IMG/VR virus record: IMGVR_UViG_3300009071_000020
Location: 1-40,546 of that record
DNA length: 40,546 nucleotides
Origin: a virus
Strand: one strand, 5' to 3'
Part shown: positions 1 to 40,546 of the stretch, piece by piece
How positions within the stretch are numbered: the first letter of the stretch is position 1
Layout of the letters: every line of letters begins with the position of its first letter
The notes under the pieces: model-generated
The model's database searches: none
Seen by the model: the letters and a program-made list of their open reading frames with translations, nothing else
Told to the model about the DNA's origin: nothing
Program-made: the position numbers and the translations under genes

Positions 1-1026
1 AAACTCTAAATTAAATTTGTCAAGTGCAAATAGAGCTTTATATTGTTCTACTAAGCTATTCTTGGGTTCTGTTAGTACTTTGACCAAGTCATCTTCAGTT
101 AATTCACGCAATACACTTACACATGGAATTCTACCAACAAATTCTGGTATTAATCCGTACTGTACTAAGTCTCGTGTTTCCAGGTGTTCTTCCCATTGGT
201 GTTCACTTAGTGATTTGTCAGTAAATCCAATCTTACTTTTACCTAACCGTTGCATTACCTGATTGTCTAAACCAACAAATGCTCCACTTACAATAAACAA
301 GATATCCTTGGTATTTATTTCTATAGTTTCTGGATTAGCTTGTGGCTTATTTGGTACCTTTACCACAGTGCCTTCCATTAACTTGAGTAAACTTTGCTGT
401 ACGCCTTCGCCACTCACATCTCTGCTCAGTGATACCATGTCGTTACGCTTTGCTTTTTTATCAATCTCGTCTACATAGATAATACCAATTTGTGCTTTTT
501 CAATATTATAATCAGCAGCTTGAACTAGGCGCTGGATTAGTACCTCAGCATCGTCCCCGGCATATCCACTCTCAGTAATAGTAGTTGCATCAGTAATAAC
601 AAACGGCACTTCCAGTACTTTACTTAGAGTTTGGGCAATCAAAGTTTTACCTACGCCTGTGGGTCCTAATAATAACAAGTTACTTTTTTGTATGTCAACA
701 TCACCATCATTTAATAATACCCGCTTGTAATGGTTATATACTGCTACGCTTACGCCTTTTTTAACATGATCCTGACCAATTATATATTTGTTTAAATGCT
801 CGTGTATTTTTGGAGGAGATATTCCACCAATATTTCGTTTAATATTATTAATAATTTTAGTTCGACTATGGCGGCGCCGCTTCTTTTCTAGAATGTCATG
901 ACTCAACCCAACACATTTATCACAAATATGTATCTGCGGCGATTCGCCTTGCAGTAACTGGCTTACTTCATCATTTGCTTTTCCACAAAAGTTGCAGTAG
1001 GGGTTATTGGATATCAGCTGGACCAT
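1..1026 (-). CDS. clpX: ATP-dependent Clp protease ATPase subunit ClpX (partial)
   Basis: AAA+ unfoldase that feeds substrates to ClpP. The reading frame is open through the left window edge: 342 codons are visible, about 80 short of a full ClpX. Visible features: N-terminal zinc-binding domain with Cys11/14 and Cys35/38; Walker A GPTGVGKT (121-128); pore-1 loop GYAG (154-157); Walker B ending VDE (about 182-187); the ClpP-docking IGF tripeptide (266-268); arginine finger in PEFVGR (to 299). Two departures from E. coli ClpX: the pore loop reads GYAG instead of GYVG, and the RKH loop is replaced by a shorter segment around 224-238. The start ATG lies inside the end of the upstream gene (23-base overlap), so translation is probably coupled. 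With clpP at 5849-6463 the phage could assemble its own ClpXP. The family call is very secure. Confidence 0.97.
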   Translation of the reverse strand, partial: MVQLISNNPYCNFCGKANDEVSQLLQGESPQIHICDKCVGLSHDILEKKRRRHSRTKIINNIKRNIGGISPPKIHEHLNKYIIGQDHVKKGVSVAVYNHYKRVLLNDGDVDIQKSNLLLLGPTGVGKTLIAQTLSKVLEVPFVITDATTITESGYAGDDAEVLIQRLVQAADYNIEKAQIGIIYVDEIDKKAKRNDMVSLSRDVSGEGVQQSLLKLMEGTVVKVPNKPQANPETIEINTKDILFIVSGAFVGLDNQVMQRLGKSKIGFTDKSLSEHQWEEHLETRDLVQYGLIPEFVGRIPCVSVLRELTEDDLVKVLTEPKNSLVEQYKALFALDKFNLEF

Positions 1027-1441
1027 AAAATTCTTTTTTTATCATTTGTTCGACTTCTTCCCAGTTTTGTAGTATCGGATATTTAGCTTGAACATTCAAC
1101 AAGCGAATTGCATCTAATTTTTTATTTTTGGGAGAGTAAAATGCAACAAAACCGTTCTCTTTTGCAGTTGCAGCTAAAATATCAGTCCACTGGCACGTGT
1201 CTAGATCAACAATCATAATATCAACTGAACGGCTAACATACCAGAGCCAAGGGAGAGATTGCTCATTGGTTGGTGTTTGTTGTACATAAAATATAATACT
1301 ACTGGTAATACACTTTTCAATTAGTAGTTTTACATCATCAACAAACTTTTTTTGATTACTAATTATCATTATACTAATGCCATTGTCTGTCAGCATTAAG
1401 TCGGGGCTAGTTACAGTGTAACTGCTGTTGTCTCGTTTCAT
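1004..1441 (-). CDS. hypothetical protein, 145 aa, upstream of clpX
   Basis: I do not recognise a family. The 145-residue product has alternating hydrophobic strands (for example ISIMIISN and VDIMIVDLD) and acidic/amphipathic stretches. This suggests a small cytoplasmic alpha/beta fold, loosely like a receiver domain, but no phosphoacceptor pattern can be claimed. It starts with ATG overlapping the stop of the membrane/coiled-coil gene by 4 bases (ATGA), and its own end overlaps the clpX start. It is therefore the third cistron of a four-gene run that ends in clpX. The position suggests it is made together with ClpX, but a functional link is only inference. Confidence 0.75.
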   Translation of the reverse strand: MKRDNSSYTVTSPDLMLTDNGISIMIISNQKKFVDDVKLLIEKCITSSIIFYVQQTPTNEQSLPWLWYVSRSVDIMIVDLDTCQWTDILAATAKENGFVAFYSPKNKKLDAIRLLNVQAKYPILQNWEEVEQMIKKEFYGPADIQ

Positions 1442-3315
1442 TTTTTACCTATATTAATTTCTTTGGTTAATGCTTGATACACTTGTTGTATAGTTTCTTC
1501 ATCTGCGACTTCGAGCATTTTCTCAATTTCACCGGTTCCATCTGCATTAATAATATCTTTTACTGCAATGCGTTCAGTAGGTACATTGGATGACGGCCAT
1601 AAGCCTTCTTGTTTCATATTAGCTACTGTTTTTCCAACTTGATTCAGGGTTGCTTCTCTATGCGCTTGCTTTCTTGATTTGTTGTTTAATTCATACTGTT
1701 GTTGATCAATAAGGTAGTTTTTCTTGCCTGTTTCTTCGTCAATAGTGTATTGCTGTCCTTGGTCGTCAACAAACACTACTGACTCAGCTACAGTCTGTGG
1801 TTCTGGTTTTTCTGTGACTGCTGGTTCTACAATTGGCTCTGGTTCTATCTTTTTATCTTTTATTACTTTCTTTCGCTTGCTTGGATTGTTTTCTACAAGT
1901 GTGATACCAGCAATAACAAGAACAATTGCTAATGGATCAAATACAAATACCAATAGTAATATAACCCAACGTACTGCCTCCTCCAACATGTTTTCTGCAC
2001 CGGATCCATATACCAACTCAGCAATATATTTAACTGGACCAACCTCTGCTTCAAGTTGTCTTGCAGTTGCCTCTAAAGTATACTTTTGTTCAATGAGAAT
2101 GTCAATAGCAGAATTAGCAGATTTAATTTTATCAGTCTCTGCTTGAATAGTGTCTTCAACTTGATTGTCGGCACCGATTTGTATATTATTACGCAGGCGC
2201 TGTATTAGTTCTTGGCTTGCCAATACCTGTGCATCTGCACTATTTCTAATTCTAGCAATTTCATCTCTTGCTGTTGCGATTGCAGGAGACTCTGTAGAAC
2301 GCACTTCTTCAATCTTACCCAGCATTGTTACTTCACGTTGTTTAAGTGTAGGTATTTGTGTTGTGCGAATGTTGTCAACCACGTTAGCTAATCGCTTACG
2401 TTCAGCTTCAACTTGTCCAGTTGCATCTACCCGTATTTTAGATACATCTGTTTGTATTTGTGTGATGCGCTCACGTTGTGCATCAACCCAAGCTACCAAT
2501 GCTCTGCGTGTGTTGTTACCAAATGCTCCGTCACTTGTTACTCCGATAATCGCCTGTCCAGCACGTACTTGTTCACGCTCTTTGCTTTGTAGTTGATTGG
2601 TTACACGGATAATTTCTTGCTCAATGCTTGTGATGTTGTTTAGTAACGGCTCAACTGTTGAAGTATCTGCATTTAGTGTTGTAATTTTTTGTTCATATTC
2701 ATTGGCAGTTGCCTCGAGCCTTAATACTTCTGCTTTTATGCTAGTAAGTTGTTCTTCATACGGGGCAGTACGAGTTGCATCATCAGATCTTGCATTTTGT
2801 ATAATAAGGTTTTGTTCTTCAATTGCAGGTTGAATGCGGATGTATGTGTTGTCAATACGCTGTTGTTCAGTATTGATTTGTTCTTGCAGACTGTCATTTT
2901 CATTACCAGTACTGGTTTCTGCTTTTATAATTTTTTGTTCCGCTCTAGCAATGATTGATTCATTACGTGCGATATCAGTATTAATACGTTCAATCTGAGC
3001 CACGCCCTCAGTCGCTAAACTTGTTTGTTCAATATGTGCTTTGGATAGGAAACCAAAGATTCCCATGCTCGTGATGAACATTAATGTTAATACTGCTACA
3101 GTCAAATATGTTTTAATGAGAAATGCTGCTTGCTTCCAATACAAATGTAACCACACTGCTGAAGTTAGCTTTCCTATTTCCAACACAACACCCATAATAA
3201 TAATAGGCACCATGGCACTAGCAAAGATTGCCACTAACCCAATAATACTATAATATGCTGCAACTATACTAATTGACAGGGCGGCAAATATTGTCCAAAA
3301 GCCGTATAATCTCAT
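1438..3315 (-). CDS. Large membrane protein with long coiled coil
   Basis: A 625-residue protein. The first ~105 residues hold about four hydrophobic helices (for example AALSISIVAAYYSIIGLVAI and LTVAVLTLMFITSMGIFGFL). A long coiled-coil region follows, rich in Glu, Gln, Ile and Arg (about 110-435), then another strongly hydrophobic segment (about 445-470) and a charged cytoplasmic-type tail. Inside the coil, around 253-280, GVTSDGAFGNNTRRAL resembles the core of a peptidoglycan-binding repeat (DGxFGxxTRRA). From memory, proteins of this layout occur in T4-like marine cyanophages; the role is unknown. It overlaps the nuclease gene before it (ATGA) and the 145-aa gene after it, so the operon is compact. 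Possible roles are envelope interaction or a virion/injection protein. The gene is certain, the function is not. Confidence 0.88.
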   Translation of the reverse strand: MRLYGFWTIFAALSISIVAAYYSIIGLVAIFASAMVPIIIMGVVLEIGKLTSAVWLHLYWKQAAFLIKTYLTVAVLTLMFITSMGIFGFLSKAHIEQTSLATEGVAQIERINTDIARNESIIARAEQKIIKAETSTGNENDSLQEQINTEQQRIDNTYIRIQPAIEEQNLIIQNARSDDATRTAPYEEQLTSIKAEVLRLEATANEYEQKITTLNADTSTVEPLLNNITSIEQEIIRVTNQLQSKEREQVRAGQAIIGVTSDGAFGNNTRRALVAWVDAQRERITQIQTDVSKIRVDATGQVEAERKRLANVVDNIRTTQIPTLKQREVTMLGKIEEVRSTESPAIATARDEIARIRNSADAQVLASQELIQRLRNNIQIGADNQVEDTIQAETDKIKSANSAIDILIEQKYTLEATARQLEAEVGPVKYIAELVYGSGAENMLEEAVRWVILLLVFVFDPLAIVLVIAGITLVENNPSKRKKVIKDKKIEPEPIVEPAVTEKPEPQTVAESVVFVDDQGQQYTIDEETGKKNYLIDQQQYELNNKSRKQAHREATLNQVGKTVANMKQEGLWPSSNVPTERIAVKDIINADGTGEIEKMLEVADEETIQQVYQALTKEINIGKK

Positions 3316-3665
3316 TTTAAATAATATGGATTAGCAAATCCACGCTCCACCAATGTATCATTTATATTAGTCGTTTCCTGTGTTTCAGGATCAATAGAAT
3401 ATATAATTCCCAAGATCCTTCCAAACTTTCCTCGTTTATTTAATATAGTTTCAACAATAAATTCAGAGGTCAATAATTCAGTTAAGCATTGTTTTGATCC
3501 CAAGCCTAATATTTTTTCTTCTTCATTTTTAGATCTACTAGTGGGAGTATCAATACCATATAATCGGATCCGCTGTTTGACAAAAACACTAAATCCAAGA
3601 TCAATCTCAGCATCGATTGTGTCACCATCAATGACTCTAATTAATTTTGCTTTATATGTATACAT
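3312..3665 (-). CDS. Staphylococcal nuclease (thermonuclease)-like protein, intracellular
   Basis: A 117-residue SNase-fold protein. The family landmarks are clear: RVIDGDTIDAEIDLG (calcium-binding aspartates and the first OB-fold strands), RIRLYGIDTP (catalytic-arginine region), then KRGKFGRILG and a C-terminal LVERGFANPY. It has no signal peptide, unlike the second SNase-like gene at 17494-17943. SNase enzymes cleave DNA and RNA with calcium; here it might act on host nucleic acid or in DNA processing. It is the first gene of the operon leading to clpX, and its stop overlaps the next start in ATGA. Upstream lie a hairpin with a T-run (3683-3706) and a near-consensus late box (3714-3721). 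Confidence 0.88.
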   Translation of the reverse strand: MYTYKAKLIRVIDGDTIDAEIDLGFSVFVKQRIRLYGIDTPTSRSKNEEEKILGLGSKQCLTELLTSEFIVETILNKRGKFGRILGIIYSIDPETQETTNINDTLVERGFANPYYLK

Positions 3666-3682
3666 GCGCTTTACCTTTGTTT

Positions 3683-3706
3683 AAAAAAAGATACACATGT
3701 ATCTTC
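3683..3706 (-). terminator. Hairpin with T-run after the P-loop kinase gene
   Basis: On the minus strand an AGATACA/TGTATCT inverted repeat is followed directly by seven T residues. It lies 45-65 bases after the stop of the 3751-4434 gene and about 20 bases before the SNase start. It reads as a Rho-independent terminator. If transcription instead starts at the box at 3714-3721, it would be a 5'-end hairpin. Confidence 0.65.
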
Positions 3707-3713
3707 CATATAT

Positions 3714-3721
3714 TATTTATT
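3714..3721 (-). promoter_or_regulatory. Near-consensus T4-type late promoter box
   Basis: The minus strand reads AATAAATA, one mismatch from TATAAATA. It lies 49 bases upstream of the SNase start in an intergenic gap. The expected start of transcription falls just before the 3683-3706 hairpin. Confidence 0.35.
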
Positions 3722-3750
3722 ACTTTATCAGCAATCCAAATATTACTACT

Positions 3751-4434
3751 TTATTTTTTATTATCCTGTATCCAACGTTTGGCGGCTGGCATCTTGGGAG
3801 GTGTACCCAAAAATTTACGTAGATTTTTGTCTACTTCTTGGAAGTTTTCTGCGCGATCTGGATCTTCCAATCCACCCGAATTATCAACAACTAGGAAATT
3901 TGCCGCGCCAAACAGTTGTTGAAATTTCATAAGGTTCTGTTGTACAGATTGCCACATTTTAGTGACCATCTCAGCGGGTATACTTCTTGCTCGAGCTTGG
4001 TTACGTTGTTGTGCTACTGCTTCGCTGGTGTTGACAAAAATCATCAGTGTGTCATAGCCAAGTTCTTTGAGTGCTTTGTTTGCTTTGGATACTTTGGCAA
4101 CATCTTTACCAGTGCCGTCGATAATAAGACCCAAGCGTCCATCCAGGTAGATATTTTCACGCTTTTTAGTAAGTGACTTGGCACGGTCTCGTGTCTCTTG
4201 TCCTTGTGGACTAGCAATAACTTCTGGATCACTCATATCCATGTCATGCTTTTGCATCAAATATTCGTAGATTTCATCACTATTGACACTTTTAAGACCA
4301 GAACCAGCAAGCATCCGGTTGGCGACAAAACTTTTGCCACTGCCAGGACCACCTGCTAGGAATACTGCTTTAAAAATGTGAGGATCGTTGGGACCTTCTT
4401 CAATCTGCTGTTCTAGTATATCATGTATTTTCAT
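3751..4434 (-). CDS. Zeta-toxin-like P-loop kinase
   Basis: A 227-residue P-loop NTPase with Walker A GGPGSGKS (about residues 29-36), then SVNSDEIYEYL and LIIDGTGKD, the layout of the zeta toxin/polynucleotide-kinase group of small-molecule kinases. The substrate is unknown; zeta toxins phosphorylate UDP-amino sugars, and phage members may have other substrates. The N-terminus MKIHDILEQQIEEG resembles the capsid-targeting leader of T4 internal head proteins, seen also on other proteins in this window, so the protein may be packaged. It starts 8 bases after the stop of the virion-like gene 4443-5291. A CATAAATA box at 4440-4447 overlaps that stop and is too close to the start to count as a convincing promoter. 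Confidence 0.82.
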   Translation of the reverse strand: MKIHDILEQQIEEGPNDPHIFKAVFLAGGPGSGKSFVANRMLAGSGLKSVNSDEIYEYLMQKHDMDMSDPEVIASPQGQETRDRAKSLTKKRENIYLDGRLGLIIDGTGKDVAKVSKANKALKELGYDTLMIFVNTSEAVAQQRNQARARSIPAEMVTKMWQSVQQNLMKFQQLFGAANFLVVDNSGGLEDPDRAENFQEVDKNLRKFLGTPPKMPAAKRWIQDNKK

Positions 4435-4442
4435 GCCGATAT

Positions 4443-5291
4443 TTATGCAGGGTTGTCAATTAGGATTACACAAAATGAACTACTTACTAGTGAATTATTT
4501 GTAGTACTGTAAGCACGAACTTCAATATCATCACATTCATTTACTACAATTGGGATATTATAGTTTTTAGCATATGTTGTTGCGCTTACTGTGATAATAT
4601 CACGAGCATTCCAACTACCGTCGCCTGGTGCATCTGGATCACGTGTCATAAGCATTGCAATTGCATCTGTATTTTGTTTACCAGCACCAACAGTCCATTG
4701 TGTAATATAACCTGTCTTACCTGCCGGAATTGTATATTGTGCCATAAACGTTTGTCCACGTCCTGCTGCATTTGAACCTGTTCCATCAATGCCGATAATT
4801 GCTAATACTGTTGATGTATCATCACTAGTAATACTGATAGTTCCTTCGTTAACACCACTAGAACCTGCTGTTAATATTTTAACACGAAACACACGTTTAA
4901 ATGCTCCAATGGTGGTTGTGCCAACATCAACTGTTTCCACAACAACTTCACCTGCTTGATTCATGCCTTGTATCTCTACAATTCTAGCACCAGAACCAGC
5001 TGGCGCATCTTCTATGCTATCACTTGTTACAGTAAGTGTTTCGGCTGTTTCAATGTATGTGTAAATTCCGCCGCCGTCCCAGATGGTTTCTTTATCACTG
5101 TCTACGTCTAGGTTCATACCAAACTTTTCAATATGGCTTACGCCGTCAATATCGCCGTCTGCTAGTTGTATACCCCAACCAAAGTTATTTCCAATAACTC
5201 GTAGTGCAGGAAGTCCTGCAGCGTTGTATTCCATTGCGCGGTTTGGTCCGCTTAAATTTGGATCTTTATGTGGATGTTGATAATCACTCAT
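4443..5291 (-). CDS. Putative virion structural protein (fibre/decoration type)
   Basis: A 282-residue protein dominated by short beta strands and Thr/Ser/Gly/Ala-rich segments, with no enzyme motif. It carries the pattern DSIEDAPAGSGARIVEIQG followed by RVKILTAGSSGVNEGTISI and later a TIPAGKTGYIT strand. From memory, this pattern recurs in head- or tail-associated structural proteins of marine phages, where the strands form trimeric beta structures. A virion location is inferred from composition and family resemblance. It precedes the zeta-toxin-like gene by 8 bases and follows the 5303-5779 gene closely, so the three are likely co-transcribed. Confidence 0.75.
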   Translation of the reverse strand: MSDYQHPHKDPNLSGPNRAMEYNAAGLPALRVIGNNFGWGIQLADGDIDGVSHIEKFGMNLDVDSDKETIWDGGGIYTYIETAETLTVTSDSIEDAPAGSGARIVEIQGMNQAGEVVVETVDVGTTTIGAFKRVFRVKILTAGSSGVNEGTISITSDDTSTVLAIIGIDGTGSNAAGRGQTFMAQYTIPAGKTGYITQWTVGAGKQNTDAIAMLMTRDPDAPGDGSWNARDIITVSATTYAKNYNIPIVVNECDDIEVRAYSTTNNSLVSSSFCVILIDNPA

Positions 5292-5302
5292 TGTTTAATT
5301 CC

Positions 5303-5779
5303 TTACCATTTTCTACAAGACCAATAACGTGCTTTTGTCTTTGGTCCTGGATTGTCACAATTATGTCTTGCTCTAAAACTCTTACGTGCTTTGGGATTAT
5401 TTTTTCGAATCTTCATAGCTTTGCCTTTGACACTGCTTCCGCCGTGACCAAAGTTAACTTTCTTAACGTTTCCTGTTTTTGGGTCCTTAACATATACTTT
5501 AAACTTCTTTACATCGCCTTGCATTGGCTTGTTTAGTTTAACAGTACGTCCTTGATATTCCGCTTCAAAAAGTTCACTTTCGCACAGGCTATAACCCAAG
5601 TAACCATAATCTTCAAAAAATTCTTCGTCACATTCATAAGTGTATTCTGTTTCACTTACTTTAACACAATTATTAACACGCTTGCCACCTTTCATTTTGG
5701 TGCCATCCTTACGGTAGCCCTTCCAACATGATGGATCTAAACGTTGTTCTGCTTCTGTTACGAATTCATCAATTTTCAT
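5303..5779 (-). CDS. Small phage protein with capsid-targeting-like N-terminus
   Basis: I chose the internal ATG at 5779 because AAGGAAG sits just upstream. The longer frame (to 5830) would run through the 5801-5820 hairpin. The 158-residue product begins MKIDEFVTEAEQ, very like the T4 capsid-targeting leader, which ends in a hydrophobic-x-Glu cleavage site. It is then Lys/Arg-rich and Cys-containing: a WKGYRKDGTKMKGG segment near the start and a RKSFRARHNCDNPGPK...RYWSCRKW C-terminus. From memory, this C-terminal pattern recurs in T4-like marine phages. Likely an internal head or structural protein; the exact role is unknown. Confidence 0.8.
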   Translation of the reverse strand: MKIDEFVTEAEQRLDPSCWKGYRKDGTKMKGGKRVNNCVKVSETEYTYECDEEFFEDYGYLGYSLCESELFEAEYQGRTVKLNKPMQGDVKKFKVYVKDPKTGNVKKVNFGHGGSSVKGKAMKIRKNNPKARKSFRARHNCDNPGPKTKARYWSCRKW

Positions 5780-5800
5780 TTTATGCTTCCTTAGATGATA

Positions 5801-5820
5801 AAGGGGAGCAGAAGCTCCCC
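5801..5820 (-). terminator. Hairpin AGGGGAGC/GCTCCCCT after clpP
   Basis: A perfect 8-bp stem with a 4-base loop, followed on the minus strand by TTTATC. It lies 29 bases after the clpP stop, so it may terminate clpP transcripts. It also lies between the near-consensus late box (5832-5839) and the start of the next gene, so it would be the extreme 5' structure of a late transcript. Confidence 0.6.
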
Positions 5821-5831
5821 TACTATACATC

Positions 5832-5839
5832 TATTTATG
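5832..5839 (-). promoter_or_regulatory. Near-consensus T4-type late promoter box
   Basis: Minus strand CATAAATA, one mismatch from TATAAATA, in the gap after clpP and 53 bases before the start at 5779. The predicted transcript would begin just ahead of the 5801-5820 hairpin. Confidence 0.4.
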
Positions 5840-5848
5840 CATATTTAA

Positions 5849-6463
5849 TTATTTTTTAACGATAACCTTGTCTGCCAAGCCCCATTCAACTGCTTCTGAT
5901 GCTGATAGGAATGTATCAAACTTCATTGTCTCAAACATATCTTCATATGTCTTGCCCGCTGTATTGTGCTTGACATATGTTTCAGTAAGCTGACGATTTA
6001 GTTTTTTGCTTTCTTCAAAGCTGCGGATTGCGTCTTCCATCTCAAGTTCTTGTACATGTACACTGCCGCTTGTACCACGTGTACCTGAGCTAACACGGTG
6101 AATCATTGTACGACTGTTGGGCAATACAAGACGCTTGCCGGGTTCACCTGCCATTGCCAAGAAGCTGCCCATACTGCATGCTTGTCCCATTACAATTGTT
6201 GATACTGGTGCATTGATAAACTGCATTGTATCGTAAATCGCAAGGCCGCTTGTTACACTACCGCCTGGGCTGTTAATATAGAAGTTGATATCTTCTTCAC
6301 TGTTTTGTGATTCTAGGAAAAGCATTTGTGCTACTACTAAGTTTGCACTGTTATCGTTTACTTCGCCGTTGAGCATTACAATACGGTCTTTGAGTAGACG
6401 GCTGTAAATGTCGTATGAACGTTCACCACGTCCTGTTTGTTCTACCACCATAGGTACTAGCAT
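5849..6463 (-). CDS. clpP: ATP-dependent Clp protease proteolytic subunit ClpP
   Basis: Complete 204-residue serine protease, close to the usual length of bacterial ClpP (about 200). The catalytic triad is visible: Ser97 in GQACSMGS, His122 in MIHRVSSG and Asp183 in KFDTFLSA. The NSPGGSV oxyanion loop and the C-terminal [12 protein letters not shown] are typical. The normal small residue before the nucleophile is Cys here (GQACS rather than GQAAS). Tetradecamers of ClpP degrade substrates delivered by ClpX. The ClpX at the left edge retains the IGF docking loop, so a phage ClpXP pair is plausible. A TTGACA-containing promoter overlaps the end of the upstream gene, giving clpP its own expression unit closed by the 5801-5820 hairpin. 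Confidence 0.97.
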
Positions 6464-6495
6464 GTTTGTTTTCCTTTTTAGATTGTATACTATAT

Positions 6496-6524
6496 AATTT
6501 ATAGTATGACTGTGTTTATGTCAA
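6496..6524 (-). promoter_or_regulatory. Candidate sigma70-type promoter of clpP
   Basis: A perfect -35 TTGACA (6519-6524, minus strand) overlaps the stop of the upstream gene. The AT-rich segment containing TATAAATT (about 6496-6503) follows at 15-17 bases. The -10 is less clean than at other promoters here, and TATAAATT is one mismatch from a late box, so early, late or dual use is possible. Confidence 0.5.
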
Positions 6525-7393
6525 TATATTTTTTTTGTATTGTACCTAGCTTGTAAATCAAAGATAATACTGTAACGGGTATCTAAATTTGGATCTGGGT
6601 TGTGTGTCATGCCATGTGTAGTAACTTTCCAGCCGCTTCGTTCTGCATGCTCGCCGAACATCCACAGCATCTGGTTGTTTTCCAAACCATCCATTGTTTC
6701 CCATTTCTCAGTTTTTGTATTTTTTGCATGAAACTCCACATAATTTTCTCCTAGATGTAAACCAGCCAATGTCTCGTCACAATGCTCGTCACCAAAACGT
6801 TCAGTATTGTGAGCTCTGTGTTCTGATCTATTTGCATCATTGGCTGTAGGAGTACTGTACTCAATAATCATTAGTTTATGCAATACACGTCCCCAATCGG
6901 GCTTTTGTTCACTATAGCATTCGTCGGTATAATATTCAAGAATTGGTTTAAAATCCGTATGCATGTTTACAAAATACTGCAATTCTTCAGGTGCCGTTTC
7001 ATTTAACTTGTCCGCAGTCCAATCAAAGATATACACTTTGCGGCGCTGGACATAGTCATCAGCATCGCCAATATCACCATGCCAGTCAGTTGGTCCCACC
7101 ATCGTGTCTATATCATAACCGTACACAGGTCCCTGATGCCAGTGAGAAAAACTTTTATCAGGAATGTTTTCATCCTTCCAATTCTCAACTACTGGAGATT
7201 CATCATTCTCAATATTATTGATTTCAAAAAATACATCTGTATTCATCTTCTTCATTAGACGTTCAGCCATCGCAAACCGATCTTTATACTTGGTTGCCAA
7301 TAGTTGACTATCCACAATAGGCCACTCTCCAGTTTCCTGCATTGACCTCAATTCTTCATTTTGAAATACTTTTTCATTCATATTGTTTTGCAT
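6521..7393 (-). CDS. 2-oxoglutarate/Fe(II)-dependent oxygenase-like protein
   Basis: A 290-residue protein. Its C-terminal half carries the facial-triad pattern of 2OG-Fe(II) oxygenases: an HxD (HCD in GDEHCDETLAGLHLG), a distal His in GWKVTTHGMTHNP and an Arg that could bind 2-oxoglutarate in DTRYSIIFDLQ. These follow an EFHAKN...MLWMFGEHA core of jelly-roll-type strands. The N-terminal half is Trp/Asp-rich and unassigned. The substrate is unknown. The start overlaps the end of the upstream gene (20 bases). The next ATG, at 7381, is an alternative start. One of four such proteins in the window. Confidence 0.72.
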   Translation of the reverse strand: MQNNMNEKVFQNEELRSMQETGEWPIVDSQLLATKYKDRFAMAERLMKKMNTDVFFEINNIENDESPVVENWKDENIPDKSFSHWHQGPVYGYDIDTMVGPTDWHGDIGDADDYVQRRKVYIFDWTADKLNETAPEELQYFVNMHTDFKPILEYYTDECYSEQKPDWGRVLHKLMIIEYSTPTANDANRSEHRAHNTERFGDEHCDETLAGLHLGENYVEFHAKNTKTEKWETMDGLENNQMLWMFGEHAERSGWKVTTHGMTHNPDPNLDTRYSIIFDLQARYNTKKIY

Positions 7394-7703
7394 ACTTTGC
7401 TTTTACCTTTCCAGCTTTCGTAAAGAATTCTTTTCTTACACTTTGTAAACTGCCTCCAACCCGTCCGGGATATTCACCGAGATATGTTCCTGCGCTTAAA
7501 TCATCTTTACTGATATAATGCTTATGAAAATGTTCAATATCATCCCATACAGCTAGCATCGTTTTTCCCATCTCATCAAAGAATCCATCACTTAATATAG
7601 CATCATCTTCTTTATAATAGGCATATGACGCCATGAGGTACCATGGGACCATCATATTTATATTTTTTCTAAAAAGAGATGCAGCATGGTTATCAAGATT
7701 CAT
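7374..7703 (-). CDS. Small conserved phage protein, resembles NAD-ligase Ia segment
   Basis: The start at 7703 is preferred because AAAGGA lies 8-9 bases upstream. The longer frame would overlap the 7693-7857 gene further. The 109-residue product includes YLMASYAYYKEDDAILSDGF followed by FDEMGKTML. This resembles the helical Ia (NMN-binding) segment of NAD-dependent DNA ligases, where a YY...D.P.ISD.EYD pattern occurs. There is no adenylation domain, so this is resemblance only. A perfect TATAAATA lies inside the gene (7655-7662) and was not counted as a promoter. Confidence 0.7.
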   Translation of the reverse strand: MNLDNHAASLFRKNINMMVPWYLMASYAYYKEDDAILSDGFFDEMGKTMLAVWDDIEHFHKHYISKDDLSAGTYLGEYPGRVGGSLQSVRKEFFTKAGKVKAKYAKQYE

Positions 7704-7857
7704 CAGTAAATCCTTTTTTAACATGCTTGGGCCTACGCTTGTATTCATTTGCAGACTTAATAGATTTTTCTCGAAACGGACCGCCGGGATCTCTTACCTG
7801 CTGTGCCAACCAATTACGTTGCTTGGGCGCTTGGGGACGTTTCACTTTCTTGGACAT
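7693..7857 (-). CDS. Small basic phage protein, 54 aa
   Basis: A 54-codon reading frame starting MSKKVKRPQAPKQRNWLAQQ and ending TDES. AAGGAT lies 6-11 bases upstream of its ATG, and its stop overlaps the start of the next gene by 11 bases. The product is rich in Lys, Arg, Pro and Gln with a central GGPF. From memory, similar short KRPxAPKxRN proteins occur in T4-like marine phages; the function is unknown. The spacing fills an otherwise empty gap and the ribosome-binding site is good. Confidence 0.75.
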   Translation of the reverse strand: MSKKVKRPQAPKQRNWLAQQVRDPGGPFREKSIKSANEYKRRPKHVKKGFTDES

Positions 7858-7869
7858 TGTAAATATCCT

Positions 7870-8103
7870 TCACCTTACTTCCATACCAGTGAAGCCGGTT
7901 TGAGTCCACCCACGTGCCTTGGCATGTGCATCAACAATATCTTTATATTCAGCTGATTCCCACATTCCAACTTTAATTGCCCATGCTTTCATGTCAAGTT
8001 GAATCATAATAGATTGCTCACCTTGTGTTGGTTGAGCATAGATGCGTTCAGCTTCACACTCTACCATGTTCCACTTTGCATTTTCATTTTCAAATTTAGA
8101 CAT
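7870..8103 (-). CDS. Hypothetical protein, 77 aa
   Basis: A short soluble acidic protein beginning MSKFENENAKWNMVECEAER, with Trp/Met-rich amphipathic helices and no recognised motif. AGGAG sits about 8 bases upstream of the ATG. It lies in a run of small minus-strand genes downstream of the sigma70-type promoter at 8761-8789 and is probably an early-expressed gene of unknown function. Confidence 0.75.
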   Translation of the reverse strand: MSKFENENAKWNMVECEAERIYAQPTQGEQSIMIQLDMKAWAIKVGMWESAEYKDIVDAHAKARGWTQTGFTGMEVR

Positions 8104-8116
8104 TGTAGTCTCCTGA

Positions 8117-8350
8117 TTATACTTCTATTGTCGAATGAAAGTAGTTAGATTCAGCAATACCGTAACGGTACACAGGATCATTTACAGTTTCAAGCAAGTC
8201 TGCTCTATATCGCTTGCTCATTTTAGTTAGTGCAGTTTTAGCTGCTGGCATTGTCTTGTAAGACTTAGTAGCATCTGGACGTACTAAGCCTGTACGCTGA
8301 TTCATTTTACCCATGATAAAAGTGCTTGAACGTTCATAGATATAATACAT
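8117..8350 (-). CDS. Conserved small phage protein, 77 aa
   Basis: I start this at the ATG at 8350, which overlaps the stop of the previous gene as TAATG. The upstream extension to 8380 has no support. The sequence begins MYYIYERSSTFIMGKMN and contains KSYKTMPAAKTALTKMSKRY and YGIAESNYFH. From memory, these blocks occur in small proteins of T4-like cyanophages. Function unknown; it is translated with the preceding 124-aa protein. Confidence 0.8.
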   Translation of the reverse strand: MYYIYERSSTFIMGKMNQRTGLVRPDATKSYKTMPAAKTALTKMSKRYRADLLETVNDPVYRYGIAESNYFHSTIEV

Positions 8351-8724
8351 TACGCTGCTTCCAGTTCGTTTGCTGCACAAACATAAGCTCGGTTGTACTG
8401 TCCAATTTCAATGTCCGTGTAGTGCGAACGATGAAAGTAATCAGACATTGCGTCATCATTGTTGAAGTACTTGGGACCTTTCATAGCGTCCAGCAGTTCG
8501 TTAAGGAAGTCACGTGCTACACCATTGTAGTGTGTGTCGATCCAGTATACGTTTACATCTTCGTAACCGTCACGGATATCAAAGTCAATAACACCGCTCT
8601 TAACTTTAACAACCAAGGTGCTGTGGTTGCGAATAGCAATAGTAGCTTTCATGTTGTACTTTTTAAGCACGGCTTTGATAGCTGGAGCAAGTTCTTTTTT
8701 ATCTGCTTGGGATACGTATGCCAT
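8350..8724 (-). CDS. Conserved phage protein, 124 aa, first gene after early promoter
   Basis: Begins MAYVSQADKKELAPAIKAVL, followed by NHSTLVVKVKSGVIDFDI, VYWIDTHYNGVARDFLNELL and SDYFHRSHYTDIEIGQYN. I associate this domain layout, from memory, with phage and mobile-element proteins of unknown function. An AAAGGA ribosome-binding site precedes the ATG. It is the first gene behind a consensus-like sigma70-type promoter (8761-8789), so it and the genes down to 7374 are likely early genes. Confidence 0.8.
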   Translation of the reverse strand: MAYVSQADKKELAPAIKAVLKKYNMKATIAIRNHSTLVVKVKSGVIDFDIRDGYEDVNVYWIDTHYNGVARDFLNELLDAMKGPKYFNNDDAMSDYFHRSHYTDIEIGQYNRAYVCAANELEAA

Positions 8725-8760
8725 TTTGTGCGTCCTTTGTTTTGCTTAACTTATACATAT

Positions 8761-8789
8761 AATATAACACCAAGACGTCTTGATGTCAA
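8761..8789 (-). promoter_or_regulatory. Strong sigma70-type promoter with palindromic spacer
   Basis: Minus strand TTGACA (8784-8789), a 17-base spacer and TATATT (8761-8766). The spacer contains the perfect 12-base palindrome CAAGACGTCTTG (8771-8782), which could be an operator. It drives the 8350-8724 gene. Confidence 0.8.
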
Positions 8790-8839
8790 GAGAAAAGTGA
8801 ACAAAGGTTATTAATGATTACAATAGGTTATAAAATAAT

Positions 8840-9337
8840 TTAAATTTTATTTCTGCTGTCAATTACTTCAAATGTGGGAGTAATTATATCCTGTGATTTG
8901 ATGTCTGTAAAGATGCCGTGCTTGCACACATACTTTCCACTGAATGTGGGAGACCATAATCCAACAGTGAGAGTTTCTGGAATTCTTAGTGAAAAGTTTA
9001 CTGGTATATTTTTGCCAGGATACATGCTGGCAGAGGGCGCCTTTACCAAATGCCGTGGAGTTAATACGATCATATCGCCATTTTCTGTATTGGTAAGATA
9101 CACTTTGAAATCTATCAAGTTACACATTACTGGTCTATCAAGTGTTCCTGAAGTTTCTAACACAGTGTCGGTGGCGAGATCTACTGGAGTCACAACATAA
9201 CCGGTAAAGTTTTCCAATGGACTTGCATATTGTAGTTTCATAAAGGTGTGAAACATAATCGTGATAAATGTAATCATGGCAACTGTGATTAGTGCCAAAA
9301 GTATATTCACTCCATGTATGCTAAAGATTGCTTTCAT
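8840..9337 (-). CDS. Single-pass membrane protein with exported domain
   Basis: A 165-residue protein with one N-terminal hydrophobic helix (about residues 8-33, GVNILLALITVAMITFITIM). The remaining ~130 residues look like a beta-rich domain (YVVTPVDLATDTVLETSG, IPVNFSLRIPETLTVGLW). The topology suggests an inner-membrane anchor with a periplasmic domain. I do not recognise the family. Possible roles are superinfection exclusion or envelope modification, but nothing in the sequence decides this. It ends just before the 8761-8789 promoter region. Confidence 0.75.
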   Translation of the reverse strand: MKAIFSIHGVNILLALITVAMITFITIMFHTFMKLQYASPLENFTGYVVTPVDLATDTVLETSGTLDRPVMCNLIDFKVYLTNTENGDMIVLTPRHLVKAPSASMYPGKNIPVNFSLRIPETLTVGLWSPTFSGKYVCKHGIFTDIKSQDIITPTFEVIDSRNKI

Positions 9338-9349
9338 ATATGTATTTAG

Positions 9350-9739
9350 TTAATCCCAATGATTTTTTTCCGTTAACTGACGTTGGAATTCTGCCATAAT
9401 ACTACGCCAATAATCTGTAGAGTATCGCAAACTCCAACCTCCAATGTTTACTACTACAAAGTCAGCTGAAACACGTTCTGGGCGAGGACCGCTTCTGCTA
9501 CGATAAATCCAATACTTGCCATCACGTGTGTGTAAACCTTGTACGCCTTCGCCATCAGGACCATGTTCCCAATTGTCAGCAATATGTTGAAATTGTTCAA
9601 TTGACATTTGACGACTAAAGTTTACATAGTCAGTAACACGGAAACTGATTTTTACCGTGCTTTCGTCTTTAAAAACATAAATCTTCAGCGGCTCGCTCAT
9701 TCGCCATACATTATTTTCGTCTAAATTTGGATGTGTCAT
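9350..9739 (-). CDS. Hypothetical protein, 129 aa
   Basis: Soluble protein with several Trp and Tyr residues and blocks VKISFRVTDYVNFSRQM, DGKYWIYRSRSGPRPERVS and GGWSLRYSTDYW. No family is recognised. Its ATG overlaps the stop of the 9736-9999 gene in ATGA, so the two are coupled. Located between the structured RNA at 10021-10095 and the membrane protein gene at 8840. Confidence 0.72.
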   Translation of the reverse strand: MTHPNLDENNVWRMSEPLKIYVFKDESTVKISFRVTDYVNFSRQMSIEQFQHIADNWEHGPDGEGVQGLHTRDGKYWIYRSRSGPRPERVSADFVVVNIGGWSLRYSTDYWRSIMAEFQRQLTEKNHWD

Positions 9740-9999
9740 TCGATTGATTTTCTTTTCTCTTTTATGGCTTCTTCAATATCCATTATTTGTTCATTTTCAA
9801 TTAATCTAATAATTGTTTCTGTTACGCCAATTTCGTGTTGTAACATTCCCATCTTATCCATTAGCTTTTGTAATTCAGTTGTATAAAACTCAAGTTCTTT
9901 TCTTTTCCGGGATCTCTGATCATATATGTCGGTAATGTCAATTATTAGCCTGGGAGACTTTAATTCATCGCCACCACTATTGTGTCCTATTAAACTCAT
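9736..9999 (-). CDS. Small coiled-coil protein with IGHNSGG N-terminus
   Basis: The start at 9999 is chosen because GGAG lies 8 bases upstream; an ATG at 10011 would add four residues. The 87-residue product begins MSLIGHNSGGDE, a short N-terminal signature I know from many phage small proteins. A coiled-coil-like helix follows (RSRKRKELEFYTTELQKLMD) and a Glu/Lys-rich end. Function unknown. It is the first gene after the 10021-10095 structured RNA. Confidence 0.75.
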   Translation of the reverse strand: MSLIGHNSGGDELKSPRLIIDITDIYDQRSRKRKELEFYTTELQKLMDKMGMLQHEIGVTETIIRLIENEQIMDIEEAIKEKRKSIE

Positions 10000-10020
10000 T
10001 TTAAACTCCATTTTTAAAAG

Positions 10021-10095
10021 AAGCAGGTTGTGCTGTCCGCTGACGCTATTCCTCTCGGGGGTTCAAGACCCGGGCCAATTAATGCCAACCCGCTT
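10021..10095 (-). ncRNA. Structured RNA or large terminator after the reductase gene
   Basis: The ends of this 75-base stretch form a 10-bp stem with one G-T pair: AAGCGGGTTG (10095-10086) with CAACCTGCTT (10030-10021) on the minus strand. The interior is unusually GC-rich for this genome and holds a GGGT...ACCC hairpin. It is followed by CTTCTTTTA, so it may terminate the oxygenase/reductase operon. It also begins exactly where a transcript from the box at 10101-10108 would start. No known RNA family was recognised. Confidence 0.5.
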
Positions 10096-10100
10096 GTGGT

Positions 10101-10108
10101 TATTTATT
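10101..10108 (-). promoter_or_regulatory. Near-consensus T4-type late promoter box
   Basis: Minus strand AATAAATA, one mismatch from TATAAATA, directly after the reductase stop and just upstream of the 10021-10095 structure. Confidence 0.35.
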
Positions 10109-10109
10109 A

Positions 10110-10874
10110 TCAGATAGTTTCCACAAAAGCTCGCTCTTGAACAAAATGACCGGGTGATCTCATTGTACCATGTTCCCAACCAGCAGCTTCTAGCATGTCA
10201 CGAATTTCATTGTTAAAGGCAGGCCCGCCACAAATCATTATTCTGTCTCTGCTTTTGTCGAAGAATTCTTGGTCAATTCCCAGGTCACGGAACACGCTAC
10301 CGTCGGCGATGTTGTCCGTAATTCTTCCAGTGAATCTACCCTCTCCAGGTTCTTCTCTAGTGACGGTTTGATACACTCGAGCTCCGTGTGCTTCAATTTC
10401 TTCCCGGAACACGAGCTCATCGTTAGTACGACAAGTGTGAGTAACGATAACTTCTTCATAATATTCATATACCTCTGGATGTCTTGCTAGACTTAAGAAA
10501 GGTGCTAGTCCTGTACCTGTGCTAACCATCCAAAGTCTACCATTTTCATTAATACATGGCTCTGGATCAAGATTACGAAGCAACAATGTACCGATAGCAC
10601 GATGACTCACTTCTACAATATCTCCAACTTTAATGTGTTGTAGTTTACTTGTTAGTGGACCGTCTTGTACTTTGATACTAAAGAACTCTAAGAATTCGTC
10701 ATCTGGAGAATTAGCAATTGAGTATGCACGTGTTACATCCGCATCCGGTATACCAATCATAGTAAACTCGCCAGGCTGGAAGTTTTTCTTTTCCCACTCT
10801 GGGCCTTTTGTGGTTTTAAACCAAAACAAATCATCTGTGAAATGTTTAATCTCTAATACTGTTTCTTCGTTCAT
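10110..10874 (-). CDS. fpr: Ferredoxin/flavodoxin-NADP(+) reductase
   Basis: A 254-residue FAD/NADP(H) oxidoreductase of the bacterial FPR type, full length for the family. The FAD-binding pattern RAYSIANSP (about residues 49-57) matches RxYS. The nucleotide-binding loop VSTGTGLAPFLSLARHP is present, as are the ICGGPAFNNEIRDML block and the C-terminal FVQERAFVE typical of the subclass. It transfers electrons between NADPH and ferredoxin or flavodoxin in the cytoplasm. Its ATG overlaps the stop of a 2OG-oxygenase-like gene (TAATG), making it the third gene of a late-promoter operon. A phage could use it to support iron-sulfur or radical chemistry (ribonucleotide reductase, the radical SAM enzyme) or fatty-acid/haem redox steps; the partner is unknown. 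Unusual cargo for a phage. Confidence 0.93.
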   Translation of the reverse strand: MNEETVLEIKHFTDDLFWFKTTKGPEWEKKNFQPGEFTMIGIPDADVTRAYSIANSPDDEFLEFFSIKVQDGPLTSKLQHIKVGDIVEVSHRAIGTLLLRNLDPEPCINENGRLWMVSTGTGLAPFLSLARHPEVYEYYEEVIVTHTCRTNDELVFREEIEAHGARVYQTVTREEPGEGRFTGRITDNIADGSVFRDLGIDQEFFDKSRDRIMICGGPAFNNEIRDMLEAAGWEHGTMRSPGHFVQERAFVETI

Positions 10875-11641
10875 TATACTTCCTTATAGAATTGTATGTT
10901 TATCCCACTCTTTAGCCAACGATAATTTGGCTTGCTTCTGCGTGTGCAACTGGCATGTATCTGACAAGCATCAAAAAGCATCACATCACCAGGCGTGTAT
11001 GTAAAAACTTTTTCTATGCTCAAGCCTCTTAAATTACCAGAAGGTATTTGTGGAAATAAAAACTCAGTTTCTCTTTTATATTCTTTCTGCATGTCTGCTA
11101 TTTTACCATCAATAGTAGTACATTCAGGATATTCTCTTGCAACAGTATAGTCGCTGTTGCCTTGCTCACTTTTATGCAATCTGTCCAAAGTAACACTGTA
11201 ACCAATGTGTCTCTGATCAAAAAAGGCAGTTTGTGCGTCACTCCAATTGGTAATCATAAGTGGTATCACACAGCTCTTGTATGGTATGATATTGTTAGTC
11301 CACTCCTCGTTGCATTCACGCTCACTCAATAAGTCAACATGAGCATCATGTAACTGTGTGGTTATGTAAAAGTTTCCGCTGTGATTGTCGCTAAATTCAC
11401 CTATTTCTTTCTGAAACTTTTCTTTTAGGACTGGCATGTGTTCAAAAAGTTTGTTGACATCACATACTGGTTGCATATTGTTGCTGCTAGGTGCCCACTT
11501 TAGACGATCAGCTAACTGAAATTGTAACAAACTTAATTGTTCAATTTCGTCAGGGGTAAACATATTGTTGACCAGCCTAGCAGGCTCATAATTGTCAACA
11601 ATGGTCCGTTGATGTTTTTTGCAATTTTCTATATATGTCAT
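10874..11641 (-). CDS. 2OG-Fe(II) oxygenase-like protein, second tandem copy
   Basis: A 255-residue protein. The candidate iron site is HVD in TQLHDAHVDLL plus a distal His in FDACQIHASC, followed by an Arg/Lys-rich stretch and a final strand GINIQFY. The block IEKVFTYTPGDVMLFDACQ matches VENIVTWKPGDIIVFDTAR in the neighbouring gene, so the two are diverged tandem paralogues. The substrate is unknown. It overlaps the upstream paralogue by 4 bases (ATGA) and the reductase by 1 base, an arrangement that would give stoichiometric co-translation. Confidence 0.72.
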   Translation of the reverse strand: MTYIENCKKHQRTIVDNYEPARLVNNMFTPDEIEQLSLLQFQLADRLKWAPSSNNMQPVCDVNKLFEHMPVLKEKFQKEIGEFSDNHSGNFYITTQLHDAHVDLLSERECNEEWTNNIIPYKSCVIPLMITNWSDAQTAFFDQRHIGYSVTLDRLHKSEQGNSDYTVAREYPECTTIDGKIADMQKEYKRETEFLFPQIPSGNLRGLSIEKVFTYTPGDVMLFDACQIHASCTRRSKPNYRWLKSGINIQFYKEV

Positions 11642-12339
11642 TTTAAATATGTAAAAACACTAAGTCCTAATTTTTTACTAATACCGTTTTTATTAAAATT
11701 GGCGCCGCAGTGTATTCTTGCTGTATCAAATACAATAATATCGCCTGGCTTCCAGGTAACAATATTTTCCACACTCAATCCATGAAATGCATCATAATGC
11801 TGGTGTGAAAAATATTCAGTGTGCGTCTCTCGACAAAATTCCTTACCAGTATTATACTTTAACAAACTGTTATCTGTCAAGTCTTGATTGTAATATACAC
11901 TGGGAGATTGGTGACCAGGTCTGCGTATTTTTACAGGACCATTAAGGTAACACTGATCAAAAACTCCAAATTGTGTGGGCTCTATAATATCTAGAGGTAT
12001 TACAACTGTTTTGTGTAATCTAGGCCATAGTCGCTTATTATCATCATTGTGCAATATATGTGGCTTTCTGACTTCATAAAAATTACCAGCAAATGTCCCA
12101 TGTGGCCCTATAAGGTCAGTAATAAGACGATCAACATCAACCCACCAACCAGGTAATACGTCAGTTCTCTCTGGCCAAAAATCCACTGTTACTGGTCCAG
12201 TATTCTTGTAATTCTTTTCACTATTCTGGAAGGCGTGAATTAGCCTTTCCAGCAAGCGTTCACTTACTACATTTTCATGAACCACAGTCGGTTCAAGTCT
12301 GGATAATATTTCTCTTTTTTCTGATACTGTTCTTGTCAT
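11638..12339 (-). CDS. 2OG-Fe(II) oxygenase-like protein, first tandem copy
   Basis: The ATG at 12339 is preferred; it lies 28 bases from a perfect late box. An upstream in-frame ATG at 12363 would place the start at the promoter. The 233-residue product has a candidate HxD (HND in KPHILHNDDN) and a distal His in FDTARIHCGANF, followed by a basic segment and the strand LGLSVFTYL. This is the layout of phytanoyl-CoA-dioxygenase-like 2OG enzymes. First gene of the operon with its paralogue and the NADP reductase. No Shine-Dalgarno is obvious. The oxygenase call rests on motif layout. Confidence 0.7.
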   Translation of the reverse strand: MTRTVSEKREILSRLEPTVVHENVVSERLLERLIHAFQNSEKNYKNTGPVTVDFWPERTDVLPGWWVDVDRLITDLIGPHGTFAGNFYEVRKPHILHNDDNKRLWPRLHKTVVIPLDIIEPTQFGVFDQCYLNGPVKIRRPGHQSPSVYYNQDLTDNSLLKYNTGKEFCRETHTEYFSHQHYDAFHGLSVENIVTWKPGDIIVFDTARIHCGANFNKNGISKKLGLSVFTYLK

Positions 12340-12342
12340 AAT

Positions 12343-12350
12343 GATAAATA
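12343..12350 (+). promoter_or_regulatory. Near-consensus late promoter box, plus strand
   Basis: GATAAATA (one mismatch from TATAAATA) on the plus strand, 40 bases before the ATG at 12390. It partly overlaps the first bases of a transcript from the opposing box at 12367-12374, so the two form a compact divergent pair. Confidence 0.5.
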
Positions 12351-12366
12351 GCTTTATATACATACT

Positions 12367-12374
12367 TATTTATA
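12367..12374 (-). promoter_or_regulatory. T4-type late promoter box (perfect)
   Basis: Minus strand TATAAATA in the divergent gap, 28 bases upstream of the 11638-12339 start. It should drive the tandem oxygenase-reductase operon late in infection. Confidence 0.75.
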
Positions 12375-12389
12375 CTAGGAGAAAAATTC

Positions 12390-13742
12390 ATGGAAAAATT
12401 TATAGGTACTGAAACCCCATCTGAATTCATTAAACATAACTTGGTAGTAGGAATTCTTGCCAACAATCGTATCAAAGACCAAATAGCTGACGGATACTTG
12501 AAAAACCTAACTGAATTTTATACTCAGGAATTTTTCCTAGGAGGACTAACAGTAATATACGGAGAAAATCCAGAAGACTTGATGGCTCAAACAAGCGAAT
12601 TAGGAAAATCACATCTAGTTGCATTAAAGGTCGGTAATATCACTACATCTTTCCTAGACACTCTCATTAACTTTTTTGAAAGGTTTTATGATGATGAAGT
12701 TTTAATTGGTCACATCTTAGACAGGGGAGATAGCTATTATGAGATACACCCGCAATTCTTCCTAATAGATATTAAATGGTGGGAAAGTGTTGGAAAACCA
12801 ATGTTTGGTATTCGTAGACACAACACTGAGTGGGAAGCTACTATTCCCGAAAGAAGCAATGACAATTGGCATGACGATTACACTCCTAAATGGATTAAAA
12901 ATGGATCAACAAAAAGAACATATACCTCCAAAGAGTATGGCTGGAACATTATATCTCTTGCATTAGATAGTGGCAAAAAAGTAGGGGTATGGCAAAAGTA
13001 TATGCGCGACAGTAAAAAATATCTTTATCCCGAAGTCGAAGAAGCATATGCAGGAAACATTAATGAAGTTCTTAGATTGTTAGATACATCAAAGTTTTTT
13101 TGCTCAAATACCGAAGACATTCATGTTAGTGGAAACATTGTTGCAGATACAGTAATATGTACCGCAGGTGGACCATCGCCAATTCTACATGCGTTTGCTT
13201 ATAACATGAAATCTGGAGGAAACTTAGTAGTAGTAGATGTTAGTGAGCTTGCATTAAATATTATGCAAGATATGTTTGCTACATGGGATGGCAGAGATTA
13301 CCATAGTTGGCTAGAAGAATATAGAAAAAACTCTTCAGCAATTCGTGGTCGTATGATAGCATTTGAAAGAGTGGAAAAGCAAAGTAAATGGATGGACGAA
13401 ATTCCAGGTTTTGAAGAGTGGTATAATGAAGTTTGGCCGCATATCAATAAACAGTTCATTAAACAAAGTATTTTAGATGTTGACCAATTCACAAAACGCA
13501 TTGATAGTTTTTTCCAACCTGATAATATAGTAGTAGTGCATACCAGTAATATTTTCCATTATTTGCCAACTTCATTGTTTTACAACTATAATATAAGATG
13601 GCATTTGTTTTGGAAACTAAAAAATTATGTAACGAGAAAACAAGCTACTGTTGAAGGTCTAAAAGTTATTCAGAGAATACTGTTTAATGATCATCATAGA
13701 AAGATAATGGAGATTTTACCATGGTACAAGAAGATAGACTAG
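12390..13742 (+). CDS. Unknown 450-aa protein, Rossmann-like C-terminal half
   Basis: One of only two clear plus-strand genes. AGGAG lies 8 bases before the ATG. The N-terminal half has a YDDEVLIGHILDRGDSYYEI region and many aromatic residues. The C-terminal half contains DTVICTAGGPSPILHAFAYN then GGNLVVVDVS, which looks like a Rossmann nucleotide- or SAM-binding fold, possibly methyltransferase-like. A WLEEYRKN...GFEEWYNEVWP helical part follows. No family could be named with confidence. It overlaps the next gene by 22 bases, so its product probably works with the Asp/Asn-hydroxylase-like protein. A glycosyltransferase or methyltransferase role is conceivable but unproven. Confidence 0.78.
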   Translation: MEKFIGTETPSEFIKHNLVVGILANNRIKDQIADGYLKNLTEFYTQEFFLGGLTVIYGENPEDLMAQTSELGKSHLVALKVGNITTSFLDTLINFFERFYDDEVLIGHILDRGDSYYEIHPQFFLIDIKWWESVGKPMFGIRRHNTEWEATIPERSNDNWHDDYTPKWIKNGSTKRTYTSKEYGWNIISLALDSGKKVGVWQKYMRDSKKYLYPEVEEAYAGNINEVLRLLDTSKFFCSNTEDIHVSGNIVADTVICTAGGPSPILHAFAYNMKSGGNLVVVDVSELALNIMQDMFATWDGRDYHSWLEEYRKNSSAIRGRMIAFERVEKQSKWMDEIPGFEEWYNEVWPHINKQFIKQSILDVDQFTKRIDSFFQPDNIVVVHTSNIFHYLPTSLFYNYNIRWHLFWKLKNYVTRKQATVEGLKVIQRILFNDHHRKIMEILPWYKKID

Positions 13743-14470
13743 CAAAAGTTTTAGATTTCATACAAGAATGCAAGCAACATAAACACTACGCATATATTGA
13801 GTCGCCGCCAGAAGCGTATAGTTATTGGAAAGAAATAAGACAAACACGACAGTTATATTTTAAATGGATCATGAAACACAGTAATTGTCCCAGTTTACGT
13901 TTGAGCATTGATATACCACACCGAGAAATACTAGCAGAAGCAGAAAATGCAAACGAATACTTCGTAAAGCATCGTGGAAATAATCATCCTGGCTGGGAGA
14001 GTATGACATTGCATGGCCAAGGAATACATTATACCGACAACATAAAACAATATCCAGATGCGCCACAAGAATATAATTGGACTGAATTAACAAAATATTG
14101 TCCTATAACAACTGAGTGGTTCAAAGATGTGTGGCCTAATTCAGGCAATATGCAACGTGTTAGATTTATGATGCTGCGTCCTGGAGGTTGGATTACACCA
14201 CATCAAGATTTAGATCGTCGAGAAATTAGTGCATTTAATATCGCTCTCAGCAATCCAGAAGGATGTGAATTTGCAATGGAAGATGCAAATATTATTCCTT
14301 GGAAACCAGGAGATGTTAGAGGGATTGATGTTGGGAGAAAGCACTGCGTATACAACGGAAGCAATCAGGATCGCATACATATGATTGTTCATGACAACTG
14401 GAGTCCAAACAAATATGACCTCGTTTGTCAAGCATATGATGACTTGTTAATAGAGAATAACACTTTGTAA
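13721..14470 (+). CDS. Aspartyl/asparaginyl beta-hydroxylase-like 2OG oxygenase
   Basis: A 249-residue protein with the hallmark region of this family: RPGGWITPHQDLDRR (HxD), NIALSNPEGCEFAMED, WKPGDVRGIDVGRKHCVYNGS (distal His) and QDRIHMIVHDNW (2-oxoglutarate-binding Arg). Such enzymes hydroxylate Asp/Asn side chains or small substrates using Fe(II), O2 and 2-oxoglutarate. It overlaps the preceding plus-strand gene by 22 bases. Its stop is two bases before the predicted 3' end of the minus-strand tmRNA, so transcription converges there. Family call good, substrate unknown. Confidence 0.85.
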   Translation: MVQEDRLAKVLDFIQECKQHKHYAYIESPPEAYSYWKEIRQTRQLYFKWIMKHSNCPSLRLSIDIPHREILAEAENANEYFVKHRGNNHPGWESMTLHGQGIHYTDNIKQYPDAPQEYNWTELTKYCPITTEWFKDVWPNSGNMQRVRFMMLRPGGWITPHQDLDRREISAFNIALSNPEGCEFAMEDANIIPWKPGDVRGIDVGRKHCVYNGSNQDRIHMIVHDNWSPNKYDLVCQAYDDLLIENNTL

Positions 14471-14471
14471 T

Positions 14472-14647
14472 GTGCGACTATTCTGTTGCTAGGTCAGTCG
14501 CCAACCCCCACGTGCTTAAATTAAGCCGCTAATGCCATTTCTGGCGCTTTATTTGCGTTTGCAATTAAAAAGTTTGTTCGCGGTAACGGCGCTTACATCC
14601 CGGTAACTCCACTCTTCTATCCTGCCTGTCGATCCTATTTCGACCCC
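14472..14647 (-). ncRNA. ssrA: tmRNA, coding piece (permuted two-piece ssrA)
   Basis: The minus strand from 14647 reads GGGGTCGAAATAGGATCGAC, matching the conserved tmRNA 5' end and D-arm region. A resume codon GCA (14562-14560) opens a 13-codon tag, ANANKAPEMALAA, ended by TAA (14523-14521). The ALAA end is the classical protease-recognition end of ssrA tags. A GCGACT/AGTCGC helix (14474-14501) closes the 3' part. The 5' heptamer GGGGTCG pairs with CGACTCC of the acceptor piece at 14922-14916, with G-U as the third pair, the alanine identity element. The 3' boundary is approximate. tmRNA rescues stalled ribosomes and tags the nascent protein. Confidence 0.93.
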
Positions 14648-14659
14648 ATCATAAACACA

Positions 14660-14893
14660 CTATTCAAACCAAAGTAGGAAATCCATACTTCCTGTAATAT
14701 TATATAATACGATTAGTATCATACAAAACCACAGTAGCCAAAATAACCAAAAGCCTAAAAATCTGTACACCTTTTCCATAGGCAAATACTTTTCTAGAAG
14801 TGTAGTGATATCCCACACATATCTAAATTGTAGGAACCAACAAAACCATCTTACGTATTTGTTAGGTGTATTTTCTTTTGTTATCTTAGTCAT
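14660..14893 (-). CDS. 77-aa membrane protein ORF inside the tmRNA intervening segment
   Basis: The reading frame starts with ATG at 14893, behind AGGGA. It ends with TAG 12 bases before the tmRNA coding piece, and starts 18 bases after the CCA end of the acceptor piece. The product is very rich in Trp and Phe, with a soluble N-terminal half and one strong hydrophobic helix (about 46-66, including FWLFWLLWFCMILIVL). No family recognised. It fills the segment that is normally removed when a permuted pre-tmRNA is processed. It is either a real gene transcribed with the tmRNA or a chance open frame; length, ribosome-binding site and phage-like composition favour a real gene. Confidence 0.6.
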   Translation of the reverse strand: MTKITKENTPNKYVRWFCWFLQFRYVWDITTLLEKYLPMEKVYRFLGFWLFWLLWFCMILIVLYNITGSMDFLLWFE

Positions 14894-14911
14894 TATTCCC
14901 TAATGTGTTTA

Positions 14912-14970
14912 TGGTGGAGTCGCTGGGTACCGCCCCCAGGTCCAGTTCAGTCGTCAAATTGCTTCAACGT
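14912..14970 (-). ncRNA. ssrA: tmRNA, acceptor piece (permuted two-piece ssrA)
   Basis: The minus strand carries a T-arm CTGGG-(GGCGGTA)-CCCAG (14939-14923), the acceptor strand CGACTCC (14922-14916), discriminator A and an encoded CCA ending at 14912. The acceptor strand pairs with all seven 5' bases of the coding piece, including a G3-U70 pair. The acceptor piece precedes the coding piece in the transcript, the circularly permuted order known from Alphaproteobacteria. The 5' end is set approximately from the promoter at 14979-15009. Confidence 0.88.
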
Positions 14971-14978
14971 TACAATAC

Positions 14979-15009
14979 TATTTATAACATATGTATTCAG
15001 AGTTGTCAA
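14979..15009 (-). promoter_or_regulatory. Dual sigma70/late promoter of the tmRNA
   Basis: Minus strand TTGACA (15004-15009), a 17-base spacer, then TATAAA embedded in a perfect late box TATAAATA (14986-14979). Both sigma70 and T4-type late polymerase could use it. Transcripts would begin just before the acceptor piece. Confidence 0.78.
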
Positions 15010-15017
15010 GTATTAAA

Positions 15018-15044
15018 TAAAAAAAGGGAGCATTAAGCTCCCCT
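15018..15044 (-). terminator. Rho-independent terminator of the outer-membrane protein gene
   Basis: Minus strand GGGAGC/GCTCCC-type stem (15026-15042) with a short loop, followed by seven T residues. It lies about 27 bases after the stop at 15071 and separates this gene from the tmRNA promoter. Confidence 0.85.
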
Positions 15045-15070
15045 TTAATAATAACAATGTTATTGTTAGA

Positions 15071-15463
15071 TTAGAATGCGAATGATGCTGTAAGTGTAAT
15101 CTCACCACGTTCTTCTGCTTCTAAGTCATATGATGTCACTGCTTCGATTGTAAGATCGTCACGTAGTGCATATGAACCACCAAACTCTAGTACTGGAAGA
15201 TGATCGAATTCGTCATCCATTGTAAAATCATTTGTGTTATCCCATACTGACAATTTAGTGCCTGTTGTTAGCTCTAGGCCGTCAACCTGTGGTACCACAA
15301 ATGTTAGCTCTGGGTTGATTGTGATAATTGATGTATCAGCATCTACTTTACGTTCTGCTTTTACTTCTGTTTCTAGTGAGAAACCATTACCCAATTGTGT
15401 TTCAGCTTGTGCTGTGCCAGCCAAAAGTGTCGCTACAACTGTAGCTGCGAAAATATTTTTCAT
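15071..15463 (-). CDS. Small outer-membrane beta-barrel-like protein
   Basis: A 130-residue protein with a clear Sec signal peptide, MKNIFAATVVATLLAGTAQA (cleavage after AQA). Amphipathic beta strands follow (SLETEVKAERKV, SIITINPELTFVVPQ, ELTTGTKLSVW, LTIEAVTSYDL). It ends ITLTASFAF, a C-terminal Phe of the kind recognised by the BAM outer-membrane assembly machinery. About eight strands would fit a small barrel. AAGGAT precedes the ATG. The gene is isolated between two terminators. A phage-encoded outer-membrane protein could alter the cell surface, for example to block superinfection; this is inference. A periplasmic beta protein is the alternative. Confidence 0.8.
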   Translation of the reverse strand: MKNIFAATVVATLLAGTAQAETQLGNGFSLETEVKAERKVDADTSIITINPELTFVVPQVDGLELTTGTKLSVWDNTNDFTMDDEFDHLPVLEFGGSYALRDDLTIEAVTSYDLEAEERGEITLTASFAF

Positions 15464-15483
15464 TTTTGTAAATCCTTATTAAT

Positions 15484-15512
15484 AATGAAAACCGGCGCAA
15501 ATCAACGCCGGT
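15484..15512 (-). terminator. Rho-independent terminator after the tRNA-Pro gene
   Basis: Minus strand ACCGGCG/CGCCGGT stem with an 8-base loop, followed by TTTTC. It lies 115 bases downstream of tRNA-Pro and just ahead of the outer-membrane protein gene. The rest of the 15513-15626 gap is AT-rich with no gene seen. Confidence 0.75.
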
Positions 15513-15626
15513 GCGGTATTATTTAATACTATAATACTTATCACTAATATAAGCTATAATTAAAATTTTGCAAGTTATTCAGGAATTAATTATATATGTG
15601 TGTTAATTATGTTACAAAATATATTT

Positions 15627-15703
15627 TGGTCTCGGTGGTAGGATTCGAACCTACGGTCTCCTGGTCCCAAACCAGGCGCTTTACCATACTAAGCTACACC
15701 GAG
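15627..15703 (-). tRNA. tRNA-Pro (UGG)
   Basis: Complete cloverleaf. Acceptor CTCGGTG/CACCGAG, anticodon loop TTTGGGA (anticodon TGG), T-loop TTCGAAT, discriminator A and encoded CCA. Confidence 0.96.
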
Positions 15704-15709
15704 TAAACT

Positions 15710-15783
15710 TGGCAAAGGTGAGGAGAATCGAACTCCTGCTTCTGGTTTTGGAGACCAGCGTGATACCATTTCACTACACCCTC
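15710..15783 (-). tRNA. tRNA-Trp (CCA)
   Basis: Complete cloverleaf. Acceptor GAGGGTG/CACCTTT with two G-U pairs, anticodon loop CTCCAAA (anticodon CCA), discriminator G and encoded CCA. Six bases upstream of tRNA-Pro, so the two are probably one transcript. Confidence 0.95.
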
Positions 15784-15795
15784 ATTTTTTAAAAA

Positions 15796-15863
15796 CACAC
15801 TAACCTCAATCCTTTCGGGATCTATGTTCTGCAAAACTTCCCATTGCAGTGGGACATAGTGTG
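15796..15863 (-). ncRNA. Attenuator-like structured RNA ahead of tRNA-Trp/tRNA-Pro
   Basis: On the minus strand an outer stem CACACTA/TAGTGTG (15863-15857 with 15802-15796) is followed by TTTTT, like a terminator. An inner stem CTATGT/ACATAG (15859-15854 with 15827-15822) shares the CTA bases, so the two cannot both form fully. A third hairpin ATCC/GGAT lies at 15809-15821. Mutually exclusive stems ending in a T-run upstream of genes are typical of attenuators or riboswitches. No known class recognised. Confidence 0.5.
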
Positions 15864-15865
15864 CT

Positions 15866-15902
15866 TATAAAAAAGCCCCTAATGAATTAACACTAGGGGC
15901 TT
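15866..15902 (-). terminator. Rho-independent terminator after the 19-aa leader ORF
   Basis: Minus strand AAGCCCCTA/TAGGGGCTT stem (9 bp, 12-base loop) followed by a T-run. It sits 31 bases after the leader ORF stop and before the attenuator-like RNA, so it can stop transcripts from the 16020-16048 promoter. Confidence 0.82.
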
Positions 15903-15932
15903 GCTTAAAATAACTTTTGTTAAAAAGTCACG

Positions 15933-15992
15933 TCAAAACATTCCCCAATCTCTTGGCGGCCAACAAGTAATATATGTTGTAGTATTTGACAT
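15933..15992 (-). CDS. Candidate 19-aa leader peptide (contains CWPP and a second Trp)
   Basis: ATG at 15992, 28 bases downstream of a consensus-like promoter and preceded by a GAGAGA purine stretch; stop TGA at 15935-15933. The peptide begins MSNTTTYITC and continues WPPRDWGMF. It is followed by a terminator, then by tRNA-Trp and tRNA-Pro. Trp and Pro codons in a leader peptide upstream of a terminator and the matching tRNAs suggest transcription attenuation. Alternatives: chance ORF, or a small precursor peptide for the nearby radical SAM enzyme. Confidence 0.4.
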   Translation of the reverse strand: MSNTTTYITCWPPRDWGMF

Positions 15993-16019
15993 GTTATTAT
16001 CTCTCTTTGTTATACACTT

Positions 16020-16048
16020 AATATAGTACATGTTGTACCGAATGTCAA
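16020..16048 (-). promoter_or_regulatory. Strong sigma70-type promoter
   Basis: Minus strand TTGACA (16043-16048), 17-base spacer, TATATT (16020-16025). It lies between tRNA-Ile and the leader ORF and would drive the leader, tRNA-Trp and tRNA-Pro. Confidence 0.82.
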
Positions 16049-16078
16049 GTGTTTTCTTAAAAATATTTATCTTTTATA

Positions 16079-16155
16079 TGGTAGAGACAAGTGGACTCGA
16101 ACCACCGACCTTTCGCTTATCAGGCGAATGCTCTAACCAACTGAGCTATGTCTCT
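16079..16155 (-). tRNA. tRNA-Ile (GAU)
   Basis: Complete cloverleaf. Acceptor AGAGACA/TGTCTCT, anticodon loop CTGATAA (anticodon GAT), T-loop TTCGAGT, discriminator A and encoded CCA. Confidence 0.95.
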
Positions 16156-16159
16156 ATAA

Positions 16160-16234
16160 TGGCTGGAACGATAGGACTCGAACCTATACTCTGCGCTACC
16201 AAAAAGCGATGCATTACCATTATGCTACGTTCCA
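16160..16234 (-). tRNA. tRNA-Gln (UUG)
   Basis: Complete cloverleaf. Acceptor TGGAACG/CGTTCCA (U1-A72, typical of tRNA-Gln), anticodon loop TTTTGGT (anticodon TTG), discriminator G and encoded CCA. The outermost pair of the anticodon stem is a T-C mismatch. Confidence 0.93.
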
Positions 16235-16250
16235 TTACCATTATGATTTA

Positions 16251-16325
16251 TGGTACTCCCTAGGGGAATCGAACCCCTCTTTCCAGGTTGAAAACCTGGC
16301 GTCCTAACCGATAGACGAAGGGAGC
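16251..16325 (-). tRNA. tRNA-Glu (UUC)
   Basis: Complete cloverleaf. Acceptor GCTCCCT/AGGGAGT, anticodon loop TTTTCAA (anticodon TTC), T-loop TTCGATT, discriminator A and encoded CCA. Confidence 0.95.
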
Positions 16326-16337
16326 GTACTATAAAAA

Positions 16338-16414
16338 TGGCGCGGTTGACGGGACTCGAACCCGCGACCCCCGGCGTGACAGGCCGGTACTCTAACCAAC
16401 TGAGCTACAACCGC
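16338..16414 (-). tRNA. tRNA-Asp (GUC)
   Basis: Complete cloverleaf. Acceptor GCGGTTG/CAACCGC, anticodon loop CTGTCAC (anticodon GTC), discriminator G and encoded CCA. First of four tRNAs behind the 16435-16463 promoter. Confidence 0.95.
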
Positions 16415-16434
16415 TTTTAAACAATTTATAAACT

Positions 16435-16463
16435 AACGTAACACATTGTCTTTATTGTGTCAA
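16435..16463 (-). promoter_or_regulatory. Candidate sigma70-type promoter of the Asp-Glu-Gln-Ile tRNA group
   Basis: Minus strand TTGACA (16458-16463), 17-base spacer, TACGTT (16435-16440). The -35 is perfect but the -10 is weak. A TATAAATT late-like box follows just before tRNA-Asp. Confidence 0.5.
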
Positions 16464-16468
16464 CAAAA

Positions 16469-16864
16469 TTATTTATCTTTTTTAATTAATGCACTTATAT
16501 CATTTGTTGAACGTGCATGTTCTTGTCCAGTTAATTGATCAATTTCCACACTGCACTCTTTAACACATATAGCTGATGGATTGTCACTTTCCCAACCAGG
16601 ATACCATATATAATCGTTATAAAACTCGTGGTTAACAATTTCGTCTAGTGTATAGTTATCCAAATTATTCCAATTCGGATCTTGATCGTGTGCTGCGATA
16701 TATTTTTCATCATTTAGTAAGCGAGGTGGTTCATTTGCCTCATTAGCGAATCTCTTATCCCAAGCATTGGCAAAATAACAACAAGGCCAAAGTCTACCAT
16801 CACTGGTAACTTCCCAATCTCTGGTAGAGCCGTTAATAGCCATACAATCAATCTTGCACTTCAT
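16469..16864 (-). CDS. SPASM-like cysteine-rich protein, partner of the radical SAM enzyme
   Basis: A 131-residue protein with cysteines at 3, 7, 28 and 29 (CKIDC and WPCCYF) and a late CVKEC. The motif TSDGRLWPCCYF is typical of the C-terminal auxiliary cluster (SPASM/twitch) region of radical SAM proteins. It starts 16 bases inside the end of the radical SAM gene, in a different frame (+1 shift). It is therefore either a separately translated subunit or the C-terminal half of one protein split by a frameshift. The combined length (about 357 residues) would suit a single radical SAM-SPASM enzyme. Confidence 0.78.
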   Translation of the reverse strand: MKCKIDCMAINGSTRDWEVTSDGRLWPCCYFANAWDKRFANEANEPPRLLNDEKYIAAHDQDPNWNNLDNYTLDEIVNHEFYNDYIWYPGWESDNPSAICVKECSVEIDQLTGQEHARSTNDISALIKKDK

Positions 16865-17525
16865 AACCAGTATCCTGTAATAACTCGTAAACGTATTTTA
16901 AATTATTCTCTGATATCAATCCATATGATCGATTATTCAATTTAAGCCAGAGCCTTGCGTTTATTTGTTGTGCCATTTTAATAGCATCAGAGACTTGATG
17001 CCAATTCCATTCAAATATAATAAATTGCCAAGATCCGTGTCCTTGATTTGCAAACCATGCCGTCATGTTATCCATTGCACGTTGCCAATCAACGCCTTCA
17101 CGATACATCCAGTTAGTGTCGTGATCAGTGCCGTCAACAGCAAAATGTATATAGAGCTTCCTAGGATATTTTTGTGATAGTTTATTATACCATTCAGGAT
17201 TTCTTAATCCACCATTAGTATTGATACAAACGTTATCGGAATATTGCATAGCAACATCAATAAAGTCTTCAATTTGTGGATGCATCATTGGATCCCCAAG
17301 CTCTCCACAAAAAACAATTTCATTAATTTTTAATGACGTGTTTTCAAGTCTCTTTTTGAATACGTCCAGGTCCATATGCTGTAACTGAACCCAAGATTCT
17401 TTCTGGCCCGTGTCTTCGTTTGTCCTAGCACAGGATCGACATCTGGCTTGACAATGAGTAGTTATTGCAAAATCAAAGCTATGTTTAGTTATTTCAGTCA
17501 CACCAAGATTCTTTTTTATCACCAT
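16848..17525 (-). CDS. Radical SAM domain protein
   Basis: Start placed at ATG 17525; the longer frame to 17552 begins with TTG. The 225-residue product has the radical SAM cluster motif CX3CX2C in TTHCQARCRSCART (residues about 25-32). It is followed by IVFCGELGDPMMHP (a GGE-type SAM-binding motif) and VCINTNGG, a TIM-barrel core. These enzymes cleave S-adenosylmethionine with a [4Fe-4S] cluster to start radical reactions. The substrate is unknown. The gene overlaps the end of the secreted nuclease gene and the start of the SPASM-like gene. Phage FPR could supply electrons for cluster reduction; this is inference. Confidence 0.88.
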   Translation of the reverse strand: MVIKKNLGVTEITKHSFDFAITTHCQARCRSCARTNEDTGQKESWVQLQHMDLDVFKKRLENTSLKINEIVFCGELGDPMMHPQIEDFIDVAMQYSDNVCINTNGGLRNPEWYNKLSQKYPRKLYIHFAVDGTDHDTNWMYREGVDWQRAMDNMTAWFANQGHGSWQFIIFEWNWHQVSDAIKMAQQINARLWLKLNNRSYGLISENNLKYVYELLQDTGYEVQD

Positions 17526-17943
17526 AATATTCACGGGCAAAGTTATTTTCAATTAGTAAAAGGCGTAAACTCACGCCATCAATAATAATATCACCTAATA
17601 CTCTGCCGCCATATTTGTCCCAATTGTAAATTGCAACTTTGATAGTGGTAGCACTATCAATTGCATCTTGTGTAAACTGACTTGCTGCTGCACCTAATAT
17701 TTTTTCAGCATCACATTTGCCGCGCCAGGACTTTTCTGGAGTATCTACCCCGTATACTCGAATACTTAATTCCTGCTTTAGTGGCTCAGGCAAAAAATCA
17801 GCTTTGAATGCCACAGTGTCTCCGTCAATCACACGGGTGACTTCAAAATCATATTCTACCATATCTGGCATATTTTCTTCGGCATAAACACTAGCTGTGC
17901 TGATTAATACAAGCATTATACTTGTTATTAGATTCTTAAACAT
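17494..17943 (-). CDS. Staphylococcal nuclease-like protein with signal peptide
   Basis: The start at 17943 is supported by AAGGAAG about 6-12 bases upstream; an extension to 18012 would overlap the upstream gene. The 149-residue product begins with a signal peptide, MFKNLITSIMLVLISTASVYA. The SNase core follows: RVIDGDTVAFKADF, IRVYGVDTPEKSWRGKC, YNWDKYGGRVLG and LLIENNFAREYYG. Secretion to the periplasm distinguishes it from the leaderless SNase at 3312-3665. It might degrade incoming foreign DNA or scavenge nucleotides outside the cytoplasm. It overlaps the radical SAM gene at its end. Confidence 0.88.
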   Translation of the reverse strand: MFKNLITSIMLVLISTASVYAEENMPDMVEYDFEVTRVIDGDTVAFKADFLPEPLKQELSIRVYGVDTPEKSWRGKCDAEKILGAAASQFTQDAIDSATTIKVAIYNWDKYGGRVLGDIIIDGVSLRLLLIENNFAREYYGDKKESWCD

Positions 17944-17953
17944 TGGGGCTTCC

Positions 17954-18862
17954 TTAGATATATTGCTTGAATATTCGATCAAACTGTTCTTTTTTACTAT
18001 TGTATTTATCAATGTATATTTTTAAATTTTCTTCTAATACATTGCTATTACTTATTTCTAAATAATCCAGAATATACTCTGGACGATCGAACCAATCATC
18101 ACCAACAACAATATGACTTTTATTTAATTTTTGATAAGTTTTTATAGTATAATTGATATCATCTGCATCATTATCTTCTTGAAACTTTTTAAACAGCCTA
18201 TCTGAATCGTCAGCCAATGTAATATCATTTGATCCATTTAATTGAGCATGATACAAATCCCAATGTGCAAAATTAAGTTGCCACATATACTTCAAAAGAC
18301 CAGAATCAATTTGCTTGTGCATGTAGTCGTGATACTGATCATACCATACCTTTTTCCATTCACCAATGTTTGATCCATCCATAAGCATATGATCTTGCCA
18401 CCACAAATTTGTGTGACTATCTACATGCTGGTGTGATATAGGGTTAAAGGCGTACTGGCTAATATAAAAAAACTGAAACTCTTGTGCTGAAGTATTGTTA
18501 ATAATAGTTTTTTCAACATTTATTGCGGTGGAGGTATCTTTAAGGCATCCAAAATAATTACTCCACACGCATATATTATAATCGTTTTCAATTTCATTAA
18601 ATGGTGAAACGCAATCACTTATTTGATCTTCGGCATCCAAATTTTCCATGCGGCGAAGAGATTCTTGATGCAAGTCGTAAACTCTTTTGGATACAATACT
18701 GTTACCCCTGTCTTCAATTATAATTCCACCAATGTTTTTATCATTATCTGATTGTCTCGATTCGAATTCATATAACTGGGGACCAAATCTACTATCTGAT
18801 GCTAGCCACCAGGCTATAGCAGGTGCGCTTCCATTTACTGAATTGTACACTGCTACTTTCAT
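17954..18862 (-). CDS. Unknown protein, 302 aa
   Basis: I do not recognise the family. The protein begins MKVAVYNSVNGSAPAIAWWL and is soluble, aromatic-rich and acidic, with His-rich ISHQHVDSH. The C-terminal half ends in a helical stretch (LDYLEISNSNVLEENLKIY), faintly like the end of sulfotransferase-type enzymes but with no visible nucleotide loop. AAGGAC lies upstream of the ATG and tRNA-Gly ends only 18 bases before it, so it is probably co-transcribed with the second tRNA group. It precedes the secreted nuclease gene by 10 bases. Confidence 0.75.
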   Translation of the reverse strand: MKVAVYNSVNGSAPAIAWWLASDSRFGPQLYEFESRQSDNDKNIGGIIIEDRGNSIVSKRVYDLHQESLRRMENLDAEDQISDCVSPFNEIENDYNICVWSNYFGCLKDTSTAINVEKTIINNTSAQEFQFFYISQYAFNPISHQHVDSHTNLWWQDHMLMDGSNIGEWKKVWYDQYHDYMHKQIDSGLLKYMWQLNFAHWDLYHAQLNGSNDITLADDSDRLFKKFQEDNDADDINYTIKTYQKLNKSHIVVGDDWFDRPEYILDYLEISNSNVLEENLKIYIDKYNSKKEQFDRIFKQYI

Positions 18863-18879
18863 TTTTTAGTCCTTTTGTA

Positions 18880-18954
18880 TGGAGCGGGTGAAGAGATTCG
18901 AACTCTCGACATTCTCGTTGGCAACGAGATGCTCTACCACTGAGCTACACCCGC
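18880..18954 (-). tRNA. tRNA-Gly (GCC)
   Basis: Complete cloverleaf. Acceptor GCGGGTG/CACCCGC, anticodon loop TTGCCAA (anticodon GCC), discriminator T and encoded CCA. Confidence 0.95.
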
Positions 18955-18958
18955 ATCG

Positions 18959-19034
18959 TGGTGGGTAATAAGAGACTTGAACTCCTGACATCCTGCGTGT
19001 AAAGCAGGCGCTCTACCAACTGAGCTAATCACCC
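18959..19034 (-). tRNA. tRNA-Val (UAC)
   Basis: Complete cloverleaf. Acceptor GGGTGAT/ATTACCC, anticodon loop TTTACAC (anticodon TAC), T-loop TTCAAGT, discriminator A and encoded CCA. Confidence 0.95.
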
Positions 19035-19039
19035 TATTA

Positions 19040-19127
19040 TGGCGGAGAGACAGGGATTCGAACCCTGGGAACCTCGCAGTTCAACGGTTTTCAAGACCGC
19101 CGCATTCGACCACTCTGCCACCTCTCC
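19040..19127 (-). tRNA. tRNA-Ser (UGA)
   Basis: Class II tRNA with a long variable arm. Acceptor GGAGAGG/TCTCTCC with a G-U pair, anticodon loop CTTGAAA (anticodon TGA), discriminator G and encoded CCA. Confidence 0.95.
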
Positions 19128-19132
19128 TGTAT

Positions 19133-19208
19133 TGGCTCCTTGTGTTGGGCTCGAACCAACGACCTACTGATTAACAGTCAGTTGCTCTACCAACTGAGCT
19201 AACAAGGA
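19133..19208 (-). tRNA. tRNA-Asn (GUU)
   Basis: Complete cloverleaf. Acceptor TCCTTGT/ACAAGGA, anticodon loop CTGTTAA (anticodon GTT), discriminator G and encoded CCA. Confidence 0.95.
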
Positions 19209-19213
19209 ATATT

Positions 19214-19417
19214 TTACCTAGTAAAGTATTTAGTTAATACTTCTATTTGATCATCATACTCTGCGATGACTTTTAATTCTACTTCAATTGCTTCCAGGAT
19301 ATCGGAATGTTCTCCAATACCCACAGGGTTAGCTAAGTACACCTCAACATTTGCTTTGTGTTTAGCAATATGTCCTTGGGCATGCGCAATTGCAGCTTGG
19401 ATTAGAGTCTCTCTCAT
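19214..19417 (-). CDS. Conserved small phage protein, 67 aa
   Basis: Begins MRETLIQAAIAHAQGHIAKH, then VEVYLANPVGIGEHSDILEA and an acidic helical end. From memory, nearly this pattern is common in small proteins of T4-like marine phages; the function is unknown. It lies between tRNA-Ala and tRNA-Asn, 22 bases after a predicted terminator, and has only a weak purine-rich ribosome-binding site. It is probably read from the same transcript as the downstream tRNAs. Confidence 0.82.
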   Translation of the reverse strand: MRETLIQAAIAHAQGHIAKHKANVEVYLANPVGIGEHSDILEAIEVELKVIAEYDDQIEVLTKYFTR

Positions 19418-19439
19418 ATCATATCTTTCTGTGATTAAA

Positions 19440-19467
19440 ATGAGAGCGTTTAACGTCTGCTCTCATA
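19440..19467 (-). terminator. Terminator-like hairpin downstream of tRNA-Ala
   Basis: Minus strand TGAGAGC/GCTCTCA stem with an 11-base loop, followed by TTTTAAT. A second small hairpin CGGCA/TGCCG lies just upstream (19471-19486). Confidence 0.6.
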
Positions 19468-19486
19468 AGACGGCACGGGTTTGCCG

Positions 19487-19534
19487 GCATCATTCATTCA
19501 ATTATTTCAAAAGAGGAATGAAACTCTTTACAGT
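19487..19534 (-). ncRNA. Repeated RNA element, copy A
   Basis: Minus strand element with an AAAGAG/CTCTTT hairpin, a shared TCAATT box (plus-strand reading) and a conserved GATGCC end. About three quarters of ~46 positions match copy B at 19983-20032, with compensatory change in the hairpin. It lies downstream of tRNA-Ala, after another hairpin ATACCT/AGGTAT (19539-19556). Confidence 0.5.
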
Positions 19535-19591
19535 CCTGATACCTAACCGTAGGTATTGGCGTGCTTATTAAGTAGCAACCCTTATTATAAT

Positions 19592-19667
19592 TGGTGGAGC
19601 GTATCGGGATCGAACCGATGACCCCCTGCTTGCAAAGCAGGTGCTCTCCCATCTGAGCTAACGCCCC
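19592..19667 (-). tRNA. tRNA-Ala (UGC)
   Basis: Complete cloverleaf. Acceptor GGGGCGT/ACGCTCC with the alanine-specific G3-U70 pair, anticodon loop TTTGCAA (anticodon TGC), discriminator A and encoded CCA. The same G3-U70 pair occurs in the phage tmRNA. Confidence 0.96.
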
Positions 19668-19769
19668 AATTAAAATTTACTCTTCTATGTCTTTCCTAAC
19701 GTGTGTGGCTCGACACTGTCCATTTTAAATATTACCATATTGGTACGAGCTTCCTAATTACTATATATC

Positions 19770-19777
19770 TATTTATG
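19770..19777 (-). promoter_or_regulatory. Near-consensus late promoter box upstream of tRNA-Ala
   Basis: Minus strand CATAAATA, one mismatch from TATAAATA, about 100 bases upstream of tRNA-Ala and just before a GCTCG/CGAGC structure. Confidence 0.35.
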
Positions 19778-19982
19778 ATATTAGTGTGTATATGCTAACA
19801 GTTCAACGCTTTCGCTCCACGCTTCGCACTAACGACAAACACCTGCCGGCATACTTGCATCGACCCTTTTGTTGTGACTGCGAACTCACTTCATCATATG
19901 GGACTTGGTAACCCATACTAGTTAGTGGCAAACTAACGTGTCCTTTAAACACCGAGCAGTTTTGGGACCTACTCAGGTCATC

Positions 19983-20032
19983 CTGGGCACCATTTGCTCA
20001 ATTGTTTAACAAGGGGAACAAAACCCTTTAAC
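19983..20032 (-). ncRNA. Repeated RNA element, copy B
   Basis: Minus strand AAAGGG/CCCTT hairpin with the same loop length as copy A, followed by the shared box and GGTGCC. It starts directly after the CCA of tRNA-Leu. Base changes relative to copy A keep the hairpin paired, indicating selection on RNA structure. Confidence 0.5.
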
Positions 20033-20033
20033 T

Positions 20034-20118
20034 TGGTACGAGTAAGAGGACTTGAACCTCCACGCATTGCTGCACTAGAACCTAAATCTAGCGTGTCTAC
20101 CAATTCCACCATACTCGC
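20034..20118 (-). tRNA. tRNA-Leu (UAG)
   Basis: Class II tRNA. Acceptor GCGAGTA/TACTCGT with a G-U pair, anticodon loop TTTAGGT (anticodon TAG), long variable arm, discriminator A and encoded CCA. Confidence 0.95.
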
Positions 20119-20121
20119 ACG

Positions 20122-20197
20122 TGGTGCCCCCACACGGACTCGAACCGCGGACCTACTGATTACAAATCAGTTGCTCTACCAGCTGAGCTATAGGGGC
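20122..20197 (-). tRNA. tRNA-Thr (UGU)
   Basis: Complete cloverleaf. Acceptor GCCCCTA/TGGGGGC, anticodon loop TTTGTAA (anticodon TGT), discriminator A and encoded CCA. First tRNA after the 20201-20368 structured RNA. Confidence 0.95.
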
Positions 20198-20200
20198 ATT

Positions 20201-20368
20201 AAACTACTTACTAGATGCGCCCTCAGTATCTCCAATCTCTCCGCACGGCCTTATTGACATTGCCGCTCTAGTTCGACTGAAACTAGTAAAACTTGACATC
20301 TAAGCCTAACAGTTTTAGAGTTTTTAGCTGATCAACGCCTCTACACGGACGTATCTAGTAAGTAGTTT
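20201..20368 (-). ncRNA. 168-nt structured RNA closed by a perfect 16-bp stem
   Basis: AAACTACTTACTAGAT (20201-20216) and its exact reverse complement (20353-20368) close a 136-base interior; pairing continues inward with a G-T pair and several more bases. Inside are CTAGTT/AACTAG with a 7-base loop, TAAAACT/AGTTTTA and CGGC/GCCG hairpins. The element lies between the promoter at 20425-20453 and tRNA-Thr, in a gap with no protein gene, and is assigned to the minus strand by that context. No known RNA family was recognised. It may be a functional RNA excised by a double-strand-specific RNase. Confidence 0.68.
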
Positions 20369-20424
20369 ATTCTTATTCAATTGTCAAATAACGTGTTAAT
20401 GTCTTTGCATCAACTTATGTATTC

Positions 20425-20453
20425 AATATAACGTATAATGATGTCGTTGTCAA
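20425..20453 (-). promoter_or_regulatory. Strong sigma70-type promoter of the structured RNA/tRNA cluster
   Basis: Minus strand TTGACA (20448-20453), 17-base spacer, TATATT (20425-20430). It drives the 168-nt RNA and the tRNAs below it. Confidence 0.83.
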
Positions 20454-20509
20454 CACCTTTTTTATTTTTCCTACGTTTTATTTATCCTTTTTATCTACGT
20501 AGATAATTA

Positions 20510-21034
20510 TTATTCTTGTATAGATGCAGATAGATTAATAATTACCGTTTGACCCTCATAAAATCTACGAGTAGTTTTTTGTGTAATTGTGGCACCACCA
20601 TATTCTACAGTTGTGGTCCAGCCGCTTGCTACACTTCGTGTCTCGTTTACGTGGACTGTGCGACAACTTTCTTCCTGGCGGTAGCCAACAATTTCACGTC
20701 CGGGTTTTGCGCCTGATTTATCTGCACCAATAACACCACCTAATATTGCGCCGGCTGCTGCGCCGCCGTCGTTTCCACCAATTGCTTTACCGAGGATGCC
20801 GCCAATAATCATACCAGCTAGGGCGCCTTCACCAGCACTCCCTTTATTTTTAGAGTAGATAGGTATATCTTTAATAGTACATTTTGTAGATGGTACTTTA
20901 ACCGTTTTGTTATGATAATGAGGCACGCTGCTCAATACTGTTCCACGAACAGTAGTAGTGTTGTCATAACTTTCAGCATTGACGATAGATGTGGTCATCG
21001 CCACTGCTGTCATCGCTATCAAAAACTTTTTCAT
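20510..21034 (-). CDS. Glycine-zipper outer-membrane/surface antigen-like protein
   Basis: A 174-residue protein with a Sec signal peptide (MKKFLIAMTAVAMTTSIVNA). A central glycine-zipper segment (about 67-105: GEGALAGMIIGGILGKAIGG followed by GAAAGAILGGVIGAD) matches the 2TM glycine-zipper domain of the rickettsial 17-kDa surface antigen type. A C-terminal part with CRTVHV and TTVEYGGATI follows. There is no lipobox Cys at the signal-peptide end. It probably acts in the envelope; T4-like marine phages are known to carry such proteins, but the function is unclear. AAGGAAG precedes the ATG, which lies inside the 3' end of a small upstream ORF. Confidence 0.85.
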   Translation of the reverse strand: MKKFLIAMTAVAMTTSIVNAESYDNTTTVRGTVLSSVPHYHNKTVKVPSTKCTIKDIPIYSKNKGSAGEGALAGMIIGGILGKAIGGNDGGAAAGAILGGVIGADKSGAKPGREIVGYRQEESCRTVHVNETRSVASGWTTTVEYGGATITQKTTRRFYEGQTVIINLSASIQE

Positions 21035-21137
21035 CTTCTAACTTCCTTACTATATCTATTCCGAGTTCCCTATCTATATCAGACATGACTAGTTGCACAC
21101 TGTGCATAAACCATTCATCTGATATATCATTTATCAT
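20973..21137 (-). CDS. Small acidic protein, 54 aa, overlapping its neighbours
   Basis: The ATG at 21137 overlaps the stop of the 21134-21421 gene in ATGA. The frame runs 54 codons (MINDISDEWFMHSVQLVMSD and on, ending HIYRQC) and ends 62 bases inside the glycine-zipper gene. The product is acidic and helical with no known motif. The coupled start and otherwise empty gap favour a real gene; the long overlap with the next gene is the main doubt. Confidence 0.55.
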   Translation of the reverse strand: MINDISDEWFMHSVQLVMSDIDRELGIDIVRKLEDEKVFDSDDSSGDDHIYRQC

Positions 21138-21421
21138 AGCAACTCTGGAAACATTCTCTTTACATAATTATTGACAATTACCTGGGTATCTCGATCCACT
21201 TGAGATATATTGCCTCTGGGGGCATCAACGCCTTGTGTTCGAATTTCACCCTTGGCTACACGCAAAAGTTCACGCTTGTTTAGTTCTTGTACTTGATCTA
21301 AGGTGACTTGTCGTTGAGCGATTGCACTTATAATATATTCGGATACATCGCCGTGAGTCATTGGTATTTCAATTTTCGCATTAATGCGTTTTATACCATC
21401 AGGATAAAGTTGAGCTCTCAT
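21134..21421 (-). CDS. Hypothetical protein, 95 aa
   Basis: Small soluble protein with blocks KRINAKIEIPMTHGDVSEYI, QVQELNKRELLRVAKGEIRT and VIVNNYVKRMFPELL. The helical, mixed-charge composition fits a DNA-binding or regulatory protein, but no motif can be named. A sigma70-type promoter lies 39-66 bases upstream, so it is probably an early gene, followed by a translationally coupled 54-aa ORF. Confidence 0.75.
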   Translation of the reverse strand: MRAQLYPDGIKRINAKIEIPMTHGDVSEYIISAIAQRQVTLDQVQELNKRELLRVAKGEIRTQGVDAPRGNISQVDRDTQVIVNNYVKRMFPELL

Positions 21422-21459
21422 GTTTCTACCATTGTTGTTTGTTTACATCTTATGTTCTT

Positions 21460-21487
21460 AATATAACATAACCGTTCTAGATGTCAA
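21460..21487 (-). promoter_or_regulatory. Sigma70-type promoter
   Basis: Minus strand TTGACA (21482-21487), 16-base spacer, TATATT (21460-21465), in the gap after the 21517-22884 gene. It drives the 21134-21421 gene. Confidence 0.78.
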
Positions 21488-21516
21488 GTAAAAGATGTTA
21501 CTTTTTAAAAGATATC

Positions 21517-22884
21517 TTACCAAGTTCCTAAACTAGCACGTTTCCAAATATTGGTCACGCCGTCATAGTCTGCTGTCGCAATATACATATGCTCACCATC
21601 AGTGGCAATTGCACCTTTTTTGTCACCAGCTTTGCCGATTGGACTAGATGGGATGTCTTCTTGCGCAATAGGGTTAGGATTGGTTAAATTCGTTGTGGCG
21701 TTAGATGGTGTATTAACTACTGTGCCTGTGGTTGCTATAGCTGTTGCCGCTGGCTGTGCAGATGGCTCTACTGGAGAACCAGCACTTACTGCTGAAGTCG
21801 CTGCATCTGGAACATCAGTATAACCAGTTACTCTCCCACAGTAGTCATATGTTGCTACACGTGTCACGCCTTGTATTTCTGGATCAGTTTGATTGCGTAG
21901 CTTTGAAATTAGCTCTGGTTCTAGTATATAATCAAATATGCTTTTGCCAGATGCGTCAACTTCATATGGCTCCAATTGATTAAATGCTGCTTGTAATCCA
22001 GCGCCCAGTCTCTGTGCTTGCGCCAGTGTCATTGTTGATGGATCAATAGCAACACCAACACCAGTGTGTATTCTATCCACTGGACTGAACACACTCCCGC
22101 CGTTGCCAGTTTCACCAGTTGTGCTATCAGGTTCGGTTCCCTTAAAGTTATTTTCAAACTCTATAAGGTTTTGCATATCATCAGCAAAGGCATCTATATG
22201 TGAAGCAAATCCATCAAGCACACTTTGGGGCGCATTAACTAGTTCCTGAATACTAAATGAGCCATCAGGCTGTCTCATTAGATCGGCAATGTCTCCCAGA
22301 GTTCCTCCAGTAAATATACCAGCACTAAATGAAGCACCTGCAGATCCGCCAGCACCTGGGAGGCTAATACAGCCTCCGATATCACTGTTTGCGATTGTTC
22401 CCAGTTGGTCTAATACATTTTGTCCTGCGCCAGTAAAGCTACCAAATAAATCACCAAGTACATTGGGGATTGCTCTTGGCATAATTGGTGTTCCACAAAA
22501 ATTAATCATATTGGCAATTGCGGCAAATTCAGCTATTGCATCATTCAACCTTCCAATAATATTTTCAATATTGGTGTGCGCAATGAACGAGTCAAGTGCA
22601 GCCTGTGCTTTATTGAGAGCGCCTTGTAGTTTAGCTAATGCTCCATTAATATTAATACCAATCTCAGCCAAAAGCCCTGCAATGTTAGCTTTAAGACAAA
22701 TTTGCAAGTTAGGTAGTTTAATACCATTACCTGCCAATAAACTACAAATTAGTTCTCGCAAACTAAAACTAGTTTCGCCTTTTATAATTGCTCCTGCTGG
22801 CCCAATATCAATAGAATTTGGAATACTTACTGTGCGATTTAAATAATCATTAGCTGAAGATAAACCGCTTGTAAAGTCAGTCAT
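21517..22884 (-). CDS. Putative virion structural protein next to PAAR protein
   Basis: A 455-residue protein. The N-terminal region contains FSLRELICSLLAGNGIKLP followed by LQICLKANIAGLLAEIG. Then come long Ala/Gly/Ile-rich amphipathic helices, a Gly/Ser/Pro-rich low-complexity zone (about 365-420), and a C-terminal strand pair (GAIATDGEHMYIATADYDG) typical of fibre or baseplate attachments. From memory, the N-terminal part resembles a virion protein of T4-like cyanophages. Its ATG overlaps the PAAR gene stop by 1 base, suggesting a joint role in the baseplate hub or spike. No enzyme motif seen. Confidence 0.75.
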   Translation of the reverse strand: MTDFTSGLSSANDYLNRTVSIPNSIDIGPAGAIIKGETSFSLRELICSLLAGNGIKLPNLQICLKANIAGLLAEIGININGALAKLQGALNKAQAALDSFIAHTNIENIIGRLNDAIAEFAAIANMINFCGTPIMPRAIPNVLGDLFGSFTGAGQNVLDQLGTIANSDIGGCISLPGAGGSAGASFSAGIFTGGTLGDIADLMRQPDGSFSIQELVNAPQSVLDGFASHIDAFADDMQNLIEFENNFKGTEPDSTTGETGNGGSVFSPVDRIHTGVGVAIDPSTMTLAQAQRLGAGLQAAFNQLEPYEVDASGKSIFDYILEPELISKLRNQTDPEIQGVTRVATYDYCGRVTGYTDVPDAATSAVSAGSPVEPSAQPAATAIATTGTVVNTPSNATTNLTNPNPIAQEDIPSSPIGKAGDKKGAIATDGEHMYIATADYDGVTNIWKRASLGTW

Positions 22885-23174
22885 TACCCGCCTACCTTCA
22901 CATCACCACTACAACCAACAGCACTGGGCGCACAATGCGATCCTCCAGGGATAGGACACTTCCCATCTGGCGAGGCACTGTTGCCTTGTATTACCACTAA
23001 CTTACCATTAATACGAACATTGGGATTAGCGGCGTTCAATGTACCGCCGCCATGTGAGTTTGGATCATTGTCAACACTGACTAATTTAGTGTTTGCATAG
23101 ACAGTAGCTTGTCCCGAAACAATGTTACTTGCTCCACAACTTCTTTGATCGCCATTTCTATGCACACCGCTCAT
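22884..23174 (-). CDS. PAAR-repeat spike-tip protein
   Basis: A 96-residue protein with the short Gly/Pro/His-rich beta repeats of PAAR proteins: GVHRNGDQRSCGASNIVSGQ, VSVDNDPNSHGGG, VRINGKLVVIQGN and CPIPGGSHCAPSAVGCSG. In T4-type phages the PAAR protein (gp5.4 type) caps the membrane-piercing spike of the baseplate and binds a metal with His/Cys. Several Cys and His residues are present. It overlaps by one base with the genes on both sides, so spike and neighbours are made together. Confidence 0.9.
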   Translation of the reverse strand: MSGVHRNGDQRSCGASNIVSGQATVYANTKLVSVDNDPNSHGGGTLNAANPNVRINGKLVVIQGNSASPDGKCPIPGGSHCAPSAVGCSGDVKVGG

Positions 23175-23464
23175 TATACTGTTACAATTCCTGTTGTCTG
23201 TTGTGTGTACGTATCAGTGGTGTCTTTAGCAGACTTGACAATACATACAATACTATTTAGTTTTAGCTTAATCTTAGCATCTGGGCTAACAGTAAACATG
23301 AATGGTGCTAGGCCCATACCTTGCTCAGTTGCCATAAGCATTAATGGTTTAGTTACTGTAGCGTGTGATGAATCTTCCGCATCTAAACGTGCAATCATTT
23401 CCTCGCCACTGCTGAGTTTAATACTTACTACATCACCTGTTTTGTATGGTGTTTCAATAATCAT
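23174..23464 (-). CDS. Small Sm-like beta protein, 96 aa
   Basis: Begins MIIETPYKTGDVVSIKLSSG followed by EEMIARLDAEDSSHATVTKP. This is the pattern of Sm/Hfq-like or SH3-like five-stranded barrels, in which a polar-Ser-Gly-Glu turn sits between the first strands. A second half LKLNSIVCIVKSAKDTT fits further strands. Similar proteins are known from T4-like marine phages, possibly as small virion or RNA-binding proteins. It lies between glutaredoxin (ATGA overlap) and PAAR (1-base overlap). Function undecided. Confidence 0.75.
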   Translation of the reverse strand: MIIETPYKTGDVVSIKLSSGEEMIARLDAEDSSHATVTKPLMLMATEQGMGLAPFMFTVSPDAKIKLKLNSIVCIVKSAKDTTDTYTQQTTGIVTV

Positions 23465-23712
23465 AATGTGTATCCGGTTCCGTTGTAATTGGTTTCTTCT
23501 AAGTAAGTACCTAATTGATCCTTACCGCCTATTGATGTTCCATTGACTTTAATCTGTGGGAAGGTACGTGCTCCGGGGAACATCTCTAATACTTCCTCAC
23601 GAGTAAAGTCTGTGTCGAGTTGAAAATACTTGTATTTTAACTCACGTTGTTCGCAAAGCCGCTTTGCTTGATCACAATGCGGACATGCTGGTTTACCATA
23701 AATTTCAATCAT
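23461..23712 (-). CDS. grx: Glutaredoxin
   Basis: An 83-residue thioredoxin-fold protein with the dithiol active site CPHC at residues 10-13, the cis-Pro region TFPQIKVNGTSIGG and a normal glutaredoxin length. Glutaredoxin reduces the class Ia ribonucleotide reductase after each turnover. It overlaps nrdB by 4 bases and follows nrdA-nrdB, a common phage arrangement for dNTP supply. Confidence 0.95.
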   Translation of the reverse strand: MIEIYGKPACPHCDQAKRLCEQRELKYKYFQLDTDFTREEVLEMFPGARTFPQIKVNGTSIGGKDQLGTYLEETNYNGTGYTL

Positions 23713-24836
23713 AAACTAAATCCTTTAAATGTGTCTTCACTGACATCTTTTTTAACGCCGCCCAGTATATATGAACTAATTTCTGTTTCTTGTGGTGCTA
23801 CTTGAACTTCTGCACCGCTAATCCATTTCTGCGTCCACGGTAGTGGGTTGGCTTGTGTGGTAGTGTACGGGCATTTTAGTCCCAACGCTGTCATACGCTT
23901 ACAACAGATCCATTCAATATAGTTATTTAATAGTTCAGCGTTCAGGCCAATCATTGACCCGTCCTTGAATAGGTATTGTGCCCATTGCTTTTCCTGTTCT
24001 ACTGCATCTACAAACATTTGAATAATGTCTGATTCGCACTCTTTTGCAATTTCCGCAAATTCAGGATCTTCTTTAACAAGAACTTTGGTAAGAAGATATT
24101 GTGTTGATGCAAGGTGTATGTTTTCGTCACGTGCAATAAATTTAATAATTTTAGCATTACCTTCCATCTTCTTGAGTTCTGCAAATGCCCAAGAGCAAGC
24201 AAAACTTACATAGAAGCGAATACCTTCTAATACGTTTACACTGTTTAAACACATCCAGATTTTCTTTTTAAGTTCACGCTTGTCAACAGTAATCTTTTTA
24301 CCATTAACAGTGTGTGTGCCTTCGCCCAACAATTGATACCACTGTTGATATTCGATAAGATCATCATAATACTTTGAAATGTCATCAGCACATTCCACAA
24401 TCTCTTTGTTATCCAAAAGGCTGTCAAATACTATGCTTGGATTTGAGTAGATATTACGAATAATATGAGTGTAACTACGTGAGTGAATTGTTTCGCTAAA
24501 CGCCCAAGTTTCAATCCATGTTTCCAGTTCTGGAAGCGTAGTAATTGGCAACAATGCCAAGTTAGGGCTACGTCCTTGTACACTATCCAACAAGATCTGA
24601 CGCTTTAAGTTACTTGTAAAGATATGCTGTTCATGCTCAGTAAGTTTCTTAAAATCACTACTGTCTTTACTTACATCTACTTCTTGTGGTTGCCAGAAAA
24701 AACCCAATTGCTTTTCTGTTAGTTTATCAAATTGTTTATATTTTAATATATCGTATCTTTGAAAGCCTAGGCCTTCATCCAAAAACGCATTTGCTTGCGT
24801 ATGGTGTTTTTTGTTCTCTGTGTTTAGTACTGACAT
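23709..24836 (-). CDS. nrdB: Ribonucleotide reductase class Ia, beta subunit
   Basis: A 375-residue R2 protein. Metal-site and radical landmarks are present: WAFSETIHSRSYTHIIRNIY contains the Glu-x-x-His ligand pair and the tyrosyl-radical Tyr, and IARDENIHLASTQYLL holds the second Glu/His pair. The C-terminus ends in an acidic, flexible peptide (SEDTFKGFSL) that docks on NrdA. It makes the radical used to reduce ribonucleotides. It starts 9 bases after the nrdA stop. Confidence 0.97.
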   Translation of the reverse strand: MSVLNTENKKHHTQANAFLDEGLGFQRYDILKYKQFDKLTEKQLGFFWQPQEVDVSKDSSDFKKLTEHEQHIFTSNLKRQILLDSVQGRSPNLALLPITTLPELETWIETWAFSETIHSRSYTHIIRNIYSNPSIVFDSLLDNKEIVECADDISKYYDDLIEYQQWYQLLGEGTHTVNGKKITVDKRELKKKIWMCLNSVNVLEGIRFYVSFACSWAFAELKKMEGNAKIIKFIARDENIHLASTQYLLTKVLVKEDPEFAEIAKECESDIIQMFVDAVEQEKQWAQYLFKDGSMIGLNAELLNNYIEWICCKRMTALGLKCPYTTTQANPLPWTQKWISGAEVQVAPQETEISSYILGGVKKDVSEDTFKGFSL

Positions 24837-24845
24837 TATTATTTC

Positions 24846-27149
24846 CTAAATTACGCAACTATCGCAGTCATCATCATCGATGTCTGAGATAGCCAATGGG
24901 GGGTCGTCTTTGAAGTCAATTTCGCCTTGACCATCATATGTGTTAAAGTAATACAATTGTTTTCCGCCGTATTTGTAGAACATTATAAGATGCTGTAGCA
25001 TTGTACTCATTGGAATCTTTTCATCTTCATAAAATTCCGGGTTGTAACTTGTATTAACACTGATGCCCTGATCGATATACTTTTGTAATATTGCCATAAT
25101 CTTCAAATAGCCTTCTGGACTATGTTGACTCCATAATAAATCATACTTGTTTTTCAGTCTAGGATATCCTGGAACCACTTGCTTTAGTACACCGTGCTTT
25201 GATTGCTTGACTGACACAAACGCACGTGGTGGTTCAATACCGTTTGTGCTGTTTGAAATCTGTGCGCTTGTCTCTGCTGGCATAAGTGCCATTAGTGTCG
25301 AGTTTCTAATTCCAGTTTCTTTAAGTTGTTGACGTAGACTGTCCCAATCCATACGCTCAACGTGTGGTACTAGTTCGTCTACTTCTTGTTTATAAGTTTG
25401 GTTTGGTGTAATGCCTTGTCCGTATTTTGTTTCGCATACACCTTCAATATTGCCTTTTTCGATTGCAAGGTCTGCACTGGCTTTAATTAAGTAATAACTC
25501 CATGCTTCTGTCCATTCGTCTACTAAGGCTAGTCCCTCGGCATCAATATGCTGATAGGTTAAATTGTTTTTAGCTAGCCAGAAAGCAAAGTTAATAATAC
25601 CCACACCCAAAGGGCGGCGCTTCATTGTTGATAACTGTGCTGCTAACACAGGATAATTTTGATAGTCTAATAGTTCATCCAGTCCACGTACTGCTAATGC
25701 ACAAACACGTTCAAAGTCTGCTGGAGTTTTAATATTGCCCCAATTGATAGCACTGAGCGTACATAGTGAAATTTCTCCCTCTTCATCGTTAAATGCATTG
25801 AGAGGCTTTGTTGGCAAGTTGATTTCACAGCACAGGTTACTTTGCTTAACAGGAGCCATTGACTCGTCAAAACTACCATGGGTATTGGCGTGATCTACGT
25901 TCATCAAATAGATACGGCCAGTATTTTTACGTTCTTCCATAAATGACCCAAACAGGTCACCTGCTGGAACAACTTGCTTGCGAATATCTTTCCTACGTTC
26001 AGCTGCTTCATATAGGCGCTTAAACTCGTCCTGATCTGCAAAGAATGCATCATACAACCCTGGCACATCGCTAGGAGAGAACAGTGTGATATTGCCGCCA
26101 GTTAGTAGACGCTCATACATTAGCTTGTTAAACTGTACGCCGTAATCTAGGTGACGAACACGATTGTCTTCTGTGCCTTTATTGTTTTTAAGCACTAGTA
26201 GGTCTTCTACTTCATAGTGCCAGATAGGATAATAAAGAGTTGCAGCGCCGCCGCGAACACCGCCTTGGCTACATGACTTAACTGCACTTTGAAAGTGCTT
26301 ATAGAAAGGAATAACACCTGTGTGGCTTGCATCACCTTTGCGTATTGGCGAACCGATAGCACGAATGCTACCAGCACCAACGCCAATGCCAGCTTTTTGA
26401 CTTACGTACTTAACAATAGCTGAACTAGTAGCACTGATACTGTCAAGGCTATCACCAGTCTCGATAAGAACGCAACTACTGAACTGCCTCTGTGGCGTTC
26501 GTAATCCCGCCATAATAGGAGTAGGCAGACTGATATCAAAATTACTAATAGCATCATAAAAATCCTTTACCCATTTCATTCTTGTTTCTTGGGGATAGTT
26601 AGCAAAAAGTGTGGCTGCAATCATCATGTATGCAATCTGCGGAGTTTCAAAAATCTCACCAGTAACACGATTCTGTACCAAATACTTACTGCGGAATTGT
26701 TCCATACCAACGTATGCAATATTCTCGTCTCGATCATGTTTGATATAACTGTTTAATTGCTCAATTTCATTATCACTATAAACAGAAAAAAAACTCTCAT
26801 CATAGTATCCTAGCTCAACATTCTTGCGAGCAATATCTGCAAGATGGAACGGAGTATATGTACTATACACTTGCTTTCGAATATGATAGTTAATTAAGCG
26901 TCCTGCTACCCACTGGTAATTAGGTGTCTCTTCTGAGATAAGATCGGCGGCTGCTTTGATTAATGTCTCTTGTACGTCTGAAGTTTTGATGCTGTTATAA
27001 AATTGCAAGTGACTTCGCAACTCAACTTCACTGGCACTTACACCAGTCACACCTTCACAAGCAAAAAATACAACTTTGTGCATTTTTTCCAAGTCTAAAT
27101 TTTCTGATGATCCATCTCTTTTCAAGACAGAAATTTGGCTGTTATTCAT
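24846..27149 (-). CDS. nrdA: Ribonucleotide reductase class Ia, alpha subunit
   Basis: A 767-residue R1 protein, normal length. An ATP-cone lies at the N-terminus (about 5-95, SVLKRDGSSENLDLEKMHKV). Active-site Cys226 lies in RQFSSCVLIETGD, and the radical-site motif NLCCEINLPT carries the Asn/Cys/Glu set. A PAETSAQISNSTNGIEPPR block and a C-terminal CDSC pair shuttle electrons from glutaredoxin. It supplies dNTPs for phage replication. First gene of a run nrdA-nrdB-grx-Sm-like-PAAR-virion gene. AGAAGG precedes the ATG. Confidence 0.98.
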   Translation of the reverse strand: MNNSQISVLKRDGSSENLDLEKMHKVVFFACEGVTGVSASEVELRSHLQFYNSIKTSDVQETLIKAAADLISEETPNYQWVAGRLINYHIRKQVYSTYTPFHLADIARKNVELGYYDESFFSVYSDNEIEQLNSYIKHDRDENIAYVGMEQFRSKYLVQNRVTGEIFETPQIAYMMIAATLFANYPQETRMKWVKDFYDAISNFDISLPTPIMAGLRTPQRQFSSCVLIETGDSLDSISATSSAIVKYVSQKAGIGVGAGSIRAIGSPIRKGDASHTGVIPFYKHFQSAVKSCSQGGVRGGAATLYYPIWHYEVEDLLVLKNNKGTEDNRVRHLDYGVQFNKLMYERLLTGGNITLFSPSDVPGLYDAFFADQDEFKRLYEAAERRKDIRKQVVPAGDLFGSFMEERKNTGRIYLMNVDHANTHGSFDESMAPVKQSNLCCEINLPTKPLNAFNDEEGEISLCTLSAINWGNIKTPADFERVCALAVRGLDELLDYQNYPVLAAQLSTMKRRPLGVGIINFAFWLAKNNLTYQHIDAEGLALVDEWTEAWSYYLIKASADLAIEKGNIEGVCETKYGQGITPNQTYKQEVDELVPHVERMDWDSLRQQLKETGIRNSTLMALMPAETSAQISNSTNGIEPPRAFVSVKQSKHGVLKQVVPGYPRLKNKYDLLWSQHSPEGYLKIMAILQKYIDQGISVNTSYNPEFYEDEKIPMSTMLQHLIMFYKYGGKQLYYFNTYDGQGEIDFKDDPPLAISDIDDDDCDSCVI

Positions 27150-27211
27150 ATTTTTACCTTCTCGTTGGTTTACAGTGTCAGTTATTTAACAATAAAAAAA
27201 TTTATATAAAG

Positions 27212-27646
27212 CTAGGTTAACTGCTCAGTGTCCCAACTCTTTAGTATATCACAATGTGATATGTCCGCAAGTTTATTAATTATACCATAAGTATAGTTTA
27301 AAATGTACTCGTCGTCAACTAAAATAATTAATTTTACTTCACTTTTATTTTTGTCCTGTATCAGTTTTATTTCACATGACCAGTCGATTAATTCCAAAGT
27401 ATAAGCCATACCAAGAGTAATTACGTTCTCATCGTAATCTCCAGTGTGTAGTAAATCCCATGGATTCGGCCAATCAGTATTGTCATAAGGATCAATTACT
27501 CTCGAATTAATCGGCGCTGATTTCCACCAGTCAACTACTGCTTGTAGGACCTCTTCTTCATCATCAATATTTAGCAATTCATTTCTGAAATTACGCCAAA
27601 TTTTTAATCTTTCTCGGGGACTTTCTAACCATACATTTGCAATCAT
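27212..27646 (-). CDS. Hypothetical protein, 144 aa
   Basis: Soluble Trp-rich protein with blocks VVDWWKSAPINSRVIDPYDN, WPNPWDLLHTGDYDENVITL and GMAYTLEL, followed by a beta-rich end. From memory, the WPNPW...YTLEL core recurs in small T4-like marine phage proteins of unknown function near tail genes. It starts 3 bases after the protease gene stop and is probably co-expressed with it. The 27150-27211 gap before nrdA carries an AT-rich stretch with TATAAATT, one mismatch from a late box. Confidence 0.75.
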   Translation of the reverse strand: MIANVWLESPRERLKIWRNFRNELLNIDDEEEVLQAVVDWWKSAPINSRVIDPYDNTDWPNPWDLLHTGDYDENVITLGMAYTLELIDWSCEIKLIQDKNKSEVKLIILVDDEYILNYTYGIINKLADISHCDILKSWDTEQLT

Positions 27647-27649
27647 TAT

Positions 27650-29197
27650 CTACTCGCCCCTTATGCTGGTTTTGTTTGGTTTGTTAAAAATGTTATATGC
27701 TATCAAATCTTCACTTCCACGCAAATGGCGTGTTTCAGAATATTCACCAGTTGTAATTGTCCAATCAGCATGAGGAGTTGTATCAGGATTAATCTTTCCT
27801 GAAGTAGCATTGTGCTGCATATGAGCTATTAGTTGTCGTGGAGTTGCGTGTGGATTAGCTTGTAATACCAATGCTCCCATACCTACAATTTGGGGAGATG
27901 CCATTGATGTTCCCGATAAAAATCTCTGGTTATATTCACTGTTACCTGAATACGGGTCGCCGTTAACGTGTGCGCTCATGATTTGATCACCAGGGGCATA
28001 TATATTAGTTGCTGTTCCCGAGTTACTGTCACCAGAAGGAGTTTCCAAACCGCTCTCAGTATCCAGAGGTAAATTTAAATTTCCTACATTGAACATATCA
28101 ACACTGTATGGTGCTGATTTTCTAGAGAATAGGTTGGTATAAGTTCTTCTAGCTGGATCAACGTAATAATCAAAACTGTTATTATAATCTGGACCATCTG
28201 GCGCACTTACCGTAATAAAATCATTGCCAGCTGCAAAAGAAAAGTGTACTCCAGCATCAATACACTCTTGAAGTGCTGCATTTAGTGAGTTGATGACCGC
28301 CGGTACTTTTCGTCCACCAAAATAGTTAGTCTGCATTCCTGTGAATTTTCTTAAATCATTTTGGTTGGTACCCCAATTTGCTGGATTATATGCTTGTCCC
28401 CTCCAAGTAATTGAAGTTACAGGCCAATCATTAAAATTCCATGTACCCCAACTACAGTTTACAATAGTAGGGCGTTTAAAGCCAGTTGCTGGGTCTACTG
28501 GCTTATTATTATGCCAGCCCAGGATGCAATCAAATAATTCACTCGTGCCTAATCCATTTGGATTACCGCCGCGAAGACCAGACATTGCTATACAGTATAT
28601 GTGAGCATTTTTAGCCCATCCAAACGTTTTTCCTGCTGCAATACCGGTACAGTGAGTTCCATGGCCATCAGTATCTAAATAAAAATCGTCGATATCCATT
28701 GTTCCAGAAACACCACTTTCTAAAAACCAATCGATCTTCTGTAACCTCGATACTCCGTTAGCATCTTCCCATTCTGGATGATCTGCTACAATACCAGTAT
28801 CTACCACTACTACATCTACGCCAGTGCCATCTAATGAATAAGAAAAATCTTCATCAATAGTTTCTGTCCTGTCTCTAAAATTACAACGTAACAGTCCCCA
28901 ATTAGTTGTTTCCGTCGAGCCTAATGTTTGGGTTGAATGATTTCCAACAATGATACTATCATCTTGGTCTACATCTATTTCAACCGACATAACTCTTTCA
29001 TCTTGCTCTAGTAATTCTGCCTCATCTGCAGTTAAAACATAATGACACAATCTACGCATGCCATTCCTGCTGTTAGCAATATCTACACGTCTACTCGGCA
29101 CGAAGCCGTCAGTTTCACTTTGGTTTTCGATTTCTTCCCAAAATTCTGCATAATTAATATCTTGATTTAATACAACTACATATTCAATAAGTTCCAT
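27650..29197 (-). CDS. Subtilisin-like serine protease (S8 family)
   Basis: A 515-residue protein with the complete S8 triad: Asp in VDVVVVDTGIVADHPEW, His in TDGHGTHCTGIAAGK and Ser in LSGTSMASPQIVGMGALV, plus an oxyanion Asn region FSFAAGNDF. The first ~80 residues (YVVVLNQDINYAEFWEEI, then AELLEQDERVMSVEIDV) look like an I9-type inhibitor propeptide. There is no secretion signal, so it may be delivered with the virion or act in assembly. It sits 10 bases after the tail-fibre gene, suggesting a tail-associated or fibre-processing protease. Target unknown. Confidence 0.92.
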   Translation of the reverse strand: MELIEYVVVLNQDINYAEFWEEIENQSETDGFVPSRRVDIANSRNGMRRLCHYVLTADEAELLEQDERVMSVEIDVDQDDSIIVGNHSTQTLGSTETTNWGLLRCNFRDRTETIDEDFSYSLDGTGVDVVVVDTGIVADHPEWEDANGVSRLQKIDWFLESGVSGTMDIDDFYLDTDGHGTHCTGIAAGKTFGWAKNAHIYCIAMSGLRGGNPNGLGTSELFDCILGWHNNKPVDPATGFKRPTIVNCSWGTWNFNDWPVTSITWRGQAYNPANWGTNQNDLRKFTGMQTNYFGGRKVPAVINSLNAALQECIDAGVHFSFAAGNDFITVSAPDGPDYNNSFDYYVDPARRTYTNLFSRKSAPYSVDMFNVGNLNLPLDTESGLETPSGDSNSGTATNIYAPGDQIMSAHVNGDPYSGNSEYNQRFLSGTSMASPQIVGMGALVLQANPHATPRQLIAHMQHNATSGKINPDTTPHADWTITTGEYSETRHLRGSEDLIAYNIFNKPNKTSIRGE

Positions 29198-29206
29198 GAT
29201 TTACCT

Positions 29207-30400
29207 CTAATGCAAATCTACCCAAGCACCATTTGCATAGCCTTGGAATTTGTTTGTATCAGTATTATAAATCGTATCTCCATTTATAGCAATAATTGCA
29301 TCTCGCTCAATAGTAGTTAAATTTACCATTCTAAAAGGTGCATTTGTGCTTACTCTATTAGGAGCATCAAGAACAATATTACTACCAGATTCAATTACAG
29401 TTGTTCCTGCTCCAGTAATAGTTAAATCTGAAACTGTTAAACTGTTAAACTCTACATCATCAGTAGTATTCAAACTTTGATCATATGCAGCGCCGCCGCC
29501 TACTGTGTCTGGCGACCATGCGGCGCCATCCCATACTAATGCTTGTCCAGTAGAAGGAACAGTTACAGATACGTCTGCAAGATCACTTAGATTAGACGAT
29601 GACGATATCGTAGTCGGTGTTACAACTGGTGCATCACCTGATGGTACAACAAAGCCTGATACTAGAGGGTTGTTATTGGCTGTGGCTGATCCGTCAGACT
29701 TAAAGTTATCTTCAATCCAAGAGAACAAAGATTCATCTGTATCAGTAGTAGTATAATTTAAAATAAATGTTGTGCCATTTAGTGTACCATCAAAAACGTG
29801 ATCAAGGGCAGTGCCGGTGCAATTAGAATTATAAGTGTCTTCAATTGAAAACGTTTCGCCAACTCTATCAATTGAAATACGCAACGTACCTTGACGTTTA
29901 TTTGATGTCAGAACATCATTCAATGTATATCTAATAAGAATATCGTCAAAGCGGTTAGAATCAATAGTAATATATGGAAATGCTTGTTCTGTTGCTGGGC
30001 CTGCTATTCCAACTGCTCTTACTGGATCACTGATGCCTTCTGGAGCCTGTGCAGTCATAATTTCAGTATTAAAATAAAGAACAACACGTTCACTTGTAGG
30101 AGCATCATTAAAAGTTAGAACAAAATCTCGATATGTGTAATTAGATGCTTTTATCGGTGCAACACCGTCACTTTCAAAATACACTTCCCATGATCCGGCG
30201 TACATACTATCTAAATCCACCGGCATACGATAGTTTACAGTTCCGTTACTATCCTGCGAATATTGTTCGTTACCAATGAAAAGTCTATACTCGTCAGTTG
30301 CATAACCAAATTCGCCAGCCAATAGTCCATTGTCAGGACCTACTGGTAGATCAGATAAGTCGCCTTGGCGCTGTGTGTGTTTAGATAGAATGTTTGCCAT
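29207..30400 (-). CDS. Tail fibre / receptor-binding-type protein
   Basis: A 397-residue protein. It begins MANILSKHTQRQGDLSDLP and continues LLAGEFGYATDEYRLFIGN, a short N-terminal block typical of tail-fibre and structural repeat proteins in T4-like marine phages. A long Thr/Ser/Asp/Gly-rich beta region follows, with DLADVSVTVPSTGQALVWDG and a C-terminal TNKFQGYANGAWVDLH, patterns of collagen-free phage fibres that end in a knob. GGAG precedes the ATG and a near-consensus late box lies 22 bases upstream. It probably helps recognise the host surface. Confidence 0.85.
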   Translation of the reverse strand: MANILSKHTQRQGDLSDLPVGPDNGLLAGEFGYATDEYRLFIGNEQYSQDSNGTVNYRMPVDLDSMYAGSWEVYFESDGVAPIKASNYTYRDFVLTFNDAPTSERVVLYFNTEIMTAQAPEGISDPVRAVGIAGPATEQAFPYITIDSNRFDDILIRYTLNDVLTSNKRQGTLRISIDRVGETFSIEDTYNSNCTGTALDHVFDGTLNGTTFILNYTTTDTDESLFSWIEDNFKSDGSATANNNPLVSGFVVPSGDAPVVTPTTISSSSNLSDLADVSVTVPSTGQALVWDGAAWSPDTVGGGAAYDQSLNTTDDVEFNSLTVSDLTITGAGTTVIESGSNIVLDAPNRVSTNAPFRMVNLTTIERDAIIAINGDTIYNTDTNKFQGYANGAWVDLH

Positions 30401-30421
30401 TTTTTAAAATCTCCATATGTA

Positions 30422-30429
30422 TATTTATC
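30422..30429 (-). promoter_or_regulatory. Near-consensus late promoter box of the tail-fibre operon
   Basis: Minus strand GATAAATA, one mismatch from TATAAATA, 22 bases before the tail-fibre ATG. Confidence 0.5.
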
Positions 30430-31101
30430 CTATAGGTTATAAAACTCAGCTACTCTTTCAGCCCATTTTGTTGCCCAATAATCAAACTCATCACCAGTAA
30501 CTTCAAACAACTGCCAATTACATTGTTTACTACACATAAAGATAGCAATACTATTAATGTCAGTATCGTAGAGTTCATTATGTGCAATAGCATATGCGGC
30601 GCCCTGAAGGAAGTAGTCGTCAATCCATTCACGCTTTTTAGGCTTATTAGTTTGCTTGTAATCCATGATAGTTGGCTTGCCTTTGTACACACCAACTAAA
30701 TCTGTTGTACCAGCATATAGGTTAGGAGCACATAGTCTAACTTCTGCGCCCCAAACTTCTTGCAAATCAGGTTCAATATTATCAATAATAACTTGTGCCA
30801 TCATGCGTGACAGTGGGGTAGACTTGCCAGTGTACTCAACACCTTTATTCCAAGCCTCAAGTTGATCATGCATCATTGTTCCGTTGCCAGCAGCTTCAGT
30901 AACAATTTTCTGTGCTTCTTCTTCACCCACACGCTTCTTCCAATTAGCCAAAGCCATACGCTTTTCATATGGTTTAGTTTTATCTAGAATCGTAGTAACA
31001 CTTGGAACAGGGTTGCCCCATGGGTTTTCATATAGACGCTTACCACCGATTTGCTTACGCTTCAGTTCTTTATACGGGTATGGAGAATTTATTTTAATCA
31101 T
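30430..31101 (-). CDS. PD-(D/E)XK (RecB/Cas4-like) exonuclease
   Basis: A 223-residue nuclease-fold protein. The C-terminal half has the catalytic series: Glu in MMHDQLEAWNKG, the Asp in AGTTDLVGVY and the DxK pair in KPTIMDYKQTNKPKKR, typical of PD-(D/E)XK exonucleases. The N-terminal VPSVTTILDKTKPYEKR block is common in its phage relatives. Likely a role in DNA recombination, repair or host DNA breakdown. No ribosome-binding site is visible. A sigma70-type promoter at 31108-31136 would start transcription almost at the ATG, so the message may be leaderless. Confidence 0.9.
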   Translation of the reverse strand: MIKINSPYPYKELKRKQIGGKRLYENPWGNPVPSVTTILDKTKPYEKRMALANWKKRVGEEEAQKIVTEAAGNGTMMHDQLEAWNKGVEYTGKSTPLSRMMAQVIIDNIEPDLQEVWGAEVRLCAPNLYAGTTDLVGVYKGKPTIMDYKQTNKPKKREWIDDYFLQGAAYAIAHNELYDTDINSIAIFMCSKQCNWQLFEVTGDEFDYWATKWAERVAEFYNL

Positions 31102-31107
31102 ACTGCT

Positions 31108-31136
31108 ATATTACTATGAATGATTTAGAATGTCAA
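31108..31136 (-). promoter_or_regulatory. Sigma70-type promoter of the exonuclease gene
   Basis: Minus strand TTGACA (31131-31136), 17-base spacer, TAATAT (31108-31113). The -10 lies only 7 bases from the ATG at 31101. Confidence 0.65.
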
Positions 31137-31809
31137 TAACTTCTTTGGTTAAAACAAAATTATCTAAAACCCATTGATTTCCCTTGAACGTCCAGTGGTC
31201 ATCGTCAAGACCTAATATTATTCCAGCGTTGTATAGCGTTTCCATGTTATATGCATTAAACTGCTTGTATATCTGATACCAAACACAATTCTCGTCCATA
31301 AACTTCTGTTCAGACACAAAGTTTAGCATTACGATATGTTTAAAATTATACAACTTTGTAATATTTTTATAGAACTTCTTAATATATGTGTTTCTATTTT
31401 CACTTATAGATTGTAAATTTATCGCATCTTGAAACAAACGACCACTATATTTATTATGCCCCAATACTCCATGATTAGCCCACACATGAGGTGACTCCAA
31501 CTGTCTTAATTTAAAATTTTCAGTTATTTTAGTATCTACGAATGTAAAGTTATCTAATGACGAACCGCCATCCACCAAGTATCCAACTCGACTGGGATAG
31601 GTGGTATTTACAAAAATGATATCAATGTTTTGTTCTTTGGCGTCCAACAAACACCACTGGAGATAATCAATTCCCCTGCCGCCAAGGGCATAATTGTAAT
31701 ATTGATGCTGGGGAAATTTTTGAGCTAATTGGTATGTCCAACTATTCTCCTGTACGCTTTTTTGGTCATAAGCACTATAGCTGCATCCCAAGAATCCAAC
31801 CTTAGTCAT
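31114..31809 (-). CDS. SGNH/GDSL hydrolase-like protein
   Basis: A 231-residue protein. The start MTKVGFLGCSYSAYDQ resembles block I of SGNH hydrolases (GxSxS around the nucleophile Ser). YNYALGGRGIDYLQW fits block II (conserved Gly), and DDDHWTFKGNQWVLDNFV fits block V with the Asp-x-x-His pair. Such enzymes cleave acyl or acetyl esters, sometimes from surface polysaccharide. No signal peptide. Located between the exonuclease and a virion-like gene. The family fit is moderate. Confidence 0.72.
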   Translation of the reverse strand: MTKVGFLGCSYSAYDQKSVQENSWTYQLAQKFPQHQYYNYALGGRGIDYLQWCLLDAKEQNIDIIFVNTTYPSRVGYLVDGGSSLDNFTFVDTKITENFKLRQLESPHVWANHGVLGHNKYSGRLFQDAINLQSISENRNTYIKKFYKNITKLYNFKHIVMLNFVSEQKFMDENCVWYQIYKQFNAYNMETLYNAGIILGLDDDHWTFKGNQWVLDNFVLTKEVIDILNHS

Positions 31810-31814
31810 TTAAT

Positions 31815-32435
31815 CTACCAATATAGATTCCAGATAAATGTTTTACCTGTTTGTGGATGTGCTAGCTTTTGAATACGATATCCCAAGTTATTAAAGTATT
31901 TTTCAACACTTGAAATTTGTTCAGAGATCGCTCTATCAGTGTTAACGCCTTGCCATGCATTATAATATGAAACACTTGTTGGGTCAGATACTGTGTACAC
32001 GCCAACTGTTAGTCCTACTTTTGCAGTAGCAGTAGCACCACTGTTAATTTCATATTGCCAAACCTGACTTGGTAAAACTGTTATTTCCAATACAAGATAG
32101 TCATTATCTTTCGATGCACTTACTCCCGGTACATTGGCGTCGTTAATGTCAGCAATAATAGCATTGAGATTAGTGCCAGTTGCTCCCAAAACAATAGTCT
32201 GGTTATTGATAATAAGAGTGTCTCCAGGAACAATTATGGGATCATTCACAGTACCAATTCTAGTAGCAATGGGTGTCGACTCTGTCATGGTAGTACCATC
32301 ACTTACATTTGCTTCATAAACGCCGTTTGCACTAGAAGCTAGTACTGCGAGCATAATTGCATTAACTTCGTTATATATGATCATGTCTTGTTGGCTTTTT
32401 GCTCTAGCCTGTGCTGCGTTTAATCCTACTGTCAT
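31815..32435 (-). CDS. Putative virion structural protein, 206 aa
   Basis: Begins MTVGLNAAQARAKSQQDMII, a helical N-terminus. Beta-rich sequence follows (IIVPGDTLIINNQTIVLGAT, YLVLEITVLPSQVWQYEINS) and a C-terminal KYFNNLGYRIQKLAHPQTGK stretch. From memory, similar proteins occur among structural genes of T4-like marine phages. It follows a 109-aa gene with a 4-base overlap. No enzyme motif. Confidence 0.72.
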   Translation of the reverse strand: MTVGLNAAQARAKSQQDMIIYNEVNAIMLAVLASSANGVYEANVSDGTTMTESTPIATRIGTVNDPIIVPGDTLIINNQTIVLGATGTNLNAIIADINDANVPGVSASKDNDYLVLEITVLPSQVWQYEINSGATATAKVGLTVGVYTVSDPTSVSYYNAWQGVNTDRAISEQISSVEKYFNNLGYRIQKLAHPQTGKTFIWNLYW

Positions 32436-32761
32436 TTGTTTAACTCTTTTTTCGTTTGCTTGCGAGCCATTCTATCAATGGTCTTGTCTTGCTTTTCTGG
32501 ATCTACTTGATTATCGTAACCACTTTCTTCACTATTAGAGTTGAAGTAGACAATATCGTCTTTAATATTGTCTACTATTGCGAGGTTTTGTACTACATCA
32601 AAAACCATATCTCTGTCTACTGCAACTCCATTTTTTTGTAGTGAACTAGTTAAGCTGTCTATACCGATACTATTCAGTCCTTCTGCATCAAGAGCAGTTA
32701 AGTGATCAATTATTGTTTGATCAACTTCTTGTACTTCACGAATGATATCAGTGATTCTCAT
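32432..32761 (-). CDS. Small helical protein, 109 aa
   Basis: Begins MRITDIIREVQEVD, one of several proteins here that start M-(K/R)-I-x-(D/E)-hydrophobic, resembling T4 capsid-targeting leaders. It continues with acidic helices and a Lys-rich tail. No known domain. It overlaps the next gene by 4 bases and follows the acidic 254-aa protein by 4 bases, so the three form one unit. Confidence 0.72.
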   Translation of the reverse strand: MRITDIIREVQEVDQTIIDHLTALDAEGLNSIGIDSLTSSLQKNGVAVDRDMVFDVVQNLAIVDNIKDDIVYFNSNSEESGYDNQVDPEKQDKTIDRMARKQTKKELNK

Positions 32762-32765
32762 AATA

Positions 32766-33530
32766 TTACTTCTTCAGTAGAGAAAATGCTTGCTTTAGAA
32801 CTTCAGGAGAAACTTTTCCTTCTGACTGTTGTTCTTTAACCATTTTAAGAGCTGAAAGATATGCATCCTCTTTCATTTCACGACCATCAATGTCTGTATC
32901 CATGTCTGCAGAATCATCACCGGCAAATTCGTCGCCCATTTCTGGTTCCATGTCCATGTCATCGCCGCCCATTTCTGGTTCCATGTCCATGCCATCCATT
33001 TCCATGTCCTGTGCTGGTGCTTGTCCTTGAGCTACTAATAGCGCATTGTTAACACCTTCATTAGCAGCTTTTACTGCTTCTAGTGCTGCACTGATTGACT
33101 GCTCTGCTGATGCATTAAATGCGTCTGCTTCTGCTATGCCAACTTGCTCTTTCATTGCATTGTGAATGCTCATTAGTTCTTCAACTTGCATGCTTGCTAA
33201 TGTTTCTGCCATTTTCTGTAGGTCATCGCCCATTTGTTTTGCAGCCAATAGTACTTCAGCTTGATCAAGATCTGCTGATTCTGTTACTGTGCCATGTGCT
33301 TCAGCAACAACAAGTTTTAAGCCTTCTGCAATTAGCAGTAGCTTTTGGTAATCTCGGTGGCTTACGTCCACTCCGTTTTCTCTCAGTGTAGCAATGCGTC
33401 CTGCTGTTGCTTCCTGAATTTGAACTAGTTTTTTGCCGTCCATATCAAAGTTGAAATCACTTTCAAATACTTCTGATAGAGTACGGCGTAGTTTTGCAAA
33501 CTTGTTCTCTTGTAAATCGAATAAATTCAT
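32766..33530 (-). CDS. Acidic helical protein with Met-Asp-Glu repeats
   Basis: A 254-residue protein starting MNLFDLQENKFAKLRRTLSE. It is largely helical and Ala/Glu-rich, with a low-complexity segment of repeated MDMEPEMG units (about 178-200) encoded by a 25-base direct repeat. The acidic, helix-rich, low-complexity character resembles phage head-scaffold or internal proteins, but no homology is claimed. A perfect late box lies 31 bases upstream, so it is a late gene and heads the unit down to 31815. Confidence 0.78.
   Translation of the reverse strand: MNLFDLQENKFAKLRRTLSEVFESDFNFDMDGKKLVQIQEATAGRIATLRENGVDVSHRDYQKLLLIAEGLKLVVAEAHGTVTESADLDQAEVLLAAKQMGDDLQKMAETLASMQVEELMSIHNAMKEQVGIAEADAFNASAEQSISAALEAVKAANEGVNNALLVAQGQAPAQDMEMDGMDMEPEMGGDDMDMEPEMGDEFAGDDSADMDTDIDGREMKEDAYLSALKMVKEQQSEGKVSPEVLKQAFSLLKK
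32934..32991. repeat. Tandem 33-base-period coding repeat
   Basis: A 25-base exact direct repeat, copies at 32934-32958 and 32967-32991 (33-base period, 11 codons). It encodes the repeated acidic MDMEPEMG segment of the 254-aa protein. Likely expanded by slippage or recombination. Confidence 0.85.
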
Positions 33531-33560
33531 AGTTAAACCTCGCTATAATTGTATATAATG

Positions 33561-33568
33561 TATTTATA
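33561..33568 (-). promoter_or_regulatory. T4-type late promoter box (perfect)
   Basis: Minus strand TATAAATA in the 33531-33581 gap, 31 bases upstream of the 254-aa protein gene. Confidence 0.78.
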
Positions 33569-33581
33569 CATATCTTTAAAA

Positions 33582-34157
33582 TTACATCAAATTTTTGATG
33601 TGACGCTTTATATTCTTCATCTTATCCACTGCTGATGTGTGTTTTGCAACAAAAATGTCATACTTTACATCCTCAGTAACAATCTTTAGTCTTTTTTTGT
33701 AGCTCGCTGCTTCAAGCAATACACTATCATAACGATTATCATATTCTACAATTTTTTCAATGCCATTTTTGTTAAACATTAGTTTTTTAACAATAGCCAT
33801 CGCGCTTTCAAATAAAGCAAGATCTTCATAAATTACTTTTTGGTCCTGTGTAACAGTATAGTATGTTTTTTTGTAACCTTCAACAATCTTTTTATTTAAT
33901 ACAATGTGATATCCGCCAATACCAACATTGTCATTTTCAGATGATGGTGAAGGTGACTGCTTGACAACATTTGTTGCAGCACTATTTGTGGCTTCATTTA
34001 GCTTGTTTAGGATATTATACATTTCGTCTACTTCAGGACGTCCAGATGAACGAACTACGTTTCCGTCAGACATTTCAACTTCTTTACCAACATTTTCAGC
34101 GGCGTTTTCTAGTTTTGCTAGAATATCCATCATTCCCTTTACTTCTGGTGTAGGCAT
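33582..34157 (-). CDS. Phage protein with internal two-fold repeat, 191 aa
   Basis: The start at 34157 is chosen because GGGAG lies upstream and the longer frame overlaps the preceding gene. The product has two related helical segments, PEVKGMMDILAKLENAAENV and PEVDEMYNILNKLNEATNSA, then a YHIVLNKKIVEGYKKTYYTV domain and a basic helical end. From memory, such PEV...ILxxLExA repeats occur in T4-like marine phages. Function unknown; possibly structural. It lies two bases downstream of a 68-aa gene. Confidence 0.75.
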   Translation of the reverse strand: MPTPEVKGMMDILAKLENAAENVGKEVEMSDGNVVRSSGRPEVDEMYNILNKLNEATNSAATNVVKQSPSPSSENDNVGIGGYHIVLNKKIVEGYKKTYYTVTQDQKVIYEDLALFESAMAIVKKLMFNKNGIEKIVEYDNRYDSVLLEAASYKKRLKIVTEDVKYDIFVAKHTSAVDKMKNIKRHIKNLM

Positions 34158-34158
34158 T

Positions 34159-34365
34159 TTAAAGACTCCCTTTTGCTTTACTAAAATAAACCTTGCCTTC
34201 TTTGACACGTTTAACCGCAACTCCTTTAGTTACAAGTTGTTGCGCTATGTGTGCCTGGCGTGGTGACATATCATTCTTACATGTTTCATCTAGAGTGTCA
34301 AGAGTTTTATACTCTGCATTTGACAATAATACTTGGATACCACCTGGTGATTCAAAAACTCTCAT
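34159..34365 (-). CDS. Small basic protein, 68 aa
   Basis: Begins MRVFESPGGIQVLLSNAEYK, followed by a helix and basic QQLVTKGVAVKRVKEGKVYF. The helix plus short beta end hints at a winged-helix-like DNA-binding protein, but this is weak. It is directly adjacent to the 287-aa gene (no gap) and one base from the next gene, so it is translated as part of the same unit. Confidence 0.7.
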   Translation of the reverse strand: MRVFESPGGIQVLLSNAEYKTLDTLDETCKNDMSPRQAHIAQQLVTKGVAVKRVKEGKVYFSKAKGSL

Positions 34366-35229
34366 TTACTTTCCCCTTGCCACTTTCATAACAAGATCTT
34401 TAAGTCTATCAATTTCTTGTGAGTTTGAATTGGCTTGCGCTGAGTTTTGATTACGCTGGTTATCGCTTGGATCAGCAACACTTCGTGAACCAGTGGAAGT
34501 TTTATTACTTCCTGCCACTGTGCGCTGTGTAGATGTTTGGCGGCTTGCTTTTAATTCTGCATTCGTTGCGCGGCGATTGTCAGTTGCTGCAAGTGTTCCT
34601 TGTGAACGTATTGTAGCACTACTAGGCTGTGATGTTGTTGATGTGCCGTATGCCTCATCAATATCTTTTACTATTTTGCCTGCAATTTTATTTGATACAT
34701 TGCTTTTGAATTCTGGACTGTCGTAATCATAAACCATAATATCCGGATCGCTTATTGGAAGTCCGCCTTGATGATCATGTCCAATAGCAAGTGTATCTGA
34801 CTTTTTGTATTTTACACCATTACGTTCGTTATTGTAGTCTAATCTAGAATCTAAATCTAATTTTTTAATTACTTCGTCATCCACATCGTCAATTTTAACA
34901 CTAGTGGCGCCATCACTAGTAGGACCATGTAATGAAGTAGTATTTCTATAATCAACTTTTTTATATGTTTTGTCTGGCATTCTTATGTATAAACGTTCTG
35001 GTGCTAGGAGATTTAATTCGTCCAATTGCGCTTCATCAATACTTAAATCAATTAAATCACTAAACTGGTCATTGTCTTCATCTTTGATTGCACTGGTTAA
35101 TTGCATCAATTCACCAAAACTACGTTCTTTCAGCTGTGCTGACACTGTATCTTTTTCTAGTTCCACACCAAATTTTACATTTGCATATTCAATTACGGTA
35201 TCTACAATACTGTTGTTTAAAATTTTCAT
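34366..35229 (-). CDS. Unknown 287-aa protein, Ser/Thr-rich C-terminus
   Basis: Begins MKILNNSIVDTVIEYANVKF, with helical and acidic segments (DEDNDQFSDLIDLSIDEAQL). A low-complexity Ser/Thr/Asn/Arg/Gln-rich linker follows (about 200-270) and a short coiled-coil end. From memory, the N-terminal part occurs in T4-like marine phages near structural genes. The function is unknown. It overlaps the basic 95-aa gene by 4 bases and is probably a virion or assembly protein. Confidence 0.75.
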   Translation of the reverse strand: MKILNNSIVDTVIEYANVKFGVELEKDTVSAQLKERSFGELMQLTSAIKDEDNDQFSDLIDLSIDEAQLDELNLLAPERLYIRMPDKTYKKVDYRNTTSLHGPTSDGATSVKIDDVDDEVIKKLDLDSRLDYNNERNGVKYKKSDTLAIGHDHQGGLPISDPDIMVYDYDSPEFKSNVSNKIAGKIVKDIDEAYGTSTTSQPSSATIRSQGTLAATDNRRATNAELKASRQTSTQRTVAGSNKTSTGSRSVADPSDNQRNQNSAQANSNSQEIDRLKDLVMKVARGK

Positions 35230-35513
35230 CTTCTTGCCCTGTTTAGTTTTGCTGCAATCTTACTTGCTGGATTAGTACGTTTTGTTCTTTTGGCTTTCTT
35301 TGCCATTCTCGCACCCATACTTGCCTTTGTTCTTTTTAATACGAATCTCTTTTTTAGGTCGATAGGAGCCGCACATTGCTGTGGGTTACTCACTACTCTG
35401 CCCTTGCGCTTGCCAACTGTACAACGAAATTTCTTAGTTAAACTCTTGCCTCGGCGAGCAAAGACTACCTTTGCTTCGCTAACAATTGTTTGGTATGATT
35501 CGTTTAAAAACAT
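35226..35513 (-). CDS. Very basic phage protein, histone-like composition
   Basis: A 95-residue protein with an excess of Lys and Arg (KVVFARRGKSLTKKFRCTVG, GARMAKKAKRTKRTNPASK). The N-terminal MFLNESYQTIVSEAK ends in a hydrophobic-x-Glu-Ala stretch of capsid-leader type. From memory, closely similar sequences occur in T4-like cyanophages. It may bind packaged DNA or act as an internal head protein; this is inference. It abuts the holin-like gene upstream. Confidence 0.82.
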   Translation of the reverse strand: MFLNESYQTIVSEAKVVFARRGKSLTKKFRCTVGKRKGRVVSNPQQCAAPIDLKKRFVLKRTKASMGARMAKKAKRTKRTNPASKIAAKLNRARR

Positions 35514-35798
35514 TTATCCGCCCATCATTGGTGTTACAGTTTGTAAATTCAACAATAACAATACTACCGTTGATAACAAACCAGCAATCACTGTTGCTGC
35601 TGCACCTATTACTAATTTATTATTACTTGCTTTGTCTGTTTGTTGCTTTTCAACCATCAATGCAATAGTATCTGCTAGACTGTCAACTTTGGATTCCAGT
35701 CTAATTAATTTTTCTTCTAACACGCGGTACCTCTCTGCACATAAATCAACATGTGCCTCGAGATTTTCACGCTCAAGTCTTGACTGCGTTATTGCCAT
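35514..35798 (-). CDS. Small coiled-coil membrane protein (holin-like)
   Basis: A 94-residue protein. A charged coiled-coil N-terminal part (LEEKLIRLESKVDSLADTIA) is followed by one hydrophobic segment near the C-terminus (NKLVIGAAATVIAGLLSTVV plus LLLLN). Phage small coil-plus-single-helix proteins include holins and spanin-like proteins. No lysis enzyme is nearby, so holin is only one possibility. A near-consensus late box overlaps the stop of the upstream gene. The gap 35799-35876 holds no gene. Confidence 0.75.
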   Translation of the reverse strand: MAITQSRLERENLEAHVDLCAERYRVLEEKLIRLESKVDSLADTIALMVEKQQTDKASNNKLVIGAAATVIAGLLSTVVLLLLNLQTVTPMMGG

Positions 35799-35876
35799 TC
35801 TCTGTCTCCAAAGTTTATCATTCGCCGCCTCTTAAGGAGCCTGCTTATCGTCACTATACGTCTTGTATACTATATG

Positions 35877-35884
35877 TATTTATG
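35877..35884 (-). promoter_or_regulatory. Near-consensus late promoter box
   Basis: Minus strand CATAAATA overlapping the stop of the 35880-36299 gene and 79 bases upstream of the membrane-protein ATG. Confidence 0.35.
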
Positions 35885-36299
35885 CGATTAGCACTTCTTT
35901 GAAGTATATATTTAATTTATCAGTGCAAGTACTATTAAAAAATTTATCAATATTAGCAGTTTCTTTTAGTTGAGTATAGACTGGAACAGTATTAGTGTCA
36001 GTAATTGCATGGTAAAATAAATTATCATCACGCGACCATGTAGTTTGGTGTTCACTGCTAAAAGTAAATTTCCATACACGTTGCAATCCAGTGTATTGAT
36101 TGCCGAATTTATAGTCATCCATATTGCACTGCTCTGCAAATGTAGTCTTAAGAGTCATTAACTGTGATCTCAAACTAAGAACTTGTATTAGCATACTTAA
36201 ATTCTGTGCTTGTAAAAACTCCAGGGTGTTTCCACGTGGATCATTATACTTAGTGTCAGTGATATCCACCAGCGTATACGCTGTAAAATGATATTCCAT
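35880..36299 (-). CDS. Conserved phage protein, 139 aa (tail/assembly type)
   Basis: The start ATG at 36299 sits one base after the previous stop; a longer frame (to 36368) would overlap that gene. The product begins MEYHFTAYTLVDITDTKYND, then LQAQNLSMLIQVLSLRSQL and WKFTFSSEHQTTWSRDDN. From memory, this N-terminal pattern occurs in conserved T4-like marine phage proteins near structural genes. The function is unknown. Confidence 0.78.
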   Translation of the reverse strand: MEYHFTAYTLVDITDTKYNDPRGNTLEFLQAQNLSMLIQVLSLRSQLMTLKTTFAEQCNMDDYKFGNQYTGLQRVWKFTFSSEHQTTWSRDDNLFYHAITDTNTVPVYTQLKETANIDKFFNSTCTDKLNIYFKEVLIA

Positions 36300-36300
36300 A

Positions 36301-37059
36301 TTAAAGTTCTGTTGATTTGCCGGCTGCATAGCCAGCTGCAAATGCAGCGGCGCCGCCAAGTACTGCACGTTTGATTGAGGACTTTTTCTCTTTGCTGATA
36401 TCTAAACTATTATCTTTCGCAAACCCATTAAACATAGGAAACAAGTCACTGCGTCTAGCATTAGTTCTATAGTATTTCATTAGCTGTGAACCTACTAGTT
36501 GCTGTTGCTGAGTAGTTAATGTTTCCCAATCTTGTGTTAGTCGTCTTGCTGCTCTTAGTTTTGGATCCTGTATAGCCAAGTCACGTTCCAGCTTAAAGAA
36601 GAATGCCTGTGCTTGTCCTCGATTGATATTTCCGCTACGCATTTGATCTAGGAAACGTTTAACGTGCTTGTCATTTACTTTTAATTTTTTCATTAAGGCA
36701 GTGTCTTTTTCATTTCCTGACAACAGCTCTGGGTGCTTTAGACTGTATAGTGTTTGATACACGTCAGTTCCGCCAGGGGCTGGGCTATTAAACCCTCCAC
36801 GCATTGTTGTTTGCTGTGCATATTTTTGAGCCTGTGGTGCATAATTATAATCATTACTCATTGCATATAGACTTAGTAAACTGACAAACAAATGATCAGA
36901 TAGTCCACGGGCACCTTCACGACCAATCTGTTCACGGCTTCGAAACATTTTTGCTTCTCCCAACGTTTGCATAAATGATAGTTCTTTTGAGGTTTCATCC
37001 ATTGTATGGCCGCCTTCAATTGCAGCCCATTGCTTTGCTGTATATTTTTTATCACTCAT
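36301..37059 (-). CDS. Unknown 252-aa protein with C-terminal glycine-rich helix
   Basis: Mostly helical soluble protein (KHVKRFLDQMRSGNINRGQA, AFFFKLERDLAIQDPKLRAA) ending in a short hydrophobic Ala/Gly-rich helix (VLGGAAAFAAGYAAGKS). This may contact a membrane or pack tightly. No known domain. It overlaps the DUF6356-like gene by 4 bases and abuts the 139-aa gene. Possibly a virion or assembly factor. Confidence 0.72.
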   Translation of the reverse strand: MSDKKYTAKQWAAIEGGHTMDETSKELSFMQTLGEAKMFRSREQIGREGARGLSDHLFVSLLSLYAMSNDYNYAPQAQKYAQQTTMRGGFNSPAPGGTDVYQTLYSLKHPELLSGNEKDTALMKKLKVNDKHVKRFLDQMRSGNINRGQAQAFFFKLERDLAIQDPKLRAARRLTQDWETLTTQQQQLVGSQLMKYYRTNARRSDLFPMFNGFAKDNSLDISKEKKSSIKRAVLGGAAAFAAGYAAGKSTEL

Positions 37060-37271
37060 TGCTTGTCTAACCTCGCTGCTAATTCTTTAATTTTATCACT
37101 TGCATATGTCTGGCAACATCTCGGAACAAACATATGTACTAGGATAGCAAGTTCAGCTTTCTTTAATTCCATCATGATGCCAAACGCAAATTTAAAGTGT
37201 TGCCATCTGGTCATACCAGCTTCTTTCATGTGTAATTTACATTCTTTACTAAACATCAGTTTGGTGTCCAT
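37056..37271 (-). CDS. DUF6356-like small membrane-associated protein
   Basis: A 71-residue protein beginning MDTKLMFSKECKLHMKEAGM, followed by RWQHFKFAFGIMMELKKAEL, AILVHMFVPRCCQTYASDKI and a short helical end. The pattern F..xH...E....H..FA......A.L..L.H...P....AS..I..L fits my recollection of the DUF6356 family, common in marine phages and bacteria. The central hydrophobic segment suggests membrane association. Function unknown. It overlaps both neighbours. Confidence 0.75.
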   Translation of the reverse strand: MDTKLMFSKECKLHMKEAGMTRWQHFKFAFGIMMELKKAELAILVHMFVPRCCQTYASDKIKELAARLDKQ

Positions 37272-38419
37272 CTATGTCGAGGTACAAGTTTCGTTTTACT
37301 ATTCTGTGCTACATATCCTTCCCCACCACGCTCTTCGCCTGTGGATGCTGTGATATCTGCTGGCGCTGAATCTAATTGATCAATAACATTATTTTTCGCT
37401 GACATGACAGCATTTACTAACTGGAATATAGATGCCAGTGCATTTGGATTTTCGTTATTCATTGCAGTAATTTTAGCTTGTTTATTTGTACTTACTTTTG
37501 AGTTTTGTAGCCAATTAAAAAATCCCTTGGTGCTGATAGCATCAAGATTTTTTGTTTTTACTAATTGGTTGACAAACGTGTATATGATATTTCGCAAATC
37601 ACTAAGTCCTTTAACTGGTGCAAGGAATGCGTCAATATCATTACCGTATTTTTTGGCTATTGATCGAATATTATCTGTTCCAGACACATCAACTGTGGGC
37701 TGATGTGTTACATAAGTCTGTCCAATAGTAAACACATCACTGCTGTCAAAAGCGGAAACATCTTTAATTGGTTCGCTGGTTTTACTTCCAAACTCTGGGT
37801 ATACTGTATGCAGGGTAACGCCAACTTTACTTTGGCCGATACGCTTGCCAATCTCACTATTTGGATCAACAGTGTATGTTACTTTATTGGGAGTAAATGT
37901 TATTGCATTTCCAGTTTGGAAAGGTTTTCCTGGATGATATAGCAGGTCTCCATATACATAGCCACGGAAGTTTTCTGGAAAATCTTTTTTAATAATTTCA
38001 AACATGTTTGCCATACCATCAGCAAACTCAGCTCTCCAGTCTTCACCTTTGCCAGTACTCATGATAAAGTTTTTCAAGTCTTCGCTAGATGTAGATTTAT
38101 TTCTTCCCCAACCATTTTTGCCCACAAGTACAAACGTACCGTCTGGCTCACGCCCATAATAAACTGTTGGGTTGCCATCCCATTTAATAGCCACGTCACT
38201 ACTATCTTTTCCCATATTGTCAAGTATGTCTGCAGCTTCCATTGCGCCGCGACTACCTTTGACGAATACAAGATCTTCTAGGTGTTGATACTCTCTGCCT
38301 ACACTTTCACGTAGCTTGGAGGCATCTACAGTATACAAACTATTTTGTGTAATACGGTGTTTTCTAGAGCTGCGATGCTTACGCTTCTTTGATCCACCTA
38401 AGATATCGCTTATTTTCAT
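37256..38419 (-). CDS. Putative covalent nucleotidyltransferase (ligase-like, DUF6267-type)
   Basis: A 387-residue protein. The N-terminus MKISDILGGSKKRKHRSSRK is basic and capsid-leader-like. The core has EYQHLEDLVFVKG (about 43-55), then VAIKWDGNPTVYYGREPDG with Lys79-x-Asp-Gly, resembling motif I of DNA/RNA ligases where the Lys is adenylylated. Later blocks are FRGYVYGDLLYHPG and VGVTLHTVY, comparable to downstream motifs. From memory, similar proteins in T4-like cyanophages carry a KWDGxP block and are grouped as DUF6267. Activity is unproven. It overlaps its neighbours by 4 and 16 bases. Confidence 0.72.
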   Translation of the reverse strand: MKISDILGGSKKRKHRSSRKHRITQNSLYTVDASKLRESVGREYQHLEDLVFVKGSRGAMEAADILDNMGKDSSDVAIKWDGNPTVYYGREPDGTFVLVGKNGWGRNKSTSSEDLKNFIMSTGKGEDWRAEFADGMANMFEIIKKDFPENFRGYVYGDLLYHPGKPFQTGNAITFTPNKVTYTVDPNSEIGKRIGQSKVGVTLHTVYPEFGSKTSEPIKDVSAFDSSDVFTIGQTYVTHQPTVDVSGTDNIRSIAKKYGNDIDAFLAPVKGLSDLRNIIYTFVNQLVKTKNLDAISTKGFFNWLQNSKVSTNKQAKITAMNNENPNALASIFQLVNAVMSAKNNVIDQLDSAPADITASTGEERGGEGYVAQNSKTKLVPRHRWTPN

Positions 38420-38664
38420 GAGTCGCCTCTTAGTTTTTTAATACCACGAAGGAATCGTGTATTGTCACGACTTTTAATACTGAGTAGAACTCTTTTCTGA
38501 AAATCTGCTGCTGTTTCAGCATCATAATTAGAATCAATCATTTCCAATAGATTAATAATGGCACCAAGTGCATTGGTGCCACGGCTTTCTATCAGTTGCG
38601 TTTTGTCACGCTTTGGAGAAATGCTGTTAATTTCTTGTAATAGGCTTTTTGTTCTTTTTTCCAC
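38416..38664 (-). CDS. Small helical protein, GTG start, 82 aa
   Basis: The start codon is GTG at 38664, supported by AAGGA 8 bases upstream; no ATG lies early in the frame. The product is a short helical, charged protein (KSLLQEINSISPKRDKTQLI, ETAADFQKRVLLSIKSRDN) with no known domain. It overlaps the nucleotidyltransferase-like gene by 4 bases and follows the helicase gene by 41 bases. Confidence 0.7.
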   Translation of the reverse strand: MEKRTKSLLQEINSISPKRDKTQLIESRGTNALGAIINLLEMIDSNYDAETAADFQKRVLLSIKSRDNTRFLRGIKKLRGDS

Positions 38665-38705
38665 AGTATTATCCTTCCGCTATGTGTATTTAGCAAAAAA
38701 TAGGT

Positions 38706-40106
38706 TTAGTCTTGTTTTTTTAGAATACTGCGTAGCCTGTCACTGTTAACCACTGCCGCTTCTGTTGCTTCACTTTGATTTGAATTGTTGGTGTGTGATG
38801 TCATGTTAGTTTTGTTTTTAATTTTATCATAGATTGTACTTGGTTGATGCACTGGAGTATGATCATCATCTTCATCTAAATCAGTAATACGCAAACCTGC
38901 AATATCAAACGACAAGTCAACTTTCTGGCCAACGCCACTACTGCTACGTGTTTTCATGAACTGGATCTGATAACGACCACGTTCACGCATTGCGTTTGAT
39001 GTAAAGATACCAATAACATTATCTGCTGTCTGGATCTTACTCAAACCTCCGCTAATATGACTGTGATCAAACTCTACCTCTTCAACTGCGCTACGATTCA
39101 ACTGTGATGCAGTTGCAAACAACAAGTCATTTTCTACTGCAAAGTTACGTAGTTCTTCACTTACATATTTGTCTTTAACAAACATGTCGCTTACATTAAC
39201 TTTAACACCTGCTGGCATCATCAAGTCCAAATAGTCTACACAAATCGCATCTACTTTAGTACCAGTTTTAATCTCATATTCTTTCATAAAGCTAGTCAAG
39301 TCGTTACATGTAATGCCGTTTTTAAGTTGTACAATCTGCAATGCACCAGACTTCTTGCCTTGCATACCAACTTTAAGACTCACATCATCAACGTTCTTGA
39401 ATACATCCTTTGTATTCATGCCAGTTAGCATACTGTCTAGTCGCATACTGCATAGTTCTTCGCTAAGTTCCAATGAGATGTAGACAACATTATGTCCTGC
39501 AATCGCCCAGTTAAGTGCCAAGTTCTGCAAGAACAAACTTTTGCCGCCGCCAGACGCCGCTGCAAAGATATTCAACTCTCCGCGGTTAAATCCACCATAC
39601 AATTTGTGATCAATATCTTTCCAACCAGTACTTGTGCCGCCACGTGCATTTCTCACTCGCTCGATCCGTTCTGCTGGGCTTTCCCAGTAGTTTGTACCTA
39701 AGTGTTTTGCAAGTCCAATTTGAACTGCTTCTTTAATCATCTTTTCAACTGCGCCAAACTCGCCCTTTTCCAGCAAGTCTGTTGACTTTAGGATTGCACC
39801 TTCCAATGCCTTGTGTTTACAAAACTGTTCAAACTCATCAATAAACCAATCCTTATGCCGGCTATCAATTTTGTCACCAAGCCCTGCTAACTCCAATCCG
39901 CTAGATGCTGTAATTTGTTGAATTGTTGGTAATGCACCATAGTCATTTGCATGCATGCGAATAAACTCAACACCCTTGCGCAAACTACGATCAAAGAAGT
40001 CACTACTGAGAATATTATTAACACGAACAAACAATTCTTGATCCTGTGCTAAAAATTCAACAAATAATTTCTGTAGCTCTAGTGTATATTCTTTTTGTTC
40101 GCTCAT
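38706..40106 (-). CDS. gp41: Replicative DNA helicase (T4 gp41 / DnaB family)
   Basis: A 466-residue hexameric helicase. A helical N-terminal domain (1-140) is followed by the RecA-like core: Walker A AAASGGGKSLFLQN (about 182-195), the Walker B region VDAICVDYLDLMMPAG and the arginine/Q-loop region GGLSKIQTADNVIGIF with MKTRSSSGVG. It unwinds the fork and works with the primase encoded just upstream (4-base overlap). The tail is acidic, then Asn/Ser-rich. The gene order gp61-gp41 matches a T4-type replisome. Confidence 0.95.
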   Translation of the reverse strand: MSEQKEYTLELQKLFVEFLAQDQELFVRVNNILSSDFFDRSLRKGVEFIRMHANDYGALPTIQQITASSGLELAGLGDKIDSRHKDWFIDEFEQFCKHKALEGAILKSTDLLEKGEFGAVEKMIKEAVQIGLAKHLGTNYWESPAERIERVRNARGGTSTGWKDIDHKLYGGFNRGELNIFAAASGGGKSLFLQNLALNWAIAGHNVVYISLELSEELCSMRLDSMLTGMNTKDVFKNVDDVSLKVGMQGKKSGALQIVQLKNGITCNDLTSFMKEYEIKTGTKVDAICVDYLDLMMPAGVKVNVSDMFVKDKYVSEELRNFAVENDLLFATASQLNRSAVEEVEFDHSHISGGLSKIQTADNVIGIFTSNAMRERGRYQIQFMKTRSSSGVGQKVDLSFDIAGLRITDLDEDDDHTPVHQPSTIYDKIKNKTNMTSHTNNSNQSEATEAAVVNSDRLRSILKKQD

Positions 40107-40546
40107 TTGCAGTACCTTTTTGCCATTACTTGTATTTTAGTTGGATTGCTGATAGCACTATCAATTATACTGCGCACTGTAAACAATCTACCATATTTTA
40201 TCTGCGCATCACCTGCGTCTTTGCATCCATCCCATTCGGGAAAACTTACACTCCAACCACGTTCTAAAGCTGTAGTAATAGCTTTTAGGCCAGGCTTATC
40301 TGCATCCGGTATCAGTATAACATTCTTATTCAATTTGTCAATAACGTTTGCCTGATCATCATTAATATTATTTGAGCCGATGGCAATGCCGTCTGTTACA
40401 ATGGCATCTAATATTCCTTCAGTAACAATAACAATTTGTTTGTCTGATGTCTGCCGGTCTAATCCATAAACGAAGTTTTTGGGAGGCTGTTTATTATAAT
40501 ACTTGGGCATCCCTTCTGGTGGATTACCGATCCAACGGCCAGTATA
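40103..40546 (-). CDS. gp61: DNA primase (T4 gp61-like, partial)
   Basis: The frame runs to the right window edge, so the N-terminal zinc-binding part is missing. The visible 147 residues form the Toprim half. A GRWIGNPPEGMPKYYNKQ lead-in is followed by VTEGILDAIVTDG (catalytic Glu), VILIPDADKPG (DxD) and FPEWDGCKDAGDA. It makes RNA primers for lagging-strand synthesis with gp41. Confidence 0.93.
   Translation of the reverse strand, partial: YTGRWIGNPPEGMPKYYNKQPPKNFVYGLDRQTSDKQIVIVTEGILDAIVTDGIAIGSNNINDDQANVIDKLNKNVILIPDADKPGLKAITTALERGWSVSFPEWDGCKDAGDAQIKYGRLFTVRSIIDSAISNPTKIQVMAKRYCK

Follow-up and report, generated by a model that had tools for sequence, protein, structure and literature searches.

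A small protein gene in the intervening segment of a phage-encoded permuted tmRNA

The minus strand of the 40,546-nt viral contig analysed here (the window) carries a tmRNA gene in two pieces, and the 264-nt segment that separates the pieces contains an ORF of 77 codons that the original prediction of this tmRNA overlooked. The locus raises the question of whether the intervening segment (spacer) of a permuted tmRNA gene can itself be a gene and, if so, how one locus might yield both products. The comparisons described below make it likely that this is a two-piece tmRNA of a large phage, functional in appearance, that also carries a small protein gene, with the spacer serving as an exchangeable slot.

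The permuted tmRNA of the window

Positions 14471-15013 (minus strand) are identified by covariance-model matches as a complete, circularly permuted tmRNA of the alpha type (Table 1). The RF01849 model (alpha_tmRNA) aligns in full, from position 1 to 355 of 355, with 108.1 bits (gathering score 50, E 9.6e-29), and RF04321 (tmRNA_permuted) matches 14521-14973 with 95.4 bits (gathering score 47). Precisely such a two-piece gene had been predicted from the bare sequence, with a search by the Rfam alpha-tmRNA model proposed as its check, and the predicted positions are exact to the base, namely, the CCA end at 14912, the first bases of the coding piece (GGGGTCG) from 14647, a GCA resume codon at 14562-14560 and the tag stop TAA at 14523-14521; the tag is ANANKAPEMALAA, as proposed. 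The acceptor piece comes first and the coding piece second, the CCA is encoded, and the acceptor stem joins the two pieces, which form the tRNA-like domain across the spacer. A consensus scan finds three terminator-like sites in 13600-15600, compared with 1.2 expected. Convergent on the tmRNA and ending at its 3' border is an aspartyl/asparaginyl beta-hydroxylase-like gene (13721-14470, plus strand; PF05118, 56 bits).

Table 1. Features of the tmRNA locus in the window
Feature	Position	Strand	Basis
Terminator-like hairpin belonging to the upstream gene, immediately ahead of the tmRNA promoter	15022..15046	-	consensus scan
Promoter-like element TTGACA, 17 nt, TATAAATA	14979..15009	-	sequence
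tmRNA acceptor piece: P2 strand, T-arm, 3' acceptor strand, encoded CCA	14912..14973 (5' end approximate)	-	RF04321, RF01849, covariation
Intervening segment (spacer), 264 nt, presumed excised	14648..14911	-	sequence
5' arm TAAACACA of the 8-bp spacer-closing stem	14904..14911	-	sequence
3' arm TGTGTTTA of the spacer-closing stem	14652..14659	-	sequence
77-aa protein gene in the spacer (family A)	14660..14893	-	ORF, relatives, dN/dS
tmRNA coding piece, 5' end GGGGTCG at 14647	14471..14647 (3' end approximate)	-	RF01849
Tag reading frame ANANKAPEMALAA and stop TAA	14521..14562	-	sequence

The contig is indeed that of a phage, with 13 tRNAs and genes for ribonucleotide reductase, a DnaB-like helicase and tail-fibre-like proteins. 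The helicase is nearest to those of jumbo phages (PA5oct and kin, 52.8%; Phosso, 47.5%; Atu_ph07, 48.9%), and a 98.5-kb contig encodes the identical 77-aa protein in the same setting, together with a terminase. The view that a permuted tmRNA is unusual in a phage does not hold: according to the sections of PMC9004378 at hand, 53 of the 133 unique tmRNA structures from phages are two-piece forms, and marine or aquatic samples are the source of 50 of these. The novelty of a permuted phage tmRNA as such is accordingly dropped, one from phage Melnitz being already in print (PMC9004378). Capture from an alphaproteobacterial host, also part of the original prediction, is plausible, but recent capture is unsupported, with only two changes between phage and cellular labels on a tree of 217 tmRNA bodies (45 of them cellular) that was built by a quick method, takes no account of branch support and does not separate gain from loss.

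ARAGORN in linear mode reports a tmRNA neither in the window region nor in 25 related loci (L002-L026, see below), and its default circular mode gives, for the 661-nt region, a single incorrect gene that wraps round. Once the ORF is deleted by script, the program does recognise a permuted tmRNA, although it gets the tag wrong. Because linear mode reports nothing until the ORF is removed, a standard finder overlooks such genes, and counts of phage tmRNAs that rest on ARAGORN, e.g., that in the accessible text of PMC9004378, may be low.

The spacer gene and the RNA around it

The ORF lies between the arms of an 8-bp stem formed by the first letters of the spacer, TAAACACA, and its last letters, TGTGTTTATGAT. 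It starts 18 nt after the CCA, behind a weak ribosome site (AGGG, 14898-14901), and its stop ends 12 nt before the GGGG of the coding piece. A scan of viral contigs with the 77-aa protein alone identifies 30 loci, in 25 of which (L002-L026) the gene is enclosed by a permuted tmRNA according to Rfam. The other five (L027-L031, 55-57% identity) show no permuted tmRNA at the locus or in the whole records, and in L031 the gene overlaps its neighbours in the fashion of an ordinary operon. The records of L024 and L026 scored 27.9 and 27.7 bits in the genome search (cut-off 47), compared with 69.0 and 64.5 bits by cmscan, a discrepancy that we put down to search filters.

Among 11 distinct family A sequences, dN/dS is 0.023-0.187 in 44 of the 55 pairs; two pairs have no amino-acid change (dN/dS zero), and nine are undefined through synonymous saturation. 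Judged by these ratios, the family A ORF is a gene under purifying selection. AlphaFold2 predicts helices at residues 12-36, 41-67 and 70-75 (mean pLDDT 75.4, pTM 0.54) and, given these helices and the hydrophobic second half, the product is a probable small membrane protein. Searches of PHROGs, Pfam and the BFVD fold collection assign no significant named function or fold to the spacer proteins, the Pfam and PHROGs matches being sub-threshold (E 0.015-0.082). The 77-aa protein matches no Pfam family, hence no endonuclease domain, at E 0.1, and tblastn of annotated phage records finds no match for family A (E 0.1) or for the spacer families B2, C, E and F described below (E 0.01).

The RNA was compared across 11 distinct relatives, the window included, at loci that had been found via the protein and not via the RNA. 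All seven acceptor pairs form in each relative across spacers of 260-388 nt; four of the seven (CTCC and GGGG) are imposed by the search pattern, and the other three pair in 11/11. The predicted pairing of the acceptor strand with the seven 5' bases of the coding piece is thereby found in the window and in all its relatives, and so is the G-U at the third pair (11/11, GGGG and CTCC being part of the search pattern). This G-U pair is the alanine identity element. The fifth acceptor pair, U-A in the window, is G-C in all ten of the remaining relatives. The P2 helix is present, with three consensus pairs, one of which occurs in U-A, C-G and A-U forms, and two T-stem pairs as well as this one P2 pair change on both sides. 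A tag-like frame that begins with GCA and ends in AA is found in 11/11 by a script that sought only such frames and that, in L025, began at an earlier GCA. Part of the region after P2 is missing in L013 and L019.

It might be supposed that the tmRNA is a decaying relic and that selection acts on the protein gene only. The shortened or odd bodies of relatives such as L013 and L019 would fit, as would the 95.4 bits of the window next to 108-166 bits for most full-length cellular matches; such a relic is nevertheless hard to reconcile with the both-sided changes in the acceptor, T and P2 stems and with the G-U third pair and GCA frame retained in all 11 relatives, and we consider it very improbable.

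Spacer contents in phages and in cells

Viral spacers were sampled by two RNA-motif scans of viral contigs that are blind to ORFs; with the window, these yield at least 191 loci, at least 168 showing both pieces, and at least 155 distinct spacers. The pattern demands at least 6/7 acceptor pairs and at least 4/5 T-stem pairs, and therefore the stems in the survey are selected; many of the contigs are short, and a host or prophage origin is possible for some of them. The cellular control, also a sample, consists of matches to the acceptor motif in prokaryotic genomes (at least 117 loci and at least 111 distinct spacers). Among the matches listed, viral spacers have a median length of 81 nt and a maximum of 499, with 44 of at least 120 nt, whereas cellular spacers have a median of 29 nt and a maximum of 139, with one of at least 120 nt. 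A model search of 142 alphaproteobacterial genomes gives a match in 133; eight of the ten longest spans could be resolved, and their spacers (44-232 nt) contain no ORF of more than 25 codons. Long cellular spacers exist, and those examined are without a gene.

ORFs that start in the spacer and terminate there or up to 45 nt into the coding piece were compared with 400 dinucleotide shuffles (p<=0.05) for spacers of at least 90, 120 or 150 nt. Among the matches listed, a sense ORF exceeds the shuffles in 31 of 44 viral spacers of at least 120 nt (antisense, 3/44) and in 32 of 73 of at least 90 nt (antisense, 3/73), two borderline loci, L100 and L173, having changed side between runs. The stricter count of ORFs that end inside the spacer gives 22 of 57 spacers of at least 100 nt, against 3/57 antisense, again among the matches listed. 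A ribosome-site-like 4-mer, under a rule that does not count the AGGG of the window, precedes 19 of the 31 significant ORFs and one of the 13 others (among the matches listed). Of the 34 listed cargo ORFs, 21 have their stop within the spacer, and the other 13 end in the coding piece.

These stops fall into clusters: a TGA whose last base is 1 nt short of the coding piece (11/34), a UAG ending at +13 within GAAATAG (8/34), ends between +30 and +42 (5/34) and ends between -7 and -15 (10/34). The conserved border of spacer and coding piece provides a nearby stop in every frame.

Clustering of the sense ORFs of the listed loci by blastp yields family A (that of the window), B2, C, D, E and F, leaving out further clusters that represent other frames of the same loci or are joined via the shared start of the coding piece. 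Several of the families are not linked to one another by blastp. Pooled pN/pS within the spacer, calculated with L496 dropped, is 0.35 for D, 0.23 for E, 0.35 for F and 0.28 for C. B2 is hydrophobic, with dN/dS of 0.09-0.36 where defined, and in several loci follows a small overlapping frame, B1, for which support is weak because its pooled pN/pS is 0.63. The family B spacers of L057, L133, L144, L173 and L185 (159-183 nt) contain two overlapping frames, the first short and acidic and starting directly after an AAGGAG-like site behind the CCA, the second hydrophobic and beginning within the first in a different reading frame.

Families A, C and D are also found outside tmRNA genes. Family C lies in a spacer at 7 of 68 loci and family D at 18 of the 80 loci kept of 218, the remaining D loci being mostly matches to a C-terminal motif only; the slot therefore takes genes that live elsewhere too. 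In other phages the spacer holds other small genes or just a hairpin, and closely related tmRNAs can carry different cargo. For example, L172 and L119 are identical at 341 of 360 positions when the spacer is set aside, but the spacers themselves differ (132 nt with a D-like ORF vs 93 nt), and L019, with a family A gene in 267 nt, agrees at 309 of 359 positions with L079, which has a 32-nt hairpin. Within tree distances of 0.03-0.12 from L445 (C) are L024 (D and A), L013 (A), L212 (F-like) and L180 (29-nt hairpin), and in L024-L026 a D-like gene and the A gene share one 388-nt spacer. The minimum numbers of label changes on the tree described above, on which gain and loss look alike, are 6 for A, 5 for B, 4 for C, 5 for D, 2 for E and 3 for F. 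We read the spacer, from these comparisons, as a slot for small phage genes.

As an observation apart, L212 and L180 have nearly identical flanks and differ in the T-stem, in the acceptor stem (both strands together) and in the spacer, a pattern that would result if the tRNA-like domain had had its core swapped along with the cargo.

A search with the D protein of L192 (tblastn) detects four genomes of phage Melnitz, with 68.4% identity over 38 aa, under the annotated SsrA. The 142-nt Melnitz spacer contains a family D ORF that runs 42 nt into the coding piece and at which the Melnitz-1 record has no annotated CDS; a glutamine riboswitch lies downstream of the tmRNA. In seven of the eight isolates examined by one script (vB_RpoS-V10, RcXuper, DSS3P8, RcRudolph, RcSimone-Hastad, CcrBL9 and DSS3_MAL1), the spacers of 89-111 nt contain no convincing ORF, and the same applies to Phosso, a 469-kb Sinorhizobium phage with an unannotated permuted tmRNA: its 410-nt spacer was rejected as a gene slot since the longest ORF there has 57 codons and leaves the spacer partly unfilled.

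The isolates show several further features of annotation and context. The tmRNA feature is absent from the annotation of vB_RpoS-V10, RcXuper, DSS3P8, RcSimone-Hastad, CcrBL9 and Phosso (L504, L505, L506, L508, L509 and L355). In the Rhodobacter phage RcRudolph (L507, the reverse complement of 48660-50092 of OP009285.1; region 625-960), an annotated hypothetical protein, UUV44828.1, overlies the permuted tmRNA (RF04321 at 672-960 of L507, 103.6 bits). In DSS3_MAL1 and vB_RpoS-V10, a GOLLD RNA (RF02032, gathering score 150) precedes the tmRNA by a few hundred bases (L033, 895-1358, 160.5 bits; L504, 43-476, 151.4 bits).

The simplest competing account is an ordinary permuted phage tmRNA whose spacer tolerates any insert, so that the ORFs are accidental or decaying passengers. 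Many viral spacers do lack an ORF, the median being 81 nt and 13 of the 44 long ones showing no significant ORF among the matches listed, and spacers vary freely among close relatives. Passengers would not, however, be expected to give a family A dN/dS far below 1 and pN/pS below 0.4 for C, D, E and F, the excess of sense over antisense ORFs (31/44 vs 3/44 among the matches listed) or a family D frame kept between L192 and Melnitz, and this account is unlikely.

Expression of the locus and relation to known systems

The promoter-like element before the tmRNA, which is left out by a stricter promoter scan that requires the second hexamer to end in T, recurs as the same composite (TTGACA, 17 nt, TATAAATA) before the Melnitz ssrA. 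Phage-like promoters at such genes, as originally proposed, are also apparent in the survey: with spacers shorter than 16 nt or near a locus end dropped, TATAAAT, the T4-like late promoter as quoted in the accessible part of PMC9004378, occurs 30-140 nt upstream of the CCA at 95 of the 147 viral loci and at one of the 106 cellular loci among the matches listed. In the same set, a closing stem of at least 6 bp is found in 113 of 147 viral spacers, compared with 5 after shuffling, and in 24 of 106 cellular spacers, which are shorter than the viral ones.

The spacer might instead be an ordinary gene between two separately transcribed RNA pieces, with neither a common precursor nor a processing link, as could be imagined for families A, C and D, which are ordinary genes elsewhere. 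Such an arrangement is quite improbable in view of the closing stem, present in 39 of 43 viral spacers of at least 120 nt, and the rarity of TATAAAT within the spacer (2/147, viral loci only), both among the matches listed, and of the short distances at the two ends of the window ORF.

Under the preferred reading, of a two-piece tmRNA and a protein gene in one precursor, a single transcript from the promoter near 15009 would comprise the acceptor piece, the spacer and the coding piece. Permuted precursors are probably processed by RNase P and tRNase Z, according to the accessible text of PMC3985003. By analogy with cellular permuted tmRNAs, RNase P would cut at the GGGG (14647) and 3' tRNA processing would trim to the CCA (14912), so that the spacer is probably released as an mRNA by tRNA-type processing. 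The stop codon of this short mRNA would lie 12 nt ahead of the cut, and the mRNA may be translated, to the benefit of the phage. The mature RNA, with the SmpB of the host, would rescue ribosomes and tag proteins during infection; SmpB is not found in any of the eight phage records searched, several of which are fragments. Given that varied small genes occupy the slot between two pieces that form a tmRNA, the spacer may be regarded as a tolerated insertion point in an RNA gene, in which phages exchange genes for small, often hydrophobic proteins.

A further extension is doubtful. Where the cargo ORF enters the coding piece (13 of the 34 listed ORFs, and Melnitz), processing would leave a nonstop mRNA; the pre-tmRNA could then be a two-product transcript whose nonstop cargo is tagged by the tmRNA itself, the cargo level being an inverse read-out of rescue activity. 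If true, control of the cargo would resemble that of E. coli arfA. The cargo of the window would escape such control because its stop lies inside the spacer.

The observations imply that a segment of permuted tmRNAs treated as processing waste can be a conserved protein gene, and that in phages it has taken up several distinct small proteins, the surrounding RNA remaining recognisable. Melnitz is a cultured phage and allows a direct test of the slot idea. A protein gene in the intervening segment of a permuted tmRNA has no earlier description that we could find in the open literature, most subscription papers being outside that scope.

Among known systems, the alphaproteobacterial permuted two-piece tmRNA (RF01849, RF04321) shares with the window the gene order, the tRNA-like domain, the encoded CCA, the G-U third pair and a tag frame ending in LAA; it differs in the spacer, which in the window has 264 nt and a protein gene, against the median of 29 nt and maximum of 139 nt of the genome control among the matches listed. 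The tmRNA of the Methylophilales phage Melnitz is closer still in being phage-encoded, of the alpha type, behind the same promoter composite and equipped with a spacer ORF, which the accessible sections of PMC9004378 do not describe; unlike that of the window, its cargo is of family D and enters the coding piece, and a glutamine riboswitch follows. According to the portion of PMC11915505 at hand, a tRNA-Ala gene and a repetitive element occur in the intervening sequence of permuted tmRNAs, in one case each. These are alike in having extra content, but it is an RNA gene or a repeat, and that portion mentions no protein gene. The same source, as far as accessible, describes tmRNA genes with a group I intron, some carrying a homing endonuclease gene; in these, too, a tmRNA gene houses a protein gene, within a segment that the RNA loses. 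There, however, the insert is a self-splicing intron in the T-loop, whereas in the window it is the spacer of a permuted gene; the protein encoded there has no Pfam match, and no intron family of Rfam reaches its gathering score in the window, which speaks against a group I intron around the ORF. Finally, the Carsonella smpB coding sequence overlaps ssrA (PMC4131195, accessible text), and the mRNA of E. coli arfA is processed to lose its stop (PMC8012679, accessible text). Both resemble spacers of the Melnitz type, by overlap with the tmRNA gene or by a stop-less mRNA; on the evidence of those texts, their frames lie outside a tmRNA precursor, whereas the window ORF, stop codon included, lies inside the spacer.
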